Source of the DNA: Streptomyces violaceoruber
Lineage (GTDB): Bacteria > Actinomycetota > Actinomycetes > Streptomycetales > Streptomycetaceae
DNA length: 64,000 nt
Assembly: GCF_033406955.1 (NCBI RefSeq)
Contig: NZ_CP137734.1
Coordinates: 5,890,001 to 5,954,000, forward strand
Direction of reading: 5' to 3'
A model generated the notes under the pieces. It did not search any database and was not told where the DNA came from. It saw only the letters and a list, made by a program, of their open reading frames with translations. A program made the translations under genes and the position numbers. This document shows positions 1-64,000 of this stretch, piece by piece. Numbering within the stretch: the first letter of the stretch is position 1; every line of letters starts with the position of its first letter.

Positions 1-69
1 GGCCTCGCCCGTTCTGCTGCCACCCGGTGGCGCGGGCGCCGGGTTCTTGGCAGTCACGTCGGTGCTCAT
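1..69 (-). CDS. Sugar ABC transporter permease, N-terminal fragment (cut by left edge)
   Basis: Only the first 23 codons lie in the window: a hydrophilic, Pro-rich N terminus starting with ATG at 67-69. The ATG overlaps the TGA of the ATP-binding gene (ATGA), which is typical of translational coupling inside an ABC operon. ChvE/MmsA-type importers encode the membrane permease directly after the ATPase, so a permease is the expected product. That is inference from position, because no membrane segment is visible in the fragment. Confidence 0.6.
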
Positions 70-1616
70 CGTGTTACCTCTTTGTCCTTCGTCATCTGGC
101 GCATCAGCACGTCCTGTGCGGCCTCGGCCCGGGAGAACTCGCCCGTCAGCCGCCCCGCGGCCATGGTGTAGATGCGATCGCACATGCCGAGCAGTTCGGG
201 GAGCTCGGAGGAGATGAAGAGGACCGCCTTGCCTTCGGCGGCCAGCTTGTCGATGACCGTGTAGATCTCGAACTTCGCACCCACGTCGATACCGCGGGTC
301 GGCTCATCCAGGAACAGCACGTCCGGTCCCACGAATATCCACTTGCTGAGGACGACCTTCTGCTGGTTGCCGCCGGACAGCTTGCCCACCCGTTCCGCCA
401 CATTGGGTGTCTTGATGTTCATGGACTCGCGGAACCGCTCGGCGACCATGCGTTCCTCGTGCTCGTCGACGACCCCGCGCCGGGCCACCTTGCCCAGTCC
501 GCTGAGCGAGATGTTGCGACCGATGGTGTCGTCCAGGTTGAGCCCGTAGTGCTTGCGGTCCTCGGTGACGTACGCGATACCGTGCGCGACCGCTTCCGGC
601 ACCGTCTTCGTCCGTATCTCACGGCCGTCCTTGAGAACCGTTCCGCCCGCGTACCGGCCGTAGGTGCGACCGAAGACACTCATCGCGAGTTCGGTGCGGC
701 CGGCTCCCATCAGCCCGGCGATGCCGACGATCTCACCGCGCCGTACGTTGATCGACACTCCGTCGACGACCTTGCGCTGCTGGTCGATCGGATGGTGGAC
801 GGTCCAGTCGCGGATCTCCAGTGCCGGTGCTGCGCCGGCCTCCGCCCGGTGCGGGGTGCGCTCGGGGAAACGGTGGTCGAGGTCGCGGCCGATCATGCCG
901 CTGATGATCCGGTCCTCGGTGGTCTCCCCGTTCTTCACGTCGAGGGTCTCGATGGTGCGGCCGTCCCGGAGGATGGTCACGGAGTCGGCGACCGTGCGGA
1001 TCTCGTTGAGCTTGTGGGAGATGATGATCGAGGTCATCCCCTGCGACTTCAGCTCCAGGATCAGTTCCAGGAGTTTGGCACTGTCCTCGTCGTTGAGCGC
1101 GGCCGTCGGCTCGTCGAGGACGAGTAGCTTCACCTTCTTCGACAACGCCTTGGCAATCTCCACGAGTTGCTGCTTGCCGACGCCGATGTCCGCGACCCGG
1201 GTCTGCGGGTGCTCGTGGAGACCGACTCGGCGCATCAGCTCGGTGGCCCTGCGCAGAGTCTCGTTCCAGCTGATGACGCCGCGCGTCGCCTGCTCGTTGC
1301 CGAGAAAGATGTTCTCCGCGATCGACAGGTACGGCACCAGGGCCAGCTCCTGGTGGATGATCACGATGCCGTGCTGCTCGCTCGCCCGGATGTCCTTGAA
1401 CCGGCAGGTCTCGCCCTCGAAGAGGACGTCTCCCTCGTAACTGCCGTGCGGGTGGACTCCGGAGAGGACCTTCATCAGGGTCGACTTGCCGGCGCCGTTC
1501 TCCCCGCAGATGGCGTGGACCTCGCCCTGGCGAACGGTGAGCGTGACGTCCGACAGCGCTTTGACACCGGGAAAGGTCTTGACGATCGAGCGCATTTCCA
1601 GGACGGGTCCCGCCAT
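66..1616 (-). CDS. mmsA: Multiple-monosaccharide ABC transporter ATP-binding protein
   Basis: A 516-residue double-cassette sugar ATPase of the MmsA/XylG/GguA type, a peripheral membrane protein that powers monosaccharide import. Cassette 1 has a canonical Walker A (GENGAGKST, residues about 38-46) and a Walker B ending [10 protein letters not shown]. Cassette 2 has the degenerate P-loop usual in this family (LMGAGRTE), a signature SGGNQQKV and Walker [10 protein letters not shown] chose the ATG at 1614-1616 over the ATG 15 nt upstream because the protein then begins directly before the first beta-strand of the ABC fold. It lies 32 nt after the binding-protein gene and overlaps the permease start, so the three form one operon. 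Substrate is not readable from sequence. Confidence 0.93.
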
Positions 1617-1648
1617 GGTCGTGCCTTCCAATCCTTGAGGGGGCCCGG

Positions 1649-2758
1649 TTAGTTGAGCTTGTCCGCGGAGTAGTAGCCGCCGTCGACGAGGATCTTCTCC
1701 CAGTTGCTCTTGTCGACGCTGACCGGCTGCAGCAGGTAGGCGGGGACGACCTTGGAGCCGTTGTCGTACGACTTGGTGTCGTTGACCTCGGGCTTCTTGT
1801 CGTTCAGAACCGCGTCGACCATGCTCGCGGCGACCTTGGCGAGCTCGCGCAGGTCCTTGAAGACGGTCTGGGTCTGCTGGCCCGCCTTGATCGACTTCAC
1901 CGAGGCGATCTCGGCGTCCTGGCCGGTGACGACCGGCATGGCCTTGCTGCCGGAGCCGTAGCCGTCCGACTTCAGGGCGGACAGGATGCCGATGGAGATG
2001 CCGTCGTACGGCGAGAGCACCGCGTCGACCCGGGCGCTGCGGTAGCTGGAGGTGAGCAGGTCGTCCATGCGCTTCTGGGCGGTGCCGCCGTCCCAGCGCA
2101 GGGTGGTGACCTGGTTGAGGTCGGTCTGCTTGGAGCGGACGACCAGCTGGCCCTTGTCCATGTACGGCTTCAGGACCTTCATCGCGCCGTTGAAGAAGTA
2201 CCGGGTGTTGTTGTCGTCGTTGGAGCCGGCGAACAGCTCGATGTTGAAGGGGCCCTTCTTGCCCGCCTTCAGGCCGAGCTTGTCGACGATGTAGCCGCCC
2301 TGGAGCTCGCCGACCTTCTCGTTGTCGAACGAGGCGTAGTAGTCGACGTTCTCCGTGCCGAGGATCAGCCGGTCGTAGGAGATGACCGGGATGTCGGCGT
2401 CCTTGGCCTGCTGCATGACGTTGCCGAGGGACTTGTTGTCGATCGCGGCCACGATCAGGGCGTCCACGCCCTGCGTGATCATGTTCTCGATCTGCGAGAC
2501 CTGCTGGTCCGGGTCGTCCTCGCCGAAGACCAGCTTGGTCTTGAAGCCCTTGGCCTTCAGTTCCTTCTCGACGTTGGCGCCGTCGGTGATCCAGCGCTCG
2601 GACGACTTGGTCGGCATCGCGATGCCGACGGTGGCGCCGTCGCTGCCCGACTTGTTCTCCTCGCTGCCACCCTCGCCGCTCTGGCCGCAGGCGGTCAGGG
2701 TGAGGGCGAGCGAGGCGGCCGAGGCTATCGCGGCGAGTGCGGCTCTGCGGTTGCGCAT
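1649..2758 (-). CDS. chvE: ChvE-type sugar-binding lipoprotein of the ABC importer
   Basis: A 369-residue extracellular solute-binding lipoprotein. The N terminus is basic (MRNRR), followed by a hydrophobic stretch and the lipobox LTAC, so Cys near residue 23 should be lipidated. After a Gly/Ser/Glu linker comes a periplasmic-binding-protein type I fold with recognisable ChvE/XylF segments ([49 protein letters not shown]). Three in-frame ATGs lie at 2767, 2764 and 2758. The last gives a standard signal peptide and good spacing from AAGG. It is first of the three transporter genes. ChvE-type proteins bind aldoses such as glucose, galactose, arabinose or xylose; the neighbouring dehydratase suggests a galactose- or acid-sugar-like substrate here. 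Confidence 0.92.
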
Positions 2759-2852
2759 GGTCATCATCCTTGAGGTGAGGGCTGGGCGGCGAGGCAGGTG
2801 TGTGGGATTGTGCGCGGTCGTGTCGTCTTTTGAGAAGGGAGTTTCCGGAACG

Positions 2853-3824
2853 TTATGACGAGATCTCGAACCGGTTGAGCGGACCCGGCAGCCGGGTGCC
2901 GAGCGGCGCCATGTCGCCGTCCGCCCCGTGCCGGGCGAGCAGATCGAGGGCGAGCCGACCGCGGCGCACCCGCTCCTTCGCGGTGGCCAGCGTGAGTTCC
3001 CGCAGGTGATGGCCGTACGGATAGATCCCGGGCGCCTTGGACAGGCCGAACTTCAGGTACAGCGGGGCGCCGCGCCGGACCAGCTCGGCGACCTCGTACA
3101 TGCGGACATAGCCGCCGAGGTCGTCGGGAGCCTCGATGTACATGTCCATCGGCGCGGCCGAAACCCGCCGTATTTCGGTCAGGTGATCCGGCGTCAGATC
3201 GCTGGGCACGTTGATGGAGTCGGCGCCGAGCCGCTCGTAGACCGCGTACGAGGCCGGGTTGACCGGACCGACGAGCGCGGAGAGCTTGAGCGTGGTGTCG
3301 GCGGGGAGGATGCCGGCCGCACGGGCCCGGTGCAGCGTCCACAGCACGCCCTCGTCGGCGACCAGCAGGCACTTGACGCCCAGCTCGCTCGCCCGCACGG
3401 CGTCCTCGACGCACCCGGCGACCGCGGCGTGGCCGCGCGCCCTCAGGCCCGCGCCGCCCGAGTCGGTCCGGGTGGAGCCGCCGATGTCCCAGGTGCCGCG
3501 CGGGCCGGTGAACAGGCAGAGCTCGATGTCGCGTTCGGCGGTGGCCTCGACCATCTCGGTGATCTCGGCGTCGGTCAGCATCCACACGCCGCTGCCCTGG
3601 CTGATCCGGTGGATCGGCACGTCGAGGCGCGAGGACTCCTTGAGCACCACCCCCAGCGCCTCCGGACCCTCGCAGGACGGGATCTCGGTGCGCCAGCGGC
3701 CGCCGCCCGGGAAGGAGTGCGGCGAGGCGTCGGCGGGGTCGGGGGCGGGCGCGGCCAGGCCGAGGGCGGTGAGGGCCTGCTCGCCGGGCCTGCGTGCGGC
3801 GGCCGTGGCGGGAGCGTCGGTCAC
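2853..3824 (-). CDS. U32 peptidase-like TIM-barrel protein of unknown function
   Basis: A 323-residue cytoplasmic protein with no signal or membrane segment. The alternating beta/alpha pattern and segments such as [38 protein letters not shown] and [13 protein letters not shown] resemble the U32-like barrel proteins found beside sugar-acid pathways in actinomycetes; I cannot name a reaction. The start is GTG at 3824 with an AAGGA box 8 nt upstream. The gene lies between the dehydrogenase and the binding-protein gene on the same strand, 94 nt before the latter, so it probably belongs to the catabolic unit. A TTCGATATGTCG motif sits 17 nt before the start and matches two sites before the dehydratase gene. 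A lyase or isomerase role is possible but untested. Confidence 0.6.
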
Positions 3825-3840
3825 AAGCGTTCCTTAGTGT

Positions 3841-3852
3841 TCGATATGTCGG
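3841..3852. promoter_or_regulatory. Candidate operator TTCGATATGTCG upstream of the U32-like gene
   Basis: This 12-mer lies 17 nt upstream of the GTG at 3824. It matches the pattern TTCGAWATKTYG shared with two sites before the dehydratase gene at 6160 and 6179. Its closeness to the ribosome-binding site suggests a repressor site. The regulator is not in the window. Confidence 0.45.
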
Positions 3853-3959
3853 ACGAAGTTCGCGGCCGTGGGCGTGGGTGGCGTGGGCACGCGACGTCCG
3901 TTCCGGTGGGTGTACGCCGGTGCGGAGGCCGTCAGGTCGCCCCCGCACCGGCGTACGGC

Positions 3960-4976
3960 TCAGGGGAGGGCGTCCGGGCGCAGCAGCACCTTGCCGACCT
4001 TCGGGTCGCCGGAGCCCACCAGCTCGATGGCCTCCGAGAACTCCGCGAGCGGCAGCTCGTGCGTCACCAGCGGCCGCGGGTCGAGCAGACCGGCCGCGAA
4101 GACCCGCACCGTGTGCGCCCAGGCGTCCGGCGGCGCCCCGAAGACGGTGTGCACCTCCAGCTGCCGTACGACCAGGTCGGTCGGGTCGAGGCCGCCGGCG
4201 CCCGGCGCCGGGATGCCGGTCAGCACCAGGCGCCCGCCCCGGCGCAGCAGCGCGGCGGCCGTACGCGCGGCGTCCGCGGACCCGGCGGTCTCGATCACGA
4301 CGTCGAAGTCGTCCGTCAGCGGCCGGTCCTTGGTCCGGAAGTCCGTCGCGCCGAACTGTCGCGACAGCGCCTCCCGGTCCCCGCGCGTACCGACGACCAG
4401 CAGCTCGGCGGGGGAGGCGGCGCGCAGGAACTGCACGGCGAACATGCCGAGCGTGCCCGTGCCGACCACGGCGACGCGCTCGCCCGGCCGGGCGTTCGCC
4501 TTCAGCGCGGCGGCGGCGATGCAGGCCGCGGGCTCCAGCAGGGCGGCCGCGGTGAGATCGGCGTCGTCGGGCAGGGCGTGCAGCAGCCGGGCGGGCAGAG
4601 TCAGCGTCGGGGCCATGGCGCCCGGCTGGGTGAACCCGGTCTCCTCGTACCCGGCCGTGCACAGCGTCGTCTCGCCCGCGTGACAGCGGTCGCACACCTG
4701 GCAGTTGCGGAAGCCCTCGCCCACCACCTTCCGGCCGACGAGCGAGCCCGGCACCCCGGCGCCGACCCGCTCCACGGTCCCGGACCACTCGTGCCCGGGG
4801 GTGAGCGGGTAACGCACGTACCCCTCGGGCCGGTTGCCCTGGTAGACCTCGCGGTCGCTGCCGCAGATCCCGGCGGCGTGCACCCGCACCAGCGCCTCGC
4901 CGGGCCCCGGTTCACCCGGCTCGTGCGGCACGAGCCGGTGCACCCCCGGCGCCTCGACGACGACGGCGCCGCTCAT
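3960..4976 (-). CDS. Zinc-dependent alcohol dehydrogenase (MDR family)
   Basis: A 338-residue medium-chain dehydrogenase that probably oxidises a sugar-alcohol or sugar-acid intermediate with NAD(P). Catalytic zinc ligands are visible as Cys38 (GICGSD) and His62-Glu63 (GHEW). The four structural-zinc cysteines are Cys92, Cys95, Cys98 and Cys106. The nucleotide-binding Rossmann segment is VAVVGTGTLGMFAVQ. The ATG at 4976 overlaps the dehydratase stop (ATGA), so the two are translationally coupled. An open frame continues upstream of this ATG but is only dehydratase antisense-frame DNA. Its nearest functional relatives would be threonine/sorbitol/galactitol-type dehydrogenases; the exact substrate is unknown. 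Confidence 0.85.
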   Translation of the reverse strand: MSGAVVVEAPGVHRLVPHEPGEPGPGEALVRVHAAGICGSDREVYQGNRPEGYVRYPLTPGHEWSGTVERVGAGVPGSLVGRKVVGEGFRNCQVCDRCHAGETTLCTAGYEETGFTQPGAMAPTLTLPARLLHALPDDADLTAAALLEPAACIAAAALKANARPGERVAVVGTGTLGMFAVQFLRAASPAELLVVGTRGDREALSRQFGATDFRTKDRPLTDDFDVVIETAGSADAARTAAALLRRGGRLVLTGIPAPGAGGLDPTDLVVRQLEVHTVFGAPPDAWAHTVRVFAAGLLDPRPLVTHELPLAEFSEAIELVGSGDPKVGKVLLRPDALP

Positions 4977-6139
4977 GCCCCGGTCCCCTTGGGGGCCCGC
5001 TTCTCCCAGCCCTCGGCCCACAGGTCGAACCGGGCCTGCTGCTGCGGGAACTCGGCCGCCGCGTCGGTGTCCAGCTCGACGCCGAGACCGGGCGCGTCGG
5101 AGAGGTGGAAGCACCCGTCCTCCGGGTCCACCCGCGGCGCCCCCTTCACGACCTTCTTGATCTCCGCGTCGGCGAAGTCGTTGAAGTGCTCGAGGATCTT
5201 GAAGTTCGGGGAGGTGAACCCGACCTGGAGGGAGGCCGCCGTGAGCACGGGCCCGCCGACGTTGTGCGGGGCGACCAGCGTGTAGTGCGTCTCGGCGGTC
5301 GCGGCCAGCTTCCGGGTCTCCCAGATGCCGCCGATGTGGCCGACGTCGGGCTGGATGACGTCCACCGACTGGTCCTCGAACAGCTCGCGGAACTCGATCC
5401 GGTCGTGGATGCGCTCACCGGTGGCGACCGGGATGTCGACCTTCTCGGCGACCTTCCTCAGCGCCTTGAGGTTCTCCGGCGGGACGGGCTCCTCCAGCCA
5501 GGCAGGCCTGAACGGCGCGAGTTCGCGCGCGAGCCGGACGGCGGTGGAGGGCGAGAACCGGCCGTGCATCTCCAGCATGAGCTCGGCGTCGGGCCCGATG
5601 GCGTCCCGCACGGCCTCGATCAGCGACACCGCGTAGTTCGTCTGCTGCTGGTCCAGCTCGAAGTGCCCGGTGCCGAACGGGTCGATCTTCAGCGCCCGGT
5701 ACCCGCGCTCCATGACCCCCTGCGCGGCCTTGTGGTACGCCTCCGGCGTCCGCTCGGTGGTGTACCACCCGTTGGCGTACGCCTTGACCTTGTCGGTGAC
5801 CTTCCCGCCCAGCAGCTGCCACACCGGGACACCGAGGGCCTTGCCCTTGATGTCCCAGCACGCCATCTCGACGACCGCGATGCCGGACATCACGATCTCG
5901 CCCGCGCGGCCGTAGTCGCCGTACTTCATGCGGCGGACCAGGTCCTCGACAGCGAACGGGTCGGAACCGACAATGTGGTTGGCCTCGGCCTCCTTCAGGT
6001 AGCCGAGGAGAGCGTCGGTGTGCCCCAGCATCCGGGTCTCGCCGACTCCGGTGAGGCCCTCGTCGGTGTGCACCTGGACGTAGGTCAGGTTGCGCCACGG
6101 CGTCCCGACCACGTGTGTGCTGATTCCGGTGATGCGCAC
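4973..6139 (-). CDS. Enolase-superfamily sugar-acid dehydratase (galactonate dehydratase-like)
   Basis: A 388-residue member of the mandelate racemase/muconate-lactonizing family. It is a magnesium-dependent cytoplasmic enzyme that abstracts a proton alpha to a carboxylate. Segments expected for the barrel active site are visible in order: ALKIDPFG (general base strand), LMLEMHGRF and LEEPVPPE (metal ligands), VATGER, VIQPDVGHIGG and VAPHNVGGP. The combination resembles D-galactonate/gluconate-type dehydratases, but subfamily and substrate need comparison. Start is GTG at 6139 with AAGGG 8 nt upstream. It is the first gene of the catabolic run and is coupled to the alcohol dehydrogenase. Two candidate operators lie just upstream. 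Together with the sugar importer it suggests uptake and dehydration of an aldonic acid or its sugar. Confidence 0.82.
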   Translation of the reverse strand: MRITGISTHVVGTPWRNLTYVQVHTDEGLTGVGETRMLGHTDALLGYLKEAEANHIVGSDPFAVEDLVRRMKYGDYGRAGEIVMSGIAVVEMACWDIKGKALGVPVWQLLGGKVTDKVKAYANGWYTTERTPEAYHKAAQGVMERGYRALKIDPFGTGHFELDQQQTNYAVSLIEAVRDAIGPDAELMLEMHGRFSPSTAVRLARELAPFRPAWLEEPVPPENLKALRKVAEKVDIPVATGERIHDRIEFRELFEDQSVDVIQPDVGHIGGIWETRKLAATAETHYTLVAPHNVGGPVLTAASLQVGFTSPNFKILEHFNDFADAEIKKVVKGAPRVDPEDGCFHLSDAPGLGVELDTDAAAEFPQQQARFDLWAEGWEKRAPKGTGA

Positions 6140-6159
6140 GGCGGCTGCCCTTCACTGTG

Positions 6160-6190
6160 TTCGATATTTCGTCACTCGTTCGAAATGTTG
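6160..6190. promoter_or_regulatory. Tandem candidate operators before the dehydratase gene
   Basis: Two related 12-mers, TTCGATATTTCG (6160-6171) and TTCGAAATGTTG (6179-6190), begin 19 nt apart, 21 nt upstream of the dehydratase GTG. A third copy precedes the U32-like gene at 3841. Spacing near two helical turns and repetition at two promoters of one pathway suggest a shared IclR-, LacI- or GntR-type regulator. Confidence 0.5.
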
Positions 6191-6353
6191 GCGTGACAGT
6201 AAGGACGAGGTGGTGGGAGTGTCAATGGGTCGGACACATAACGGTTTCGGCAGTTTCACGGGTGGGGGAGAGGCGCCCTCGCCCGCTTCCCCACACAACT
6301 TTCACAGTGGCCTCTAGGAACGCACCCTTCCCGGAACTTAACCTTCCCGCGTC

Positions 6354-7103
6354 ATGGACTACTGCCACCCGTGCCGACGGCACCTCAACGGCGCCCTCGC
6401 CTGCCCGGGCTGCGGCACGCCCTGCCACGAACTCCCAGCGCCGGAGGGCCATCTGACGGCAGGTGAGAAGAACCCGGCCCGGCCTGCGCGCGACGCGGCG
6501 GCGGACGCCGAGACCCCCGAGGAAGCCCTCGACGAGGGTGGGGACGCGGGTGCGGACGACGCCGCTCCCGGCGGCCGGTCCAGCCGCCGGGACCGCAAGG
6601 CCGCCGCCCACCGCAGGCGCCGCCGCCGCACCCTGCTCGTCGCCGCGGGCTTCGTCCTGGCGGCCGGGGGACTGAGCCTGGCCGAACTCGGCATGGACGC
6701 CCCGCACTCCCCGGAGAAACCGGCCGCCGCGGGCGGCGAGACGACGGACGGCGAGGCGACCAGGGAGGTGGGCGAGGCGTCGGCGGTCCCGGTCGGCGAC
6801 GCCCCGGCAGCGACCACGACCACGACCTCGGGCACGCCGTCCCCCGGCGCATCGGCGTCGACAACGGTGTCGGCGTCCGCGTCGGAGTCCCCGGAGGCCA
6901 CGGAGTCCCCGACGGCGACCGGGCCGGACTCCCCGTCGGCCTCCAGCCCTTCCTCCCCCGGCCCCACCGGTCCCGCTGACCCGGGCCCGTCCGCCCCCGA
7001 GTCCGACGACGATCCGCCTCCCACGACGACCCCCTCCCCGCCGGAGCCCCCGGACCCGACCCCGACGGAAACCTGCGACCGCTTCCTGTGGTGGTGCACG
7101 TAA
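6354..7103 (+). CDS. SCO2400-type zinc-ribbon membrane protein
   Basis: A 249-residue protein. It opens with a compact zinc-ribbon-like motif, CHPC near residues 4-7 and CPGCGTPC near residues 18-25. An acidic linker, an Arg-rich patch (RRRRRR), a single hydrophobic segment (LLVAAGFVLAAGGLSLAELG, near residue 90-110) and a long Ser/Thr/Pro-rich tail follow. The last residues are CDRFLWWCT. This is the layout of the family that annotation pipelines name after S. coelicolor SCO2400. The N terminus should be cytoplasmic, with the low-complexity tail crossing the cell wall. It is divergent from the dehydratase gene and tail-to-tail with the acetyltransferase gene. Function is unknown. The same architecture recurs at 62444-63685 with a peptidoglycan-binding domain added. 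Confidence 0.75.
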   Translation: MDYCHPCRRHLNGALACPGCGTPCHELPAPEGHLTAGEKNPARPARDAAADAETPEEALDEGGDAGADDAAPGGRSSRRDRKAAAHRRRRRRTLLVAAGFVLAAGGLSLAELGMDAPHSPEKPAAAGGETTDGEATREVGEASAVPVGDAPAATTTTTSGTPSPGASASTTVSASASESPEATESPTATGPDSPSASSPSSPGPTGPADPGPSAPESDDDPPPTTTPSPPEPPDPTPTETCDRFLWWCT

Positions 7104-7115
7104 GAACCCACCCCT

Positions 7116-7997
7116 TCATCGACGCGCCGGCGGGGCGAACCGGTACCCGGCGAAGTCGGCGACGTGGACATACCCGATGCGCCGGTAGAGGGCGTTGCTG
7201 GTGGGGTTGTCCGGGTCCGTGAACAGGACGACGTCCGTCGCCCCCGCGGCCAGCGCGGCGCCGCTCACCTCGACCGTCACGGCTCCGGCGTAGCCGCGGC
7301 CGCGAAGGTGGGCCGGGGTGTAGACGGGGTCCACCCGGACCATGCCGCCGACGGCCGGGGTCGCGGCCGCCATCGCCACGGGGGTGCCCTGCGGGGTCTC
7401 CCACAACGTGAAGTGCCGGTCGCCGAAGCGCGAGTCGTCCCAGGAGCCGGCGTCGATCAGGTCGATGGAGTGCTGCTCCCCGACGTCCACGCAGAACTCA
7501 CGGCACCAGCGCACGACGTGCGCACGGTCCTTGCCGCTCGTGCGGCGCCCCCGGCCTTCCGGGGACGGCCGCGGCGCGGTGAGCGTGCCGAGACGGTAGA
7601 GATGCGTCCGCCAGAAGAGCTCCGGAACCGCGCCCGTGTGCCGCCGCCACGACTCGGCGAAAGCACCGGCGGTGTCGCGGTCCGCGACGACGTTGGCGGG
7701 GGAGTGGCCGAGGCCTGCCAGACGGGCGGCGAGGGCGTCGGTCTGCTCCGCGGAGAGGGGCGTGAGGCCCAGCCGACCGCGCGGAGTGAGATAGAAGACC
7801 GCACGCACCTCGCCGCCTGCCTCGAGCCGGCCGAAGACACCGGCCTCGGCGTCCTGCTCGGCCGCCCCGCGGCTCCGCAGTTTCTCGATGTCCGTCAGCG
7901 CCGTGTTGTGCAGGGCGGGACGCGAGGACAGGAAACCGCCGGCCCGGCCGAGGAAGCCGTCGACGTCGTGAGTGGGATACCAGTCGTCCGGAAGCAT
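7116..7997 (-). CDS. GNAT family N-acetyltransferase
   Basis: A 293-residue protein whose C-terminal half is a GNAT fold. VRVDPVYTPAHLRGRGYAG contains the acetyl-CoA pyrophosphate-binding motif (LRGRGYA), followed by GATDVVLFTDPDNPTSNALYRRIGY, which is motif B with the N-x-x-S-x-x-L-Y-x-x-x-G-F/Y pattern. The N-terminal half is divergent and may be a degenerate second GNAT domain, as in tandem GNATs. The gene ends 13 nt from the SCO2400-type gene, tail to tail. The acceptor substrate cannot be inferred. No clear Shine-Dalgarno precedes the ATG at 7997, so the start is less certain than the family call. Confidence 0.82.
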   Translation of the reverse strand: MLPDDWYPTHDVDGFLGRAGGFLSSRPALHNTALTDIEKLRSRGAAEQDAEAGVFGRLEAGGEVRAVFYLTPRGRLGLTPLSAEQTDALAARLAGLGHSPANVVADRDTAGAFAESWRRHTGAVPELFWRTHLYRLGTLTAPRPSPEGRGRRTSGKDRAHVVRWCREFCVDVGEQHSIDLIDAGSWDDSRFGDRHFTLWETPQGTPVAMAAATPAVGGMVRVDPVYTPAHLRGRGYAGAVTVEVSGAALAAGATDVVLFTDPDNPTSNALYRRIGYVHVADFAGYRFAPPARR

Positions 7998-8057
7998 GCC
8001 GCATGATCCCAGGCCGCGCGGACGGCGACGCCGGATCGGTTCGGGACGCGGTGGCGG

Positions 8058-8513
8058 TCAGCCCTCCGGCGAGCCCTCACCGACCATCAGCCGCAGCGCG
8101 TCCCGCAGTGCCACCCGCTCCCCCTCCGAAAGGCCGGCGAGCGGCTCCCGGGCGAACCGCAGTGACTCCCGCAGCCCCCGGGCCACCCGGCGTCCCTCTT
8201 CCGTCGCCGCCGCGACCTTCACCCGGCGGTCGCCGGGGTCGGGGCGGCGCTCGACCAGGCCCCGCGCCTCCAGCCGGTCCACGATCCCCGTGACGTTCGA
8301 CGGCTCGCACTTCAGCTTCTGGGCCAGCTTCCGCATCGGCAGCGGCTCCAGTGACAGCAGGCTCAGCAGCTTGGCCTGCGCCCCGGTCAGGGCGCGCTCC
8401 GCCGCCGCCTCCTCGTAGTCCGCGTGGAAGCGGGCCACGACCTCGCCGATCAGTTCGACGACTTCAAGGGTGAGAGCGTCGGGTCGGCGCGTGGTGTCGC
8501 GTGGTGTGGCCAT
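8058..8513 (-). CDS. MarR family transcriptional regulator
   Basis: A 151-residue winged-helix regulator. The DNA-binding core reads AKLLSLLSLEPLPMRKLAQKLKCEPSNVTGIVDRLEARGLVERRPDPGDRRVKVAA, with recognition helix SNVTGIVDRLEARG and the wing carrying the conserved D-x-R (DRRV). I chose the ATG at 8513 over that at 8531. It is transcribed away from an NADP-dependent oxidoreductase gene 120 nt away. Two near-perfect palindromes sit in the shared intergenic region, so autoregulation and control of the oxidoreductase are likely. It lacks the N-terminal sensing Cys typical of OhrR, so I do not call it the regulator of the nearby ohr gene. Confidence 0.88.
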   Translation of the reverse strand: MATPRDTTRRPDALTLEVVELIGEVVARFHADYEEAAAERALTGAQAKLLSLLSLEPLPMRKLAQKLKCEPSNVTGIVDRLEARGLVERRPDPGDRRVKVAAATEEGRRVARGLRESLRFAREPLAGLSEGERVALRDALRLMVGEGSPEG

Positions 8514-8542
8514 GGAATCCAGGGTACCCATTTGTTTGACAA

Positions 8543-8557
8543 GCTGAAATGTTCAGC
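8543..8557. promoter_or_regulatory. Palindrome GCTGAA-N3-TTCAGC, candidate MarR operator 1
   Basis: Perfect 6-bp arms around ATG in the 119-nt divergent region between the marR-type gene and the NADP oxidoreductase gene. Its size and position fit a MarR dimer site. It lies 30 nt from the MarR start at 8513. Confidence 0.6.
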
Positions 8558-8565
8558 CGCATGGT

Positions 8566-8584
8566 TGTTTCAGAGCATGAAACA
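8566..8584. promoter_or_regulatory. Palindrome TGTTTCA-N5-TGAAACA, candidate MarR operator 2
   Basis: Perfect 7-bp arms with spacer GAGCA, centred 25 nt from the first palindrome and 58 nt from the oxidoreductase ATG. The two palindromes share TGAA/TTCA half-site cores, consistent with two bound dimers of one regulator. Confidence 0.65.
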
Positions 8585-8632
8585 TTCTCGGCGGCCCGGC
8601 CAAGTCCGAGCAAGCCCCAGGAAAGGTGCCCC

Positions 8633-9655
8633 ATGACCGACTCCCCCGCCCTCCCCGCCGTCAACCGCGCATGGCACCTGGTCACCCGCCCGGTCGGCTG
8701 GCCGAAGCCCGAGGACTTCGCGCTCGTCGAGGCGGAGGTCCCCACCCCGGGCGACGGGCAGGTGCTGGTGCGCAACCTGTACGTCTCCGTCGACCCGTAC
8801 ATGCGCGGGCGCATGAGCGCCGCCAAGTCCTACGCCGCCCCCTACGAGCTGGGCAAGCCCATGCTGGGCGGCGCGGTCGGCGAGGTCGTCGCCTCCAACG
8901 CCGAGGGCATCGCCGTCGGCGACCACGTCCTGCACTTCCTCGGCTGGCGCGAGTACGCCGCCGTGGACGCGAAGAGCGCCGTCAAGGTGGACCCGGACGC
9001 GGCGCCCCTGTCGACGTACCTGGGCGTGCTCGGCATGACGGGGCTCACCGCCTACGCCGGCCTGCTGCGCACCGCCTCCTTCAAGGAGGGCGACTCCGTC
9101 TTCGTCTCGGGCGCCGCGGGCGCCGTCGGCAGCCAGGTGGGGCAGATCGCGAAGCTGAAGGGCGCCTCGCGGGTCATCGGCTCGGCCGGCTCGGACGAGA
9201 AGGTCAAGCTGCTCCTCGACGAGTACGGCTTCGACGCCGCCTTCAACTACAAGAACGGCCCGGTGAGCGAGCAGCTGCGCGCCGCCGCCCCGGACGGCGT
9301 CGACGTCTACTTCGACAACGTCGGCGGCGACCACCTGGAGGCCGCCATCGGCTCCCTCAACCTGAACGGCCGCATCGCCATCTGCGGGGCGATCTCCGTC
9401 TACAACAACACCGAGCCCGCGCCCGGCCCGAAGAACCTCGCCCGCCTCATCCAGACCCGCGGCCGCATCGAGGGCTTCCTGGTCGGCGACCACTACGACC
9501 TCCAGCCGAAGTTCGTCGAGGAGGTCGGCCCCTGGGTCCGCACCGGCGAGCTGAAGTACCGCGAGACCGTCGTCGAGGGCATCGAGAACAACCTGGAGGC
9601 GTTCCTCGGCGTCCTGCGCGGCGACAACACCGGCAAGATGATCGTCAAGCTCTGA
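8633..9655 (+). CDS. NADP-dependent oxidoreductase (MDR, zinc-free)
   Basis: A 340-residue zinc-free medium-chain reductase of the leukotriene B4 dehydrogenase/curcumin reductase/alkenal reductase group. It shows the early YVSVDPYMRGRM motif, a dinucleotide fold VSGAAGAVGSQVGQIAK, the family segment GVDVYFDNVGGDHLEAA and the C-terminal NTGKMIVKL. Such enzymes reduce alpha,beta-unsaturated carbonyls with NADPH in the cytoplasm. The ATG at 8633 is preceded by GGAAAGG. A longer in-frame start at 8549 falls inside an operator palindrome and is not used. The divergent MarR gene and its palindromes suggest induction by a small electrophile or phenolic. The Ohr gene follows 116 nt downstream with its own promoter. 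Confidence 0.88.
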   Translation: MTDSPALPAVNRAWHLVTRPVGWPKPEDFALVEAEVPTPGDGQVLVRNLYVSVDPYMRGRMSAAKSYAAPYELGKPMLGGAVGEVVASNAEGIAVGDHVLHFLGWREYAAVDAKSAVKVDPDAAPLSTYLGVLGMTGLTAYAGLLRTASFKEGDSVFVSGAAGAVGSQVGQIAKLKGASRVIGSAGSDEKVKLLLDEYGFDAAFNYKNGPVSEQLRAAAPDGVDVYFDNVGGDHLEAAIGSLNLNGRIAICGAISVYNNTEPAPGPKNLARLIQTRGRIEGFLVGDHYDLQPKFVEEVGPWVRTGELKYRETVVEGIENNLEAFLGVLRGDNTGKMIVKL

Positions 9656-9679
9656 CCCTCCGGCGAGGAAGGAGCGGGC

Positions 9680-9708
9680 TTCACTGGACTTCCGGCATGC
9701 GGTAGCGT
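9680..9708 (+). promoter_or_regulatory. Candidate housekeeping promoter of ohr
   Basis: TTCACT (9680-9685) and TAGCGT (9703-9708) are separated by 17 nt, a reasonable HrdB-type promoter. A start near 9715 would put the following palindrome entirely inside the 5' leader. Confidence 0.45.
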
Positions 9709-9718
9709 CATTCCGAAA

Positions 9719-9751
9719 TCCGCCGTGATCGTGGGCGCGAGTCACGGCGGA
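9719..9751 (+). promoter_or_regulatory. 10-bp-arm inverted repeat directly before the ohr ribosome-binding site
   Basis: TCCGCCGTGA (9719-9728) and TCACGGCGGA (9742-9751) are perfect complements around a 13-nt loop. The strong AGGAGG box starts 4 nt after the repeat. It can be an operator for a dimeric regulator overlapping the transcription start, or an RNA hairpin affecting ohr translation or stability. Confidence 0.7.
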
Positions 9752-9771
9752 CCTAGGAGGAAGACACCCGT

Positions 9772-10191
9772 ATGCCCATCCAGCAGTCCGAAGTCCTCTA
9801 CACCGCCGTCGCCACCGCCGAGAACGGGCGCGACGGCCGGGTCGCCACCGACGACGGCAGGCTCGACGTCGTCGTCAACCCGCCCAAGGAGATGGGCGGC
9901 AACGGCGCCGGCACCAACCCGGAGCAGCTCTTCGCCGCCGGGTACAGCGCCTGCTTCCAGGGCGCCCTCGGTGTCGTGGCCCGCCAGGAGGGCGCCGACA
10001 TCTCCGGTTCCACCGTCACCGCGAAGGTCGGGATCGGCAAGAACGACGACGGCTTCGGCATCATCGTCGAGATCTCCGCCGAGATCCCGACCGTCGACGC
10101 CGCCACCGCCCGGTCGCTGGTGGAGAAGGCCCACCAGGTCTGCCCCTACTCGAAGGCGACCCGCGGCAACATCACGGTGACGCTCGCCTGA
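9772..10191 (+). CDS. ohr: Organic hydroperoxide resistance protein (Ohr/OsmC family)
   Basis: A 139-residue cytoplasmic thiol peroxidase that reduces organic hydroperoxides. The family length and both reactive cysteines are present: Cys61 in AAGYSACFQGAL and Cys124 in HQVCPYSKATRGN. The ATG follows a strong AGGAGG box. A promoter-like pair and a perfect 10-bp-arm inverted repeat precede it, suggesting dedicated regulation. No OhrR-type regulator is recognisable nearby; the MarR gene 1.3 kb upstream lacks the N-terminal sensor Cys of OhrR. A hexamer repeat starts at its stop codon. Confidence 0.95.
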   Translation: MPIQQSEVLYTAVATAENGRDGRVATDDGRLDVVVNPPKEMGGNGAGTNPEQLFAAGYSACFQGALGVVARQEGADISGSTVTAKVGIGKNDDGFGIIVEISAEIPTVDAATARSLVEKAHQVCPYSKATRGNITVTLA

Positions 10192-10229
10192 CCGCGACCG
10201 CGACCGCGACCGCGACCGCGACCCCGACC
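10191..10229. repeat. Hexamer tandem repeat ACCGCG (5 perfect plus imperfect copies)
   Basis: Five perfect ACCGCG units from 10191 to 10220 are followed by ACCCCG and ACC. The array begins at the last base of the ohr stop codon and lies in the short gap before the EI24 gene. It is likely a slippage-prone microsatellite. Confidence 0.9.
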
Positions 10230-10268
10230 CTGGAACGGGCCGGCGCGCCGACCGGTAGAGTGCCGCCC

Positions 10269-11093
10269 ATGCGTGATCTTGGGGCGGGGTTCGGCCATCT
10301 GCTGAAGGGCCAGCGCTGGGTGGCCCGGCACGGCAGGAGCTACGGCTTCGGGCTCGTCCCGGGCCTGATCACCCTGGTCCTGTACGTGGGCGTGCTGGTC
10401 GCGCTCGCGCTGTGGGGCGAGGACTTCGTCGCGTGGGTGACCCCCTTCGCCGACGACTGGTCGAGTCCCTGGCTCGGACTCTTCCGCGGCTTCCTCACCG
10501 CCGTGCTGTTCGCCCTCGCCCTGCTCCTCGCCGTCCTCACCTTCACCGCGGTGACCCTGCTGGTCGGCCAGCCCTTCTACGAGGCCCTCTCCGAACGCGT
10601 CGACCGCGACGTCTCCCCGGACGGCACGGCGCCCGAGTCCCCCCTGCCGCTCTGGCGCGAGCTGTGGATCTCCGGCCGCGACAGCCTGCGGATCCTCGTC
10701 CGCGCCCTGCTCTGGGGCGTGCTGCTCTTCGCGCTCGGCTTCATCCCGGTCGTCGGCCAGACCGTGGTGCCGGTGATCGGCTTCTTCGTCACCGGCTTCT
10801 TCCTCACCGAGGAACTGGCCTCCGTCGCGCTCCAGCGCCGCGGCGTCGAACTGCGCGAACGCCTCGCCCTGCTGCGCTCCCGCCGGATGCTGGTCTGGGG
10901 CTTCGGCACCCCGCTGGGCGTGTCCTTCCTGGTGCCGTTCGTCGCCGTGTTCCTGATGCCGGGCGCGGTCGCCGGCGCCACGCTCCTCGCCCGGGAACTG
11001 CTGGGCGAGGAGATCCGCGACGGCGCCGGCGAGCCGTCCGAGGGCGGTGCCGCCGCCCCGGCGGTCAGCCCCGGTCCGTCCCCGGAGCACTGA
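10269..11093 (+). CDS. EI24/CysZ-type integral membrane protein
   Basis: A 274-residue multi-pass membrane protein. At least four hydrophobic blocks are visible (YGFGLVPGLITLVLYVGVLVALAL; FLTAVLFALALLLAVLTFTAV; a pair near GVLLFALGFIPVVGQTVVPVIGFFVTGFFL; VSFLVPFVAVFLMPGAVAGATLL). GQPFYEALSERV between blocks and the FIPVVGQ motif are characteristic of the EI24 domain. CysZ relatives are linked to sulfate uptake, but that role cannot be assumed here. I prefer ATG 10269 (MRDLGAG) to the ATG 9 nt upstream. The 3' end overlaps the converging C15-like gene by 29 bp. Confidence 0.8.
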   Translation: MRDLGAGFGHLLKGQRWVARHGRSYGFGLVPGLITLVLYVGVLVALALWGEDFVAWVTPFADDWSSPWLGLFRGFLTAVLFALALLLAVLTFTAVTLLVGQPFYEALSERVDRDVSPDGTAPESPLPLWRELWISGRDSLRILVRALLWGVLLFALGFIPVVGQTVVPVIGFFVTGFFLTEELASVALQRRGVELRERLALLRSRRMLVWGFGTPLGVSFLVPFVAVFLMPGAVAGATLLARELLGEEIRDGAGEPSEGGAAAPAVSPGPSPEH

Positions 11094-12363
11094 CCGCCAC
11101 GGCCACGATCGCCCGCGCCTGCGCCACGATGTCCAGCCTGTTGCGCACGAACTCCGGGTCGGTGACCGCCCCCGTCGCCGGATCGGTGTTCCCGGTCCCG
11201 AACTGAAGCACCGGCGTGTGCACGTGCCCGCCCGGCAGCGTGCCGTGCAGCCCGAGCCGGTCCCGCAGCAGCGTCGCGCGGTAGGCGATCTCGTTGGAGA
11301 GGTAGTTGCCGCCGCCGCCCTCCCGGGCCGTCGACCCGGGCGTGGGCCCGTCCGGCCGTACGACCGGCTCGTCGCCGCCCGCCGGGATCTCGGTCACGGC
11401 CGTGTTGTCGTACACCGGGAAGCGCCCGGTGTCCGCCGCCGTGATCGCCGCGTACGGCAGCGTGGTCGTCGTCCACTGCGGCTGCGAGGCCGGGTCGGCC
11501 ACCGGGACCGTCTCCGTGCGGGAGACGTTGTCGTTGTCCGGGAAGCCGCCCCGCCAGGCGCCGTTGGTCCGCTCCACGTCGAACCGGCCGACCCGGCCCT
11601 GGCTCACCGTGGTGAACAGGTCCACCCGCGGCAGGTACGGCCGCAGCGCCCGCTCCACCGTCCCCTGCGCGAAGTCCGTCCAGCGCACCGGGAACACGGC
11701 CGTCTCCACCCGGGCGGGACCGTCCGGGGTGTCGATCACCGTGCCGTCCAGGGCGAGCGCGACGGCGCCGGAGGGGTTGGAGATCCGGACCTCCCGGTCC
11801 AGCGTGAAGGGGTCGAAGCCGGTGAGCAGCACCCGCTTGACGCCCTTGCCGTGCCCGCCGTGCCCGTCACGGTGGCCGCGCGGCAGGCGCAGGTCGGCCT
11901 GGCCGCGCGAGGTGCGCTCCAGCTCCGTCAGCAGCGCGGCCCGCTGCCGCTCGCCCAGACCGAACCCGGGCTCCCAGGTGCGCAGCTCGCGCGTCATCCC
12001 GAGCCGCGCCCAGTACAGCGGCCGGTCGTCGTCCCGGCTGAGGTCCCCGCGGGCCGGACCGCGCCCCTGCACCCGGTCCACCGCCCGCCGCCACAACGCC
12101 GCGCCCTCGCGCGCCACGACGGCACGCGCCTCGCGGTAGGAGTCCGCCCGCCCGAGTCCCCGGGCGAACGCCGGCGCCACCGCGGCGAATCCGGAGCGGC
12201 GCAGGATCTCCTGGGGCACCTCCCCGTCGAGCCGCCGCTCCTCCACGGTCGGTGCGGGGGCGGCACCGCCCGCCCCGGGAGCCGCCGTCGCCGTCGTGGG
12301 GGCCGCGAGCCCCGCCACCAGGGCCAGTCCGAGTACACCGATCCGAACACGTATGGGTCTCAA
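11065..12363 (-). CDS. Secreted pyroglutamyl-peptidase I-like (C15) protein with Cys-to-Ser replacement
   Basis: A 432-residue exported protein. From a TTG start at 12363 (GGAAGGA box 11 nt upstream) it has a short basic start, a hydrophobic segment (IGVLGLALVAGLAAPTTATA) and a signal-peptidase-like Ala-rich site. Roughly 180 residues of unassigned Arg/Glu-rich sequence follow, then a C15 peptidase-like domain: KRVLLTGFDPF, a NPSG segment, VSQGRVGRFDVERTN carrying the expected catalytic Glu, and GHVHTPVLQF carrying the expected His. Where C15 enzymes have the catalytic Cys (Y-V-C-N), this protein reads NYLSNEIAY, so the nucleophile appears to be Ser. It may be a serine variant, a binding protein or inactive. 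Classical C15 enzymes are about 215 residues and cytoplasmic, so both size and export are unusual. Confidence 0.72.
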   Translation of the reverse strand: MRPIRVRIGVLGLALVAGLAAPTTATAAPGAGGAAPAPTVEERRLDGEVPQEILRRSGFAAVAPAFARGLGRADSYREARAVVAREGAALWRRAVDRVQGRGPARGDLSRDDDRPLYWARLGMTRELRTWEPGFGLGERQRAALLTELERTSRGQADLRLPRGHRDGHGGHGKGVKRVLLTGFDPFTLDREVRISNPSGAVALALDGTVIDTPDGPARVETAVFPVRWTDFAQGTVERALRPYLPRVDLFTTVSQGRVGRFDVERTNGAWRGGFPDNDNVSRTETVPVADPASQPQWTTTTLPYAAITAADTGRFPVYDNTAVTEIPAGGDEPVVRPDGPTPGSTAREGGGGNYLSNEIAYRATLLRDRLGLHGTLPGGHVHTPVLQFGTGNTDPATGAVTDPEFVRNRLDIVAQARAIVAVAVSAPGTDRG

Positions 12364-12653
12364 GGGAGTCCAGGTCCTTCCGTCGCCGTGGGGTGCTGCC
12401 GGAACGGCGGCAGTATCGCGTGACGGAAGGGGTACGCGCCATGGCGCCCGGCAGACCGACTCGTGGCTGTTTGTGAAGGGTTCGTACGAACTCCTGATCG
12501 GACGCCCGATCGCGGACCGCCGGATCGGCGCGGCGATTAACGTCTGACCCGGGACGCCCGCGAGCGCGCCGTCCCCGTGGACAGCCCCGGTCCGGGACCT
12601 GACGGCCGGGCCGGGGCTCGGCCACCCCGGCCGCCCGCCTCCTACGGCTACCG

Positions 12654-13625
12654 CTACCGCACCGAGAAGCCGTACACCGTCTCCGAGCGGAACACCTCGC
12701 CCGGCCGCAGCACCGTGCTCGGGAAGCCGGGCCGGTTCGGGGAGTCGGGGAAGTGCTGGGTCTCCAGCGCGATCCCGTCCCCGGGGGCGAACGGCTCGCC
12801 CAGGTGGTCGGCGGTGTACAGCTGGAGGCCCGGCTCGGTCGTCGCCACCGTGAGCACCCGTCCCGACGCCGGGTCGTACAGCTCGGCGACCTTTTCGGCG
12901 GCCTCGGTCACACCCTTGTCCAGGACGTAGTTGTGGTCGTAGCCCGAGCCGACCTTGCGCGCCCGCCGGAAGTCGAAGCGCGTGTCCGTCACGTCGTCGA
13001 GGCCGCCGGTCGGGATCAGGCCGGCGTCGACCGGCGTGATCCGGGAGGCGGCCAGCCGCAGTTCGTGCCCGCCCGCGTGCCCGGAGCCGCTCAGGTTGAA
13101 GTAGCTGTGGTTGGTCGGGTTCAGCACGGTCGGCGCGTCCGTGACCGCCTCGTAGGCGATCCGCAGCGCGCCCGACCCGTCCAGCGTGTACGTCACCGAC
13201 ATCTCCAGCCGCCCCGGAAAGCCCTCCTCGCCGTGCGGGGAGACCCGGCTCAGCCGGACGCCCTCCTCGACCGCCGCCACGTCCCACACGCGCTTGTCGA
13301 AGCCCCGGGTGCCGCCGTGCAGCGTGTTGGGCCCCTCGTTGGGCGCCAGCGCGTACGTCCGGCCGTCCAGCGGGAAGCGCCCGCCCGCGATCCGGTTGGC
13401 GTACCGCCCGACCAGCGCGCCGAAGTACGGCTCCGGGTGCGCCACATAGCCGTCCAGGTCCGCGAACCCCAGGACCACGTCGGCGGTGTGACCGTCCCGG
13501 TCCGGCACCTCGGCCGACTGCACGATCCCGCCGTACGACAGGACCCGTACCCGGACGCCGGCCCGCTCCAGGGTCCAGCGGTGTACCGGGGTGCCGTCGG
13601 AAAGTGTGCCGAAGAGTTCGCTCAT
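12654..13625 (-). CDS. galM: Aldose 1-epimerase (galactose mutarotase)
   Basis: A 323-residue cytoplasmic enzyme interconverting alpha and beta anomers of aldoses. Family landmarks are present in order: GRYANRIAGGRF, NEGPNTLHGGTRGFDKRVW (first catalytic-site His), NPTNHSYFNLSG (catalytic His), DHNYVL, GLQLYTADHL and the C-terminal LETQHFPDSPN carrying the catalytic Glu. Start is ATG at 13625. The 290-nt upstream-facing gap to the C15-like gene contains GC-rich dyads and the palindrome GTTCGTACGAAC (12480-12491), but no gene. Confidence 0.93.
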   Translation of the reverse strand: MSELFGTLSDGTPVHRWTLERAGVRVRVLSYGGIVQSAEVPDRDGHTADVVLGFADLDGYVAHPEPYFGALVGRYANRIAGGRFPLDGRTYALAPNEGPNTLHGGTRGFDKRVWDVAAVEEGVRLSRVSPHGEEGFPGRLEMSVTYTLDGSGALRIAYEAVTDAPTVLNPTNHSYFNLSGSGHAGGHELRLAASRITPVDAGLIPTGGLDDVTDTRFDFRRARKVGSGYDHNYVLDKGVTEAAEKVAELYDPASGRVLTVATTEPGLQLYTADHLGEPFAPGDGIALETQHFPDSPNRPGFPSTVLRPGEVFRSETVYGFSVR

Positions 13626-13663
13626 GTGCGGAACTCTAGGACACGCCCAGGTCAGCGGCCGGG

Positions 13664-14581
13664 TCAGGGATTCTTCGCGGTGACCGCGCGGTAGGCGATC
13701 TCCGCCAGCCGGGCCTGGCCGTCCACACTCGGGTGGAACCAGTCCCAGTGGCTCAACTGGTCCGTGCCGAACCGGAACTCGTGCACCGCGCCGTCGTCGC
13801 TGCGGCACCGCCGGTCCTTCGCGCAGACCTCCCGCAGCACCTCGTTGTAGTCCGCCACCCGGTCGCGCACCGTGTTGCGCCGCAGGGTCGCCGCCGAGTC
13901 CAGGGAGTCCGCGTCGCCCAGCATCGACGGGCACAGGCCGAGCTTCCACACCTGCTTGCCCAGCGGGTTGGTGCGGCCCTGGGACCAGAGCCGCTTGAGG
14001 TCCGGGATGCTCGACACGTACACCTGCGCCTTGGGGAGCTTCTTGCGCAGGGTGGCCATCGCCTCCTCGAACTGCGCCCGGAAGTCCGCCACCGGCGTCA
14101 TCGCCGAGGTCGTGGACCGGCACGCGTCGTTCGCCCCGGCCATCACCGCCACCAGCTCCGGCTCGCGCTGCGCCGCCCGCGTCACCTGAGCGGTCAGGTC
14201 CGCCATCCGGGCCCCGGTGACCGCGTAGTTCCAGCTGTGCTCGGCCGCGTCCGCCTTCCCCAGCAGCCGTACGGCCAGCGAGTCGACCTTCGCGCTGCTG
14301 CCGGTCGCCCACGACACCTCCGGGCAGTCCGACAGCACCGCACAGGCGTCGAAGCCGCGCGTGATGGAGTCGCCCACGGCGGCGACGGACGCCGGGCTGG
14401 TGTCCCAGGCGGGCGCCGTCCTCGTCCGCTTCGACGGGCTGCCGGAAGGAGCGGGTGAGTCGCCGCCCACGGAGTCGCAGCCCGCCACGCCCACGCCCAG
14501 GACGGCGGCGGTCAGGGCGGCGAGCGCGACACGCGCCCGGCGACGGCCGTACCGCGTCCGCTGGTCCGTCCCTCGACCCAT
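13664..14581 (-). CDS. SGNH/GDSL-family lipoprotein hydrolase
   Basis: A 305-residue surface esterase-like protein. The N terminus is Arg-rich with a hydrophobic stretch ending in lipobox VAGC, predicting lipidation near Cys34. SGNH blocks are complete: block I AAVGDSITRGFD (nucleophile Ser), block II Gly in AVTGARM, block III VAVMAGANDAC (Asn) and block V HWDWFHPSVDGQ (Asp and His). Several cysteines could form disulphides, fitting an extracytoplasmic location. It shares the orientation of galM, 38 nt before it. The natural ester substrate is unknown. Confidence 0.85.
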   Translation of the reverse strand: MGRGTDQRTRYGRRRARVALAALTAAVLGVGVAGCDSVGGDSPAPSGSPSKRTRTAPAWDTSPASVAAVGDSITRGFDACAVLSDCPEVSWATGSSAKVDSLAVRLLGKADAAEHSWNYAVTGARMADLTAQVTRAAQREPELVAVMAGANDACRSTTSAMTPVADFRAQFEEAMATLRKKLPKAQVYVSSIPDLKRLWSQGRTNPLGKQVWKLGLCPSMLGDADSLDSAATLRRNTVRDRVADYNEVLREVCAKDRRCRSDDGAVHEFRFGTDQLSHWDWFHPSVDGQARLAEIAYRAVTAKNP

Positions 14582-14838
14582 ACCGGTCCCACCCCTCGGC
14601 TCGTGCCTCCACCGTGCTCAACCCATGACACCGCGCGAGGGTTCCCGAGGGCGGCGATGCAACGTCTCACACCCGTACAAGCGTCCTGCCGGGTGAATGG
14701 CGGAGGTTTGTCGGCGGCGGGACCGACGGTACGTCACACTCCTTGCCCCGCCGCACGGTAGCCTCGCCATCAACGTGGCCCGCCCGGTCACGGCCGTTCC
14801 ACCCGTTCCGAGATGTCCCGCTCAGCCCGGAGGTTCCG

Positions 14839-15333
14839 GTGACGACACGTGGAGTCCTGTACGTGCACTCCGCGCCGCGCGCGCTCTGCCCGCACGTCGA
14901 GTGGGCCGTCGCCGGGGTGCTCGGCACGCGCGTCGGCCTGGACTGGATCCGGCAGCCCGCCGCGCCCGGCACCTGGCGCTCGGAGTTCTCCTGGCAGGGG
15001 CAGGCCGGCATCGCCTCCAAGCTCGCCTCGGCACTGCGCGGCTGGCAGCTGCTGCGCTTCGAGGTCACCGCGGAACCCTCCGCGAACGCCGAGGGCGAGC
15101 GCTACAGCTGCACCCCCGACCTCGGCATCTTCCACGCCGTCACCGGCATCCACGGCGACATCATGATCCCCGAGGACCGGCTGCGCGCCGCCCTGGTCCG
15201 CTCCCAGCGCGGCGAGACCGACCTCGAGTCGGACATCGCCAAGCTCCTCGGCAAGCCCTGGGACGACGAACTGGAGCCCTTCCGCCACGCCGGCGAGGGC
15301 GCCCCGGTCCGCTGGCTGCACCAGGTGGTGTGA
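14839..15333 (+). CDS. DUF3145 protein
   Basis: A 164-residue soluble protein of the actinobacterial DUF3145 family. It is short and conserved, with segments GVLYVHSAPRALCPHVEWA, WRSEFSWQGQAGIASKLASALRGW and TPDLGIFHAVTGIHGDIMIPEDRL, and has no signal peptide or membrane span. Start is GTG at 14839 with a GGAGG box 5 nt upstream; the longer frame upstream lacks a good start. It converges on fabF and is separated from it by a 12-bp-arm terminator. In my recollection this gene sits next to the fab cluster in many streptomycetes, but no function is established. Confidence 0.85.
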   Translation: MTTRGVLYVHSAPRALCPHVEWAVAGVLGTRVGLDWIRQPAAPGTWRSEFSWQGQAGIASKLASALRGWQLLRFEVTAEPSANAEGERYSCTPDLGIFHAVTGIHGDIMIPEDRLRAALVRSQRGETDLESDIAKLLGKPWDDELEPFRHAGEGAPVRWLHQVV

Positions 15334-15386
15334 CACCCCGCCCGCCCCGGCGCACGCGGAGGGCACCCGCAGTGGGCACACGCAGA

Positions 15387-15412
15387 GGGCCCCCACCGTC
15401 CGGTGGGGGCCC
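15387..15412. terminator. Bidirectional terminator between DUF3145 and fabF genes
   Basis: A perfect 12-bp inverted repeat, GGGCCCCCACCG and CGGTGGGGGCCC, around a 2-nt centre. It lies between convergent stop codons at 15333 and 15435. There is no T-run, as is usual for Streptomyces terminators. Confidence 0.85.
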
Positions 15413-15434
15413 TTCACGTGCGTACGGCGGTCGC

Positions 15435-16724
15435 TCAGACCGACCGGAACGCGAGCACCACGTTGTGCCCGCCGAAGCCGAACGAGTCGTTCAGCGCGGC
15501 GATACGGCCCTCCACCGGGAGCTTGCGGGCCTCCCCGCGGACGATGTCCGCGTTGGCCTCGGCCTCCGGGTCGAGGTTCTCGACGTTGATGGTCGGCGGC
15601 GCCACCCGGTGGTACAGCGCGAGCACGGTCGCCACGGACTCCACGCCGCCCGCGCCACCGAGCAGGTGACCGGTCATCGACTTGGTGCCGGAGACCGCCA
15701 TGTGGTCGACGTCGTCGCCGAGGACCTTGCGCAGCGCCTTCAGCTCGGCGATGTCACCGGCCGGCGTCGAGGTGGCGTGCGCGTTGACGTGCACGATCTC
15801 GGCCGGGTCCAGGTCGTTGCCGTCCAGCAGGTTCTGCAGGGCGGCGGAGATGCCGCGGCCCTCCGGCTCCGGCTGCACGATGTCGTGGCTGTCGGCGGAG
15901 ATGCCCTGGCCGACCGCCTCCGCGTAGACGCGGGCGCCGCGCGCGGCGGCGTGCTCGGCGGACTCCAGGACCAGGACGCCGGCGCCCTCGCCGAGGACGA
16001 AGCCGTCGCGCGCCGTGTCGAAGGGGCGGGAGGCGCCCTGCGGGTCGTCGTTGTTCTTGGACATCGCCATCATGTTGCCGAACGCGGCGATGGGCAGCGG
16101 GTGGATCGCCGCCTCCGTGCCACCCGCGACGACGACGTCGGCGCGGCCGGTGCGGATCATCTCGATGGCGTAGCCGATGGCCTCGGCGCCCGACGCGCAG
16201 GCCGAGACCGGGGTGTGCACGCCCGCGCGGGCGCCCACGGCCAGGCCGACGTTGGCGGAGGGACCGTTCGGCATCAGCATGGGGACGGTGTGCGGGGAGA
16301 CGCGGCGGACGCCCTTCTCCTTCAGCACGTCGTACTGGTCGAGCAGCGTGGTCACGCCGCCGATGCCGGAGGCGATGACCGCACCGAGCCGGTCGGGGTC
16401 GACGTGGGCCGCGCCGTCCTCGGCGGGGCTCTCGCCCGCCTTGCCGGCGTACCCGGCGTCCTTCCAGGCCTCCTGCGCCGCGATCAGCGCGAACTGCGCC
16501 GAGCGGTCCAGGCGGCGGGCCTGCGGCCGCGGGATGACCTCGGAGGGGGCGACGGCGGCCGGCGCGGCGATACGGACCGCCTGGTCGGCGGCCCACTCCT
16601 GCTCCAGGGGCCGGACGCCGGACCTGCCGGCGACCAGACCCTCCCAGGTCGAGGCTGCGTCGCCACCCAGCGGTGTGGTTGCGCCGATACCGGTGACGAC
16701 CACGGTGCGATTGGTCGAGCTCAC
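15435..16724 (-). CDS. fabF: 3-oxoacyl-ACP synthase II (FabF)
   Basis: A 429-residue condensing enzyme that extends acyl-ACP with malonyl-ACP in type II fatty acid synthesis. The C-H-H triad is visible: Cys176 in VSACASGAEAIG, His316 in VHVNAHATSTPAGD and His353 in SMTGHLLGGAGG. FGFGGHN near the C terminus is also typical. It is the last gene of fabD-fabH-acpP-fabF, 109 nt after acpP. Length and motifs agree with FabF rather than a polyketide ketosynthase. The cluster context confirms the primary-metabolism role. Confidence 0.97.
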   Translation of the reverse strand: MSSTNRTVVVTGIGATTPLGGDAASTWEGLVAGRSGVRPLEQEWAADQAVRIAAPAAVAPSEVIPRPQARRLDRSAQFALIAAQEAWKDAGYAGKAGESPAEDGAAHVDPDRLGAVIASGIGGVTTLLDQYDVLKEKGVRRVSPHTVPMLMPNGPSANVGLAVGARAGVHTPVSACASGAEAIGYAIEMIRTGRADVVVAGGTEAAIHPLPIAAFGNMMAMSKNNDDPQGASRPFDTARDGFVLGEGAGVLVLESAEHAAARGARVYAEAVGQGISADSHDIVQPEPEGRGISAALQNLLDGNDLDPAEIVHVNAHATSTPAGDIAELKALRKVLGDDVDHMAVSGTKSMTGHLLGGAGGVESVATVLALYHRVAPPTINVENLDPEAEANADIVRGEARKLPVEGRIAALNDSFGFGGHNVVLAFRSV

Positions 16725-16833
16725 GGGAATTCTTTCTCCAACGGGATACGGATTCGTACGGCGCCACCGCCGGGCGGCGGGGCAGTCTGCCCGGATCTGC
16801 CCGGTACCCGGGTCATGCCCGAGTATCGGCGGA

Positions 16834-17082
16834 TCAGGCCTGGTGGTCGAGGATGTACTTCGTCGCGTCGCCGACCGTCTTGAGGTTCTTGACGTCGTCG
16901 TCCGGGATCTTGACGTCGAAGCGCTCTTCGGCGGCGACGACGACCTCGACCATGGACAGCGAGTCGACGTCCAGGTCGTCGGTGAAGGACTTGTCCAGCT
17001 TGACGTCCTCGACCGGGATGCCGGCGATCTCGTTCACGATCTCCGCGAGACCGGCGACGATCTCTTCCTGAGTGGCGGCCAT
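16834..17082 (-). CDS. acpP: Acyl carrier protein
   Basis: An 82-residue acidic carrier protein of fatty acid synthesis. The phosphopantetheine attachment site is Ser41 in DDLDVDSLSMVEVV, the DSL motif. Length and acidity are standard for AcpP. It lies between fabH and fabF, 104 nt after fabH. Larger intergenic gaps on both sides may carry processing or internal promoter signals that raise ACP expression relative to the enzymes. Confidence 0.98.
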   Translation of the reverse strand: MAATQEEIVAGLAEIVNEIAGIPVEDVKLDKSFTDDLDVDSLSMVEVVVAAEERFDVKIPDDDVKNLKTVGDATKYILDHQA

Positions 17083-17186
17083 GACGGCGCTCCTTCTTTG
17101 TTGTCCAGAGGGTGTGGCGGCCCGCCGCGTCGGCGGCGGGCGGTGCTGCTCTCCGTTCCGGACCGGGGTGATCCGGCACGGAGTGC

Positions 17187-18218
17187 CTAGGGGAGGGTAA
17201 CGACCGTCGCGGCGTAGACGAGACCCGCCCCGAAGCCGATGACGAGCGCGGTGTCGCCGCTCCTCGCGTCGCCGGTCGCCAGGAGCCGCTCCATCGCGAG
17301 CGGAATCGAGGCGGCCGAGGTGTTGCCGGTGGTGCGGATGTCACGGGCGACCGTGACGTGCTCCGGCAGCTTCAGTGTCTTCACCATCGAGTCGATGATC
17401 CGCACATTGGCCTGGTGCGGGATGAAGACGTCCAGGTCGTCCGGGCTGATCCCGGCCGCGTCCAGCGCCTGCTGCGCGACCTTCGCCATCTCGAACACGG
17501 CCCAGCGGAACACCGCCTGGCCCTCCTGCGTGATCGCAGGAAACTTGACGTTGCCCTCGGAGTCGAGGGGCAGTTCGGAGACGTCGCCGATCCGGAAGCG
17601 GTCCCAGGAGACCGTCTGCTTGATCGTTTCGGCCTTGTCGCCCTCCGAGCCCCAGACCGTCGGGCCGATCGCCGGCTCCTGGGACGGGCCGACCACGACC
17701 GCGCCGGCGCCGTCGCCGAACAGGAAGGCCGTGGCCCGGTCCTCCAGGTCGGTCAGGTCGGACAGCCGCTCCACGCCGATGACCAGCACGTACTCTGCCG
17801 AACCTTCGACGACCATGCCCTTGGCCAGGGTCAGTCCGTAGCCGAAGCCCGCGCAGCCGGCCGAGATGTCGAAGGCCGCGGCCTTGTCCGTGCCGAGGCG
17901 GTCGGCGATCTCGGTGGCGATGGCCGGGGTCTGGCTGAAGTGCGACACGGTCGAGACGACCACGGCACCGATCCGCGAGGCGTCGACCCCGGCGTCGGCG
18001 AGCGCCTTGCCGGAGGCCTCCACCGACATCGCCGCGACGGTCTCCTCGGGCCCGGCCCAGTGCCGGGTCTCGATGCCGGAGCGCGAGCGGATCCACTCGT
18101 CGGACGAGTCGATCTTCTCGAGGATCACCTCGTTCGGCACCACCCGGGTCGGACGGTATCCGCCGACGCCGAGGATGCGCGCGTACGGGGCGCCCTTGCT
18201 GGGCTTGATCTTCGACAT
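17187..18218 (-). CDS. fabH: 3-oxoacyl-ACP synthase III (FabH)
   Basis: A 343-residue initiating condensing enzyme that joins an acyl-CoA starter to malonyl-ACP. The catalytic triad reads Cys122 (DISAGCAGFGYG), His268 (FIPHQANVRI) and Asn299 (TTGNTSAAS). In Streptomyces FabH accepts branched short-chain starters and so sets the iso/anteiso pattern of membrane lipids (established for the genus). The gene starts 16 nt after fabD and is clearly in the same operon. Confidence 0.97.
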   Translation of the reverse strand: MSKIKPSKGAPYARILGVGGYRPTRVVPNEVILEKIDSSDEWIRSRSGIETRHWAGPEETVAAMSVEASGKALADAGVDASRIGAVVVSTVSHFSQTPAIATEIADRLGTDKAAAFDISAGCAGFGYGLTLAKGMVVEGSAEYVLVIGVERLSDLTDLEDRATAFLFGDGAGAVVVGPSQEPAIGPTVWGSEGDKAETIKQTVSWDRFRIGDVSELPLDSEGNVKFPAITQEGQAVFRWAVFEMAKVAQQALDAAGISPDDLDVFIPHQANVRIIDSMVKTLKLPEHVTVARDIRTTGNTSAASIPLAMERLLATGDARSGDTALVIGFGAGLVYAATVVTLP

Positions 18219-18234
18219 GCTCTCGCGCTCCTTG

Positions 18235-19167
18235 TCAGGCCTGGGTGTGCTCGGCGACGAGCTCGCGGGCCGCGTCGAGGTCGGCAGGGGTCTTCAGGGC
18301 CAGCGTCTTCACACCGGGCAGCGCCCGCTTGGCCAGCCCGGTCAGCGTGCCGCCCGGACACACCTCGATGATCGCGGTGACGCCCAGCTCCTTGAACGTC
18401 TCCATGCACAGGTCCCAGCGCACCGGGTTGGCGACCTGGCCGACCAGCCGGTCCAGCACCTCGGTGCCGGAGGCGACGGCCCGCCCGTCCTTGTTGGAGA
18501 CGTACGTCACCTTCGGGTCGGCCGGCGTCAGCGCCTTGGCGGCCTCGGCGAGCTTGTCCACGGCGGGGGCCATGTGGCGGGTGTGGAACGCGCCGGCCAC
18601 CTTCAGCGGGACGACCTTGCGCACACCCTCAGGCTTGTCCTCGTTCAGCGCGGCCAGCTGCTCCATGGTGCCCGCCGCCACGATCTGACCGGCGCCGTTC
18701 ACGTTCGCCGGGGTCAGGCCGAGCCGCTCCAGGTGCGCGACGCTCACCTCGGGGTCGCCGCCGAGCAGCGCCGACATGCCGGTCTCGGTGACGGCGGCGG
18801 CCTCGGCCATGGCCAGACCGCGACGGCGTACGAGGGACAGCGCGGCGGTGTCGTCGAGGACGCCCGCGAAGACGGCGGCGGTGATCTCGCCGACGCTGTG
18901 ACCGGCGACCGCGCCGGGCGCGATCTCGGCCATGTCACCGAGTGCCGCGGCGGAGAGGATTCCGGCGGCGACCAGCAGCGGCTGGGCCACCGACGTGTCT
19001 CGGATCTCGTCCGCGTCGGCCTTGGTGCCGAAGTGGGCGAGATCGAGTCCGATGGCGTCAGACCAGGCGGCGACGCGGTCAGCGGCGCCGGGGAGGGCGA
19101 GCCAGTCAGTCAGGAAGCCGGGCGTCTGGGCGCCCTGGCCGGGAGCGACGAGTACGAGCACTCTCAC
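18235..19167 (-). CDS. fabD: Malonyl-CoA:ACP transacylase (FabD)
   Basis: A 310-residue transferase that loads malonyl groups onto ACP; in Streptomyces it also serves type II polyketide synthases. The active-site Ser91 lies in AGHSVGE and the catalytic His195 in GAFHTRHM. The oxyanion segment VAPGQGAQ is near the N terminus. Start is GTG at 19167 with a weak AAGAGAGAG-type box. It is the first structural gene of the fab operon, downstream of fasR. A 7-bp-arm palindrome lies 60 nt upstream of its start. Confidence 0.97.
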   Translation of the reverse strand: MRVLVLVAPGQGAQTPGFLTDWLALPGAADRVAAWSDAIGLDLAHFGTKADADEIRDTSVAQPLLVAAGILSAAALGDMAEIAPGAVAGHSVGEITAAVFAGVLDDTAALSLVRRRGLAMAEAAAVTETGMSALLGGDPEVSVAHLERLGLTPANVNGAGQIVAAGTMEQLAALNEDKPEGVRKVVPLKVAGAFHTRHMAPAVDKLAEAAKALTPADPKVTYVSNKDGRAVASGTEVLDRLVGQVANPVRWDLCMETFKELGVTAIIEVCPGGTLTGLAKRALPGVKTLALKTPADLDAARELVAEHTQA

Positions 19168-19227
19168 ACTCTCTCTTGAGGACGGCCACGACCGCCCGTG
19201 GGGACAGGGACGAAGAACAGGAGCGGG

Positions 19228-19248
19228 TTTTGTGGACCCTGCACAAAA
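19228..19248 (-). promoter_or_regulatory. Palindrome TTTTGTG-N7-CACAAAA, candidate FasR operator
   Basis: Perfect 7-bp arms in the 83-nt fasR-fabD gap, 60 nt upstream of the fabD start. FasR is established to activate the fab operon by binding upstream of fabD in S. coelicolor. This AT-rich dyad in otherwise very GC-rich DNA is the only clear candidate site here. Confidence 0.7.
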
Positions 19249-19250
19249 TC

Positions 19251-20456
19251 TTAGAGTTGCGGATCTCCGTCGGCCAGACGCCCCAGGATGAGCGCGATCC
19301 GCAGTGTGAACGCAGACCGTACATCAGAGGGTGACCATCCGGTGACGTCAGTCACACGTCGGAGCCGGTAGCGCACGGTGTTCGGGTGAACGAAGAGCAT
19401 CCGGGCGGCGCCCTCCAGACTGCTCGCCTGTTCGAGATAGACGCTGAGCGTCTCAAGAAGCGCCGCTCCCGCTTCCTCCAACGGTCTGTAGATCTCCTCC
19501 ACCAGTTGCTCACGGGCCGAGGGGTCGGAGGCGATCGCGCGCTCCGGCAGGAGATCGTCGGCGAGCACCGGACGCGGCGCGTCCTGCCAGGCGGTGCACG
19601 CCTTCAGCCCGGCCGCGGCGGCCTGCGCGGACCGGGTCGCGGCCAGCAGGTCCGGCACCACGGGCCCGGCGACGACCGGCCCCTGCGCGAACGGCCCGAT
19701 CAGCGACTTCGCCACCGCCAGCGGGTCGTTGCGGCCCCCGGCGATCACCACGAGCCGGTCCCCGAGCACCCCGGTCAGCACCTGGAGCTTGGCGTGCCGG
19801 GCCGCCCGCCGGATGGCCTCCACGGTCAGCTCGGAGTCCCCGTCGGGAGCGGTCCCCAGCACGACACAGACATGTTCGGGCGAGTTCCACCCGAGGGCGG
19901 CGGCCCGGGACACGGCCCCTTCGTCGGCCTCGCCGCTGAGCACGGCGTTCACCACCAGCGACTCCAGGCGTGCGTCCCAGGCACCGCGTGCCTCGGCGGC
20001 CTGCGCGTACACCTGGGCGGTCGCGAACGCGATCTCCCGGGCGTACACGAGCAGCGCCTCGCGCAGCACCGACTCGTCACCGGGGGCGGCGACCTCGTCG
20101 ATCGCGGACTCCATCACCTCGATCGTGGTCCGCACCATCTCCACGGTCTGCCGCAGCGTGATCGCCCGGGTCAGCTCGCGCGGCGCGGTCCCGAAGACGT
20201 CGGTGGAGATGGCCTGGGGCGCGTCCGGCTGCCGGAACCACTCGGTGAACGCGGCGATGCCGGCCTGGGCGACCAGCCCGATCCAGGAACGGTTCTCCGG
20301 TGGCATGGCCCGGTACCACGGCAGCGTCTCGTCCATGCGCGCGATGGCCTGCGCGGCGAGCGAACCGGAGGACTGCTCCAGCCGCTTCAGGGTCGCGGTA
20401 TGCGGGTGGGCGGGCTGGGCGGGGGCGTCGGGCTTACCGGTTTCGGGTTCGGGCAC
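19251..20456 (-). CDS. fasR: FasR, PucR-type activator of fatty acid synthesis genes
   Basis: A 401-residue regulator of the PucR/CdaR type. The C terminus carries the diagnostic PucR helix-turn-helix, with LEGAARMLFVHPNTVRYRLRRV as the DNA-binding core, followed by RSAFTLRIALILGRL. The middle is a GGDEF-like/diguanylate-unrelated CdaR-type domain. Position directly before fabD is the established place of FasR in S. coelicolor, where it activates the fab operon. Start is at 20456, divergent from the pirin gene with a 62-nt gap. The ligand, if any, is not readable, though acyl-CoA-type effectors have been considered for the family. Confidence 0.93.
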   Translation of the reverse strand: MPEPETGKPDAPAQPAHPHTATLKRLEQSSGSLAAQAIARMDETLPWYRAMPPENRSWIGLVAQAGIAAFTEWFRQPDAPQAISTDVFGTAPRELTRAITLRQTVEMVRTTIEVMESAIDEVAAPGDESVLREALLVYAREIAFATAQVYAQAAEARGAWDARLESLVVNAVLSGEADEGAVSRAAALGWNSPEHVCVVLGTAPDGDSELTVEAIRRAARHAKLQVLTGVLGDRLVVIAGGRNDPLAVAKSLIGPFAQGPVVAGPVVPDLLAATRSAQAAAAGLKACTAWQDAPRPVLADDLLPERAIASDPSAREQLVEEIYRPLEEAGAALLETLSVYLEQASSLEGAARMLFVHPNTVRYRLRRVTDVTGWSPSDVRSAFTLRIALILGRLADGDPQL

Positions 20457-20518
20457 GGGGACAAGACTGCCTTATCGGGCCGGGCGGGTGTGCCGCCGGG
20501 GCTACCGTGAACGACGTG

Positions 20519-21175
20519 ATGGACGTACACCGCGCCGACGAGCGCTACCCGGGCGGTGATCCGGCAGCCGGGATCACCTCCCGCCACGCCTTCTCCTTCG
20601 GCCCCCACTACGACCCCGACAACCTGCGCTTCGGGGCCCTGCTCGCCTGCAACGAGGAGCGCCTCGCCCCCGGCGCGGGCTTCGACGAGCACCCGCACAG
20701 CCACACCGAGATCGTCACATGGGTGGTGGAGGGCGAGCTGACCCACCGCGACAGCACGGGCCACGAGACGGTGGTCCGCGCCGGGGACGTGCAACGCCTC
20801 AGCGCTGCGGGCGGCGTCCGCCACGTCGAGCGCAACGACGCGTCGGTCCCCCTCACCTTCGTCCAGATGTGGCTGGCCCCGCACGACCCCGGCGGCGACC
20901 CCGCCTACGAGATCGTCCGCGGCATCGCCGACTCCACCCCGTACGCCGTCCCCGCGGCCGGCGCGATGCTCCACGTACGCCGCCTGGCGGCGGGGGAGCG
21001 GACCGCGGTGCCGGACGGGGCGTACGTGTACGTGCACGTGGTGCGGGGTGAGGTGGACCTGGACGGTGAGCGGTTGGGCCCGGGCGACGCGGCCCGCGTC
21101 ACGGACGCCGAGGCGCTGGACGCGGTGGCGGTGACGCGGGCCGAGGTGCTGGTGTGGGAGATGGCGGGGCGGTGA
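20519..21175 (+). CDS. Pirin family protein
   Basis: A 218-residue bicupin protein. The metal-binding pirin motif is present in the N-terminal cupin: DEHPHSHTEIVTWVVEGELTHRDSTGH, with the His residues and Glu expected to bind iron. A second, less conserved cupin half follows. Some pirins are quercetinases, others are redox sensors; neither can be chosen here. I use the ATG at 20519; a GTG 3 nt upstream is also possible and no strong Shine-Dalgarno is seen. The gene is divergent from fasR. Confidence 0.87.
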   Translation: MDVHRADERYPGGDPAAGITSRHAFSFGPHYDPDNLRFGALLACNEERLAPGAGFDEHPHSHTEIVTWVVEGELTHRDSTGHETVVRAGDVQRLSAAGGVRHVERNDASVPLTFVQMWLAPHDPGGDPAYEIVRGIADSTPYAVPAAGAMLHVRRLAAGERTAVPDGAYVYVHVVRGEVDLDGERLGPGDAARVTDAEALDAVAVTRAEVLVWEMAGR

Positions 21176-21195
21176 CGCCCCCAGTGACGGATGGG

Positions 21196-21615
21196 TCAGG
21201 GCCGACGGCCCGCTACATACACCGCGCTCCCGTAGGCGTGTCCGTCCGGCTCCTCCACTCGGAATCCGGCTGAGTCGAGGATCGCCAGCAGGGCAACCTG
21301 CATGCGGTCGTTGATGTTCTTGTGGTGGAGGACGACCGCGGGCGGGTTCGCGTAGTCGATGCCCCGCGCGAAGAGCGTGAGGGCGGCGTCTCGCAGTTTT
21401 GCCTCTGTACGCCAGTCCACGAACACCCCGCCGTCGAGACCGGGATCCACGTGCACGGCGGCCCCGGGGCGCGGGCCCCCTTCCTCGAGGTCTGCCCGAT
21501 AGGCGGCCAGTCCCGATCGAGCCAGTTCCCGGCAGACCTCGTCAGCCAGAGCGTTTCGCTCCACGAGGACGGCCGGCGAAGCCTTTGGCGGCAGGTCGAA
21601 CGCGTGCTCAGTCAT
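21196..21615 (-). CDS. Putative immunity protein for the upstream deaminase-type toxin
   Basis: A 139-residue soluble acidic protein with no recognised family. Its ATG at 21615 lies inside the end of the large toxin gene (8-nt overlap), so translation is coupled. Small unique genes placed directly after a polymorphic toxin are normally its immunity gene (established principle); no other evidence supports the function. Visible features are an alpha/beta pattern, a Trp-containing GGVFVDWRTEAKLRDAAL and a HHKNINDRMQVALLAILDSAGF helix. Neither signal peptide nor membrane span is present, which fits a cytoplasmic inhibitor of a nucleic-acid or nucleotide deaminase. Alternatives are an unrelated small domain protein or an accessory chaperone. 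Confidence 0.6.
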   Translation of the reverse strand: MTEHAFDLPPKASPAVLVERNALADEVCRELARSGLAAYRADLEEGGPRPGAAVHVDPGLDGGVFVDWRTEAKLRDAALTLFARGIDYANPPAVVLHHKNINDRMQVALLAILDSAGFRVEEPDGHAYGSAVYVAGRRP

Positions 21616-24600
21616 GCGCCTCGTTCCCCTCGGTGAGTCGTTGGGTCGTTGTCGGTCGCGCCCTTTGCTGCCCGTTGGCTTGCCTGACGTACGAGTCCAG
21701 CAGACTTCTCGACTCCTTCGCGTAGTCGGGGTGGTAGGGGACCGACCAGGTTACCGGGGTCCCCTCCTTCAGGGAGCCGGTCAGGACGGAAGCGCAGGCG
21801 GGACAGGGCTGCCGCTCCGTGTACAGGGCCGTGATCTGGCCGGGTGTGAAACCCTTCGCTTCCAACTTGCCGAGGATCTCGGTTTCGGAATGACCGGAAA
21901 ATTTGCTGTTGGCGATGATGAAGTCGCCTGTCCTGGGGTCGTTCCAGCCCGGCACCTTGGCGACGGCGACGTTGTGATCGCCTTCGAAATACTCGGATTC
22001 CGTCCGGTACCGGTATGCCCAGTGGCTCATCTCTTCACTGTTGTAAGCGACCAACCCCACGGGGCAACCGCCGACGGCTGTGGAAGCCCGTGCGGTCAGT
22101 TTCCCACGTGTCCTGGTACAGGTTTTGACGAAACCGTCGAGTCCCTTGACCCCGATGCGGAACGCGGCGTCTGTAGGGAGACCGAGGGTGCGAAGGGCCT
22201 TGTAGGCGTCGGCGAAGCCGATGCCGGTTCGTGCGGCGGCGTCGACTGCTTTGACTGCGTCCGCGATGGGCCGGATAATTTTGCCTGCGAACAGGCTCGC
22301 GACGTCTACGCCCGCCCAGGCGCAGCCGCCCCAACTGCCGCTCGCGCCGCCCGGGGCGATCTTCTGGGCGCACTTGATCCAGCTGCCGAAGAGGATGTCG
22401 ACCGGGTCGACGCCCTTCTGGTACTCGGCGATCGTGATGGTGTGGGTGACCTCGGTGGACAGTTCGTCGGAGGTGTACTCACCGAGGTAGAGCGTCGCGC
22501 CGGAGGGGCACATGTACTGCGAGGCGTCCAGATCCTCCGCCGTGCACAGGTAGAGGTCGAACACCTCCTTGTAGCGGAGCTTCGTGGTGAGGGTGCAGTC
22601 GCCGTTGTAGAAGAGCTCGTCGATCCAGCCCTCGCAGCCGTCCGACTGCTTCACGACCTCCGGTTCGCCGATCTTCTCGATGTGGTCGACCACGTAGAAC
22701 ACGTCGCCGATGGGAGCTCCGGTCTGGTCGACCACCGTTCCCTTGTCGATCTGTTCGGCGTTTGCCTCCTTCTCGGCCTGCTCGGCCGCCTGTTGAGCCG
22801 ATTCGGCGTACTTCTGGGCGTCCTTGGCGGCCTCCTCCGCCGCCGCGGCCTCGGTGGCGGCGTGGTCGGCGGCGTCCCGGGCGTCCTCGGCCGCCTGTTC
22901 CGCCGTGTCCGCAGCACTGCGGGCGGCCTCGGCGTCCAGGGCTGCGGCATCGGCGGAGTCGCGGGCGTCCTCCGCGTGGCCCTCGGCCCGGCCGGCCGCG
23001 CTGTCGGCCGCTGCCGCGTCCTTGGTGGCCTGGGTGTCGTAGGCGATGGTGCGGGTGAGTGACTGTGCGGCCTGGGTCGCGTACGAGGCTGCTTCTGCCG
23101 AGTACCCCAAGGCTTCCTTGGCAGAGTTGCGCGCGTCCGCCGCGTAGCCGAGGGCTTCGGCGGCCAGTGTGTAGGCGGCCTTGGAGTCACCGCTCGCCGC
23201 GTTGGCCACGCTCTGTGCCTGGGCGGCCGACTCCTCCGCGTTCTGCGCGTGCGCCTCAGCGACGGCCTGCTGCTGTTCGGCGATCGTCTTCGACGACTGT
23301 CCGGTCAGTACGGCGAGTCCGGCGGCCGAGTCGGTGGTGACATACGGCGATCCGAGCTGGATGGCGTCGTTGGCCGGTGCGGCTACCTGCGCGGCCGAGT
23401 TGCCGGCATCCACCGCGGCCTGCGCGGTGGTGTAGGCGTAGCCCGTGGACTCGTTGGCACCGGCGAGCGCGGTGACCGCCTCGGCCTTGGCCGCGTCCGC
23501 CTCCTTCTTGGCGTCGGCGGCGTGCTGCTCGGCGTCGTCGGCCAACTCCACCGCCGTACGGGCCGCCGTCGCGGCGGTCTTGGACGCCTTGATGGCATCC
23601 GCCGCCGCACTGGTCGCGGTCCTCACCGCGGCGTCCGCCGTCAGCTTGGCGGCCTGGGCGGCGTCGGAGTCGGCCCGGGACCGCTTCGCCGCGGCCTCCG
23701 CCCGAGTGGCCGCCGCGTCGGCATCGGCTGCTGCCTTGGTCGCCTTGTCCGCCTCGGAACGTGCGGCGACGGCCGCCGTCTCCGCGTCGTCGGCGGCCGC
23801 GTCGGCGTCGTTGGCCGCCTTCCGGGCCTCCTGCGCATTGTCCTCGGACGCGGACGCCTGGGCATAGGCCTCCTTGGCATCGGCCTTGGCCCGGGCGGCG
23901 TTCGCCTTCTGCTCGGCGTCCCAGGCGTCGTCGCGCAGGGCTTTGGCCTTGTCGCGGGCGGCCTCCGCGCCCTTGCGCTTCTCGGTGGCCGTGGTGTCGG
24001 CGGTCTCCGCCCGTTCCTTGGCGTCCTTGGCCTCGGTCGCGCGTTGCTGGGCCTTGGTTTTGTGCTCCGCGGCCTCGGCCTGCTTCTGTGCCGCGGTCTC
24101 CTTCTCGGCCTTGGCGGTGGCCTCCTCTTTCTCCGCGGCGAGTCGCTTGGCGTGGGCCGTGGCCGCGGCGGCCTTCGCGTCGGCTTCGGCGTTCTGCGTC
24201 TCGGTGAGTTTGGCCTTCGCGGTGTCGCGGGCGGCCTTGGCGTTGCTCGCCTGGACGGCTGCGGCGTCGGCTGCGGCCTTCGCCTGTTCCTTGGCCGCCC
24301 GGGCGGCGGCGGTACGGAAGGCAGCCTGCGTACCGGCCGCCTGCGTCACTGCCCGTGCGGCGATCGACGCGCTGTCACCGGCGGAGGCCTTGGTGGCGGA
24401 CAACGCCGTTTCACCGGCCTTGATCATCGCGTTCAGCGCGGCGGAGGACGCCTTGGTGACCTGGTCCTTCTGCTGGCCGACGAGCAGAGCCCGGCCCCGG
24501 GGCGCTCCCATGCTGTCGGCGATGCCGTAAGCGGTGTTCAGGGACTCCTCGGAGTCCGCTGCCGCCATGCCCGCGATCTGGGCCTGCCGCCTGATCACGC

Positions 24601-26245
24601 CAAGCTGCTCGGCGGCCTTGGCACGGGCGTTCGTGATGCCCTTGGTCGCTTGGGTGAACTGACCGGATGTCGGGTAGTCCAGAGCGTCCGTCCCATTGTG
24701 CCCGGACGCCACGATGTCGAATTTCTGTGGGTCGGTGCCGTTGCACTGCCACAGCCACGCGTCCTGGCTGTTGGCGTAGGTGTGCAGATCCAGGCACTTG
24801 CCGCTGCCCGTGTTCCGCAGCTGGGTGGTGCGGTTGGGGGTGAACTCCCACCCCTGGGCACCGTTCTGCTTGCACGTCCACTGCTGGATGCGGGTGCCGT
24901 CGGCCGTCCCGTCGCGGTTCACGTCCAGGCACTTGCCGGAGTTGACATTCACCAGCGAGTCGCCGTCGACCCGCCACTTCTGGTTGGCGCCGCCGTTGCA
25001 GGTGTACATCTGCACCACGGCGCCGTCGGCCTTCGAGTTGCCCGCGACCTCCAGGCATTTGTCGGAGGCGGCGTGGATGTGGACGATCATCGGGCTGTCC
25101 CCGATCCAGCCCGCTCCACCCGGCGACCAGTAGTCCTGCCAGCGCGCGAGGTGGTCGGCAGTCCAGGACTGGCCCAGCATCTCGCCCAGCGCCTTCGCGC
25201 CCGTGGCCAACGCCTTCGTCGCGTCCCGGTTGGCGTCGATGATCTGGTTGCGCGGAATGGCCTGCTCGGCGACCTCCCGCTGCCACTCCACCGATGCCGT
25301 CGCCACTTCCTGGCCGAGGACCTTGCCGGGGTCGACCGGATTGGTCCACGTGCAGGCCGCGAACCGTGTCTTCAAGTCCTCGACAGCCAGACGGAACGCC
25401 AGACTTCCGGGCTCCGGAGCGGAACTGGGGAAACCGCCGACGGACAGGAACATCCGGGCGTCGTCCTCGCGCATGCCGGAGAAGAGGTCACCGGTGAGCA
25501 GTTCGTCGAAGGCATGTTCCTGCTCGACGGCCAGTGCCCACTCCTCCGACGACATCGAGGGGTCGTACACGGCGTCGCCGTAGAGCGGGGTGCCCAGGTC
25601 CGTGACCGCCTTGACGGTCGCTTCGTCGGCCTTGGCGGAGGGATCCTCGTAGAAGCGGGCCTCCTCCTTCCACCACTGCTCTCCGAGCCATGTCGAGTAG
25701 CCGACTTGGTCGAAGAAGTCAGCACCGCCGCCGGAGCCGGGCGGCCAACTGAAGTCGGTCACGGATTTGAAGCCGCCCGGAGTCGAGAGACCGGACAGCG
25801 TGTCCTGCCAGGCCTGCACGCGCGGGTCCAGCGTCGCGCTCTCCTGGTCGATGAGCTCCCTGTCCTTGACATAGGCCAACGCCAGGGGGGTGTCGTTCCA
25901 ATACTCCTGGTCTGCTGCGACGTGCAGTTGTTCGGGAGTCTGGTTCAGGGCTGTCTGGGCGATGCCGCCCATTTCCGGACCGCCGAGCCGCAGCGCACCG
26001 GCCATCAGGCACTGGTCCTGCCGCAGTTGCTCGGCGGCGTCGGCGTCGAAACCGTCGTAGCTGTCGGCGACGGCACTGGTGCCGGGCAGAGGGCCGTCGG
26101 AAGGGGGTTCGGGGCCGATGAGTCCGGCGACCACGGCGCCGATCACCGTTAGGGGTATGAGGGGCGCGGAGGCGACACGCAGTCGTCGGGCACCGGATCT
26201 GCCGGGCGGGCCGTCAGATGGTCTGCGGGGGCGTCTGAGACGCAC
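21608..26245 (-). CDS. Giant exported polymorphic toxin: ricin lectin, Ala-rich coiled coil, deaminase-like C terminus
   Basis: A 1545-residue protein. Residues 1-20 are very basic and 25-44 hydrophobic, giving a signal peptide or anchor. Residues about 60-380 are an acidic, Trp-rich unassigned region. Residues about 386-512 form a ricin-type beta-trefoil lectin, with three CL-[DE]-x and Q-x-W-like repeats (DKCLEV, GKCLDV, GKCLDL). Residues about 535-1163 are an extraordinary Ala/Lys/Glu/Asp coiled coil with repeated alpha-helical units (ALF-repeat type). Residues 1164-1400 are a Cys-containing pretoxin region. The C-terminal ~100 residues hold a cytidine-deaminase-superfamily zinc site: His1452-Ser-Glu1454 and Pro1480-Cys1481-x-x-Cys1484. 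GTG start at 26245 with AAGGA 7 nt upstream. It overlaps the putative immunity gene and resembles cell-surface toxins of inter-bacterial conflict. The exact deaminase clade (SCP1.201/DddA-like, XOO_2897-like or other) is unresolved. Confidence 0.8.
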   Translation of the reverse strand: MRLRRPRRPSDGPPGRSGARRLRVASAPLIPLTVIGAVVAGLIGPEPPSDGPLPGTSAVADSYDGFDADAAEQLRQDQCLMAGALRLGGPEMGGIAQTALNQTPEQLHVAADQEYWNDTPLALAYVKDRELIDQESATLDPRVQAWQDTLSGLSTPGGFKSVTDFSWPPGSGGGADFFDQVGYSTWLGEQWWKEEARFYEDPSAKADEATVKAVTDLGTPLYGDAVYDPSMSSEEWALAVEQEHAFDELLTGDLFSGMREDDARMFLSVGGFPSSAPEPGSLAFRLAVEDLKTRFAACTWTNPVDPGKVLGQEVATASVEWQREVAEQAIPRNQIIDANRDATKALATGAKALGEMLGQSWTADHLARWQDYWSPGGAGWIGDSPMIVHIHAASDKCLEVAGNSKADGAVVQMYTCNGGANQKWRVDGDSLVNVNSGKCLDVNRDGTADGTRIQQWTCKQNGAQGWEFTPNRTTQLRNTGSGKCLDLHTYANSQDAWLWQCNGTDPQKFDIVASGHNGTDALDYPTSGQFTQATKGITNARAKAAEQLGVIRRQAQIAGMAAADSEESLNTAYGIADSMGAPRGRALLVGQQKDQVTKASSAALNAMIKAGETALSATKASAGDSASIAARAVTQAAGTQAAFRTAAARAAKEQAKAAADAAAVQASNAKAARDTAKAKLTETQNAEADAKAAAATAHAKRLAAEKEEATAKAEKETAAQKQAEAAEHKTKAQQRATEAKDAKERAETADTTATEKRKGAEAARDKAKALRDDAWDAEQKANAARAKADAKEAYAQASASEDNAQEARKAANDADAAADDAETAAVAARSEADKATKAAADADAAATRAEAAAKRSRADSDAAQAAKLTADAAVRTATSAAADAIKASKTAATAARTAVELADDAEQHAADAKKEADAAKAEAVTALAGANESTGYAYTTAQAAVDAGNSAAQVAAPANDAIQLGSPYVTTDSAAGLAVLTGQSSKTIAEQQQAVAEAHAQNAEESAAQAQSVANAASGDSKAAYTLAAEALGYAADARNSAKEALGYSAEAASYATQAAQSLTRTIAYDTQATKDAAAADSAAGRAEGHAEDARDSADAAALDAEAARSAADTAEQAAEDARDAADHAATEAAAAEEAAKDAQKYAESAQQAAEQAEKEANAEQIDKGTVVDQTGAPIGDVFYVVDHIEKIGEPEVVKQSDGCEGWIDELFYNGDCTLTTKLRYKEVFDLYLCTAEDLDASQYMCPSGATLYLGEYTSDELSTEVTHTITIAEYQKGVDPVDILFGSWIKCAQKIAPGGASGSWGGCAWAGVDVASLFAGKIIRPIADAVKAVDAAARTGIGFADAYKALRTLGLPTDAAFRIGVKGLDGFVKTCTRTRGKLTARASTAVGGCPVGLVAYNSEEMSHWAYRYRTESEYFEGDHNVAVAKVPGWNDPRTGDFIIANSKFSGHSETEILGKLEAKGFTPGQITALYTERQPCPACASVLTGSLKEGTPVTWSVPYHPDYAKESRSLLDSYVRQANGQQRARPTTTQRLTEGNEAHD

Positions 26246-26597
26246 AGGAGCATCCTTCGTCGATGACGGAGACGGACGAAGACGCCCCGGACGAAGGAAC
26301 GGAAGGCACGACGAAACCCGTCACCACGCCTGCGGCAGTCCACGGCCGTCCTGTGACCGCGCACCGGAGGAGGGGCTCCCCACCCGGCACGCCGGGTCAC
26401 TGTAGGCATGCGCCATGATCACGTCACAAGATCGCGAACGGCGTCCGGCTGAAACGCAATTGTGGAGAAGTAGTGGTGATTACGCGTGGATTCTGTGTGT
26501 CACCTGGGGCGACGCTGTCCCGGTCGGTGGATTCGACTGATGGAGGTTGACCCGAATGTGCCTCTCGGTACCCGTCGGCCGACAGGTGCTGTGCGGA
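26246..26597. other. 352-nt gene-free region upstream of the toxin gene
   Basis: It separates the toxin start from the DUF397 gene. The part near 26440-26560 is noticeably less GC-rich than its surroundings, for example TGGTGATTACG, and is the likely toxin promoter region. I see no RNA gene, strong palindrome or repeat. Confidence 0.5.
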
Positions 26598-26795
26598 CTA
26601 ACGCAGGCCGTCGACGAACGCCTGCCAAGCGTGTGCGCCGAGGGTGACGACCGGACCGGCCGGGTTCTTGCTGTCGCGCACGGGGACGGTGCCGGTAGGG
26701 CGGTTCTCGGCGACCTCGACACAGTCGCCGCCGTTGCTTCCGCTGTAACTGGACTTGCGCCACTCAACATTGCTCAGTGCTGTGCGGGACCGCAT
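26598..26795 (-). CDS. DUF397 small protein
   Basis: A 65-residue protein with the full DUF397 signature: VEWRKSSYSGSNGGDCVEVAE, then VPVRDSKNPAGPVVTLGAHAWQAFVDGLR. GGAGG lies 6 nt before the ATG at 26795. The gene overlaps the 3' end of the XRE regulator gene by 32 nt. XRE/DUF397 pairs are a Streptomyces hallmark (WhiJ- and AbaA-like systems), where the small protein is believed to antagonise or partner the regulator. It lies upstream of the toxin on the same strand, with 352 nt between. Confidence 0.93.
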   Translation of the reverse strand: MRSRTALSNVEWRKSSYSGSNGGDCVEVAENRPTGTVPVRDSKNPAGPVVTLGAHAWQAFVDGLR

Positions 26796-27600
26796 AGCGT
26801 TCCTCCATCACGCGGGTGATCAGTCTCGCCGAGTCCTCGGGGGAGAGGGCTGAGGCTTGCAGTCGAGCGTAGCCGAATGAGCGTTCCTTGATCACGTCCG
26901 GACTGGCGGTCATGTGCCCACGGTCGTAGCCGTCCATGTAGAAGAGATCGGGGTCGGTGTCGAACCTCAGCAGATTGAACGTACCCATCATGGCCGCGTG
27001 TTGGCCCACGGCAAGGGGAAGAACCTGGATCTGAACCCAGGGGGCAGCCGCGAACCCCAGCAAGTGGGCGAGCTGGTCGCGCATGACCTCCGGCCCACCG
27101 ATCTCGCGCAGCAGTGCCGCCTCGTCCAGGATGACCCACAGTGCGGGAGGCTGGTCTCGCTGGAGGATGCGCTGGCGTTCCAGCCGGGCGGCGACCATCT
27201 CGTCCACGTTGCCGCCCTCGACGCCCAACACCGCCCGCGCGTACTCCTCCGTCTGCAGCAGCCCGTAGACCAACTGCGCCTGGTACGTCGAGATGTACGC
27301 CGCCTTCGCCTCCATCTCCGCGTACGGCTGGAACCACGTGGGAAGTTGGCTGCGCAGCACCAGGCCGATCAACCGCGAGAACAAGCCGTCCGTGCCCAGC
27401 GCGGCGTCCACCCGCTCGGAGAAGTCCCGCGTCGGGACCTTCTTCGTGGTCTCGATCTGGCCGACCAAGGAGCCGGTGCAGAAGATGATGTCGCCGAGCT
27501 GGCCCTGCCTGAGGCCGTGGGCCTCGCGCTGGCGGCGCAGCTCCCAGCCGTAGTAGTCGAGTGGGGAGGCGGTCGGGTCGAGGGACTGGATGTTGGCCAC
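26764..27600 (-). CDS. XRE-family regulator with DUF5753 domain
   Basis: A 278-residue cytoplasmic DNA-binding protein. Residues about 15-70 form the helix-turn-helix (ELRRQREAHGLRQGQLGDIIFCTGSLVGQIETTKKVP). The rest is the DUF5753 effector-like domain (PTWFQPYAEMEAKAAYISTYQAQLVYGLLQTEEYARAVL). Start is GTG at 27600 with a GAGG box. It forms a coupled pair with DUF397. Family members influence development and antibiotic production in Streptomyces. This copy may control the neighbouring toxin genes, an inference from location only. Confidence 0.92.
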   Translation of the reverse strand: MANIQSLDPTASPLDYYGWELRRQREAHGLRQGQLGDIIFCTGSLVGQIETTKKVPTRDFSERVDAALGTDGLFSRLIGLVLRSQLPTWFQPYAEMEAKAAYISTYQAQLVYGLLQTEEYARAVLGVEGGNVDEMVAARLERQRILQRDQPPALWVILDEAALLREIGGPEVMRDQLAHLLGFAAAPWVQIQVLPLAVGQHAAMMGTFNLLRFDTDPDLFYMDGYDRGHMTASPDVIKERSFGYARLQASALSPEDSARLITRVMEERYAVPHSTEQC

Positions 27601-27788
27601 TGCGGCACCTCACTCCGGGACTGCGGGGACTGCGGACGGCAACACCTCGCGGCATTCACCTCCGTGCGTAGCCGAGCGTACGCAGTCCGTCACGGTTCTG
27701 TGGTGTGAATCACGTAGCCGGTCCACAGGCGGCGGACGTCAAGTGCTGGCACGCGCCTGGTGTTGCCTGTCCAGCCCGGTATAGCGCG

Positions 27789-28610
27789 TCAGCCCCGTGC
27801 CTCCGCCAGCACCCCGTCGGTGAAGGGTGGCCACGCCTCGACCGCCCAGGGGCCGAAGGCGCGGTCGGTGAGGGCCACGCAGGCCAGGGCGGTGTCCGGG
27901 TCGATCCACAGGAACGTGCCGGACTGGCCGAAGTGGCCGAAGGTGCGCGGGGAGGAGGCGGAGCCCGTCCAGTGCGGGGACTTGCCGTCGCGGATCTCGA
28001 AGCCGAGGCCCCAGTCGTTGGGGTTCTGGTGGCCGTAGCCCGGCAGCACGCCCTTCGTGCCCGGGTACTGGACCGTCATCGACTCGGCGACCGTGCGCGG
28101 GTCCAGCAGGCGCGGCGCCTGGACCTCGGCGGCGAAGCGGAGCAGGTCCCCGACCGTCGACACGCCGTCCTTCGCCGGGGAGCCCTCGAGGGAGGTGTGC
28201 GCCATGCCCAGCGGCTCCAGCACCGCCTGCCGCGCGTACTCGGCGAACGGCATGTCCGCCGCCTTCGCGATGTGGTCGCCGAGCTGCTCGAAACCGGCGT
28301 TGGAGTACAGCCGGCGGTCCCCGGGCGGGGCCGTCACCCGGTGCTCGTCGAAGGCCAGGCCCGAGGTGTGCGCGAGCAGGTGGCGGACCGTCGCCCCGGG
28401 CGGACCGGCGGGCTCGTCCAGCTCGATCGCGCCCTCCTCGTACGCCACCAGCGCCGCGTAGGCCGCCAGCGGCTTGGTGACCGAGGCGAGCGGGAAGCGG
28501 TGCGCGGCCGGGCCGTGGGTGCCGAGGACGGTGCCGTCGGCCCGTACGACGCCCGCCGCGGCGGTGGGGACCGGCCAGTTCTCGATCGACGCGAGGCTCT
28601 TCAAGGACAT
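27789..28610 (-). CDS. Serine hydrolase (beta-lactamase/DD-peptidase fold)
   Basis: A 273-residue class-C beta-lactamase-like protein. The three catalytic motifs are present: S-x-x-K as SVTK (residues about 43-46), Y-x-N as YSN and the third-strand motif HFGQSG. No signal peptide is seen, so it is likely cytoplasmic, like the esterase branch of the family. It lies 20 nt before and in the same orientation as... the acetyltransferase gene upstream (28630-29097), so the two probably form an operon. Substrate unknown; an esterase is more likely than an antibiotic-resistance enzyme. Confidence 0.88.
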   Translation of the reverse strand: MSLKSLASIENWPVPTAAAGVVRADGTVLGTHGPAAHRFPLASVTKPLAAYAALVAYEEGAIELDEPAGPPGATVRHLLAHTSGLAFDEHRVTAPPGDRRLYSNAGFEQLGDHIAKAADMPFAEYARQAVLEPLGMAHTSLEGSPAKDGVSTVGDLLRFAAEVQAPRLLDPRTVAESMTVQYPGTKGVLPGYGHQNPNDWGLGFEIRDGKSPHWTGSASSPRTFGHFGQSGTFLWIDPDTALACVALTDRAFGPWAVEAWPPFTDGVLAEARG

Positions 28611-28629
28611 GGCACCGAGCCTAAGCGGC

Positions 28630-29097
28630 TCAGAGGTACAGCCGCATCGAGGGGGTCGCGTCGCGGGTGAAGCCCATCGACGCGTAGAGGGGTTCGGCGT
28701 CGGGGGAGGCCGTCAGCATGACGTGCCCCGCGCCGCGCTCGCGGAACCACGCCAGCAACTCGTCCATGCACGCCCGCGCGTACCCGCGGCGCCGGGCGTC
28801 CGGGTCGGTGGCGACGCTGAAGACGTACCCGAGCAGCCCGCCCGGCCTGTTAGGACCGCCGATCCGGTACTCCAGCGTCCCCACCACCAGCGCCGCCAGC
28901 GCGTCCGGCCGGTCCGGGTGGTCGACCACGAACGCCGCGAAGTCCCCGCCCGGATCGGCCAGTCTCGACCGCAGGCCGGGCAGTGATCCCGCCTGCCAGT
29001 CGGTGGGAGCGTCGGGGCTCACGGAAGCGATCATCACCTGTCGGAGGCGGAGCACTTCCTCCGCGTCCTCGGCCACGGCACGGCGTACGAGACTCAT
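28630..29097 (-). CDS. GNAT family N-acetyltransferase
   Basis: A 155-residue single-domain acetyltransferase. GYVFSVATDPDARRRGYARACMDELLAW contains the acetyl-CoA-binding R-R-R-G-Y-A motif, and LTASPDAEPLYASMGF is motif B. The gene is first in a two-gene unit with the serine hydrolase (19-nt gap) and divergent from the MerR operon. Acceptor unknown. Confidence 0.87.
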   Translation of the reverse strand: MSLVRRAVAEDAEEVLRLRQVMIASVSPDAPTDWQAGSLPGLRSRLADPGGDFAAFVVDHPDRPDALAALVVGTLEYRIGGPNRPGGLLGYVFSVATDPDARRRGYARACMDELLAWFRERGAGHVMLTASPDAEPLYASMGFTRDATPSMRLYL

Positions 29098-29169
29098 GCC
29101 CGCACGCTAGTGACCCGCCGGCTCGTGTGTCCCGCGGATTTCCCGACGGCGGGTTCCGGCCGGAGGCGC

Positions 29170-29200
29170 TTGCCTGGAGTGCACTCCAAGGTCATAGCGT
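29170..29200 (+). promoter_or_regulatory. MerR-type promoter/operator with 19-bp spacer
   Basis: A -35 TTGCCT (29170-29175) and -10 TAGCGT (29195-29200) are 19 bp apart, the long spacer typical of MerR-activated promoters. The perfect 14-bp palindrome TGGAGTGCACTCCA (29175-29188) lies between them. Transcription should begin at or just before the ATG at 29208, giving a leaderless or near-leaderless mRNA. Confidence 0.85.
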
Positions 29201-29207
29201 TACGGTC

Positions 29208-29705
29208 ATGACGGTGATGCAGACCACGGCCGGGACCCTCGTGCCGAACGCCACCAGTGACGCCACCGGAACGGACGTCTGTTCCGCCCCGCCCCCGCGC
29301 CACCCGCGCCCCGACGGGCAGGACAGCTACACCATCAGCGAGGTCGTCGCGTTCACCGGCCTGACGGCCCACACGCTGCGCTGGTACGAGCGGATCGGCC
29401 TGATGTCGCACATCGACCGCTCGCATACCGGGCAGCGCCGCTACAGCAACCGCGACCTGGACTGGCTCGGCTTCGTCGGCAAGCTGCGGATGACCGGCAT
29501 GCCGGTCGCCGACATGGTGCGGTACGCCGAGATGGTGCGTGAGGGCGAGAGCACCTACCTCGACCGGCGGGAGCTGCTGGAGTCCACCCGGCGCGACGTG
29601 CTGACGCGGATTGCCGAGCTCCAGGACACCGTCGCCGTACTCGACCGCAAGATCAGTTTCTACGGGGACGCCGGCCGTGCCCGTGAAGGGGAGGGGAACC
29701 GATGA
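29208..29705 (+). CDS. MerR family transcriptional regulator
   Basis: A 165-residue regulator. After a 35-residue disordered N terminus comes the MerR winged helix-turn-helix YTISEVVAFTGLTAHTLRWYERIGLM, then RYSNRDLDWLGFVGKLRMTGMPVADM and a C-terminal dimerisation helix. No cysteine metal- or thiol-sensing motif is seen in the short C terminus, so the signal is not obvious. The ATG at 29208 follows the palindromic 19-bp-spacer promoter closely. The stop overlaps the aldo/keto reductase ATG (ATGA), so the two are co-expressed. Autoregulation through the palindrome is very likely. Confidence 0.92.
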   Translation: MTVMQTTAGTLVPNATSDATGTDVCSAPPPRHPRPDGQDSYTISEVVAFTGLTAHTLRWYERIGLMSHIDRSHTGQRRYSNRDLDWLGFVGKLRMTGMPVADMVRYAEMVREGESTYLDRRELLESTRRDVLTRIAELQDTVAVLDRKISFYGDAGRAREGEGNR

Positions 29706-30718
29706 CCGACAGCAGGATCCCGACGGCCCGGCTCGGCACGGACGGCCCGGAGGTCGGCGCCCAGGGCCTGGGCTGCATGGGCATGAGCTTCGCCTACGGC
29801 CCCACGGACACCGAGGCCTCCCGCGCCACCCTGGAGCGGGCGCTGGAGCTGGGCGTGACGCTCTACGACACCGCGGACGCGTACGGCGCCGGCGAGAACG
29901 AGCGGTTCCTCGCACCGTTCTTCAAGGCCCACCGCGACGAGGTCGTCGTCGCGACCAAGTTCGCCCTGTCCATCCCGCCGGACGACCCGACCAAGCGGAT
30001 CATCCGCAACGACGCGCCCTACATCCGGGAGGCCGTCGAGGCGAGCCTGCGCCGTCTGGACCTCGACGTGATCGACCTCTACTACATGCACCGGCGGGAC
30101 GTGAACGTGCCGATCGAGGAGACCGTCGCCGTCATGGCCGACCTGGTCCGCGAGGGGAAGGTCAAGCAGCTCGGGCTGAGCGAGGTGACGGGGGACGAGC
30201 TGCGGGCCGCGCAGACGGTGCACCCCATCGCCGCGGTGCAGTCGGAGTGGTCGCTGTTCAGCCGGGACATCGAGGCGGGCGTGGTACCGGCCGCCCGCGA
30301 ACTGGGCGTGACCCTCGTCCCGTACTCCCCGCTCGGCCGGGGCTTCCTCACCGGTTCCTTCGCCAACGCCGAACAGGACCTCACCGACGGTGACTTCCGC
30401 CGTCAGCAGCCCCGGTTCACCGGCGACAACGCGGCGGTCAACGCGGCCCTTCTCACCCCGGTCCGGGCGGTCGCCGAGGCCCACGACGCCACCCTCGGCC
30501 AGATCGCCCTGGCCTGGGTCCAGCAGCGGGCCCAGGTCCACGGCCTGCCGGTGATCCCGATCCCGGGCACCCGCAAGCCGGCCCGGGTGGAGGAGAACAC
30601 GGCGGCGACCCGGCTCGTCCTGACGGAGGCCGAGCTGTCCCTGCTGGAGCCGATCGCGGAGAAGGTCGCGGGGGACCGCTACGCGGACATGACGTTCGCT
30701 TCCGCCGGACGGGAGTAG
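29702..30718 (+). CDS. Aldo/keto reductase
   Basis: A 338-residue NADPH-dependent carbonyl reductase with a TIM barrel. The catalytic tetrad is visible: Asp and Tyr in LYDTADAYGAGENE, Lys in VVVATKFAL and His in DLYYMHRRD. The cofactor-binding C-terminal segment IPIPGTRKPARVEEN is also present. It is translationally coupled to the MerR regulator, which likely induces it in response to its substrate, perhaps a toxic aldehyde. Confidence 0.93.
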   Translation: MTDSRIPTARLGTDGPEVGAQGLGCMGMSFAYGPTDTEASRATLERALELGVTLYDTADAYGAGENERFLAPFFKAHRDEVVVATKFALSIPPDDPTKRIIRNDAPYIREAVEASLRRLDLDVIDLYYMHRRDVNVPIEETVAVMADLVREGKVKQLGLSEVTGDELRAAQTVHPIAAVQSEWSLFSRDIEAGVVPAARELGVTLVPYSPLGRGFLTGSFANAEQDLTDGDFRRQQPRFTGDNAAVNAALLTPVRAVAEAHDATLGQIALAWVQQRAQVHGLPVIPIPGTRKPARVEENTAATRLVLTEAELSLLEPIAEKVAGDRYADMTFASAGRE

Positions 30719-30728
30719 AAACAGACGC

Positions 30729-31616
30729 TCAAAGCTCCGCCAGCAACTCCGCCTTCTTCGACGAGAACTCCTCGTCCGTCACCAGCCCCTGCTGATGCAG
30801 CTCCCCCAGGTGCCGGATCCGCTCGGCGATGTCGGCCGGGTCCCGCCGAGGCGCCGGCACGGGAATCGGCACCGGGGCGCTCGCGCCCCGTTCCCGCACC
30901 GCCGCCAGCACCGCCGCCGCGAACGGCAGCGACTCGTGCACCGGCCCGTACCCCAGCCCGAACACGACCGCCGCCGGATCCTGGTCGGCCTGGGGGACGG
31001 CCGGCGCGGCCCCCGCGGCCGCACCGGCGGCCGACGCGTCGGCGTCGCGCGGCAGCAGCCGCAGGTACCCCTCGAACATCTCGGGGGAGCGCCACTCCAC
31101 CCCGCCCAGGTCGGCGACCGGGAAGCTCTGGTCGCCGGCCTTCCACTTCGCCGACGACGCGCCCGTCCAGGACCACCGGAAGGACACGGCCTTCCCGTCG
31201 AAGGACGCCTTCCCGTCGTAGGCCTTGAAGTGCAGCGGTGCCTCGGGCGGGGCGACCAGGTAGCGCTCGGTCCTGCCGGACTCGGTCAGCAGCGCCCGCA
31301 GCTCGTCGGCGTAGTACTCCGCGAGCGTCTCCCGGTCGGCGGGCAGCACCAGCCGGTAGGGGTCGCCGCCCTCCTTCAGCTGTCCGGCCGCCGCCTCGAT
31401 CAGGGGATCGGCGCCCGCGCGCGGTTCGACGCGCAGCACGACGGTGCCGCGCCTGCCGGGCGTGAGCGTCACACCCTCGATGGCCTCCAGGGGCACCCGG
31501 CGTTCCCCCAGGGCCTGGAACAGCTTGGGTGTTCGAATCCCCCGTTCGTAGCGGATGAGCACGGAGTCGGACTCGAACTCCCAGGCGGCATGAAATCCGG
31601 CCAGTACGTCACCCAT
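30729..31616 (-). CDS. DUF4429 protein with C-terminal SHOCT domain
   Basis: A 295-residue protein with two tandem DUF4429 units. The first is around DSVLIRYERGIRTPKLFQALGERRVPLEAIEGVTL, the second around HFKAYDGKASFDGKAVSFRWSW. A Pro/Ala linker and a SHOCT-type helix pair follow: IAERIRHLGELHQQGLVTDEEFSSKKAELLAEL. No membrane span or signal. SHOCT domains mediate oligomerisation; DUF4429 may bind ligands like PH-type folds. I used ATG 31616 (MGDVLAG), which starts just before the first strand. It converges on the aldo/keto reductase gene. Confidence 0.85.
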   Translation of the reverse strand: MGDVLAGFHAAWEFESDSVLIRYERGIRTPKLFQALGERRVPLEAIEGVTLTPGRRGTVVLRVEPRAGADPLIEAAAGQLKEGGDPYRLVLPADRETLAEYYADELRALLTESGRTERYLVAPPEAPLHFKAYDGKASFDGKAVSFRWSWTGASSAKWKAGDQSFPVADLGGVEWRSPEMFEGYLRLLPRDADASAAGAAAGAAPAVPQADQDPAAVVFGLGYGPVHESLPFAAAVLAAVRERGASAPVPIPVPAPRRDPADIAERIRHLGELHQQGLVTDEEFSSKKAELLAEL

Positions 31617-31682
31617 GCGGCTCATCGTATGCGGCACGAGCCTTCCCGTCCCCTCCCCGTGCAAACCGGAGTTTCTGCGCCT

Positions 31683-32903
31683 CTACGCGCGTCCGGCCGC
31701 CGTCGCCGCGGACAAACCCGCCCGGCATGTGTCGTCTTCGCCGGCGCAGGCGACCGTGCGGTATGCGCCAACACCGATCCCCGCGAAGTTCCGCAGGCTG
31801 TCCGTGCCCGGCACGAAGTAGCCGCTGTGGCCCTGGGCGTCCCGCGCGGACAGCACTCGCGCCCCGAACCCGGCGGACACCGGATCGGCGCCGTGCCCGA
31901 GGCCGCCGACCTCCAGGTACGGCACGTCCTGGATCCAGTCGTCGGCGTCCCGCATCGCCCACACGCGGGCGGAGGTGTCCAGGCGGGCGGCGTTCTCGGC
32001 GCGCATGCCGGGACTGCCGGCCACCGCTATGTCGGTCACCCGCGAGGGGAGCGTGTCGGCGGCGAGGCCGCACACCACCGAGCCGTAGCTGTGGCAGAAG
32101 AGGGAGACCGGGGACCTGCCGGGCAGCGCCCGCAGCAGCGCGTTCAGCCGTACGGCCCCGTGCGCGGCGCGGTTCGCGGTGGCCGCCTCCATGCCGAGGC
32201 CGCTGGGCGAGGTGTAGTCGGCCCAGGCGATCACGGCCGTGCCGGTGCCGGGGCTCGCCGCGCGCTCGGCCGCGTACAGCGACTTCGCCATGCCGACGGG
32301 CGCCGCGTACCTCTTGCGGTCGGTGCGCTGGAAGGTGAGCAGTTCGGTGTCCACGCCGGGCACGACGACGGACACGCGCTCGGCGCGGTCCAGGTTTCCG
32401 AAGACCTCGGCGACCCGGCCCGAGCCCGCCGGGTCGAAGGCGAGGATGTGCCGGCCGGGGGCGAGCAGCGCCTCGTAGTTGTGCATCCGTCTGTCGGCCT
32501 CGCGCTGCCCGGCCGGGGACAGCCGCTTGTCGTGCGTGCGCTCCCGCTCCACCGACCGCGCCTTCTCCAGCGCGGAGCGGTTGGCGAGGTAGCGCAGCTG
32601 GACGGGGGCGCCGTTCATGTTGCCGACGGCCAGCGGATAACGGTGGGCCAGGCTGGTGCGCTGCCATGCGGTGAGCGAGGCGAAGAAGCGGGCCAGCCGG
32701 GCGGGCGTCGCCCGGGCGTCGGGCAGCCGCCGTCCGTCGATCCGGCCGTGCTCCCAGGCCGTGACGGACGCTTCGAGGGCGGTGGGGCCCCGCTGGTCGC
32801 GCAGGGCGGTCCAGCCGGTGGTCGCCAGCATCACGAACACCACGGCCAGGGCGAGCAGTACGCGCCAGACGTTCAGCTGCGGGGAGGTGTCGAAGGAAGT
32901 CAC
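31683..32903 (-). CDS. Membrane-anchored alpha/beta hydrolase (DUF1023)
   Basis: A 406-residue protein. An N-terminal hydrophobic segment (VWRVLLALAVVFVMLATTGWTAL) probably anchors it outside the membrane. A DUF1023 alpha/beta hydrolase domain follows, with the nucleophile elbow SLFCHSYGSVVCG (Ser) and the C-terminal GHSGYFVPGTDSLRN carrying the probable catalytic His. VVVPGVDTELLTF corresponds to the oxyanion region. Substrate unknown; relatives are secreted lipase/esterase-like proteins of actinomycetes. It follows the TetR gene on the same strand with a 54-nt gap. Confidence 0.85.
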   Translation of the reverse strand: MTSFDTSPQLNVWRVLLALAVVFVMLATTGWTALRDQRGPTALEASVTAWEHGRIDGRRLPDARATPARLARFFASLTAWQRTSLAHRYPLAVGNMNGAPVQLRYLANRSALEKARSVERERTHDKRLSPAGQREADRRMHNYEALLAPGRHILAFDPAGSGRVAEVFGNLDRAERVSVVVPGVDTELLTFQRTDRKRYAAPVGMAKSLYAAERAASPGTGTAVIAWADYTSPSGLGMEAATANRAAHGAVRLNALLRALPGRSPVSLFCHSYGSVVCGLAADTLPSRVTDIAVAGSPGMRAENAARLDTSARVWAMRDADDWIQDVPYLEVGGLGHGADPVSAGFGARVLSARDAQGHSGYFVPGTDSLRNFAGIGVGAYRTVACAGEDDTCRAGLSAATAAGRA

Positions 32904-32957
32904 TGGGAGGACACACTAGGAGAACGGGCCGGTCTCGCGTGAATCCAGTGACACGGA

Positions 32958-33641
32958 TCACGTTTCGGCGCGGCGCCAGTTCCCGGTGAGCGCGGGCGCC
33001 ACCTGGTCGAGGTAATCGGCCGTCAGGTCCCGCAGGGCCGCCAGGCTGGCGTCGTCGCGTGCCGACCAGATCCGCTCGGTGACCCGCATCACCGCTCCGA
33101 AGACGGCCACGACCACCCGTGGGCGCGGGTCGGTGTCCACGTCGAGGCCCTCGCGGACGGCGACGACCCGGGCGATCTCCTCCTCCAGCTCCGTCGCGCG
33201 TCGCAGGTGCGCGGCGAGCAGCGCGGGCGTCGACTCGATCACCCGGTAGAAGCGCATGTGCAGCTCGAGCGGGACCAGCTGCTCGACGGCCTCGCCGATG
33301 GTGCTCCAGCTCTCCGCGAGCGCCCGGCGCAGCGCGTCCAGGGGCGCCTCCTCGGGCGGGCGGGCGAGCACGGCCCGGACGAAGTGCGACTCCGCGAGCC
33401 GTGCCACGAAGAACGCCGCGTCCTCCTTGGAGGCGAAGTACCGGAAGAAGGTGCGCTGCGAGACGTCGGCGGCCTCGGCGATGTCGTCGACGGTCGTCTC
33501 CTCGTAACCGCGCTCGGTGAAGAGTTCGAGGGCGGAGCGCAGCAGCAGGTCCCGGGTGCGCTGTTTCTTGAGTTCGCGCAGGCCAGGGCGGGAGGCCGCG
33601 GGTGCGGTCTCCGGCGGCGCCGACGTGCCGGCCACCTTCAA
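32958..33641 (-). CDS. TetR family transcriptional regulator
   Basis: A 227-residue repressor. The N-terminal DNA-binding domain reads LLLRSALELFTERGYEETTVDDIAEAADVSQRTFFRYFASKEDAAFF, matching TetR positions exactly. The C-terminal domain is helical and unassigned. It is divergent from a DHA2-type efflux pump gene, with a 115-nt gap holding a perfect palindrome, so it probably represses the pump and itself until a drug-like ligand binds. Confidence 0.94.
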   Translation of the reverse strand: MKVAGTSAPPETAPAASRPGLRELKKQRTRDLLLRSALELFTERGYEETTVDDIAEAADVSQRTFFRYFASKEDAAFFVARLAESHFVRAVLARPPEEAPLDALRRALAESWSTIGEAVEQLVPLELHMRFYRVIESTPALLAAHLRRATELEEEIARVVAVREGLDVDTDPRPRVVVAVFGAVMRVTERIWSARDDASLAALRDLTADYLDQVAPALTGNWRRAET

Positions 33642-33694
33642 AAGTCGTCTCCTTCGTGCGGTTTCCCCAGTTCAGGCTATATGGGGGATGTCTT

Positions 33695-33707
33695 GTCAGT
33701 TACTGAC
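33695..33707. promoter_or_regulatory. Palindrome GTCAGT-N1-ACTGAC, candidate TetR operator
   Basis: Perfect 6-bp arms around a single T, midway between the divergent TetR and MFS starts. TGTCA half-sites recur at 33721 and 33738. Its size is right for a TetR dimer. Confidence 0.7.
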
Positions 33708-33719
33708 TCGTGAATTGGT

Positions 33720-33749
33720 TTGTCAACTGTCAGCGGCTGTCATTAGCCT
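33720..33749 (+). promoter_or_regulatory. Candidate promoter of the MFS efflux gene, leaderless
   Basis: TTGTCA (33720-33725) and TAGCCT (33744-33749) are 18 bp apart. The expected start is 33756-33757, at the ATG itself. No Shine-Dalgarno is visible before this ATG, which supports a leaderless transcript. Confidence 0.5.
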
Positions 33750-33756
33750 CGGCGGT

Positions 33757-35367
33757 ATGACTAGTCAGACCACCATCAACAAGCCGGGACCGGGTGACGG
33801 CAGCCCGGCGGGCTCGGCGCCCGCCAAGGGATGGCGCGGCCATCCGTGGGTCACCCTCGTCACCGTCGCGGTCGGGGTCATGATGGTGGCCCTGGACGGC
33901 ACCATCGTGGCGATCGCCAACCCGGCCATCCAGGACGACCTGGACGCCAGCCTCGCGGACGTCCAGTGGATCACCAACGCCTACTTCCTCGCGCTCGCGG
34001 TCGCCCTGATCACCGCGGGCAAGCTCGGTGACCGCTTCGGCCACCGGCAGACCTTCCTCATCGGCGTGGCGGGCTTCGCGGCCTCCTCCGGCGCCATCGG
34101 ACTGTCCGGCAGCATCGCCGCGGTCATCGTCTTCCGCGTCTTCCAGGGCCTGTTCGGCGCGCTGCTGATGCCGGCCGCGCTCGGTCTGCTGCGGGCCACC
34201 TTCCCGGCCGAGAAGCTCAACATGGCCATCGGCATCTGGGGCATGGTCATCGGCGCCTCCACCGCGGGCGGCCCGATCCTCGGCGGCGTGCTGGTCGAGC
34301 ACGTCAACTGGCAGTCCGTGTTCTTCATCAACGTGCCGGTGGGCATCGTCGCCGTCGTGCTCGGCGTCATGATCCTGCTGGACCACCGGGCCGCGAACGC
34401 GCCGCGCTCCTTCGACGTCGTCGGCATCGTGCTGCTGTCGGCCTCGATGTTCGCCCTCGTCTGGGCGCTGATCAAGGCCCCCGAGTGGGGCTGGGGCTCC
34501 GGCCAGACCTGGGTGTACATAGGCGGCTCGGTGGTGGGCTTCGTCCTGTTCTCCGTGTGGGAGACCAAGGTGAAGGAGCCGCTGATCCCGCTGGCGATGT
34601 TCCGCTCGGTGCCGCTGTCGGCCGGTGTGGTCCTGATGGTCCTGATGGCCATCGCCTTCATGGGCGGCCTGTTCTTCGTCACCTTCTACCTGCAGAACGT
34701 CCACGGCATGAGCCCCGTCGACGCCGGACTGCACCTGCTGCCCCTCACCGGCATGATGATCGTCGCCTCGCCGCTGGCCGGCGCGATGATCACCAAGGTC
34801 GGCCCGCGCATCCCGCTGGCCGGCGGCATGGTGTGCACCGCCGTCGCCATGTTCGGCATCTCCACGCTGGAGACGGACACGGGCAGCGGTCTGATGTCGA
34901 TCTGGTTCGGCCTCCTCGGCCTCGGCCTCGCGCCCGTCATGGTCGGCGCCACCGAGGTCATCGTCGGCAACGCGCCGATGGAGCTCTCGGGCGTGGCCGG
35001 CGGTCTCCAGCAGGCGGCGATGCAGATCGGCGGCAGCCTCGGCACCGCCGTGCTGGGCGCCGTGATGGCCTCCAAGGTCGACAGCGACCTGGCCGGCAAC
35101 TGGAAGGACGCGGGGCTGCCCGAGCTGACGCCGCAACAGGCGGACCAGGCCTCCGAGGCGGTCCGGGTCGGTGTCCCGCCGGTCGCGCCCGGCACCCCCG
35201 CCGAGGTCGCCGGGAAGATCACCGACGTCGCCCACGACACCTTCATCTCCGGCATGAGCCTGGCCTCGCTGGTCGCCGCCGGGGTCGCGGTCGTGGCGGT
35301 GTTCGTCGCCTTCCTGACCAAGCGCGGCGAGAACGCGGAGGCGGGCGCCGGCGTGGGCCACATCTGA
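33757..35367 (+). CDS. DHA2-type MFS efflux transporter
   Basis: A 536-residue inner-membrane drug/proton antiporter of the 14-helix (EmrB/QacA) group. Diagnostic motifs are present: MVALDGTIVAIANPAIQDDL (motif D1 region), GKLGDRFGHRQTF (motif A) and GVAGGLQQAAMQIGGSLGTA (motif H region). The ATG at 33757 is at the predicted transcription start. The frame is open further upstream but runs through the TetR gene and operator. The divergent TetR regulator and palindrome imply substrate-induced efflux, for example of an antibiotic or dye. Confidence 0.93.
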   Translation: MTSQTTINKPGPGDGSPAGSAPAKGWRGHPWVTLVTVAVGVMMVALDGTIVAIANPAIQDDLDASLADVQWITNAYFLALAVALITAGKLGDRFGHRQTFLIGVAGFAASSGAIGLSGSIAAVIVFRVFQGLFGALLMPAALGLLRATFPAEKLNMAIGIWGMVIGASTAGGPILGGVLVEHVNWQSVFFINVPVGIVAVVLGVMILLDHRAANAPRSFDVVGIVLLSASMFALVWALIKAPEWGWGSGQTWVYIGGSVVGFVLFSVWETKVKEPLIPLAMFRSVPLSAGVVLMVLMAIAFMGGLFFVTFYLQNVHGMSPVDAGLHLLPLTGMMIVASPLAGAMITKVGPRIPLAGGMVCTAVAMFGISTLETDTGSGLMSIWFGLLGLGLAPVMVGATEVIVGNAPMELSGVAGGLQQAAMQIGGSLGTAVLGAVMASKVDSDLAGNWKDAGLPELTPQQADQASEAVRVGVPPVAPGTPAEVAGKITDVAHDTFISGMSLASLVAAGVAVVAVFVAFLTKRGENAEAGAGVGHI

Positions 35368-35605
35368 TCCGGCCCGCGGAGTTGGCCGGCCCCGTCCCCG
35401 TTTCGTCCATCAGGGTGACAGGGGCCGCGAACCCTCCCCTCCGTCAGACCGCGCAGGTCACAGTGGGTCACGTCCTCCGCAGGGCACGGAGGGCGTGCGG
35501 CTGCGGCGCGCTGCCGGAGGGGGGCGGCGCGCAGGCAGCACGTTCGAAGCAGGCATGACACGCCGTACGCGGGTACCCGAACTTCACGGAGAGTTCAGGG
35601 AGTTG

Positions 35606-35914
35606 ATGATGGCGAGCTTCGGACAGGGATCGCGCAGGCACCCCCGCTCACGTGGCCGGACGTGGTCACGGACCGGGCCGGATCGCGCGACACTCGCGAT
35701 CGTCGGAGTCGTCTGCGCGGTCGCCGGGTTCTTCGCGCTGGGGATCGTCCTCGGCCCCGTGGCGACCGTCTGCGGCTGGCTCGCGATGGGCCGCACCTGG
35801 GCGGGTTCCCGCTCGGTGCCGGCCGTGGTCGCCGTGGTCCTGGGAGCCATCGACACGCTCCTGGCACTCATCGGGCTCATCGGAGCGACGACTCCGGGCC
35901 ACGGCATGTTCTAG
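35606..35914 (+). CDS. Small DUF4190-like membrane protein
   Basis: A 102-residue protein with two hydrophobic helices: ATLAIVGVVCAVAGFFALGIVLGPVATVCGWLAMG and VPAVVAVVLGAIDTLLALIGLIG. The loop GWLAMGRTWAGSRSVP and the N-terminal hydrophilic segment resemble DUF4190 proteins. Two adjacent ATGs (35606, 35609) follow a GGGAG box; an upstream ATG at 35555 is possible but lacks one. The 237 nt before it contain no gene. It converges on aceE across a strong hairpin. Confidence 0.7.
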   Translation: MMASFGQGSRRHPRSRGRTWSRTGPDRATLAIVGVVCAVAGFFALGIVLGPVATVCGWLAMGRTWAGSRSVPAVVAVVLGAIDTLLALIGLIGATTPGHGMF

Positions 35915-35949
35915 CCGTACCGCGGCATCACCTGTCGCCCGGATGTTCC

Positions 35950-35976
35950 CACCCCCGCCCGTTACGGACGGGGGTG
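35950..35976. terminator. Hairpin terminator between the DUF4190-like gene and aceE
   Basis: CACCCCCGCCCGT and ACGGACGGGGGTG pair with one mismatch around a very short loop. Convergent stop codons lie on both sides (35914 and 36042). Confidence 0.75.
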
Positions 35977-36041
35977 AGCCATGTGCCACCCCGGCCGGGT
36001 ACCCCGTGCGGGGGCACGTGGGCGGGGTGGGGAGGTACGTC

Positions 36042-38798
<2,757 letters not shown>

Positions 38799-39219
38799 GC
38801 TGTTCCTTCGCTGTCAGAGGGCCGTTTTTCCGGGTTTCTCCCCGGTTTCTCCCCGGGTTCCTCCCGGGTTTCTGCGCCGATTCCCCCGCCGGTTCCCCAT
38901 CGTGTACCTCGCGGGGGCAATCGTCATCTGTACCGTGGGGTAACCGGTCCTCCCGTGAGGATCGGGGGCACGTTCATTCGAGTCTCGTACCCACACATGG
39001 TTCCCAAATACGCAAACGGGGCAGATAGGTGTGGTGTACGTCACCTTCGGGCTGGACGGCATGGTTGGAGTTGCGGCGACACAGCCGGGATCGTCACCGT
39101 TTCGGCGGTCCCAGACGCCGGGTACTTGCGCGATCCGTCCCGCCCGTGTGGACTACGGCCAAGCCTCGCGCACGCGCGTGGCTGAAGACATCTACCGAAA
39201 CATGATCAGGAGGCAACCC
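38799..39219. other. 421-nt divergent region between aceE and the DUF3052 gene
   Basis: Holds the repeat-rich aceE leader (38820-38900) and less structured promoter DNA. A tract near 38990-39030 (CACATGGTTCCCAAATACGC) is less GC-rich and likely promoter-proximal. I see no tRNA, small gene with a good start, or strong dyad. Confidence 0.5.
38820..38900 (-). repeat. Degenerate 11-12-bp tandem repeats in the aceE leader
   Basis: On the plus strand, blocks such as CCGGGTTTCT, CCCCGGTTTCT, CCCCGGGTTCCT and CCCGGGTTTCT recur every 11-12 nt. On the aceE mRNA they read as purine-rich units like GGAGAAACCCGGG. They start about 25 nt before the GTG and give several GGAG cores, which could bind a protein or 30S subunits. 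Confidence 0.7.
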
Positions 39220-39657
39220 GTGAGCGCGACCGCGGACCACGCGGAGGAGCGGACGAACCCTGCCGCCAGGCTGGGTTTCCAGCCCGGGCAGGTGGTCCAG
39301 GAGATCGGCTACGACGACGACGTCGACCAGGAGCTCCGCGAGGCCATTGAGGGCGCCGTCGAGGGCGAGCTGGTGGACGAGGACTACGAGGACGTGGCCG
39401 ATGCCGTCGTGCTGTGGTTCCGTGACGACGACGGCGACCTGACGGATGCGCTGGTGGATGCCACCACGTACATCGAAGAGGGCGGGTCGATCCTCCTTCT
39501 CACGCCGAAGACCGGCCGTGACGGTTACGTCGAGGCCAGTGACATCTCGGAGGCCTCGACGACCGCCGGACTGACGGCGTCCAAGAGCGTCAGCGTCGGC
39601 AAGGACTGGAGCGGCAGCCGGCTGGCGACGCCCAAGGCCGCCAAGTCCAAGCGGTAG
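39220..39657 (+). CDS. DUF3052 protein
   Basis: A 145-residue very acidic cytoplasmic protein of the actinobacterial DUF3052 family. It has the conserved LGFQPGQVVQEIGYDDDVD and AVVLWFRDDDGDLTDALVDATTYIEEGGSILLLTPK segments and a Lys-rich C terminus. Start is GTG at 39220 with AGGAGG 6 nt upstream. Relatives are adjacent to aceE in Streptomyces as I recall, but no function is established; the divergent arrangement here fits. Confidence 0.87.
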   Translation: MSATADHAEERTNPAARLGFQPGQVVQEIGYDDDVDQELREAIEGAVEGELVDEDYEDVADAVVLWFRDDDGDLTDALVDATTYIEEGGSILLLTPKTGRDGYVEASDISEASTTAGLTASKSVSVGKDWSGSRLATPKAAKSKR

Positions 39658-39700
39658 CCCGACCGGGCTCCGTGACATTCCGGACTCCGGGCGGGTCGAC

Positions 39701-39718
39701 GGCCGACGGCTGTCGGCC
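39701..39718 (+). terminator. Hairpin after the DUF3052 gene
   Basis: GGCCGAC and GTCGGCC pair perfectly around a GGCT loop, 44 nt after the DUF3052 stop. Short stem, no T-run. Confidence 0.45.
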
Positions 39719-39771
39719 CGTCCGCGGGTCCGCGACCGTCCCTGCGTAGGGTGTTTCCAGCGAATCACCCA

Positions 39772-39797
39772 CGGAGATCTTCCCGCGGAGATCTTCC
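39772..39797 (+). repeat. 12-bp direct repeat CGGAGATCTTCC before the peroxiredoxin gene
   Basis: Two perfect copies start 14 nt apart (39772 and 39786), immediately before the ribosome-binding region of the peroxiredoxin gene. Each copy contains the palindrome AGATCT and the near-dyad GGA-GATC-TTCC. It may be a regulatory site. Confidence 0.7.
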
Positions 39798-39818
39798 TAC
39801 GGAAGGGACGAACGGGAC

Positions 39819-40277
39819 ATGGCGATCCAGGTCGGCGACAAGGCCCCCGACTTCGAACTCAAGGACAACCACGGAGCGACCGTCCGGCTGTCCGAGTTCC
39901 GCGGCCGGAAGAACGTCGTGCTGCTCTTCTACCCCTTCGCCTTCACCGGTGTGTGCACCGGCGAGCTGTGCGAGGTGCGCGACAACCTGCCGCAGTTCTC
40001 CGACCGCGACACCGAGGTGCTCGCCGTCTCCAACGACTCCATCCACACCCTGCGCGTCTTCGCCGAGCAGGAGGGCCTGGAGTACCCGCTGCTGTCCGAC
40101 TTCTGGCCGCACGGCAACGTCTCGCGCGCCTACGGCGTCTTCGACGAGGACAAGGGTTGCGCCGTCCGCGGCACCTTCGTGATCGACCAGGAGGGCGTCG
40201 TGCGCTGGACCGTGGTCAACGCTCTGCCGGACGCCCGTGACCTGGCCGAGTACGTGAAGGCGCTCGACGCCCTGTGA
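39819..40277 (+). CDS. One-Cys-type peroxiredoxin (AhpE-like)
   Basis: A 152-residue thiol peroxidase. The peroxidatic site is [19 protein letters not shown], with Cys46 in the P-x-x-x-T-x-x-C motif (Pro39, Thr43). Cys51 is nearby, and Cys at about residue 113 ([10 protein letters not shown]) is a possible resolving residue. AhpE-like enzymes reduce peroxynitrite and hydroperoxides. Start is ATG at 39819 behind a GGAAGGGA box. Confidence 0.9.
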
Positions 40278-40376
40278 CCGGCGCCCCCGCCGGCCGGCCC
40301 CGCGTGGCCACGCCGGGTGCCGACACCACGTGATTGGTCGGCTCCGGGGACTGCGGGGCGCGGGAACCCGTCACTA

Positions 40377-40394
40377 GGATCAACTCGTTGATCC
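40377..40394 (+). promoter_or_regulatory. Palindrome GGATCAAC-N2-GTTGATCC upstream of terD
   Basis: Perfect 8-bp arms around TC, 52 nt before the first terD GTG. A dimeric regulator site is likely, and its position near a promoter suggests control of the ter genes. No regulator is encoded next to it. Confidence 0.65.
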
Positions 40395-40445
40395 GATATC
40401 CACGCACTACGGGGCACCCCGCCCCTGGACACCAATGGAGGACTC

Positions 40446-41021
40446 GTGGGAGTCAGCCTCAGCAAGGGCGGCAACGTTTCGCTGACCAAGGAGGCCCCCG
40501 GCCTGACCGCGGTCATCGTCGGTCTGGGGTGGGACATCCGCACCACGACCGGCACCGACTTCGACCTCGACGCCAGCGCACTGCTGCTGAACAGCGGCGG
40601 CAAGGTCGCCAGCGACGCGCACTTCATCTTCTTCAACAACCTGAAGAGCCCGGACGGATCGGTCGAGCACACCGGCGACAACATCACCGGTGAGGGCGAG
40701 GGCGACGACGAGCAGATCAAGATCAACCTCGCCACGGTCCCCGCCGACATCGAGAAGATCGTCTTCCCGGTCTCGATCTACGACGCCGAGAACCGCCAGC
40801 AGTCCTTCGGCCAGGTGCGCAACGCGTTCATCCGCGTCGTCAACCAGGCCGGCGAGGCCGAGATCGCCCGCTACGACCTGAGCGAGGACGCCTCCACCGA
40901 GACCGCCATGGTCTTCGGCGAGCTGTACCGCCACGGCGCGGAGTGGAAGTTCCGCGCCATCGGCCAGGGCTACGCCTCGGGCCTGCGCGGCATCGCCCAG
41001 GACTTCGGCGTCAACGTCTGA
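40446..41021 (+). CDS. terD: TerD family stress protein
   Basis: A 191-residue TerD domain protein starting GTG, with the classical opening [20 protein letters not shown]. It has [11 protein letters not shown] and [10 protein letters not shown] acidic calcium-binding segments and the closing [25 protein letters not shown]. TerD proteins bind calcium and associate with membrane TerC-type proteins in tellurite, phage and stress resistance systems. It lies first in a cluster of five ter-type genes and shares about 70 percent of residues by eye with the next gene. A regulatory palindrome is upstream; an octamer repeat follows. Confidence 0.95.
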
Positions 41022-41052
41022 TCGACCGATCGACCGATCGACCGATCGGCCG
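41021..41052. repeat. Octamer tandem repeat ATCGACCG (three perfect copies plus one variant)
   Basis: Copies at 41021, 41029 and 41037 are perfect; 41045 reads ATCGGCCG. The array starts at the last base of the terD stop codon. Each unit contains palindromic CGATCG at its junction, so the array could also fold. Confidence 0.9.
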
Positions 41053-41103
41053 GACGGCGGGGGCGACGCCCCCTGTCGTCCGGTGAGGCCACGGTCTCGA
41101 CAC

Positions 41104-41138
41104 GTCCGGCGCCGCACGGTTTACGTGCGGCGCCGGAC
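41104..41138 (+). terminator. 14-bp-arm stem-loop between the two terD genes
   Basis: GTCCGGCGCCGCAC and GTGCGGCGCCGGAC pair perfectly around a 7-nt loop GGTTTAC. It lies between the terD genes, 43 nt before the second start. It is probably a terminator or attenuator that uncouples their expression. Confidence 0.8.
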
Positions 41139-41180
41139 GCGCAGGAAACAGGAACCATCACCCGGGGAGGGACCATCACC

Positions 41181-41756
41181 ATGGGCGTCACGCTTGCCAA
41201 GGGCGGCAACGTCTCCCTGTCCAAGGCCGCACCGAACCTCACGCAGGTACTGGTCGGGCTCGGCTGGGACGCGCGTTCCACCACCGGAGCACCCTTCGAC
41301 CTCGACGCCAGTGCACTCGTGTGCAGCAGCGGCCGGGTGCTCGGCGACGAGTGGTTCGTCTTCTACAACCAGCTCAAGAGCCCGGACGGCTCGATCGAGC
41401 ACACCGGCGACAACCTCACGGGCGAGGGCGACGGCGACGACGAGTCGCTGCTGGTCGACCTCTCCAAGGTGCCGGCCCACTGCGACAAGATCGTCTTCCC
41501 GGTCTCGATCCACATGGCCGACGAGCGCGGACAGACCTTCGGCCAGGTCAGCAACGCTTTCATCCGGGTCGTCAACCAGGCCGACGGCCAGGAGCTGGCC
41601 CGCTACGACCTCAGTGAGGACGCCTCCACGGAGACCGCGATGATCTTCGGCGAGCTCTACCGCTACCAGGGCGAGTGGAAGTTCCGTGCAGTGGGGCAGG
41701 GGTACGCGTCTGGGCTTCGCGGCATCGCTCTAGACTTCGGAGTCAACGTTTCGTAA
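41181..41756 (+). CDS. terD: TerD family stress protein, second copy
   Basis: A 191-residue paralogue of the preceding gene ([34 protein letters not shown], closing [15 protein letters not shown]). Aspartate-rich sites ([19 protein letters not shown]) suggest calcium binding. It is preceded by a strong hairpin and followed 50 nt later by the DUF475 gene. Tandem TerDs with near-identical length indicate a duplication. Confidence 0.95.
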
Positions 41757-41805
41757 AGCCGAGTACGGCGCGGGGGAGCCCCGTACACACACGATTGGGT
41801 AGCCA

Positions 41806-42948
41806 GTGCTTCTGAAAACCTTCGGCTGGTCGTTCGCGGTCACCGCGCTCGGCCTGGTCGCGGCGGTCTTCTACGGGGGGTGGACCGCCTTCGGCATCGT
41901 GGCGATCCTCTCCATCATGGAGATCTCGCTGTCCTTCGACAACGCGGTGGTCAACGCCGGGATCCTGAAGAAGATGAATGCCTTCTGGCAGAAGATCTTC
42001 CTCACCATCGGCATCCTCATCGCCGTGTTCGGCATGCGCCTGGTCTTCCCGGTCGTGATCGTGGCGATCAGCGCGTCGCTCGGACCGATCGAGGCGGTCG
42101 ACCTCGCGCTCACCGACAAGGACCGCTATCAGGAGCTGGTGACGGACGCCCATCCGTCGATCGCCGCCTTCGGTGGCATGTTCCTTCTGATGATCTTCCT
42201 CGACTTCATCTTCGAGGACCGGGACATCAAGTGGCTGGCCTGGCTGGAGCGTCCGCTGGCCAAGCTCGGCAAGGTCGACATGCTGTCGGTCTGCATCGCC
42301 CTGGTCGTGCTGCTCGTCTCCGCGATCACCTTCGGCGCCCACGCCCACCAGCACGGCGGCGCCCATGCCGACAAGGCGGAGACGGTCCTGCTCGCGGGCA
42401 TCGCGGGCCTGATCACCTACATGATCGTCGGTGGTCTCTCCGGCTACTTCGAGGACAAACTCGAAGAGGAGGAGGAACGGGAGCACGAGGAGGAAGAGGA
42501 AGCCGCGCGCACCGGCAAGCCCAAGTCGGCCGTCAGGCTGGCGGGCAAGGCGGCGTTCTTCATGTTCCTCTACCTGGAGGTCCTGGACGCCTCCTTCTCC
42601 TTCGACGGCGTCATCGGCGCCTTCGCCATCACCAACGACATCGTCCTGATGGCCCTCGGCCTGGGCATCGGCGCCATGTACGTCCGGTCGCTCACGGTCT
42701 ACCTGGTCCGCCAGGGCACCCTTGACGACTACGTCTACCTGGAGCACGGCGCCCACTACGCCATCGGCGCCCTCGCCGTGATCCTGCTGGTCACCATCCA
42801 GTACGAGATCCACGAGATCATCACCGGCCTCGTCGGTGTCGCCCTGATCGGCTGGTCCTTCTTCTCCTCGGTGCGCCGCAACCGCGCACTGGCGGCGGCC
42901 GGAGGAGACGGCGACCAGGAGAAGGCGGAGGTCTCCTCCGGGGTGTGA
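41806..42948 (+). CDS. DUF475/TerC-like integral membrane protein
   Basis: A 380-residue multi-pass protein starting GTG. It shows the TerC-type motif ILSIMEISLSFDNAVVNAGILKKM and a second, symmetric VLDASFSFDGVIGAFAIT. Both place acidic residues inside membrane helices, as in metal-ion-linked TerC proteins. A charged acidic loop (EEEEREHEEEEE, residues about 220-235) and a His-rich HAHQHGGAH loop may bind metal. It sits after two TerDs, its expected partners at the membrane. DUF475 is related to but distinct from TerC. Confidence 0.9.
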   Translation: MLLKTFGWSFAVTALGLVAAVFYGGWTAFGIVAILSIMEISLSFDNAVVNAGILKKMNAFWQKIFLTIGILIAVFGMRLVFPVVIVAISASLGPIEAVDLALTDKDRYQELVTDAHPSIAAFGGMFLLMIFLDFIFEDRDIKWLAWLERPLAKLGKVDMLSVCIALVVLLVSAITFGAHAHQHGGAHADKAETVLLAGIAGLITYMIVGGLSGYFEDKLEEEEEREHEEEEEAARTGKPKSAVRLAGKAAFFMFLYLEVLDASFSFDGVIGAFAITNDIVLMALGLGIGAMYVRSLTVYLVRQGTLDDYVYLEHGAHYAIGALAVILLVTIQYEIHEIITGLVGVALIGWSFFSSVRRNRALAAAGGDGDQEKAEVSSGV

Positions 42949-43033
42949 AACCCTTGATCCCCGGGCCGGGGCGCGCCCCCGGTGCGCCCGCACCCCTGGT
43001 GTGAACCCGGCCCGGACGAGGAACGCTCTGAGC

Positions 43034-43070
43034 GGGGCGGCCGACGAGGACGACTCCTCGGGGCCGCCCC
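43034..43070 (+). terminator. Two-part stem-loop after the DUF475 gene
   Basis: GGGGCGGCC (43034-43042) pairs with GGCCGCCCC (43062-43070), and inside it CGAGGA pairs with TCCTCG around CGAC. It lies between the DUF475 stop and the TerA-like gene start. Likely terminator. Confidence 0.8.
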
Positions 43071-43099
43071 GTCGGCGGTGACGCGAAGGTGGGGCGGGA

Positions 43100-43837
43100 A
43101 TGGGCTTCTTGGACGGGCTGTGGCGCGGCCGCGAGTCCGAGTTCGACTCGGGCAGTGCGGCGACCAACTCCATACAGCTGACCAAACGGCACAGTCAGGT
43201 ATCCCTGACCAAGCAGGGCGCGGCGACCGGCAATCTCCGTGTCAACCTCTCCTGGCGGATGCGGACCTCCGACATCTCGGGCGTCCAGCGGGAGAGCCTG
43301 CTGCGGCACCCCTTCAAGGCGCTCAAGCCCCCCGAGGTCGTCGGCCACAGCCAGAGCATGGTCAACGTCGACCTCGACCTCGGCTGCCTCTACGAACTCA
43401 AGGACGGCACCCGCGGGGTGGTCCAGCCGCTCGGCGGCTTCCTGGGCGACGTCAACGCCCCGCCGTACGTCAAGCTCAGCGGCGACGACCGCTTCGGCTC
43501 GGCCTCCGGCGAGACGCTCTACGTCAACCTCGACCACAAGGACGAGATCAAGCGCCTGCTGCTCTTCGCCTACATCTACGACCAGACCCCGGCCTTCGAC
43601 CGGACGCACGCCGTCGTCACGCTCTACCCGAGCAACGGGCCCCGCATCGAGATCGGCCTCGACGAGCGGCATCCGCAGGCCCGGTCCTGTGCCGTGGTGA
43701 TGATCGAGAACGTCAAGGACGAGATCCTCGTCCGCCGCGAGGTGAAGTTCGTCTACGGCTTCCAGGGCGAGCTGGACCGGCTGTACGGCTGGGGCCTGCA
43801 ATGGGGCCGGGGGCACAAGAGCAAGGCGGAGCGCTGA
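43100..43837 (+). CDS. TerA-like tellurium-resistance family protein
   Basis: A 245-residue protein in the TerD superfamily, of the TerA type. It opens MGFLDGLWRG, then IQLTKRHSQVSLTKQG, VNVDLDLGCLYELKDGTRGVVQPLGG and VVTLYPSNGPRIEIGLDE, and ends in a basic hydrophilic segment. The acidic calcium-binding segments are weaker than in TerD. It follows the DUF475 gene by 151 nt across a strong hairpin, and converges on a TerD with a Pro-rich tail. Confidence 0.8.
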   Translation: MGFLDGLWRGRESEFDSGSAATNSIQLTKRHSQVSLTKQGAATGNLRVNLSWRMRTSDISGVQRESLLRHPFKALKPPEVVGHSQSMVNVDLDLGCLYELKDGTRGVVQPLGGFLGDVNAPPYVKLSGDDRFGSASGETLYVNLDHKDEIKRLLLFAYIYDQTPAFDRTHAVVTLYPSNGPRIEIGLDERHPQARSCAVVMIENVKDEILVRREVKFVYGFQGELDRLYGWGLQWGRGHKSKAER

Positions 43838-43869
43838 GCCCCCGCCACCGGCCGCCGTCCGCGGGGGCT
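43837..43869. terminator. Hairpin between convergent TerA-like and TerD genes
   Basis: AGCCCCCGC (43837-43845) and GCGGGGGCT (43861-43869) are perfect complements with a 15-nt loop, spanning the gap between the two stop codons. Confidence 0.75.
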
Positions 43870-44863
43870 ACCGGCCGACGAACTGCGGGCCCTGCGGGGG
43901 CAGCCGGAAATCCGGATCGGGCGCCCCGGTGACCGGCTGCGGATAGCCGTAGCCGGACTGCGCTCCCGTGGCCCCGGCCGCCGCAGGCGCCTGCGGATAC
44001 CCGTACCCGGGCCGGCCGGCGTCCGGCTGGGGGTAGCCGTAGGCGGGCTGGGCCGTCGCCGGCTGCTGCGGATAGCCGTACGCGGGCTGCGCCGGTACGC
44101 CGGTGGGCTGCTCGGGCGGCAGGGGGCGCGAGGGCCCCGGAAGCGGCTGCACGGCCGTCGGGTGGTCGGGGCCGACCACCGGCGGGGCGGGGATGGACCG
44201 GGCAGGCGTCGGCTGGTCGGGCGTGGCCTGCGAGGGGGCGGACGAGGAGGCGGCGGAAGCGGCTGCGGGGGACGTCGACGCGGCGTCGGGCCGGGGGGCC
44301 GACATGGGGTCGTTCGCGCCCTCCGACTCGTCCACCGAGATGCCGAAGTCGGTCGCCAGGCCCCTGAGCCCGTTGGAGTAGCCCTCGCCCAGCGCCCGGA
44401 ACTTCCAGCCCTCCCCGCGCCGGTACAGCTCGCCGCAGATCAGCGCCGTCTCCTGGCCGGTCTCCGGTGTGACGTCGAAGTACGCCAGCGGTTCCGCGTC
44501 GGCCGCCGCGTCGTGCAGCAGGATGCGCAGCGACCGGACGCGGTCGAAGGTCACGCCGTCCGCCGACGCGACCAGCAGGATCCGGCCCACCGAGGGCTCG
44601 ACGCCGGAGAGATCCGTCTGGATCGTGTCGGTCAGGCCCTCGGCGACCCGCTTCTTGCCGAGCCGCCAGACCTGGCCGGAGGGATGCCGTGGCTGGTTGT
44701 AGAAGACGAAGTCCTCGTCGGAACGCACGCGGTCGTCCGGCCCCAGCAGCAGCGCGGAGGCGTCGACGTCGGGAACCCCCTGCCCGGGGGTCCAGCGCAG
44801 CACGGCGCGTACCGTGGTGGCTTGCAGCGGGACGTTCGACCCCTTCAGCATCGCGTGCGTCAT
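43868..44863 (-). CDS. TerD-domain protein with Pro/Gln/Tyr-rich repeat tail
   Basis: A 331-residue protein. Residues 1-180 are a TerD domain ([69 protein letters not shown]). From about 180 it turns into a Pro/Ala/Ser-rich linker, then about seven [AS]-YGYPQ-type repeats (AYGYPQ, GYGYPQ). Such Tyr/Pro/Gln-rich tails are disordered and often drive clustering at membranes or wall. It is on the opposite strand to the other ter genes and divergent from the aldolase operon. Confidence 0.87.
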
Positions 44864-44964
44864 GTCGTCATCCTGCCCTCTCGGTCCTGGTCACGACAAC
44901 GCGGGGGCGGGTACTCGGCTTGTGCCCGCCCGCCCCGGGTCGCCGTCGCCGACACGGCCGGGTT

Positions 44965-45044
44965 ACCTGGAATTCATGCCCGGTGGGAACCTCCGACATC
45001 ACTACCTACGTACTATTACCGGCCACCTTTCGACGATTCCAGGT
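44965..45044. promoter_or_regulatory. Long-range inverted repeat in the TerD/aldolase divergent region
   Basis: ACCTGGAAT (44965-44973) and ATTCCAGGT (45036-45044) are perfect 9-bp complements 62 nt apart. They flank the low-GC core of the 207-nt divergent region (CTACGTACTATTACC). They could be paired regulator half-sites or an RNA stem in the leader. Confidence 0.5.
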
Positions 45045-45070
45045 CGCCCAGACACCACGGGGGAGTTTAA

Positions 45071-46237
45071 ATGCGTCATTTCGGACAGATAGCCCCTGAT
45101 GTGCGGAAGCGTCTCTTTCATCAGGAGCCCTGCTCCTTCACGGCGGAGTCCCCGGCCAGGCTGCTGTCCGCGGCCCTGGGTGCCACGCTCTACAGTCCGG
45201 CCACCCGCCCCAGCCTCGCCGACGACATCCTGAAACAGAGCGCGCGCGGACTGGTGTCGATGGTGCTGTGCCTGGAGGACTCGATCGACGACGCCGACGT
45301 CCCCGTCGGCGAGGAGAACCTCGTACGGCAGCTCACGGACCTGGCGGAACGTTCCGGCGACGATGTCCCCCTGCTGTTCGTCCGGGTCCGTACCCCCGAG
45401 CAGATACCCGACCTCGTACGGCGCCTCGGCCCCGCCGTGCGGCTGCTGTCCGGGTTCGTACTGCCGAAGTTCACCGAGGAACGCGGCATGCCCTTCCTGG
45501 AGGCGCTCGCCGCCGCCGAGGCCACCAGCGGCCGCAGGCTCTTCGCCATGCCCGTGCTCGAGTCCCCGGACCTGCTGTACCGGGAGTCCCGGGTCCAGAC
45601 GCTGGAGGGCATCTCCCGGGCGGTCGACAAGTACCGCGACCGCGTGCTGGCCCTGCGGCTCGGCGTGACCGACTTCTGCTCCTCCTACGGGCTGCGCCGA
45701 GGCCCCGACATGACGGCCTACGACGTCCAGATCGTCGCCTCCGTGATCGCCGACGTGGTCAACATGCTCGCCCGCGCCGACGGCACCGGATTCACGGTGA
45801 CCGGACCGGTGTGGGAGTACTTCCGCGTCCAGGAGAGGATGTTCAAACCGCAACTGCGGCAGAGCCCCTTCCTGGAGGGGCAGGCCGTCGAACTGCGCCA
45901 GAAGCTCATCGAGCACTCCATGGACGGCCTGCTGCGCGAGATCTCCCTGGACCGGGCCAACGGCCTGCTGGGCAAGACCTGCATCCACCCCTCGCACGTG
46001 CTCCCCGTGCACGCACTGTCCGTGGTCAGCCACGAGGAGTTCAGCGACGCCCAGGACATCCTGCGGCCCGAACGCTGCGGCGGAGGCGTGATGAGGTCGG
46101 CCTACACGAACAAGATGAACGAGGTGAAGCCGCACCGCGCCTGGGCCGAGCGGACCCTGCTGCGCGGCGAGGTCTTCGGGGTGGCGAACGAGGACGTCGG
46201 CTTCGTGGAGCTGCTCGCCGCCGGACTCTCCGACTGA
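45071..46237 (+). CDS. HpcH/HpaI (citrate-lyase beta-like) aldolase of the Ter operon
   Basis: A 388-residue TIM-barrel C-C lyase related to CitE. Visible segments are GATLYSPATRPSLADDILKQ, SMVLCLEDSIDDADV, VRTPEQIPDL, MPVLESPDLLYRESR and KTCIHPSHVLPVHAL, carrying the acidic metal ligands and conserved Arg/Glu. First gene of a three-gene unit with the fused PRTase and HAD hydrolase. In published comparative genomics, Ter systems include such a lyase in a nucleoside-like metabolite biosynthetic module. The product here is unknown. Confidence 0.88.
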   Translation: MRHFGQIAPDVRKRLFHQEPCSFTAESPARLLSAALGATLYSPATRPSLADDILKQSARGLVSMVLCLEDSIDDADVPVGEENLVRQLTDLAERSGDDVPLLFVRVRTPEQIPDLVRRLGPAVRLLSGFVLPKFTEERGMPFLEALAAAEATSGRRLFAMPVLESPDLLYRESRVQTLEGISRAVDKYRDRVLALRLGVTDFCSSYGLRRGPDMTAYDVQIVASVIADVVNMLARADGTGFTVTGPVWEYFRVQERMFKPQLRQSPFLEGQAVELRQKLIEHSMDGLLREISLDRANGLLGKTCIHPSHVLPVHALSVVSHEEFSDAQDILRPERCGGGVMRSAYTNKMNEVKPHRAWAERTLLRGEVFGVANEDVGFVELLAAGLSD

Positions 46238-46315
46238 ACGCCGGGCGACCGGACGCAAGCGATCCACAACCGACGCCGGGCCCACGCCGCGGCGGACAAC
46301 GGGAGGCACGAGTAG

Positions 46316-48835
46316 ATGACCGAGCGGGCGCACGCCGAGGGGCACGCCGACAAGGACGCCGGAGAGCACGCCGACGGGCACGCCGGAGTCTGGTCCGGCA
46401 GCTGGGTCGCCGAGCGGCTCGGCGTCGGACTCACCGGCGACGAGGCGCTGACCGGCCTGCTGGGGCTCGCCCTGCGACGCAACCCCAAGCGGGCGCACCT
46501 GCTCGTCTCCAACGTGCTCGGCAAGCACGTCCCGCAGTCGCCCGCCGTCGTCTACGGCCACGGCGTCGCCCTCGGCCGACGCGTCCGCGACCTGCTCGGC
46601 GCCGAGGAGACCGCACGCGCGGTCGTCCTCGGCTACGCGGAGACCGCCACCGGACTCGGCCACTCCGTCGCCGACGGCCTGGGCCCCGCGCCCTATCTGC
46701 ACTCCACCCGCCGTCCGGTCGCCCACGTCCCCCGGGCGGGCGGCTTCGAGGAGTCCCACTCGCACGCGACCTCCCACCTCCTGCTGCCCGAGGACCCGGC
46801 GCTGCTCGCCGGAGACGGGCCGCTGGTCCTCGTCGACGACGAGTTCTCCACCGGCAACACGGTGCTCAACACCGTCCGCGCCCTGCACGAGCGCTACCCC
46901 CGCAAGCGATACGTCGTGGTCGCCCTGGTCGACATGCGCTCGCCCGCGGACGCCGGCCGGCTGGACGACTTCGCCCGGGAGATCGGCGCCCGCGTGGACC
47001 TGGTGACCACCGCCTCCGGCACGGTCCGGCTGCCGCCCGGCGTACTGGAGAAGGGGCAGGAGCTGGTCGCCCGGCACGAGGCGACGGCCACGGAGCCGAC
47101 CGGCCCCGCTCCGGCCGCGCCACCGGCCGGATCCGTCGAGCGCGTCCGGCTGCGCTGGCCGCACGACGTGCCCGACGGCGGACGGCACGGATTCACCGCC
47201 GCCCACCGGGCCCGGCTGGAGGCCGCCCTGCCCGCCATGGCGGCACGGATCGCCGAGGCGCTCCCCGCCGGCGCCCGACGCGTGCTCGTCCTCGGCTTCG
47301 AGGAGCTCATGTACGCCCCCCTCCGCCTGGCCCACGCGCTGGAGCAGACCGTCGGCGCCGACGTCGACGTGCGCTACTCCACCACCACCCGCTCTCCCGT
47401 CCTCGCCGTCGACGACCCCGGCTACGCCATCCGCACCCGTCTGGTCTTCCCCGCGCACGACGACCCGGCCGACGGCCCTGGCGAGCGCTACGCCTACAAC
47501 GTCGCGGGCGGCGGCTTCGACGCCGTCGTCGCCGTCGTCGACTCGGCCGCCGACACCCCCGCGCTGCACGCCCCGGACGGACTGCCGGCCCGGCTCGCCG
47601 CCCACGTCCCGCACGTCCTGCTCGCGGTCGTGCCGTCGTACGTCCCGCGCCCCCCGCACGCCACCGAAAGGCCCTCCATGCTGCCCGAGCCCCTGCGCGG
47701 CCCCGACTTCTCCTCGTACGCGCCCGACGAGGTCGGCTGGCTGCTCCAGGACCTCTCGGACGTGACGCTGGAGGCACCGACCGAGGAACGCGAGGAGGCC
47801 ATCCAGAGCGGCGGCGCGCACTACGCCGAGTCGCTGCCCGTGGAGTACCAGCCCAGCGAGCAGTACCAGGACCTGTTCCACGCGGCGCTCGAGACGTCCG
47901 CGGCCCGGCTGGCGCGCGCCGTCGGCGCCGTCACCGAGATCGTCCTCGCGGAACGGTCGCCCCGCCCCGTCCTGGTCTCCCTCGCCCGCGCGGGCACCCC
48001 GGTCGGCGTCCTGATGCGCCGCTGGGCGCAGTTCCGCCATGGTCTCGACCTCCCCCACTACGCCGTGTCGATCGTCCGGGGCCGCGGCATCGACGCCAAC
48101 GCGCTGCGCTGGCTGGCCGACCACCACGACCCCGCCGACGTCGTCTTCGTCGACGGCTGGACCGGCAAGGGCGCCATCACCCGCGAACTCGCCGCCGCCC
48201 TGCGCGCATTCGAGGCCACCGACGGCATCACCGGCTTCGACCCGGAGATCGCCGTACTGGCCGATCCCGGCTCCTGCGTACGCACCTACGGCACCCGTGA
48301 CGACTTTCTCATCCCCTCCGCCTGCCTCAACTCCACCGTCTCCGGCCTGATATCCCGCACCGTGCTCCGCGCCGACCTGGTCGGCCCGCACGACTTCCAC
48401 GGCGCGAAGTTCTACCGCGAACTCGCCGCCGTCGACCTGTCACCGGACTTCCTCGACGCCGTCTCCGCCCGCTTCCCCGACGTCACGGACACGGTCGACG
48501 CCCAGGCGAAGGACCTCCTCTCCGCCGACCGCACCCCGACCTGGGAGGGCTGGGCCGCCGTCGAGCGCATCAGCGAGGAGTACGGCATCCACGACGTGAA
48601 CCTCGTCAAGCCCGGCGTCGGCGAGACCACGCGGGTGATGCTGCGCCGCGTCCCGTGGAAGGTGCTGGCCCGCACCGGCGCCGGCGCCGACCTGGACCAC
48701 GTCCGCCTGCTGGCCGAACAGCGGGGCGTGCCCGTGGAGGAGGTCGCCGACCTCCCGTACACCTGTGTCGGGCTGATCCACCCCCAGTACACGCGGGGCG
48801 CCACCGGCGCCGACGGCAAGGCGGTGACGCTCTGA
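46316..48835 (+). CDS. Fused double phosphoribosyltransferase (PRTase_2-TRSP plus StiP-like)
   Basis: An 839-residue protein made of two enzymes that are usually separate. Residues about 30-250 are a PRTase with PRPP-binding loop VLVDDEFSTGNTV (Asp174-Asp175 region). Residues about 275-445 form the TRSP-type C-terminal domain. A Pro-rich junction leads, from about residue 455 (MLPEPLRGPDFSSY), into a StiP/PRTase_1-like half with a second PRPP loop FVDGWTGKGA (residues 611-620). Both fit the Ter-linked biosynthetic module thought to make a nucleoside-type metabolite. The start ATG at 46316 lies 78 nt after the aldolase gene; the stop overlaps the HAD gene start (TGATG). Confidence 0.87.
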   Translation: MTERAHAEGHADKDAGEHADGHAGVWSGSWVAERLGVGLTGDEALTGLLGLALRRNPKRAHLLVSNVLGKHVPQSPAVVYGHGVALGRRVRDLLGAEETARAVVLGYAETATGLGHSVADGLGPAPYLHSTRRPVAHVPRAGGFEESHSHATSHLLLPEDPALLAGDGPLVLVDDEFSTGNTVLNTVRALHERYPRKRYVVVALVDMRSPADAGRLDDFAREIGARVDLVTTASGTVRLPPGVLEKGQELVARHEATATEPTGPAPAAPPAGSVERVRLRWPHDVPDGGRHGFTAAHRARLEAALPAMAARIAEALPAGARRVLVLGFEELMYAPLRLAHALEQTVGADVDVRYSTTTRSPVLAVDDPGYAIRTRLVFPAHDDPADGPGERYAYNVAGGGFDAVVAVVDSAADTPALHAPDGLPARLAAHVPHVLLAVVPSYVPRPPHATERPSMLPEPLRGPDFSSYAPDEVGWLLQDLSDVTLEAPTEEREEAIQSGGAHYAESLPVEYQPSEQYQDLFHAALETSAARLARAVGAVTEIVLAERSPRPVLVSLARAGTPVGVLMRRWAQFRHGLDLPHYAVSIVRGRGIDANALRWLADHHDPADVVFVDGWTGKGAITRELAAALRAFEATDGITGFDPEIAVLADPGSCVRTYGTRDDFLIPSACLNSTVSGLISRTVLRADLVGPHDFHGAKFYRELAAVDLSPDFLDAVSARFPDVTDTVDAQAKDLLSADRTPTWEGWAAVERISEEYGIHDVNLVKPGVGETTRVMLRRVPWKVLARTGAGADLDHVRLLAEQRGVPVEEVADLPYTCVGLIHPQYTRGATGADGKAVTL

Positions 48836-49647
48836 TGCCCGTACTCGTCGCCAGCGACCTCGACCGCACGCTCATCTACTCCGCGGCCGCCCTCGGACTG
48901 ACCATGCCCGACCTGCGGGCACCCCGCCTGCTGTGCGTGGAGGTCTACGAGAGCAAGCCCCTCTCCTACCTGACCGAGACGGCCGCCCAACTGCTGACCG
49001 ACCTCGGCGACTCGGCCCTCTTCGTGCCGACCACCACCCGGACCCGCAAGCAGTACCAGCGGATCAACCTCCCGGGCCCTGCGCCGAAGTACGCGATCTG
49101 CGCCAACGGCGGCCACCTGCTGGTGGACGGCGTCTCCGACCCCGGCTGGCACGCCCGGGTGACCGCGCGGCTGGCCGACGAATGCGCCTCGCTCGCCGAG
49201 GTCCGCGACCACCTGACGAACACCGCCGACCCGCTGTGGGTGCGCAAGCACCGGGTCGCCGAGGACCTCTTCGCCTACCTGGTCGTCGAACGCGACCTGC
49301 TGCCCCAGGACTGGGTGAAGGAACTCGCCGTGTGGGCCGAGAACCGCGGCTGGACCGTGTCCCTCCAGGGCCGCAAGATCTACGCCGTGCCCAAGCCGCT
49401 CACCAAGAGCGCCGCCATGCACGAGGTCGCCCGCCGCACCGGCGCCGAACTCACCCTCGCCGCCGGAGACTCGCTCCTCGACGCCGACCTGCTCCTCGCC
49501 GCCGACCGCGGCTGGCGCCCGGGCCACGGCGAACTGGCCGACTCCGGATGGACGGCTCCGACGATCAGCGCCTTGCCCGAGCGCGGCGTCCTGGCCGGTG
49601 AGCGGATCCTCCGGGAGTTCCTGCGCGCGGTGCGCCCGGCTCGCTGA
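48835..49647 (+). CDS. HAD-family hydrolase of the Ter operon
   Basis: A 270-residue HAD phosphohydrolase. Motif I is SDLDRTLIYS (D-x-D-x-T), motif II TTTRTRKQY (Thr), motif III Lys in KPLTKSAAM and motif IV GDSLLDADLLL (G-D-x-x-x-D). The cap arrangement suggests type C2. The ATG at 48835 overlaps the PRTase stop, so it is co-translated. A HAD is a standard part of the Ter biosynthetic module and may dephosphorylate its nucleotide-type product. The 3' end overlaps the converging DedA gene by 83 bp. Confidence 0.9.
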   Translation: MPVLVASDLDRTLIYSAAALGLTMPDLRAPRLLCVEVYESKPLSYLTETAAQLLTDLGDSALFVPTTTRTRKQYQRINLPGPAPKYAICANGGHLLVDGVSDPGWHARVTARLADECASLAEVRDHLTNTADPLWVRKHRVAEDLFAYLVVERDLLPQDWVKELAVWAENRGWTVSLQGRKIYAVPKPLTKSAAMHEVARRTGAELTLAAGDSLLDADLLLAADRGWRPGHGELADSGWTAPTISALPERGVLAGERILREFLRAVRPAR

Positions 49648-50395
49648 ACCCGCCGTCCCCGTCCCCGGCACCGCCCCCGGTGCCGGGGTGGCCGTCGTCG
49701 TCGGCCGGCGGCCGTATGTCCTGCCGCCCGTCGTCGCCGCGGCCCCGCCGACGGTGACCGGCCCCCGGCCGCAGCAGCCGCATGACGACGAAGACCACCA
49801 CCGCCAGGGCGGCCGCCGCGAGGATCACCTTCGAATAGGTGGAGGCGATGCCCGAGACCTCCGACCAGTTGTCCCCCAGCGCGTAGCCCGCGAGCACGAA
49901 CACGGTGTTCCAGATCGCGCTGCCCAGCGTCGTCAGGGCGAGGAAGACGGGCAGCCGCATCCGCTCCACACCCGCCGGCACGGAGATCAGACTGCGGAAG
50001 ATGGGGATCATCCGGCCGAAGAACACCGCCTTGGTCCCGTGCCTGAGGAACCACGCCTCCGTCTTCTCTATGTCGGACACCTTCACCAGCGGCAGCTTCC
50101 CCGCTATCGCCACCGTGCGGTCCCGGCCGAGCAGGGCACCGATCCCGTACAGGGCGAGCGCGCCGATCACCGAACCCGCCGTCGTCCACAGCAGGACGGC
50201 GATCAGGCTCATCCGGCCGGAGCTCGCCGCGAACCCGGCCAGCGGCAGGATCACCTCGCTCGGCAGGGGAGGAAAGAGATTCTCCAGAGCGATGGCGAGA
50301 CCGGCGCCGGGGGCGCCGAGGGCGTCCATGAGGTCGTTGATCCACTGCGGTGCCGCGCCGCTGTCCACGGCCGGCTGCGCTGCGATGGCTGTCAT
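49565..50395 (-). CDS. DedA-family membrane protein with disordered C-terminal tail
   Basis: A 276-residue protein. The DedA fold is clear: LENLFPPLPSEVILPLAGF, a central FFGRMIPIFRSLISVPAGVERM (the conserved Arg/Pro loop) and several membrane helices. DedA proteins are linked to lipid (C55-P/PE) flipping and membrane potential. From about residue 205 it becomes an Arg/Gly/Asp-rich hydrophilic tail of 70 residues overlapping the HAD gene by 83 bp on the opposite strand. I used ATG 50395 (MTAIAAQPA). It is divergent from a two-component system. Confidence 0.88.
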   Translation of the reverse strand: MTAIAAQPAVDSGAAPQWINDLMDALGAPGAGLAIALENLFPPLPSEVILPLAGFAASSGRMSLIAVLLWTTAGSVIGALALYGIGALLGRDRTVAIAGKLPLVKVSDIEKTEAWFLRHGTKAVFFGRMIPIFRSLISVPAGVERMRLPVFLALTTLGSAIWNTVFVLAGYALGDNWSEVSGIASTYSKVILAAAALAVVVFVVMRLLRPGAGHRRRGRGDDGRQDIRPPADDDGHPGTGGGAGDGDGGFSEPGAPRAGTPGGSAHRPGRRARARR

Positions 50396-50452
50396 GACGA
50401 CCACGCTAGAAAATCGCGGCTGAAGGGACCCTGAGGAAGACCGCATGATCGA

Positions 50453-50491
50453 TTGCGGTGTACCGCAGGCGGGAATTGCGGTTTTCCGCAG
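50453..50491. promoter_or_regulatory. Paired operators TTGCGG-N4-CCGCAG upstream of the two-component genes
   Basis: Two copies (50453-50468 and 50476-50491) share TTGCGG/CCGCAG arms around 4 nt; their centres are 23 nt apart, about two helical turns. They lie between the divergent DedA and histidine-kinase starts. LuxR-type response regulators typically bind such dyads; autoregulation is likely. Confidence 0.75.
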
Positions 50492-50527
50492 TGTGCCCGC
50501 CCACCGCGCCCGACTAGCCTCACGATC

Positions 50528-51670
50528 ATGCGAGTCATGGCGCGACGTCTAGTGCGGTGCGGGGCGGGCCTCATCCTGGGGACCGCCGCGGCCGCCGTCG
50601 AGCTGCTCTTCGCCCTGTTGGCCGGCGTGGCCCTGCTGCCGGTGGCCGCCTGGCCGAAGGGGCGCCGTGCCGTACTGCGCCCGGTCCTCGCGGGCGCGCG
50701 GATCCTGGCGGAGCTGGAGCGGGGCCGGCTGCGGATGTGGCTCGACCTCCGCGTCACACCCGCGTACGAGGACGTGCGGGCGCTGCGGTACGTCGCCTGC
50801 CACTGGGCCCTGGGCGTCCTGGGCGGGGTCGTGATGCTGACGGCCGCCATCGGTCTGGCGTACGGCACCTTCGGGGTGTACGGCTGGCTCCTGCTGGACG
50901 GCATACGCAACCCCGGTTCGCTGGTCCTGGGCAGTCTGGGCGGCTTCTTCCTCGTGTTCCTCACCGTGCAGGGAATATTCGGTGTGGTGGGACTGGAGGG
51001 GCAGCTGGCCCGGCACTTCCTCGGCCCGCGCCACCAGGAGGAGCTGGAGCGGCGGATCGCCGAGCTGTCCGCCAGCCGCGCCGCGGTCGTCGACGCGGTG
51101 AACGACGAACGGCGCCGCATCGAGCGCGACCTGCACGACGGAGTGCAGCAGCGCCTCGTCGCCCTCGGCATGCTGCTCGGCCGGGCCCGCCGCAGCCAGG
51201 ACGCCGACCGCCGCGACCGCCTGCTGGGCCAGGCCCACGACGAGAGCCGCCGGGCCCTGGACGAGCTGCGCGAGGTGGCCTGGCGGATCTACCCGACCAC
51301 GCTGGACGAGGCGGGGCTGCGCGCGGCCCTGGAAACGGTCGCCGAGCGGGCGTCGGTACCGGTGGGAGTGGAGTACGCGCTGGCCGAGGAGCCCGAGCAG
51401 GCCGTGGCGACCGTCGCGTACTTCGTCGTCTGCGAGGCGGTCACCAACGCGGTCAAGCACGCGGCGCCGACCCGTATAAGCGTCGCGGTCAGAGCGGAGG
51501 AGAAACGGATGTACGTGAGCGTGCGGGACGACGGCTGCGGCGGGGCCAACGCCGCGGGCAGCGGACTGTTCGGGCTCGCCCGGCGCGTCGCCGCCCTCGA
51601 CGGCAGCCTCAGCGTGGACAGCCCCCCGGGAGGGCCGACCCTCGTGGCCGCGGAGCTGCCATGCGGGTGA
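50528..51670 (+). CDS. Sensor histidine kinase (NarL-type partner)
   Basis: A 380-residue membrane kinase. The N terminus has about four hydrophobic helices in a sensor-domain arrangement (residues 8-40 and 95-160). The dimerisation/phospho-acceptor helix is ERRRIERDLHDGVQQRLVALG, with His in RDLHDG. The C terminus is a HATPase_c domain (CEAVTNAVKHAAPTRIS, RDDGCGG, GLFGLARRVAALDG). Start ATG at 50528; an ATG at 50537 is an alternative. It overlaps the response-regulator gene by 10 nt. Signal unknown; membrane or envelope sensing is plausible given the integral sensor and the divergent DedA gene. Confidence 0.92.
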   Translation: MRVMARRLVRCGAGLILGTAAAAVELLFALLAGVALLPVAAWPKGRRAVLRPVLAGARILAELERGRLRMWLDLRVTPAYEDVRALRYVACHWALGVLGGVVMLTAAIGLAYGTFGVYGWLLLDGIRNPGSLVLGSLGGFFLVFLTVQGIFGVVGLEGQLARHFLGPRHQEELERRIAELSASRAAVVDAVNDERRRIERDLHDGVQQRLVALGMLLGRARRSQDADRRDRLLGQAHDESRRALDELREVAWRIYPTTLDEAGLRAALETVAERASVPVGVEYALAEEPEQAVATVAYFVVCEAVTNAVKHAAPTRISVAVRAEEKRMYVSVRDDGCGGANAAGSGLFGLARRVAALDGSLSVDSPPGGPTLVAAELPCG

Positions 51671-52305
51671 TCCTCGCCGAGGACTCGACCCTGCTCAGGG
51701 AGGGGCTGGTGCGGCTGCTGGCGGAGGAGGGCCACGAGGTCCTCGCGGCCGTCGGCAATGCCGAGCTGCTCCTGAAGGCGGTCGCCGAGGACCCGCCGGA
51801 CGTGGTCGTCGCCGACGTCCGGATGCCGCCCACACACACGGACGAGGGCCTGCGCGCGGCCCTGGAGATACGCGGGCGGTGGCCAGGGGTCGGAGTGCTG
51901 GTGCTCTCGCAGTACGTCGAGAAGCGGTACGCGACCGAGCTGCTCACCGGGGAGACGGAAGGAGTCGGATACCTGCTCAAGGACCGGGTGGTCCAGGTCG
52001 ACGAGTTCCTCGACGCGCTGGAGCGGGTGGCCGCCGGACGCGCCGCGTTCGACCCGGAGGTCGTCCGTCAGCTGCTCGGCCGGACGACGCACACCGACCT
52101 GCTCGCCCGGCTGACCGTGCGGGAGCGGGACGTGCTGGCCGAGATGGCGCAGGGCCACACCAACGCGGCGATCGCCCGTCGGCTGCACATCTCGCAGAGC
52201 GGGGTGGAGAAGCACACCAACGCGATCTTCGACAAACTCGAGCTGACCGGAGGGGAGGGCTATTCACGCCGCGTGCTGGCGGTGCTGCGCTACCTGGGGA
52301 GCTGA
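51661..52305 (+). CDS. LuxR/NarL-family response regulator
   Basis: A 214-residue regulator. The receiver domain has acidic E7-D8 and phospho-acceptor Asp52 (VVVADVRMPP), with the conserved Lys in YLLKDRV. The C-terminal LuxR helix-turn-helix is LTVRERDVLAEMAQGHTNAAIARRLHISQSGVEKHTNAIFDKL. The ATG at 51661 overlaps the kinase stop by 10 nt, so the pair is translationally coupled. Two dyads upstream of the kinase gene are its probable binding sites. Confidence 0.94.
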   Translation: MRVILAEDSTLLREGLVRLLAEEGHEVLAAVGNAELLLKAVAEDPPDVVVADVRMPPTHTDEGLRAALEIRGRWPGVGVLVLSQYVEKRYATELLTGETEGVGYLLKDRVVQVDEFLDALERVAAGRAAFDPEVVRQLLGRTTHTDLLARLTVRERDVLAEMAQGHTNAAIARRLHISQSGVEKHTNAIFDKLELTGGEGYSRRVLAVLRYLGS

Positions 52306-52348
52306 CGGGAGCCGAGGGGGACCCGGCAGGAGCGGAAGGGCGCCGGGC

Positions 52349-52567
52349 TCAGCCGCAGCAGCCGCCGCCGCAGCAACCCCCACCGCCACCGCCGCCCGAC
52401 GACGGCGCCGGTGCGGAGGCCGAGCCGCCGACCGCGACCGTCGACAGCAGCTTCACCGTGTCGTCGTGACCCGCCGGGCAGGCGGCGGGAGCGGAGGACT
52501 CGGCCATGGGACGGCTCAGTTCGAAGGTGTCGCCGCAGCTGCGGCAGCGGTACTCGTAGCGAGGCAT
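52349..52567 (-). CDS. FmdB-type zinc ribbon protein
   Basis: A 72-residue protein. It starts MPRYEYRCRSCGDTFELSRPM, the FmdB/CxxC-CxxC regulatory-type zinc ribbon (CRSC and a second C-x-x-x-H like CPAGH), and ends in a Gly/Cys-rich tail (CCGGGCCG). Family proteins are probable small zinc-binding factors of unknown function. An ATG 6 nt upstream is also possible. Alone on its strand after the response-regulator gene. Confidence 0.88.
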   Translation of the reverse strand: MPRYEYRCRSCGDTFELSRPMAESSAPAACPAGHDDTVKLLSTVAVGGSASAPAPSSGGGGGGGCCGGGCCG

Positions 52568-52623
52568 GGGCACAGATTAACCGGCAGGGCCGGCCCCGGG
52601 TCCCGGTCGGCCGATCTCGGTGA

Positions 52624-54027
52624 TCAGTGACCGGCCCCGCGCTCCTCGCGGATCTGGGCGACCACATGGGCCACCGTCTGCCGGACCGCTTCCGTCTCCG
52701 TGAGGAAGTGCCAGTAGTCGGGGTGCCGCCCCTCCAGCGTGGTGATCGCCCGTTCCAGCCGGGCCACGGCCTCGTCCAGGGGACGCGCGTGACGGGCCTC
52801 GGGGGTGTTGCGGCCGGCCATGGCCAGGCGCTGGGCGTCGCGGATGGCGAAGCGGGTGCGCTCGATCTCCTGCTGCGGGTCCTTCTGCACGGCGTTGAGC
52901 TGCCGCAGCCGGTCGCCGGCCGCCGATACGGCCTCGTCGGTGGAGTTCAGCAGCGCTCGGACCGTCGACAGCAGGGCGGTGGCGTCGGGCCAGCGCTGTT
53001 CGTCGCGGGCGGCCTGGGCCTCGGCCAGCTTCCGCTCGGCCTGCCGGACCGATTCGGTGGCCTGGTCCGGCACGTGCTGGAGGTCCTGCCAGCAGGCGGC
53101 GGTGAACCGGCGCCGCAGCTCGCTCAGCACCGGCTCGACCTGCTCGGTGCGGGTGGTCAGCGCCTGGGCGCGGGTGCGCAGGGAGACCAGGCGGTGGCCG
53201 ATCTCGGCGGCGCGCTCGGGCAGTCGTTCGGCCTCGGCGCGGACCGCCTCGGCCTCACGGGTGACCCGTTCGGCCCGCTCGAGGGTCTGGGGCACGCCGT
53301 GCTGTCCCGCGCCCTGGTTCAGCCGGGTCAGCTCCGGACCGAGGGCGGCGAGACGGGTGGCGAGGTCGTCCGCCCGCAGACCGGAGCCGCGTGCGGCGTC
53401 CAGGGCGTTGGAGGCGGCGAGCAGAGCCTGCCGGGCGCGTTCGACGGCGGGCGCCAGCCGGGCCAACTGGGTCTCCGCCTTGCCGAGCAGGGGGCCGAGG
53501 CCCTCGGCGAAGTGGTCGAGTTCCTGCTTGACCCGGCCCAGCTCGGTCCTGGCGGCGGTCAGTTCCGTGCGGGCGTGGGCGGCGGCGGACGCTTCCAGGT
53601 CGTCCCGGTCCAGGTCGTGGGCGTCGACGGCGCTGATGTACTGGTGGCTGACCTCGTCGATGCGCCGGCCCAGGGCATCGAAGTCGGTGACCGCGCGCCG
53701 GGCGGCGGGGGAGGAGTCGACGGCAGCGATCGTCTCTATCGAGATCCGCAGGTCCCGCTGGGCGGTGTCCAGTTCGTAGAACGCGGCGGCCGCGTCGTCC
53801 TTGGCGGTCTGGGCCTCCGCCCGCTGGCTCTCGGCCCGCCCGCCGAACCAGCGCCGGGTACCGCCCCCGGCGAACGCCGCGGGGAGCGCGATCACGGCGA
53901 GCAGGGGCAGACCCATCAGGGTGAGCGTGCTGGTGACCGCGCCGGCCCGGCGCCGACGCGAGCGGTGCGGCAGGCGCTGGGCGCGCGCCACCATCGGCGA
54001 GTACGGCTGCGATGGCGTCGCCGTCAC
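52624..54027 (-). CDS. Membrane-anchored coiled-coil protein of unknown function
   Basis: A 467-residue protein that I do not recognise. It has a basic N terminus (HRSRRRRAG), one hydrophobic helix at about residues 30-54 (VTSTLTLMGLPLLAVIALPAAFAGG) and then about 400 residues of Ala/Arg/Glu-rich helical heptads ending in HPDYWHFLTETEAVRQTVAHVVAQIREERG. The predicted form is a rod projecting from the membrane. No catalytic motif. It is 71 nt from the DUF4097 gene on the same strand and might work with it. Confidence 0.7.
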   Translation of the reverse strand: MTATPSQPYSPMVARAQRLPHRSRRRRAGAVTSTLTLMGLPLLAVIALPAAFAGGGTRRWFGGRAESQRAEAQTAKDDAAAAFYELDTAQRDLRISIETIAAVDSSPAARRAVTDFDALGRRIDEVSHQYISAVDAHDLDRDDLEASAAAHARTELTAARTELGRVKQELDHFAEGLGPLLGKAETQLARLAPAVERARQALLAASNALDAARGSGLRADDLATRLAALGPELTRLNQGAGQHGVPQTLERAERVTREAEAVRAEAERLPERAAEIGHRLVSLRTRAQALTTRTEQVEPVLSELRRRFTAACWQDLQHVPDQATESVRQAERKLAEAQAARDEQRWPDATALLSTVRALLNSTDEAVSAAGDRLRQLNAVQKDPQQEIERTRFAIRDAQRLAMAGRNTPEARHARPLDEAVARLERAITTLEGRHPDYWHFLTETEAVRQTVAHVVAQIREERGAGH

Positions 54028-54098
54028 ATCACTCTCCCGTGTCGTCCGTCCTGCCCGGGTTCATTCTCCCACCCGTTAGGGACGAACACACGGGCCGG

Positions 54099-54869
54099 TC
54101 AGTTCGCGGTTCGCACGGTGATTCCGCCGTCACCGGACCGGGCGTCGACGACGTGCGCGCTGGTGTCGTCGGTGGGCACGGACACGTCGACCGAGCCGTC
54201 ACCGGTGTCGGTGGACACCTTGTACGTGGCCCGGGGAAGCGAGATCGTCACGGAGCCGTCGCCGGTGCGGGACTCCACCTGGTCCGGGACGGTGCCCAGC
54301 TCCAGCCGGACCGAGCCGTCGCCGGTCTGCGCCCGGACCCGGCGGGAGGAGACCGCGGCCCGTACGGAACCGTCGTCGGTACGCAGTTCCAGCGGCCCGG
54401 AGGAGTCGGTGACGTGCACGGAGCCGTCGCCGGTGCGGATGTTCAGCGCGTCCTCGAACCCGCTCGCCCGCACACTGCCGTCCCCGTCCCTCACCTTGAC
54501 GGCGACGCCGCGCGGCACCTCGATGCGGTGCTTGGCCGCGCAGTCGGCGACCACGCCGGAGCAGTGCATCCGCAGCACCAGCCGGTCGCCGTCCATCTTC
54601 CAGGTCACCTCGGGGTCCGAGCCGAGGGCGACCGACCCGGAGAACCACCGCGTGACCTGGACCTTCCCGGAGGCGTGGTCGTCCGAGGCGACGATCTCCA
54701 GGGCGGAGTCGTCGGAGTCGACGGTGAGCGTGCGGCCCTGGAGGGCGAACGACCGGTGCTCGGGGGCGTTGTCGTCCGAGGCGGAGGCGCAGGCGCTGAG
54801 GCCCGCGACGAGGACGGCGACGGCGCCGACGGCGGCGAACGCGCGGACGGGAACGGTACGGGCGGGCAT
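54099..54869 (-). CDS. DUF4097 beta-strand-repeat lipoprotein
   Basis: A 256-residue surface lipoprotein. A signal peptide with lipobox LSAC predicts lipidation near Cys27. The body contains seven roughly 18-24-residue repeats marked by (D/G)DGSV, as in KVRDGDGSVRAS, IRTGDGSVHVT and AQTGDGSVRLE. They form a beta-solenoid (DUF4097/adhesin-like). ATG 54869 is preceded by GGGGGAG. Function unknown; DUF4097 proteins often lie beside two-component systems and stress genes. Confidence 0.88.
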   Translation of the reverse strand: MPARTVPVRAFAAVGAVAVLVAGLSACASASDDNAPEHRSFALQGRTLTVDSDDSALEIVASDDHASGKVQVTRWFSGSVALGSDPEVTWKMDGDRLVLRMHCSGVVADCAAKHRIEVPRGVAVKVRDGDGSVRASGFEDALNIRTGDGSVHVTDSSGPLELRTDDGSVRAAVSSRRVRAQTGDGSVRLELGTVPDQVESRTGDGSVTISLPRATYKVSTDTGDGSVDVSVPTDDTSAHVVDARSGDGGITVRTAN

Positions 54870-55094
54870 GGCGGTCTCCCCCTGGAACGGACGACGAGGC
54901 GCCGCACCCGGGGCCATCCGCGCCGGCGGAGCCCTTCTCGGTGAGGCTCTTCGACCGTACGGAGCGGGCGCTCCCGCGGGGATCCGGGCCGCTACCGGAT
55001 CGAGGGTGGGGTTAACCCCCGATCCCCGGGTGAGCACGGCGGGAACGCGTTTGCCGGGCAGCGCCCCGGGCCATGTAGGCTGTCGACTCGTCCT

Positions 55095-55169
<75 letters not shown>

Positions 55170-55192
55170 GGACCGGCGCCGTCGTCGGAGCC

Positions 55193-55221
55193 AAGGCCCC
55201 CGGAGATCTTCCGGGGGCCTT
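55193..55221. terminator. Terminator between tRNA-Val and the 111-residue gene
   Basis: AAGGCCCCCGGA and TCCGGGGGCCTT are perfect 12-bp complements around a 5-nt loop GATCT. The hairpin lies after the tRNA and overlaps the stop codon of the converging gene, so it can serve both. Confidence 0.85.
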
Positions 55222-55555
55222 ACGCGTGCGGGCCCTCATGAGCGTGCTTCAGCTCCGACCGGGCGCTCACCTGGTCGGGACCGGTCATCTCCGACCAGTA
55301 GCGATGGGTGCTGACGAACACGGCCAGCTCGCGCTCGCGCTGCCGCAGCTTCTCGACCTCGGCCTGCTCGTCCGCCGACCAGCCGGGGGAGGCCGGGCGT
55401 TCGACCTTGCGCCAGCCGTTGTCGTCACTGAAGCCGTCGAGCGGTTCGACGGACCAGGGAAGTCTCTTGAGCAGGGCCGACAGCTCGGCCCGGACCTGAT
55501 GCAGTTCCTCCTGACCGGCGAGGAGATCACTGGGGAAATCATAGGTCGTAGCCAC
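55220..55555 (-). CDS. Hypothetical 111-residue protein
   Basis: An acidic, soluble, helical protein, unknown to me. Features: PSDLLAGQEELHQVRAELSALLKRLPW, DDNGWRKVERPASPGWSADEQAEVEKLRQRERELAVFV, and a His-rich C terminus (LKHAHEGPHA). Leu/Glu-rich heptads suggest a short coiled coil. The ATG at 55555 has only a weak upstream box. Function not assigned. Confidence 0.75.
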   Translation of the reverse strand: MATTYDFPSDLLAGQEELHQVRAELSALLKRLPWSVEPLDGFSDDNGWRKVERPASPGWSADEQAEVEKLRQRERELAVFVSTHRYWSEMTGPDQVSARSELKHAHEGPHA

Positions 55556-55669
55556 GTTCCAATGATACGCCTGTTCGATTTTGAGGCGCGCGTTCCCTTC
55601 GGTGGTTCACGCGAACGGGTGGCCCGCGGCCCGGCCCGACTGTCAGACCCCTGCCCTACCGTGAAAGAC

Positions 55670-56203
55670 ATGGACGGCATGGACGAGCGGAACGCGCCGG
55701 GCGGGGAGCGGGTGTGCCTGGTCCCCTGGGCGGAGGGGGACCTGTGGCTGCTGCGCAGGACCAACAGCCCGGAGATGACCGTGCACCTCGGCGGCCCGGA
55801 GAGCGAGGAGCGGCTCCTGGCCCGGCACCGGCGGTACGTGGAGCCGGCACCCGGGCAGATGTACCGGGTGACGCTGGCGGACGGCGGTGAGACCGTCGGC
55901 TCCGTCGGGTACTGGCAGCGGACCTGGCGGGACACCGAGGTGTGGGAGACCGGGTGGGGCGTGCTGCCGGAGTTCCAGGGGCGGGGGCTGGCCGTGCGGG
56001 CGGCCCGCGCGGTCCGGGAGGTTGCCCGCACCACCGGGACCCACCGGTATCTGCACGCCTTCCCGGGTGTCGGCCACGCCGCTTCCAACGCGGTCTGCCG
56101 AGGGGCCGGGTTCACGCTCCTCGGGCAGGTCGACGCCGAGTATCCGAAGGGCCGCCGGATCAGGTCGAACGACTGGCGGGTGGACCTCGAGGGAGGAGAC
56201 TGA
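55670..56203 (+). CDS. GNAT family N-acetyltransferase
   Basis: A 177-residue acetyltransferase of the RimJ/RimL-like type. Core segments are VWETGWGVLPEFQGRGLAVRAARAVREVAR (acetyl-CoA site with Q-G-R-G-L-A) and FPGVGHAASNAVCRGAGF. Starts at GTG 55661, ATG 55670 or ATG 55679 are possible; I chose 55670 as the first ATG, but no Shine-Dalgarno is evident. The DUF2277 gene follows 4 nt later, behind a GGGAGGAG box. Confidence 0.85.
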   Translation: MDGMDERNAPGGERVCLVPWAEGDLWLLRRTNSPEMTVHLGGPESEERLLARHRRYVEPAPGQMYRVTLADGGETVGSVGYWQRTWRDTEVWETGWGVLPEFQGRGLAVRAARAVREVARTTGTHRYLHAFPGVGHAASNAVCRGAGFTLLGQVDAEYPKGRRIRSNDWRVDLEGGD

Positions 56204-56207
56204 CGTC

Positions 56208-56441
56208 ATGTGCCGCAGCATCAAGACCCTGCGTCCGCCCGTGCTGGCCGAGGAGGCCACCGAGGACGAGATCAGGGCCGCCGCCCTTCAGTACGTACGC
56301 AAGGTCTCCGGATTCCGTGCGCCCGCCGCGCACAATCAGGAGGTCTTCGACCGCGCCGTCGAGGCCGTCACCGCGGCCACGACCGAGCTGCTGGCCGACC
56401 TGGAGATACGGGGAGGCGGCGGAGCGCGAAAGGCTTCCTGA
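56208..56441 (+). CDS. DUF2277 protein
   Basis: A 77-residue small soluble protein with the family opening MCRSIKTLRPPVLAEEATEDEI and a central ALQYVRKVSGFRAPAAHNQEVFDRAV. GGGAGGAG lies 7 nt before the ATG at 56208. It is likely co-transcribed with the preceding acetyltransferase. Function unknown. Confidence 0.9.
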   Translation: MCRSIKTLRPPVLAEEATEDEIRAAALQYVRKVSGFRAPAAHNQEVFDRAVEAVTAATTELLADLEIRGGGGARKAS

Positions 56442-56467
56442 AGCCTCGCTGCCGAGGTTTGCGCGGT

Positions 56468-56531
56468 TACGAGCCACCGCCGCTACGAGCCTCCGCCGCT
56501 CCGAGCCGCCCGCGCTCCGTGCCGCCCGCGC
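56468..56531. repeat. Four 16-bp tandem repeats in a convergent gap
   Basis: Copies at 56468, 56484, 56500 and 56516 follow the pattern TMCGAGCCNCCNSCGC with 1-3 changes each. The array ends exactly at the DedA stop codon (56531-56533), between the DUF2277 stop and DedA gene. Possible slippage locus or transcript-end structure. Confidence 0.85.
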
Positions 56532-57169
56532 TACGAGGCCTCGGTCGTTCGCGGCTGGCGGCGCATCAGGTATGCCGCTGCCGCGCCCGCGCCGAACAGC
56601 GCCACCAGTGACACTCCCGTCGCCAGCCAGGTGGCGCCCAGCCACTGGCCGCCGAAGTAGCCGAGGGCGACGCTGTACGCGGCCCACGCCAGGCCGGCCA
56701 GGGCCGACCAGGGGAGGAACTCGCGGACCCGGCGATGGGCCGAGCCGGCGACGAGTGAGACCACCGAGCGGCCGGCCGGGGCGAAGCGGGCCAGGACGAC
56801 GAGGGCGCCGCCGCCGCGGGCCAGGGCACCGCCGAGACGTTCCTGCGCGGTGGTCAGCCGCCGGGAACGGGCGATCGCGCGGTCCAGCCGTGCCCCGCCG
56901 CGCCAGGCGAGGCGGTAGACGGCCAGGTCGCCGACGACGGACGCGGTCGCCGCGCAGAGCGTGAGGACGAGGATGTCGGGGACGTCCTCCGGGACCCGTC
57001 CGGCAGCCGCCGCTCCCGAACCCGCGGCCGCCGCCGTCGCCGCCGTGATCACCAGGACCCCGCTCGGCAGCACCGGCAGGAAGATGTCGAGGAGCACCGA
57101 GGCGCCCACCAGCACATAGATCCATGGGCTGCTGACCAGCGACCCGATACTTCCCAGACCTTCGACCAC
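56531..57169 (-). CDS. DedA family membrane protein, second copy
   Basis: A 212-residue DedA-fold protein. The characteristic ILLDIFLPVLPSGVLVIT, a central FAPAGRSVVSLVAGSAHRRVREFLPW (conserved Arg) and several hydrophobic helices are visible. I chose GTG 57169 because GGGGAG lies 5 nt upstream, giving MVEGLGSIGSLV; upstream ATGs lack such a box. Probable lipid-flippase-like role, as for the other DedA. Confidence 0.87.
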   Translation of the reverse strand: MVEGLGSIGSLVSSPWIYVLVGASVLLDIFLPVLPSGVLVITAATAAAAGSGAAAAGRVPEDVPDILVLTLCAATASVVGDLAVYRLAWRGGARLDRAIARSRRLTTAQERLGGALARGGGALVVLARFAPAGRSVVSLVAGSAHRRVREFLPWSALAGLAWAAYSVALGYFGGQWLGATWLATGVSLVALFGAGAAAAYLMRRQPRTTEAS

Positions 57170-57343
57170 GACAACTCCCCGGTACTCCCCCGTGGGCCGG
57201 GCCATGCCGCGAGACGCGGGGACGGCAGGAGCGGCCAATGACAGCCATACAGCGTACGCCCGGGGTGTGACAGAGGGTTCACAGGGGGCTTGTGTGATCG
57301 ACGCAGGGCGTTCACACGGGGGAGGGGGCCCGCGGCGGTCCGC

Positions 57344-57805
57344 TCAGGCGGCGACCGGCGTCTGCCGCTCGGGGGCGGACTCTTCCGGCTCGGACGCGCG
57401 CCGGGCGAGGAGACGGTCCAGGCCGAAGGCGCCGGAACCGGTGAAGGCGAGCAGCAGGAAGGCCCAGCAGAACATGGCGGGGGCCTCGCCGCCGTTCTCC
57501 ATAGGCCACAGGGCGTCCGGCTGGTGCACCTTGAAGTAGGCGTAGGCCATGGAGCCGGAGCAGATGACCGCTGCCGGGCGGGTGCCGAGGCCCAGCAGGA
57601 CGAGGCCGCCGCCGACCAGTTGGATCACGGCCGCGTACCAGCCCGGCCAGGTGCCCGCGTCGATCGTGCCGCCCGTCATCGCGGCGCCGCCGAGGACGCC
57701 GAAGAGGGAGGCGGCGCCGTGGCAGGCGAAGAGCAGGCTGACGACTATGCGGAACAGGCCGAGAACGTACGGCTGGGCGCTGGTGCTGTTGAGGCGTGCG
57801 GGCAT
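57344..57805 (-). CDS. DoxX family membrane protein, probably iron-regulated
   Basis: A 153-residue, four-helix membrane protein (VLGLFRIVVSLLFACHGAASLFGVLGG, AAVIQLVGGGLVLLGLG, AAVICSGSMAYAYF, AMFCWAFLLLAFTGSGAFGLDRLL). This is the DoxX-type quinone/oxidoreductase partner fold. I chose ATG 57805 with AAGGAG 9 nt upstream. A strong iron-box half-site lies about 70 nt upstream. Confidence 0.87.
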   Translation of the reverse strand: MPARLNSTSAQPYVLGLFRIVVSLLFACHGAASLFGVLGGAAMTGGTIDAGTWPGWYAAVIQLVGGGLVLLGLGTRPAAVICSGSMAYAYFKVHQPDALWPMENGGEAPAMFCWAFLLLAFTGSGAFGLDRLLARRASEPEESAPERQTPVAA

Positions 57806-57875
57806 GCGGGGGTGCTCCTTCGGTCGGCCGGCCGGGGCGGGCCGGTGGGGGACGGAACCGAGTGGGCTGCCCACG

Positions 57876-57889
57876 TTAGGTGAGCCTAA
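57876..57889 (-). promoter_or_regulatory. Iron box (DmdR/IdeR-type) upstream of doxX-family gene
   Basis: On the minus strand the site reads TTAGGCTCACCTAA. It exactly matches the last 14 positions of the DtxR/IdeR/DmdR iron box consensus (TTAGGTTAGGCTCACCTAA). It lies about 70 nt upstream of the DoxX start, over the expected -10 region, implying repression when iron is plentiful. Confidence 0.8.
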
Positions 57890-58060
57890 TGAGTACTTGC
57901 AAGTTCAACATTCCGCCATAACCTGACGTGCGGTCACCTGCCCGACGCTGCCGCAGATCCAGGTGGGAGCGCTCCCACACCCGCGGTGCGGCCCGCCGAT
58001 GTGACTCGATTCATACCCCGTCCCGCCCTCACCGACTCCTGCCGGAACAACGCCATACGG

Positions 58061-59755
58061 CTACGTCAACTCCCGGTCCGCGACCGTCCGCAGGACATGT
58101 GTCCCGTCCCGGTCCGCGCGGGCCTGTTCCAGGCGCAGCCGGGCCGACCGCCCCCGCAGGGTCAGCGTCATGATCTGGTTCCCGAACCAGGGCCCGCCGG
58201 TCCTGCGCCAGCTCACCGACGGCGGCGCACAGCGTCCGTGCCGGGCGATGCGCCGCCCGAGGGCCCGCGCCGGAGCACTCCAGCCGAAACGGAAGCCGAG
58301 GCGGATCGAGAGCGGCACCGAATTGTGGACGGGGGAGCAGGTCAGCTGGGCCACCCGCGCGTCGGGCGTGCGCCCCGGCCACGACGGCTCGGCCACGTAG
58401 GCGTGGTGGACGTCGCCCGACAGCACGCTCACCGACGCGGGCGCCCCGGGCCCGGTACCGGCGTCGGCGATCAGGTCGCCGAGGGCGTCGAAGGACGAGG
58501 GGAACGCGGACCAGTGCTCCAGGTCGGCGCCGCGCCGTATCCGTTCCCCGGCCCGTGCCCAGCGGGCGCCCCGCTCGCCGCCGCACATCGCGGCGTTCCA
58601 CGCCTCCACGTCGTGCACCAGATGGGGCAGCAACCAGGGCAGGGAGGTGCCGATCAGCAGGTGGTCGTAAGCGCCGTCGCTGTCACTGCCGCTGTCACTG
58701 CCGCCGTCTCTGTCGCCGTCTCTGTCGCCGTCGCCCCGGCCCTCCATGACCTGCTCGCGCAGCCAGGCGGCCTCGCCCGGGTCGAGCATCGTGCGGCGGT
58801 CCTCGTCCAGGACGCGGGCCGCGCGGGAGTCGACCATCAGCAGTCTCGTGCGCCCGAAGTCGCGCCGGTAGCTCCAGCGGACGGAGGCCGGATCGGCGTC
58901 GGCCCGTGCGGCGAACTCCCGCACGGCGTCGGTGCCGTCGGACGCCTCGCGCACGGTCGTGTAGAGCGGGTCGGCGGCCAGTTCGTCCGGGGAGAGGTTG
59001 CCCAGTTGCTGGTACACCCAGTACGACATCAGCCCGCTCAGCACCCGCTCCTGCCACCAGTCGGTGGCCCGCATGTCGGCGAGCCAGGCGGCGGAGGTGT
59101 TCCAGTCGTCGATGACGTCGTGGTCGTCGAAGATCATGCAGCTCGGCACGGTGGACAGCAGCCAGCGCACCTCGGGGTCGAGCCAGGACTCGTAGTAGAG
59201 GCGGGTGTACTCCTCGTAGTCGGCGACCTGGTCGCCGGGGCCCGCCGTCACGTCGCGGCGGCCGGCGATCCACTCACGCGTGGCGTCGGAGATCTCGTCG
59301 GCGTACACCTGGTCGCCGAGCAGCAGCAGCACGTCCGGGCGGGTGCCTGAGGGATCGGCCGCGACGCGGGCGGAGAGGGTGTCCAGGGCGTCGGGACCCA
59401 CCCTGCCCTTGCCTCCCGAGGGCGGCGCCGCCCAGCGGCAGGAGCCGAAGGCGACGCGCATGCCGTCGTCGTCCCCGGGCGTGGCGATCACCGAGGGCGG
59501 GAAGCGGGAGTCGGGCGGCGGCCACACGCCCGTGCCGTCGAGCAGCACCTCGTACTCCGTCGCCGTGCCGGGGGTCAGGCCGCCGACCGGGACCAGGGCG
59601 TAGTGGTGGTCGGCGATCCGGAAGCTGTGGGCCGTGCCCCGGGCGCCGTCGGCGCAGCGCACCTCGGCGGTGCAGGGGCGGTCCGTCTCGACCCAGACGG
59701 TCGCGCACGAACCGTCGGTGTACCTCAGCAGTGGGCCAAGGCGCAGTTCCGCCAT
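58061..59755 (-). CDS. PhoD-type alkaline phosphatase/phosphodiesterase
   Basis: A 564-residue calcium/iron metallophosphatase. Metal-binding segments are VLLLLGDQVYADEI, CMIFDDHDVIDDWN and VSVLSGDVHHAYVAE, with ADHHY/SSFDALGD near. It lacks a signal peptide, unlike classic secreted PhoD, so it may be cytoplasmic. A Gly/Asp/Ser-rich insertion encoded by short tandem repeats lies around residues 340-365. The upstream and flanking DNA shows no PHO box I can name. Confidence 0.88.
   Translation of the reverse strand: MAELRLGPLLRYTDGSCATVWVETDRPCTAEVRCADGARGTAHSFRIADHHYALVPVGGLTPGTATEYEVLLDGTGVWPPPDSRFPPSVIATPGDDDGMRVAFGSCRWAAPPSGGKGRVGPDALDTLSARVAADPSGTRPDVLLLLGDQVYADEISDATREWIAGRRDVTAGPGDQVADYEEYTRLYYESWLDPEVRWLLSTVPSCMIFDDHDVIDDWNTSAAWLADMRATDWWQERVLSGLMSYWVYQQLGNLSPDELAADPLYTTVREASDGTDAVREFAARADADPASVRWSYRRDFGRTRLLMVDSRAARVLDEDRRTMLDPGEAAWLREQVMEGRGDGDRDGDRDGGSDSGSDSDGAYDHLLIGTSLPWLLPHLVHDVEAWNAAMCGGERGARWARAGERIRRGADLEHWSAFPSSFDALGDLIADAGTGPGAPASVSVLSGDVHHAYVAEPSWPGRTPDARVAQLTCSPVHNSVPLSIRLGFRFGWSAPARALGRRIARHGRCAPPSVSWRRTGGPWFGNQIMTLTLRGRSARLRLEQARADRDGTHVLRTVADRELT
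58673..58738. repeat. Short tandem repeats inside the PhoD gene
   Basis: GTCACTGCC-type and TCTGTCGCCG-type 9-12-bp units repeat (CTGTCACTGCCG; TCTGTCGCCG twice). In frame they encode a Gly/Asp/Ser-rich loop (GDGDRDGDRDGGSDSGSD). Length likely varies between strains. Confidence 0.75.
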
Positions 59756-59843
59756 GATGATCCTCTCCTCCGTCGCCCCGTACGGTACGGAACGACGGAG
59801 GCCGGCGGGGAGGTTCCGCGCCGAACGTACGGTGTACGGGGCG

Positions 59844-60488
59844 TCAGCAGTTGGCGAGGTAGCCCTGCAGCGCGGACTTCTCCGCCGAGTCGACCGAGAG
59901 GTCGTAGTAGTACTTCACCTGCACCCAGGCGCGCACGTACGTGCAGCGGTAGGCGCTGCGCGAGGGCATCCAGGTGGCCGGATCCTGGTCGCCCTTGGAC
60001 TGGTTGACGTTGTCGGTGACCGCGAGCAGCTGGGGCCGGGTCAGGTCGTTGGCGAAGGACTGCCGGCGCGAGGTGGTCCAGGAGTCGGCGCCGGAGTCCC
60101 AGGCCTCGGCGAGCGGCACCAGGTGGTCGATGTCGACGTCGGAGGAGGCGGACCAGGTGGCGCCGTCGTAGGGGGAGTACCAACTGCCGCTGGTGGCGGC
60201 GCAGGAGGAGTCGGTGACGACGTTCGTGCCGTCGCGCTTGAGGATCGTCTCGCGGGTGTTGCAGGTGCCGGACTGGGTGATCCAGTGCGGGAAGAGGTCG
60301 CGGTCGTAGCCGGTGCGGTCCTCGGTGGCCACCGTGAGGGAGGCGAGGTAGGTGCGGGCGGTGGCGGCGCTGACCGGGGTGGGGAGGGCGGCGGAGGCGG
60401 CCGGGCCGTTGAGGAGCCCGGCGGAGGCTATGAGCCCGGTGAACGCGGCGAGGAAACCGAGCCGTCGACGCGCGTAGAACTTCGGCAT
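59844..60488 (-). CDS. Secreted HNH endonuclease-like protein
   Basis: A 214-residue exported nuclease. The signal peptide (RRRLGFLAAFTGLIASAGLLNGPAASA, cleavage near ASA-AL) fits secretion. The DUF1524/HNH core is DVDIDHLVPLAEAWDSGA with D-x-D-H, followed by RQSFANDLTRPQLLAVTDNVNQSKGDQDPATWMP (Asn). Four Cys could form disulphides. ATG 60488 gives the signal peptide; a longer frame upstream has no box. Family members are the GmrSD/HNH-type extracellular DNases of streptomycetes. Confidence 0.9.
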   Translation of the reverse strand: MPKFYARRRLGFLAAFTGLIASAGLLNGPAASAALPTPVSAATARTYLASLTVATEDRTGYDRDLFPHWITQSGTCNTRETILKRDGTNVVTDSSCAATSGSWYSPYDGATWSASSDVDIDHLVPLAEAWDSGADSWTTSRRQSFANDLTRPQLLAVTDNVNQSKGDQDPATWMPSRSAYRCTYVRAWVQVKYYYDLSVDSAEKSALQGYLANC

Positions 60489-60644
60489 GCGAACTCCCTT
60501 GGGGTGTGGGGGTGTTGGGACGCGGGCAGGGGAATGCTCGCGACGCCGCATGGCGCACAGGTGTGCGGTCGGTAAGAAGTTAGTGACGTGTGCATGGCGC
60601 GTCTAGGAGTGCGACGGGACTCGTCACAGGACTTTGACGAGTGC

Positions 60645-60710
60645 CGTCGTGGGACCCGGCGGGCCTCGTCGTGGGACCCGGCGGGTCTCGGCGCGGGATC
60701 CGGCGGGTCT
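60645..60710. repeat. 22-bp tandem repeats upstream of the riboswitch
   Basis: Three copies (60645-60666, 60667-60688, 60689-60710) and a fourth partial to about 60730. Units share GGGAYCCGGCGGG. They end close to the -10 box (TACTAT) of the riboswitch promoter. Confidence 0.85.
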
Positions 60711-60764
60711 CGGCGCGGGACTTTCGGCCCTCGGTGCCGTCCGGAGGTTCGCGTACTATGGACG

Positions 60765-60940
60765 GCGCAGAAGGGGAGTAGCTCTTCGCCGGACCGTCGA
60801 CATACTGCTCAGCCCGCCTGAGCCGGCGCCCGGAGGCAGGCCTCGTACGCGAGGCGGGCCAGCGAGACCTTCGGCAAGCAGTGCACGCCCGTGCCGTACG
60901 GCAGGGGTGGATCCGTGTGCTGCCGTGCCGAGGTGTCGCG
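60765..60940 (+). ncRNA. yybP-ykoY manganese riboswitch
   Basis: The conserved 5' core AGAAGGGGAGTAGC (about 60769-60782) and 3' core AGCGAGACCTTCGGC (60861-60875) match the yybP-ykoY class, which binds Mn2+ between these two loops. A GTACGGCAG (60896-60904)/CTGCCGTGC (60920-60928) stem of nine pairs, one G-U, follows as a likely expression platform. The gene downstream is a GDT1/UPF0016 Mn exporter, the classic target, so Mn2+ should turn it on. Confidence 0.88.
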
Positions 60941-61009
60941 CGTCGCGCAGATCGTGAGGTCCGCGCAATCAGCACTCTCGGTGGGGTGGCCCCGACCGAT
61001 TGAGGAATC

Positions 61010-61591
61010 TTGATCAGCCTGACCGTGACGGCGCTCGTCTTCGGTGTCGTCTTCCTCGCCGAACTGCCCGACAAGACCGCCCTCGCCGGCCTCGTCCTCG
61101 GCACCCGCTACCGCGCCTCGTACGTCTTCGCGGGCGTCGCCGCCGCCTTCCTGCTGCACGTCGTGCTGGCGGTCGCGGCCGGCAGCGTCCTGACCCTGCT
61201 GCCGCAGCAGCTCGTGCACGCGATCACCGGTGTGCTGTTCCTGGGTGGCGCCGCCGTGCTGCTGATGAAGAAGGACGACGAGGACGAGGAGATCCGCAAG
61301 CCGGAGGACCAGTCCTTCTGGAAGGTCGCCGGGGCGGGCTTCATGCTCATCCTGGTCGCCGAGTTCGGCGATCTGACGCAGATCATGACGGCCAACCTCG
61401 CGGCCCGTTACGACGACCCGCTCTCCGTCGGCCTCGGCGCGGTACTCGCGCTGTGGGCGGTGGCCGGGCTCGGCATCGTCGGTGGAAAGGCCCTGATGAA
61501 GCGGGTGCCGCTGGGGCTGATCACGAAGATCGCGGCCGTGCTCATGCTGGGCCTCGGCGTATGGAGCCTGTGGGAGGCGATCGCCGGCTGA
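61010..61591 (+). CDS. TMEM165/GDT1 (UPF0016) family Mn/Ca exporter
   Basis: A 193-residue membrane protein. It has two copies of the family's E-x-x-D-(K/L)-T motif: AELPDKTALAG near residue 17 and AEFGDLTQIMT near residue 120. Six helices fit the family. Start is TTG at 61010 with GAGGA a few nt upstream. The preceding riboswitch implies manganese-dependent expression and a role in Mn export. Confidence 0.93.
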   Translation: MISLTVTALVFGVVFLAELPDKTALAGLVLGTRYRASYVFAGVAAAFLLHVVLAVAAGSVLTLLPQQLVHAITGVLFLGGAAVLLMKKDDEDEEIRKPEDQSFWKVAGAGFMLILVAEFGDLTQIMTANLAARYDDPLSVGLGAVLALWAVAGLGIVGGKALMKRVPLGLITKIAAVLMLGLGVWSLWEAIAG

Positions 61592-61739
61592 GCGGCCGGC
61601 GGCGGGTGCGCGTGGGTGCGTGCCGGTGGCGCGAAGCCGCTCTATTTTGTACCGTGGATGAACAAAGTGGCTCCCGCCCGTTCTCCCTGACCGGCGGGCG
61701 GGGCCGCCTTGTTTCCTCCCTGTCCCTTGGAGTATGCCG

Positions 61740-62405
61740 ATGACGGCCACCGCCAGCACCGTTCTGCCCGCCCGCGCCCTGCTGCTCGACATGGACGGCA
61801 CCCTCGTCAACTCGGACGCCGCCGTGGACCGCGTCTGGCGGCGCTGGGCCGACCGGCACGGACTGGACGGCGACGAGGTCATGAAGGTCGTCCACGGACG
61901 GCAGGGCTACGCCTCGATGGCGCTGCTGCTGCCGGACCGGCCCATGGAGCACAACCACGCCGACAACGCGCGCATGCTCGCCGAGGAGACCGCCGACACC
62001 GAGGGCGTCGTCGCGATCCCCGGCGCCGCGGAGTTCCTCGCCTCGCTGCGCGGGCTGCCGCACGCCCTGGTGACCTCGGCCGACGTGGCCCTGTCCACCG
62101 CGCGGATGGCCGCCGCCGGGCTCGCGCAGCCGGACGTCCGGGTCACCGCCGAGTCGGTCGGCGCGAGCAAGCCCGACCCGGAGGGCTTCCTCAAGGGCGC
62201 CGCCGAACTGGGCATCGCCCCCGCCGACTGCGTCGTCTTCGAGGACTCCGGCGCCGGCATCGCGGCCGGGCGCGCCGCCGGGATGCGGGTCGTCGGGGTA
62301 GGACCGCGCGCCGGGTTCCACGGGCCGGACGTGGTCGTGGAGGACCTGACGCGGGTGCGTGTCGAGGCCGGCGCGGACGGCGGGCTGCGCCTGCACATCG
62401 GCTGA
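61740..62405 (+). CDS. HAD hydrolase (phosphosugar phosphatase-like)
   Basis: A 221-residue HAD enzyme. Motif I LLLDMDGTLVNSD, motif II ALVTSADVALS, motif III Lys in GASKPDPEGF and motif IV VVFEDSGAGIAAGRAAGM are complete. The cap fits the beta-phosphoglucomutase/phosphatase subgroup. I prefer ATG 61740 (GGAG 7 nt upstream) over ATG 61734. Substrate may be a sugar phosphate. Confidence 0.91.
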   Translation: MTATASTVLPARALLLDMDGTLVNSDAAVDRVWRRWADRHGLDGDEVMKVVHGRQGYASMALLLPDRPMEHNHADNARMLAEETADTEGVVAIPGAAEFLASLRGLPHALVTSADVALSTARMAAAGLAQPDVRVTAESVGASKPDPEGFLKGAAELGIAPADCVVFEDSGAGIAAGRAAGMRVVGVGPRAGFHGPDVVVEDLTRVRVEAGADGGLRLHIG

Positions 62406-62443
62406 CGGGGGCTTGACGGGGGCTGCCGAGCGGCCCGCCGCCC

Positions 62444-63685
62444 CTACGGCTCCCGGGTCTCCGACTCCAGCTTGCGGCGGGTGTCCGGGCCGTAGACGCC
62501 GACCCTGTCGGTGCGGATGCGGTTCTCCCACTGGTACTGGCGGACGGCGTCCTCGACCTGGCGGTCGTAGTCGCCGTCGAGGTCGCCCCAGTACATCCAC
62601 TTCTCCTTCAGGCGCTGCTGGAGTTCGACGACCTCCGGGCCCTGGTCCCCGCGGCTCAGCGTGCCGCCGTCGGGGCTGTCGTCGTCCCCGGACTCCTGCG
62701 GGGCGTCGTCCGCAGGCGTCGTCGTGCTCTGCGACGGCTCGGCCGACCGGGACGGTGTGGGCGAGGCGCTCGACGCCGACGCCGACGGGGACGGCGAGGC
62801 CGAGGCGCTGTCACTGGCCGACGGGGAGGCGGACGCGGACGGGGAGGCGGAGGCGGAGGGCGACGGGGAGGCGGAGGACGCGCTCGGTTCCGCACTCGGC
62901 GAGGACTCGCCGGTCGACGGATCCGGCACGCTCGCCCGGACCTCGTCCGGCATCGCCCCGTCCCGCGACGGGGTGTCGTACGAGAACAGGCCGCTGGCGA
63001 AGCCCGCCGCGCCGATCACGACCACGACCGCTCCGGCGGCACTCAGCAGGACGCCCCTGCGCCGCCTCCGCGGCGGCCCGCCGTCGCCGCCCGCGCCTCC
63101 CCTGCCCGGGTCCGCCCGGGGGAGGGGTGTGGTGGCGGAGGCATCGAACAGGCGCAGGTCGTGCGCGCTGGGGGAGCCGGCCGAGGGGGCCAGGGGCGTC
63201 GGCAGCGCGGAGGCCGCCTCCATGTCCCCGTCGCGCGGGTCGCTGCCGGAGGCGGCTCCGGTACCTGCACCGGCACCGGCACCTGCACCTGCACCGGCAC
63301 CTGCACCGGCTCCGGCGCCGACGGCGCGCAGCGTCATCGTGGCGTCCGGGTCGGACCCGGGGGATGCGGGCGGTACGGGGGATGCGGGCGGTGTGGGCGA
63401 CGCGGGCGGGACGAGGTGCTCGCCGGACGCGCCGGCTGCGTCGGACGCGTCGGGCGCGCCCGAAGGGTCCCCGGCCGTCCCGTCCAGTTCGACGTACGGC
63501 CGTATGCGCAGCGGATCGAAGTCCTCCGCCGCTGCCGCCTGGGCCGTGCGGGCGTCGCGCAGGGCGTCGGACGCCCTGGTTCCGCAGGCGCACGACGGGG
63601 TGTTGTCCGCCGCCCTGGGTGTGCCGCACTCCGGGCAGGCGGCCCCCGCCGGCCGGTCCTGCGACGGCTCCTTCTGCTGATCCAC
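62444..63685 (-). CDS. Membrane-anchored peptidoglycan-binding protein with zinc-ribbon start
   Basis: A 413-residue protein. The N terminus has a zinc-ribbon motif (ACPECGTPRAAD and SCACGTR), then Pro/Ala and Gly-Ala-repeat low complexity. A hydrophobic helix (RRRRRGVLLSAAGAVVVVIGAAGFASG, about 210-235) follows, then a Ser/Pro-rich external segment. It ends in a peptidoglycan-binding_1 domain (DQGPEVVELQQRLKEKWMYWGDLDGDYDRQVEDAVRQYQWENRI). GTG 63685 has GGGAGGGA 8 nt upstream. Its layout parallels the SCO2400-type protein at 6354-7103. Confidence 0.88.
   Translation of the reverse strand: MDQQKEPSQDRPAGAACPECGTPRAADNTPSCACGTRASDALRDARTAQAAAAEDFDPLRIRPYVELDGTAGDPSGAPDASDAAGASGEHLVPPASPTPPASPVPPASPGSDPDATMTLRAVGAGAGAGAGAGAGAGAGAGTGAASGSDPRDGDMEAASALPTPLAPSAGSPSAHDLRLFDASATTPLPRADPGRGGAGGDGGPPRRRRRGVLLSAAGAVVVVIGAAGFASGLFSYDTPSRDGAMPDEVRASVPDPSTGESSPSAEPSASSASPSPSASASPSASASPSASDSASASPSPSASASSASPTPSRSAEPSQSTTTPADDAPQESGDDDSPDGGTLSRGDQGPEVVELQQRLKEKWMYWGDLDGDYDRQVEDAVRQYQWENRIRTDRVGVYGPDTRRKLESETREP
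63244..63326. repeat. GGCACCTGCACC tandem repeats within the peptidoglycan-binding gene
   Basis: CACCGGCACCTGCACC-type units repeat and encode the (Gly-Ala)n tract of about 10 pairs. Probably variable in length. Confidence 0.8.
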
Positions 63686-63850
63686 GCGTTCGTCCCTCCC
63701 CTCGCGACCCCCTCGCGACCTCCAGAGATTATGCAGATCTTCTCCATACTTCGGCGCACACGCCCCCGGAATACCGGCTTCCCGGAGGACTGAAACGGCC
63801 ATAACTGGTCACACCGACCAGGATGGACCGTGACACCTGTGGAGGTCGGG

Positions 63851-64000
63851 ATGGCCGGAGACGTGCGCGAGGCGACGGAGTCGGAGCCGGACCCGGCGCG
63901 GCCCGCCGCACCGGGGGAGCGGGAGCAGGTCTCCAGCGGCGTACTCGTCTCCATCGGAGCCCTGCTCCTCGGCATGCTGCTCGCCGCACTCGACCAGACC
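63851..64000 (+). CDS. MFS transporter, N-terminal fragment (cut by right edge)
   Basis: Fifty codons from ATG 63851, which follows GGAGG. A hydrophilic, acidic N terminus leads into VSIGALLLGMLLAALDQT, the first helix and start of motif D1 of DHA2-type drug-efflux pumps. It continues past the window. Divergent from the peptidoglycan-binding gene. Confidence 0.8.
   Translation, partial: MAGDVREATESEPDPARPAAPGEREQVSSGVLVSIGALLLGMLLAALDQT

What the first reader, a model, noticed from the sequence alone, without database searches (positions are those of the whole stretch)
45071..49647. Ter-linked biosynthetic operon with unknown product
The aldolase, double PRTase and HAD genes are consecutive with overlaps or short gaps and lie next to five TerD-family genes and a TerC-like protein. 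Comparative genomics links such sets to a nucleoside-like metabolite used in stress or phage defence, but the product is not known. This small three-enzyme version is a convenient candidate for finding it.
Basis: partly seen in the sequence, partly recalled or inferred. Interest (0 to 1): 0.7.

Follow-up and report, generated by a model that had tools for sequence, protein, structure and literature searches.

The report
Streptomyces core operon for unknown metabolite
Three neighbouring genes that nearly all Streptomyces carry beside their Ter stress genes encode enzymes that probably attach ribose to an unknown small molecule, and one close relative of these enzymes has already been crystallised under a different name, which gives chemists a concrete way in.

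Summary
Lyase (45071-46237), fused double phosphoribosyltransferase (46316-48835) and HAD phosphatase (48835-49647) lie in a row beside TerD genes and a TerC-like gene. I find four TerD-family genes, not five. This is the known Ter-linked biosynthetic module; its product is still unknown. The module's StiP domain is in 147 of 150 Streptomyces genomes, and the three genes stay together in 80 of 80 related loci, so in Streptomyces it looks like core physiology rather than a patchy defence island.

Four things are added. (1) Databases call the second PRTase domain 'cysteine protease StiP'; predicted fold and conserved residues say PRTase, and no cysteine is shared by all relatives. (2) The C-terminal 'PELOTA' domain is nearest to L7Ae, a K-turn RNA binder. 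(3) The HAD family already has crystal structures (6D3V, 6CJ0), deposited as 'trehalose phosphatase'; nearly the same enzyme sits in a Pseudomonas ter module. I found no paper making that link in the held library. (4) PRTase, StiP and HAD form the core; lyase and ATP-grasp are optional layers.

Best model: PRPP-dependent ribosylation of an unknown acceptor, then dephosphorylation. Phage defence in Streptomyces is unsupported.

The parts
45071..46237 (+). CitE/HpcH-like C-C bond lyase (PF15617), 388 aa
   Evidence: Pfam E 1.6e-123; profile of 3 relatives matches CitE-like lyases in the PDB, 3qll_A E 4.1e-10; E164 and D201 invariant in 3 of 3 rows; their role as metal ligands is recalled from CitE/malyl-CoA lyase work
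46316..48835 (+). four-domain fusion: PRTase_2, TRSP, StiP (second PRTase), PELOTA_1 (L7Ae-like), 839 aa
   Evidence: Pfam; AF2 halves fold as APRT-type PRTase and as PyrR/HGPRT-type PRTase plus L7Ae-like domain. GGGAGG before ATG 46316; the first ~24 residues are not conserved
48835..49647 (+). HAD phosphatase, C2-cap type, 270 aa
   Evidence: DLDRT motif and HAD motifs II-IV conserved in 5 of 5; direct match to PDB 6cj0/6d3v 'Trehalose phosphatase' E 6e-8, profile E 1.6e-57
44864..45070 (.). 207-bp divergent promoter region between terD3 and the operon, with conserved blocks at about 44864-44906 and 44960-45023
   Evidence: alignment of 81 intergenic sequences; no sigma-70-type match in the region
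43868..44863 (-). TerD-domain protein, divergent from the operon, present in 80 of 80 loci
   Evidence: PF02342 E 4e-44; synteny
43100..43837 (+). TerA-like protein (C-terminal TerA domain)
   Evidence: 38% to plasmid TerA in alignment A7; PF02342 E 0.048
41806..42948 (+). TerC-family membrane protein (DUF475)
   Evidence: PF04332 E 4.8e-143, PF03741 E 9.4e-21
41181..41756 (+). TerD protein
   Evidence: PF02342 E 1.2e-82
40446..41021 (+). TerD protein
   Evidence: PF02342 E 5.8e-88

Best explanation
The operon is the chromosomal Streptomyces form of the Ter-linked biosynthetic module and makes a ribosylated ('nucleoside-like') small molecule. Proposed order: the CitE-like lyase forms or trims a carbon-carbon bond to supply the acceptor (inferred); the APRT-like PRTase_2 domain transfers ribose-5-phosphate from PRPP to that acceptor (fold and PRPP motif shown, reaction inferred); the fused StiP domain is a second PRTase-fold unit that either does a second transfer or senses PRPP or product (fold shown, role inferred); the HAD phosphatase removes the 5'-phosphate to release the free product (motifs and family shown, substrate inferred). 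TerD/TerA proteins next door are the likely receptors or carriers and the TerC/DUF475 protein a metal transporter (from published Ter models, not tested). In Streptomyces this is near-universal, so core stress physiology is more likely than an accessory defence locus.
For: PRTase_2 half: Foldseek E 2.7e-6 to an E. coli protein (2dy0) ranked with APRTs, VIA Z 13.2, rmsd 3.2, 171 aligned to 5zc7 APRT; PRPP motif with D174, D175, T179, G180 invariant in 45 rows. StiP: VIA Z 8.5, rmsd 3.4, 140 aligned to PyrR 4p81 and Z 8.0, 148 aligned to HGPRT 3o7m; VDGWTGKG-type loop, with D148, T151, G152, K153, G154 invariant in 7 diverse rows and in 80 of 80 Streptomyces. HAD: 5 of 5 with catalytic motifs, solved relative. 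Co-inheritance: lyase, prt and had in 80 of 80 loci, in 4 further actinobacterial loci and in Tsukamurella. StiP in 147 of 150 Streptomyces. PRTase plus phosphatase as a ribosylation pair has a precedent in butirosin biosynthesis, BtrL/BtrP (recalled, no call).
Against: No acceptor, product or activity is shown for this operon. StiP's PRPP loop has Gly where most type I PRTases have a second acid and is about two residues shorter (seen; the PRTase consensus is recalled), so StiP may not be catalytic. StiP's Foldseek hits are weak (best E 5e-3, none at E <= 0.001) and its Z of about 8 lies at the tool's own warning level. The only reported activity of a close HAD relative is on trehalose-6-phosphate, not on a nucleotide. 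The lyase is absent from two otherwise intact-looking modules, so the pathway order is uncertain.
Confidence: 0.5

Rival explanations
1. The fusion acts on RNA: the L7Ae-like C-terminal domain docks StiP on a K-turn RNA, and the PRTase domain adds ribose phosphate to, or exchanges a base in, that RNA (or regulates it as PyrR does); the HAD then removes the phosphate.
For: PELOTA_1 profile matches L7Ae by sequence (1sds_A E 2.8e-4; all 33 sequences with E under 0.03 are named L7Ae, eL8, S12 or Snu13; none of the 47 listed up to E 10 is named Pelota or eRF1). Predicted fold nearest YbxF bound to a riboswitch (3v7e Z 9.5, rmsd 2.7, 69 aligned). The G-x-N-E-x-T-K motif of L7Ae aligns with G-[IV]-[GA]-E-x-T-R, E, T and R invariant in 9 of 9 and 80 of 80; that these L7Ae residues contact K-turn RNA is recalled. 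PyrR, among the closest PRTase folds, is itself an RNA-binding PRTase (its PDB name: pyr mRNA-binding attenuation protein). PRPP-dependent tRNA ribosylation exists (Rit1, recalled).
Against: The Asn of the L7Ae motif is Gly, Ala or Ser here. No RNA family was found in 39000-51000. The lyase and ATP-grasp fit small-molecule chemistry better. The L7Ae fold also occurs in proteins that do not bind K-turns (recalled).
Confidence: 0.2
2. The module makes a sugar or trehalose-like, phosphate-derived solute: the HAD is a genuine trehalose-6-phosphate-type phosphatase.
For: The HAD encoded inside the Pseudomonas aeruginosa plasmid ter module (between PRTase and StiP) is 93% identical (233 of 251 by my count of the printed alignment) to PDB 6d3v/6cj0 'Trehalose phosphatase' (E 5e-161). 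PMC6838324 (passages read) assays an extrachromosomal P. aeruginosa TPP.
Against: The cap region is poorly conserved between that enzyme and the Streptomyces HAD, so the specificity cannot be carried over. No trehalose-phosphate synthase is annotated in the module stretches read. Two PRTases would be unexplained. That P. aeruginosa lacks OtsA is recalled.
Confidence: 0.12
3. PF11202 is a cysteine protease (StiP), as Pfam and RefSeq name it, that processes Ter proteins.
For: Database name. C189 of the half (C654 of the protein) is in 6 of 7 diverse rows and 80 of 80 Streptomyces; H230 (H695) is invariant.
Against: No Cys is invariant: the three virus-borne proteins have I, R and V at C189, and C205 is missing in proteobacterial rows. 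The model matches PRTases, and the listed best fold matches name no protease. One paper in the held library contains the phrase 'cysteine protease StiP' (listing only).
Confidence: 0.04
4. An anti-phage or fertility-inhibition system whose enzymes make an alarm nucleotide.
For: Published model for Ter systems in jumbo phages and plasmids (PMC7824862 section 22). Modules occur on plasmids and rarely in phages.
Against: Near-universal and single copy in Streptomyces, without the patchy spread usual for defence loci; no PADLOC model.
Confidence: 0.1

Closest known systems
Ter-linked biosynthetic module of enterobacterial plasmids (IncHI2 type, e.g. NZ_CP074367.1)
   Same: PRTase_2-TRSP, HAD, StiP-PELOTA and HpcH-type lyase adjacent to TerD/TerC genes
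   Different: The plasmid set has an ATP-grasp (PF15632 E 1.7e-37), TerB, TerF-like, TerW, TerY-type and phosphatase/kinase genes and separate PRTase and StiP genes. Streptomyces fuses the two and has no ATP-grasp beside them
'Trehalose phosphatase' PDB 6D3V, 6D3W, 6CJ0 (P. aeruginosa, origin recalled)
   Same: Same HAD family as the operon's third gene; a 93% identical protein lies in a P. aeruginosa ter module
   Different: Studied as trehalose metabolism; 0 papers in the held library have both 'tellurite resistance' and 'trehalose-6-phosphate phosphatase'; substrate of the Streptomyces enzyme unknown
Ter system of Acinetobacter jumbo phage ME3
   Same: PRTase_2, HAD, StiP, TerD, TerC; described in PMC7824862
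   Different: No lyase, no fusion, StiP lacks the near-conserved Cys
PyrR / HGPRT and APRT type I phosphoribosyltransferases
   Same: Predicted folds of the StiP and PRTase_2 domains
   Different: StiP has DG instead of a DD/ED acid pair and an L7Ae-like extension; identity is low (10-22% in the listed StiP rows)
L7Ae / YbxF K-turn binding proteins
   Same: Fold and E-x-T-R/K motif of PELOTA_1
   Different: Fused to an enzyme; the motif Asn is replaced

Membership tests
Ter-linked biosynthetic module (PF15609/PF12500/PF11202/PF15608/PF15617/HAD) | PRTase_2-TRSP and StiP-PELOTA together with a HAD gene | tested here: met
Ter-linked biosynthetic module (PF15609/PF12500/PF11202/PF15608/PF15617/HAD) | C-C_Bond_Lyase in the operon | tested here: met
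   in 80 of 80 Streptomyces loci
Ter-linked biosynthetic module (PF15609/PF12500/PF11202/PF15608/PF15617/HAD) | neighbouring TerD and TerC family genes | tested here: met
Ter-linked biosynthetic module (PF15609/PF12500/PF11202/PF15608/PF15617/HAD) | ATP-grasp (PF15632) in the module (an accessory part, in 4 of 12 loci outside Streptomyces, not a defining one) | tested here: not met
   none among the genes scanned beside the operon; strong PF15632 hits lie megabases away and only in 35 of 101 Streptomyces; 4 of 12
[quoted passage not shown]
   prediction in the literature only
Type I phosphoribosyltransferase (PRTase_2 domain) | type I PRTase fold with DD...TG PRPP motif | tested here: met
Type I phosphoribosyltransferase (StiP domain) | type I PRTase fold | tested here: met
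   VIA Z 8.0-8.5 over 140-148 residues; Foldseek alone weak
Type I phosphoribosyltransferase (StiP domain) | acid pair plus TG in the PRPP loop | tested here: inconclusive
   VDGWTGKG: one acid and a shorter loop
Cysteine protease (StiP label) | a catalytic Cys shared by the family | tested here: not met
   no invariant Cys in 7 or 24 rows; the 3 viral rows lack C189
HAD phosphatase, C2 cap | DxDxT, motif II Thr, Lys, GDxxxD | tested here: met
   weak Pfam hits of relatives to S6PP and Hydrolase_3
K-turn binding L7Ae family | L7Ae fold and N-E-x-T-K contact motif | tested here: inconclusive
   fold and E/T/R kept, Asn not kept
Known anti-phage defence system | match to a PADLOC model | tested here: not met
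   best E 0.09 in 6 proteins

The most novel reading that the evidence does not exclude
The fused PRTase is a PRPP-dependent RNA-targeting enzyme: an L7Ae-like domain places a PRTase on K-turn RNA (ribosomal RNA or K-turn riboswitches), and the HAD finishes the modification by removing the phosphate. The 'nucleoside-like metabolite' would then be a ribosylated RNA nucleotide rather than a free molecule, and Ter stress tolerance would act through translation or riboswitch RNAs.
Probability: 0.12. Interest if true: 0.9.

Novelty: new member of a known kind. Interest (0 to 1): 0.5.

Why it matters
The product of the Ter biosynthetic module has been an open question since it was predicted in 2012. 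The module is spread over thousands of plasmid records (2567 of 72,556 match the fusion) and, as shown here, is near-universal in Streptomyces, where it sits in a tractable, harmless chromosome. The finding that its phosphatase family already has crystal structures and an assay under another name gives a direct handle on the substrate, and the PRTase and K-turn readings give two concrete hypotheses that a bench group can separate.

Tried and rejected
Cysteine-protease reading of PF11202: rejected on conserved residues and fold, with the caveat that one Cys is near-invariant outside viruses. ATP-grasp elsewhere as a missing partner: PF15632 rings in 100 of 101 genomes and in 13 of 14 control genomes, so most hits are probably general ATP-grasp enzymes; strong hits (E about 1e-30 or better) occur in 35 of 101, unlike StiP; not taken as a partner. 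Structured RNA in the region: none in Rfam at gathering scores. Sigma-70-type promoter and terminators at 44700-50000: none. The conserved promoter core CTACGTACTATTACC occurs once in the window. TRSP domain: it was not folded or searched alone; the rows of the N-half search cover residues 20-253. Rhizobium, phage ME3 and L127 lack the lyase, and L127 also a detectable HAD, which weakens any claim that the lyase is essential. The 2012 Ter paper and the 2018 trehalose-phosphatase paper could not be read; they are known only through citations in other papers. Paper searches on literature and novelty.

Selection and rows left out: the 12 non-Streptomyces loci of the presence table were chosen because they match PRTase or StiP, so presence of those two is by construction. 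The second, solo StiP-PELOTA copy of one Streptomyces (L121), the sub-cut-off hit L116 and the unannotated Nocardia stretch L141 were left out of that table. Only the best 80 of 565 confirmed loci were kept by the tool. In the dN/dS run terD1 may mix paralogues.

Full report
What is there. The window lies in an 8.63-Mb chromosome; the 80 closest related loci are all Streptomyces. Between 45071 and 49647 three genes follow each other on the plus strand: a lyase of Pfam family C-C_Bond_Lyase, an 839-residue protein with PRTase_2, TRSP, StiP (PF11202) and PELOTA_1 domains, and a HAD protein. The PRTase stop and the HAD start overlap by one base; the lyase-PRTase gap is 78 bases. Upstream lie two TerD genes, a TerC-family DUF475 gene, a TerA-like gene and, divergent, a third TerD gene. 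The whole genome holds 20 TerD-domain matches, 19 over the cut-off.

It is conserved and selected. In 80 related Streptomyces loci the unit terD3(-) lyase prt had is present in 80 of 80. The wider order, from terD1 or further upstream, is kept in 71 (69 of them from aceE); the other 9 match only from terD3 or the TerA-like gene on, and 9 loci have less than 3.8 kb of DNA before the PRTase gene. Median dN/dS against the window is 0.175 (lyase), 0.247 (PRTase_2), 0.157 (StiP) and 0.156 (HAD), beside 0.139 for aceE. The divergent intergenic region has blocks conserved in 81 sequences, whereas the lyase-PRTase gap is not conserved. PF11202 is in 147 of 150 Streptomyces genomes; the three without a match are drafts in 550 to 1420 contigs. 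In a phylum sample it is in 18 of 296 genomes: 12 Streptomyces (window genome included), 4 of one other family and 2 weak hits, one of them below the cut-off. It is thus a core trait of the genus and rare elsewhere in the phylum. In some Streptomyces the open frame holding StiP is only 382-481 residues long (for example G036, G048, G058, G140), so the two halves are apart there, and in Tsukamurella they are two genes. Fused and split forms suggest that the two halves work together (inference).

The second PRTase. Pfam and RefSeq call PF11202 a cysteine protease. In 7 diverse proteins (Streptomyces twice, another actinobacterium, Tsukamurella, E. coli plasmid, Rhizobium, phage ME3) no Cys is invariant, while D148, T151, G152, K153 and G154 of a VDGWTGKG loop are. 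The best Cys candidate, C189 of the half, is kept in 6 of 7 rows and in 80 of 80 Streptomyces, but is I, R and V in the three virus-borne proteins. An AlphaFold model (pLDDT 78.8, pTM 0.83, 24 rows) aligns over residues of about 51-248 with PyrR and HGPRT (Z 8.0-8.5, rmsd 3.4-3.6, 140-148 aligned for 4p81 and 3o7m). Foldseek alone gave no hit at E <= 0.001, so this rests on the second aligner, the motif and the many PyrR rows among the hits. The loop has one acid instead of two, so catalysis is not assured. The PRTase_2 half (pLDDT 77.9, pTM 0.82) is a clear APRT-type PRTase (Foldseek E 2.7e-6; Z 13.2).

The RNA-binding domain. A profile of 9 PELOTA_1 sequences finds L7Ae in the PDB (E 2.8e-4), and none of the 47 listed sequences up to E 10 is named Pelota or eRF1. 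The model's closest fold is YbxF on the SAM-I riboswitch (Z 9.5, rmsd 2.7, 69 aligned). The E, T and R of G-x-x-E-x-T-R are invariant in 9 of 9; the Asn of L7Ae is not kept. RNA binding is therefore plausible but not shown.

The phosphatase has a solved relative. The HAD genes of the E. coli plasmid, Tsukamurella, Rhizobium and phage modules, three of which are annotated only as hypothetical, align with the Streptomyces HAD and keep the catalytic motifs. Their profile matches 6d3v and 6cj0, 'Trehalose phosphatase', at E 1.6e-57; the Streptomyces HAD alone matches them at 6e-8. The HAD gene inside the P. aeruginosa plasmid ter module, between PRTase and StiP, is 93% identical to them (233 of 251 by my count). 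PMC6838324 (passages only) assays an extrachromosomal P. aeruginosa trehalose-phosphate phosphatase and cites Cross 2018. That 6D3V/6CJ0 come from that work is recalled; the near identity supports it. No paper in the held library has both 'tellurite resistance' and 'trehalose-6-phosphate phosphatase'; a wider search gave no paper that I recognised from titles and abstracts as making the link. The substrate-facing cap is poorly conserved, so the Streptomyces enzyme need not act on trehalose phosphate.

Nested composition. Twelve distinct loci outside Streptomyces, picked by PRTase or StiP matches (L123-L127, L131-L136, L140; L134, L137 and L139 are one phage, L136 and L138 one contig), were read: PRTase_2 and StiP in 12 of 12 (by selection), HAD in 11 of 12, TerD in 10 of 12, lyase in 9 of 12, ATP-grasp in 4 of 12. 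Rhizobium and phage ME3 have PRTase, HAD and StiP without the lyase. Among plasmids the fusion query finds 2567 of 72,556 records and the lyase 2516; many are near copies of one another. The core is therefore PRTase, StiP and HAD; lyase and ATP-grasp are added layers (inference).

Mechanism. The best reading is PRPP-dependent ribosylation of an acceptor followed by dephosphorylation (0.5). The RNA-directed reading (0.2) and the sugar-phosphate reading (0.12) remain open. Phage defence in Streptomyces is weak given the near-universal, single-copy distribution and the lack of PADLOC matches. In Klebsiella terZ-F alone was sufficient for tellurite resistance (PMC8115787, section 6 read), so the biosynthetic part probably has some other task. 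The published Streptomyces gene SCO2368, a TerD gene linked to calcium homeostasis (seen only as a cited title), is probably in this locus (recalled gene order, not tested).

Novelty. The module and the nucleoside idea are published; this is a member of that kind, with an actinobacterial fusion and no ATP-grasp. The PRTase reading of PF11202 is, as recalled, also that of the 2012 authors; the fold test against the protease label, the L7Ae match and the link to a solved phosphatase appear new within the searches made.

Noticed in passing
L121:6817-8136 (-): One Streptomyces (G023) has a second, stand-alone StiP-PELOTA gene (59% identical) beside an alcohol dehydrogenase, a P450-like frame and transposase genes, with no PRTase_2, HAD or lyase match within 15 kb.
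   Followed up: partly
window 49565-50446 (-): A DedA/VTT membrane protein converges on the HAD gene and overlaps its 3' end by about 80 bases; it resembles undecaprenyl phosphate transporter UptA (E 3.6e-36) but is below NCBIfam's cut-off.
   Followed up: no
window 44864-44906 and 44960-45023: Two strongly conserved non-coding blocks in the divergent terD3/lyase promoter region, including GGGAAC and CTACGTACTATTACC, without a sigma-70 match; possibly an ECF-type promoter.
   Followed up: partly
L135, L136/L138: Two virus-labelled IMG/VR contigs carry Ter modules with lyase, PRTase, StiP, HAD and ATP-grasp matches; L136 also has TerA, TerB, TerC and TerD. They may be prophage or plasmid pieces.
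   Followed up: partly
window 45002-48400 (-): A 1132-aa open frame opposite the operon looks like a high-GC shadow frame, not a gene.
   Followed up: no
L127 (G271:C104): A distant actinobacterial Ter locus with divergent StiP (28% identical) and PRTase_2 but no detectable HAD or lyase in 18 kb.
   Followed up: partly

Follow-up and report, generated by a model that had tools for sequence, protein, structure and literature searches.

Fused PRTase_2/TRSP-StiP/PELOTA protein of a Streptomyces Ter operon is the normal form of the gene in the genus

We analysed a window of 64,000 nucleotides of Streptomyces violaceoruber (positions 5,890,001-5,954,000 of a single 8.63-Mb contig), in which one gene of a Ter operon carries two phosphoribosyltransferase (PRTase)-type halves (Table 1). 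Going downstream, the locus holds two TerD-family genes, a DUF475/TerC-like gene and a further TerD gene in divergent orientation, followed by the C-C bond lyase, the fused gene and the HAD-type phosphatase. The fused gene is thus adjoined by the TerD/TerC genes, the C-C lyase and the HAD that characterize the Ter biosynthetic module. The HAD gene had no Pfam match of its own, and its identity comes from homologues in related loci that also match the HAD gene of a proteobacterial Ter plasmid. Between the DUF475/TerC-like and divergent TerD genes lies a 245-residue open reading frame (window 43100-43837) that appears TerA/TerD-related by eye and has no Pfam match.

The fused gene is a single open reading frame of 839 codons with an ATG start and a TGA stop, and an in-frame TAG immediately precedes the ATG. 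Its third-position GC of 0.95 is as expected in a high-GC genome, indicating that the gene is real, and a chance open frame is excluded because congeners match it at ~73-90% identity in one frame. Pfam places PRTase_2, TRSP, StiP and PELOTA_1 in this order, each far above its cut-off, in agreement with a preliminary description of this DNA that had assigned PRTase_2/TRSP to the N-terminal half and StiP to the C-terminal half; the C-terminal PELOTA_1 (L7Ae-like) domain is an addition to its domain list. The two loops that it had read as PRPP-binding, VLVDDEFSTGNTV and FVDGWTGKGA, are indeed found at residues 171-183 and 611-620. The first ~22 residues (window 46316-46390) are rich in His and Asp/Glu (HAEGHADKDAGEHADGHAG) and are mostly missing in relatives.

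Table 1 Features of the Ter operon and of the fused gene, in window coordinates
Feature	Position	Strand	Details
TerD-family gene	40446..41021	+	Assigned from sequence; same place as Tsukamurella TerD
TerD-family gene	41181..41756	+	Assigned from sequence
DUF475/TerC-like membrane protein	41806..42948	+	
TerD domain protein with Pro/Gln-rich tail	43868..44863	-	PF02342, 4e-44; divergent from biosynthetic operon
C-C bond lyase (HpcH/citrate-lyase-beta like)	45071..46237	+	Same operon; PF15617, 1.6e-123
Fused PRTase_2-TRSP-StiP-PELOTA gene	46316..48835	+	839 aa
PRTase_2 domain	46457..47020	+	Residues 48-235; Pfam 1.3e-68, 230.7 bits; APRT-like fold
Canonical PRPP loop VLVDDEFSTGNTV	46826..46864	+	Residues 171-183
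TRSP domain	47174..47566	+	Residues 287-417; Pfam 7.1e-41, 139.5 bits
Linker at fusion point	47633..47710	+	About residues 440-465; low model confidence
StiP domain (PRTase_1 in the preliminary description)	47711..48463	+	Residues 466-716; Pfam 7.1e-106, 353.4 bits; PyrR/HGPRT-like fold
Divergent PRPP-loop equivalent FVDGWTGKGA	48146..48175	+	Residues 611-620
PELOTA_1/L7Ae-like RNA-binding-type domain	48542..48781	+	Residues 743-822; Pfam 2.7e-35, 120.4 bits
HAD-type phosphatase	48835..49647	+	Same operon; start overlaps stop of fused gene (TGATG)

The N-terminal half has all the features of a Ter-module PRTase_2/TRSP enzyme, since both domains exceed their Pfam cut-offs and the PRPP loop is intact, with its DDExxTGxT motif at residues 174-182 invariant in six diverse sequences. 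A Foldseek search with the full-length model returned APRT and XPRT structures at a probability of 1.00, with E-values down to 7e-6 and TMt up to 0.68, and as they were missing when the C half was searched by itself, we attribute these matches to the N half. The canonical PRPP loop is also common to APRT/XPRT and the N half; however, the TRSP domain is extra here and the identity is only ~11-20%. In the full-length model, the helices and strands of TRSP follow one another as they do in PRTase_2, and VLG...E and T-x-R-x-P-like positions are common to the two domains. Alignment of TRSP with PRTase_2 by hhalign gave P = 5.7e-4 and a score of 29.0, compared to a maximum of 23.0 for shuffled sequences and 24.5 for an unrelated HAD. 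It is suggestive only, but TRSP could be a degenerate second PRTase-like domain, perhaps a PRTase duplicate.

In the C-terminal half, StiP and PELOTA_1 both score above their Pfam cut-offs, as in the Ter-module StiP/PELOTA protein, and the PELOTA domain is present in 42 of 42 members scanned. The AF2 model of this half, built with 42 sequences from the window and its relatives, has a pLDDT of 88.2 and a pTM of 0.89. Among the 50 PDB matches listed by Foldseek, PyrR and HGPRT match the core and L7Ae/eL8 match the tail, mostly at probabilities of 0.9-1.0, with the better PRTase matches spanning ~130 columns at ~4 Å. The E-values are modest at ~0.01, the best PRTase among the matches listed having 8.6e-3 and none falling below 0.001, and a PDB sequence search with the C half returned no PRTase, only weak L7Ae-type and chance matches. 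The model and the PyrR/HGPRT matches together support the PRTase fold that had been proposed for this half. PyrR is a uracil PRTase and RNA-binding regulator. Its fold is that of the StiP core, whereas the C half has a divergent PRPP loop, a separate L7Ae-like domain and no detectable sequence similarity to PyrR.

The loop of the C half, DGWTGKG, does not match the canonical two-acid PRPP motif (D/E-D/E-xxx-T-G). It reads D-G-x-T-G-K-G, with one acidic residue rather than two, and is two residues shorter than the canonical loop. Conservation is nevertheless strict, with D613, G614, W615, G617, K618 and G619 invariant in 92 homologues and T616 retained in 91. The model places the loop between strand 609-615 and helix 620-636, where PRTases bear their PRPP loop. 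Its identification as a PRPP loop therefore holds for its strand-loop-helix position and the surrounding fold, but not for its motif. When the two PRTase halves were aligned by hhalign their loops fell in register, but with P = 0.15 and a score no better than shuffles. Sequence homology between the halves was rejected on this basis, and their shared fold is thus a matter of structure only. The full-length AF2 model has confident domains (pLDDT 88.2) and a pTM of 0.60, and its linker drops below a pLDDT of 50 at residues 448-453, so no fixed contact between the halves is predicted.

The fusion occurs in 24/24 congeners in our nearest sample, with both halves in one reading frame, and in all 11 other congeners with matches in a phylum-wide draw that shares one genome with the nearest sample; where BLAST matches were broken at the linker, the pieces lay in the same frame and were counted as fused. 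As every congener with a match carries the fusion, we rejected the idea that it is unique to the source genome, and its description as unusual was not borne out. The preliminary description had named related genomes all carrying the fusion as an outcome that would count against its reading, and within the genus this is what we find. Among named loci, those of Streptomyces, Streptacidiphilus and Actinacidiphila also carry the fusion, with three frameshifted exceptions; setting these aside, every member of the Streptomycetaceae sampled retains it. In the three exceptions, all Streptomyces assemblies (L087, L105 and L107), the frameshift falls inside PRTase_2/TRSP and could reflect sequencing errors or pseudogenes. 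The gene is genuine and encodes an ordinary Streptomyces enzyme belonging to the published Ter module, and the fusion is its normal state in the genus.

Both states occur beyond Streptomycetaceae, where the split homologues sought in other genomes were found. Fused forms are present in many Nocardia, some Gordonia, two Rhodococcus and two Cellulomonas, and split forms in Tsukamurella, most Rhodococcus, Williamsia, some Nocardia and Gordonia, Mycolicibacterium, Nakamurella, Pseudonocardia, Thermomonospora and Humibacillus. Plasmid records from Firmicutes, Deinococcus and Pseudomonas name two separate genes. The earlier statement that the two enzymes are usually encoded separately thus agrees with most other lineages sampled (Gammaproteobacteria, Firmicutes, Deinococcus, Tsukamurella and most Rhodococcus).

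The Ter module of proteobacterial plasmids has the same PRTase_2/TRSP, StiP/PELOTA, C-C lyase and HAD families beside TerD/TerC genes. There the PRTases are separate genes that flank the HAD gene and are preceded by an ATP-grasp gene, whereas here they form one gene, the HAD follows and the operon has no ATP-grasp. The jumbo phage vB_AbaM_ME3 likewise has two separate PRTases with the HAD between. A Tsukamurella tyrosinosolvens plasmid locus (NZ_LR134456.1) has the same order as the window, lyase - PRTase_2/TRSP - StiP/PELOTA - HAD, but with the PRTases in two genes joined by a 4-base stop-start overlap. Nearly all of 80 named actinobacterial loci likewise run lyase - PRTase_2 - StiP - HAD. 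An ATP-grasp ligase is absent from the operon of the fused gene, and a Ter-type homologue (27% identical, genome 1088922-1090079 or 1090082) stands by itself far from it. Such a homologue in trans is found in 11/25 genomes of the genus including the source genome (10/24 congeners), a frequency on which we rejected an obligate ATP-grasp in trans, and the published pathway may therefore differ here. In Humibacillus sp. (L117:3857-4509) the module's lyase gene seems to be split over two frames, with an ATP-grasp gene close by on the opposite strand.

The product of the Ter biosynthetic module has been a prediction since 2012. That two PRTases make a nucleotide in Ter systems is proposed in passages of PMC5512222 and PMC7824862 that cite Anantharaman et al. 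2012, and our search of the open literature returned no paper joining tellurite, the ter operon and phosphoribosyltransferase. We think it fairly probable that the fused gene encodes a two-headed enzyme of this module, acting in a pathway to a nucleoside-like metabolite. What is shown in its favour comprises the domains with their conserved residues and predicted folds, the gene order, and a fusion that recurs at a single junction, while what each head catalyses, what is produced and whether fusion brings an advantage are inferred. The N-terminal head, an APRT-like PRTase whose PRPP loop is intact, is predicted to transfer phosphoribose from PRPP to a purine-like base or similar acceptor. The C-terminal head would act through a PyrR/HGPRT-like PRTase fold with a divergent but strictly conserved loop, followed by the L7Ae-like RNA-binding-type domain, and both heads together with the adjoining C-C lyase and HAD phosphatase might produce the nucleoside-like metabolite proposed for Ter systems. 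Fusion would fix a 1:1 output and the proximity of proteins that elsewhere come from overlapping, probably translationally coupled genes. Several observations weigh against a two-headed enzyme, namely the missing second acidic residue in the C-half loop, the modest C-half Foldseek E-values (best PRTase 8.6e-3), the full-length pTM of 0.60, which gives no predicted contact between the halves, and the operon without ATP-grasp. Channelling of an intermediate between the halves, which had been suggested for the fusion, is not supported by this pTM or by gene order, since the proteobacterial phosphatase gene lies between the two PRTases.

The main rival to the two-headed enzyme, to which we give a distinctly smaller chance, is that only the N half is enzymatic, the C half being an RNA-binding regulator that senses PRPP or nucleotides, like PyrR or PurR, and is fused to the enzyme it monitors. 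The divergent loop with its single acidic residue would suit such a sensor, as would the place of PyrR among the best structural matches and the RNA-binding-type PELOTA domain in every member scanned; however, R558, R588, D593, D650 and R681 are very strongly conserved, a pattern that is more active-site-like. A further reading, which we consider quite improbable, takes the recurrent, junction-specific fusion as the sign of an obligate complex of two PRTases whose active sites receive an RNA from the L7Ae-like tail. The metabolite would then be a phosphoribosyl modification placed on or exchanged into RNA, with TRSP as a third, degenerate PRTase domain acting as scaffold. Least plausible of all is the reading behind the Pfam and RefSeq name, by which StiP would be a cysteine protease and the second half hence no PRTase. 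This reading draws on the family name, and the one open-literature paper with the StiP name appears to be a gut-enzyme survey. Against it, C654, C670 and C817 are each substituted in some homologues, leaving no invariant Cys among 92, so the name 'cysteine protease StiP' is unsupported, and the confident C-half model matches PRTases with no peptidase among the 50 PDB matches listed. On conservation and fold we rejected the protease reading, and the modelled fold suggests that this widespread database label misleads.

The same genes allow a different question to be asked of the fusion itself, that is, whether it could be neutral, with overlapping genes and a hypervariable linker merging and splitting by small indels and no functional coupling. 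In split actinobacterial loci the PRTase_2 stop does overlap the StiP start by 4 bases (NTGA) in nearly all cases, the linker is hypervariable, and in Nocardia and Gordonia the state has likely changed both ways. The Nocardia linker is too variable to align, so the fusing or splitting indel could not be placed. The StiP half was placed on a maximum-likelihood tree of 68 rows, made by a quick method and with modest support on many branches, in which Streptomyces species are the closest named relatives. This tree requires at least 8 state changes, whereas shuffled labels average 22.5. If the root is split and costs are equal, these are 5 gains and 3 losses of fusion; setting the cost of a loss to half that of a gain or less gives one gain and 11 losses, so the direction of the changes is not proven. 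From these sequence comparisons, the fusion probably arose several times at one gene junction.

Neighbouring junctions in the operon also overlap mostly (NTGA in 63/78 for lyase/PRTase_2 and 71/86 for StiP/HAD, a class that includes CTGA, some cases being one-base TGATG overlaps), but fused loci number 54/86 at PRTase_2/StiP, 0/78 at lyase/PRTase_2 and 0/86 at StiP/HAD. This comparison was conceived after the data were seen, and because the loci are related the counts are not independent trials, several separate lineages being the better measure. That fusion is confined to one of three mostly overlapping junctions favours physical coupling of the halves, and its retention in all Streptomycetaceae sampled also speaks against neutrality. 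The never-fusing neighbours are not decisive, as those junctions may be structurally unable to fuse, and we regard a neutral fusion as rather unlikely. The earlier proposal that the halves act together thus gains from a recurrent fusion specific to this junction and loses in that the model shows no fixed packing. What is new here is this junction-specific recurrence, which points to PRTase_2 and StiP as enzymes to study together, and the fold evidence against the protease label. A single polypeptide with both PRTase heads is also handy for purification and metabolite capture. One congener (L143, G023:C2:539000-552000) has, besides its fused gene and with no PRTase_2 match found next to it, an extra stand-alone StiP-PELOTA gene that is 59% identical.
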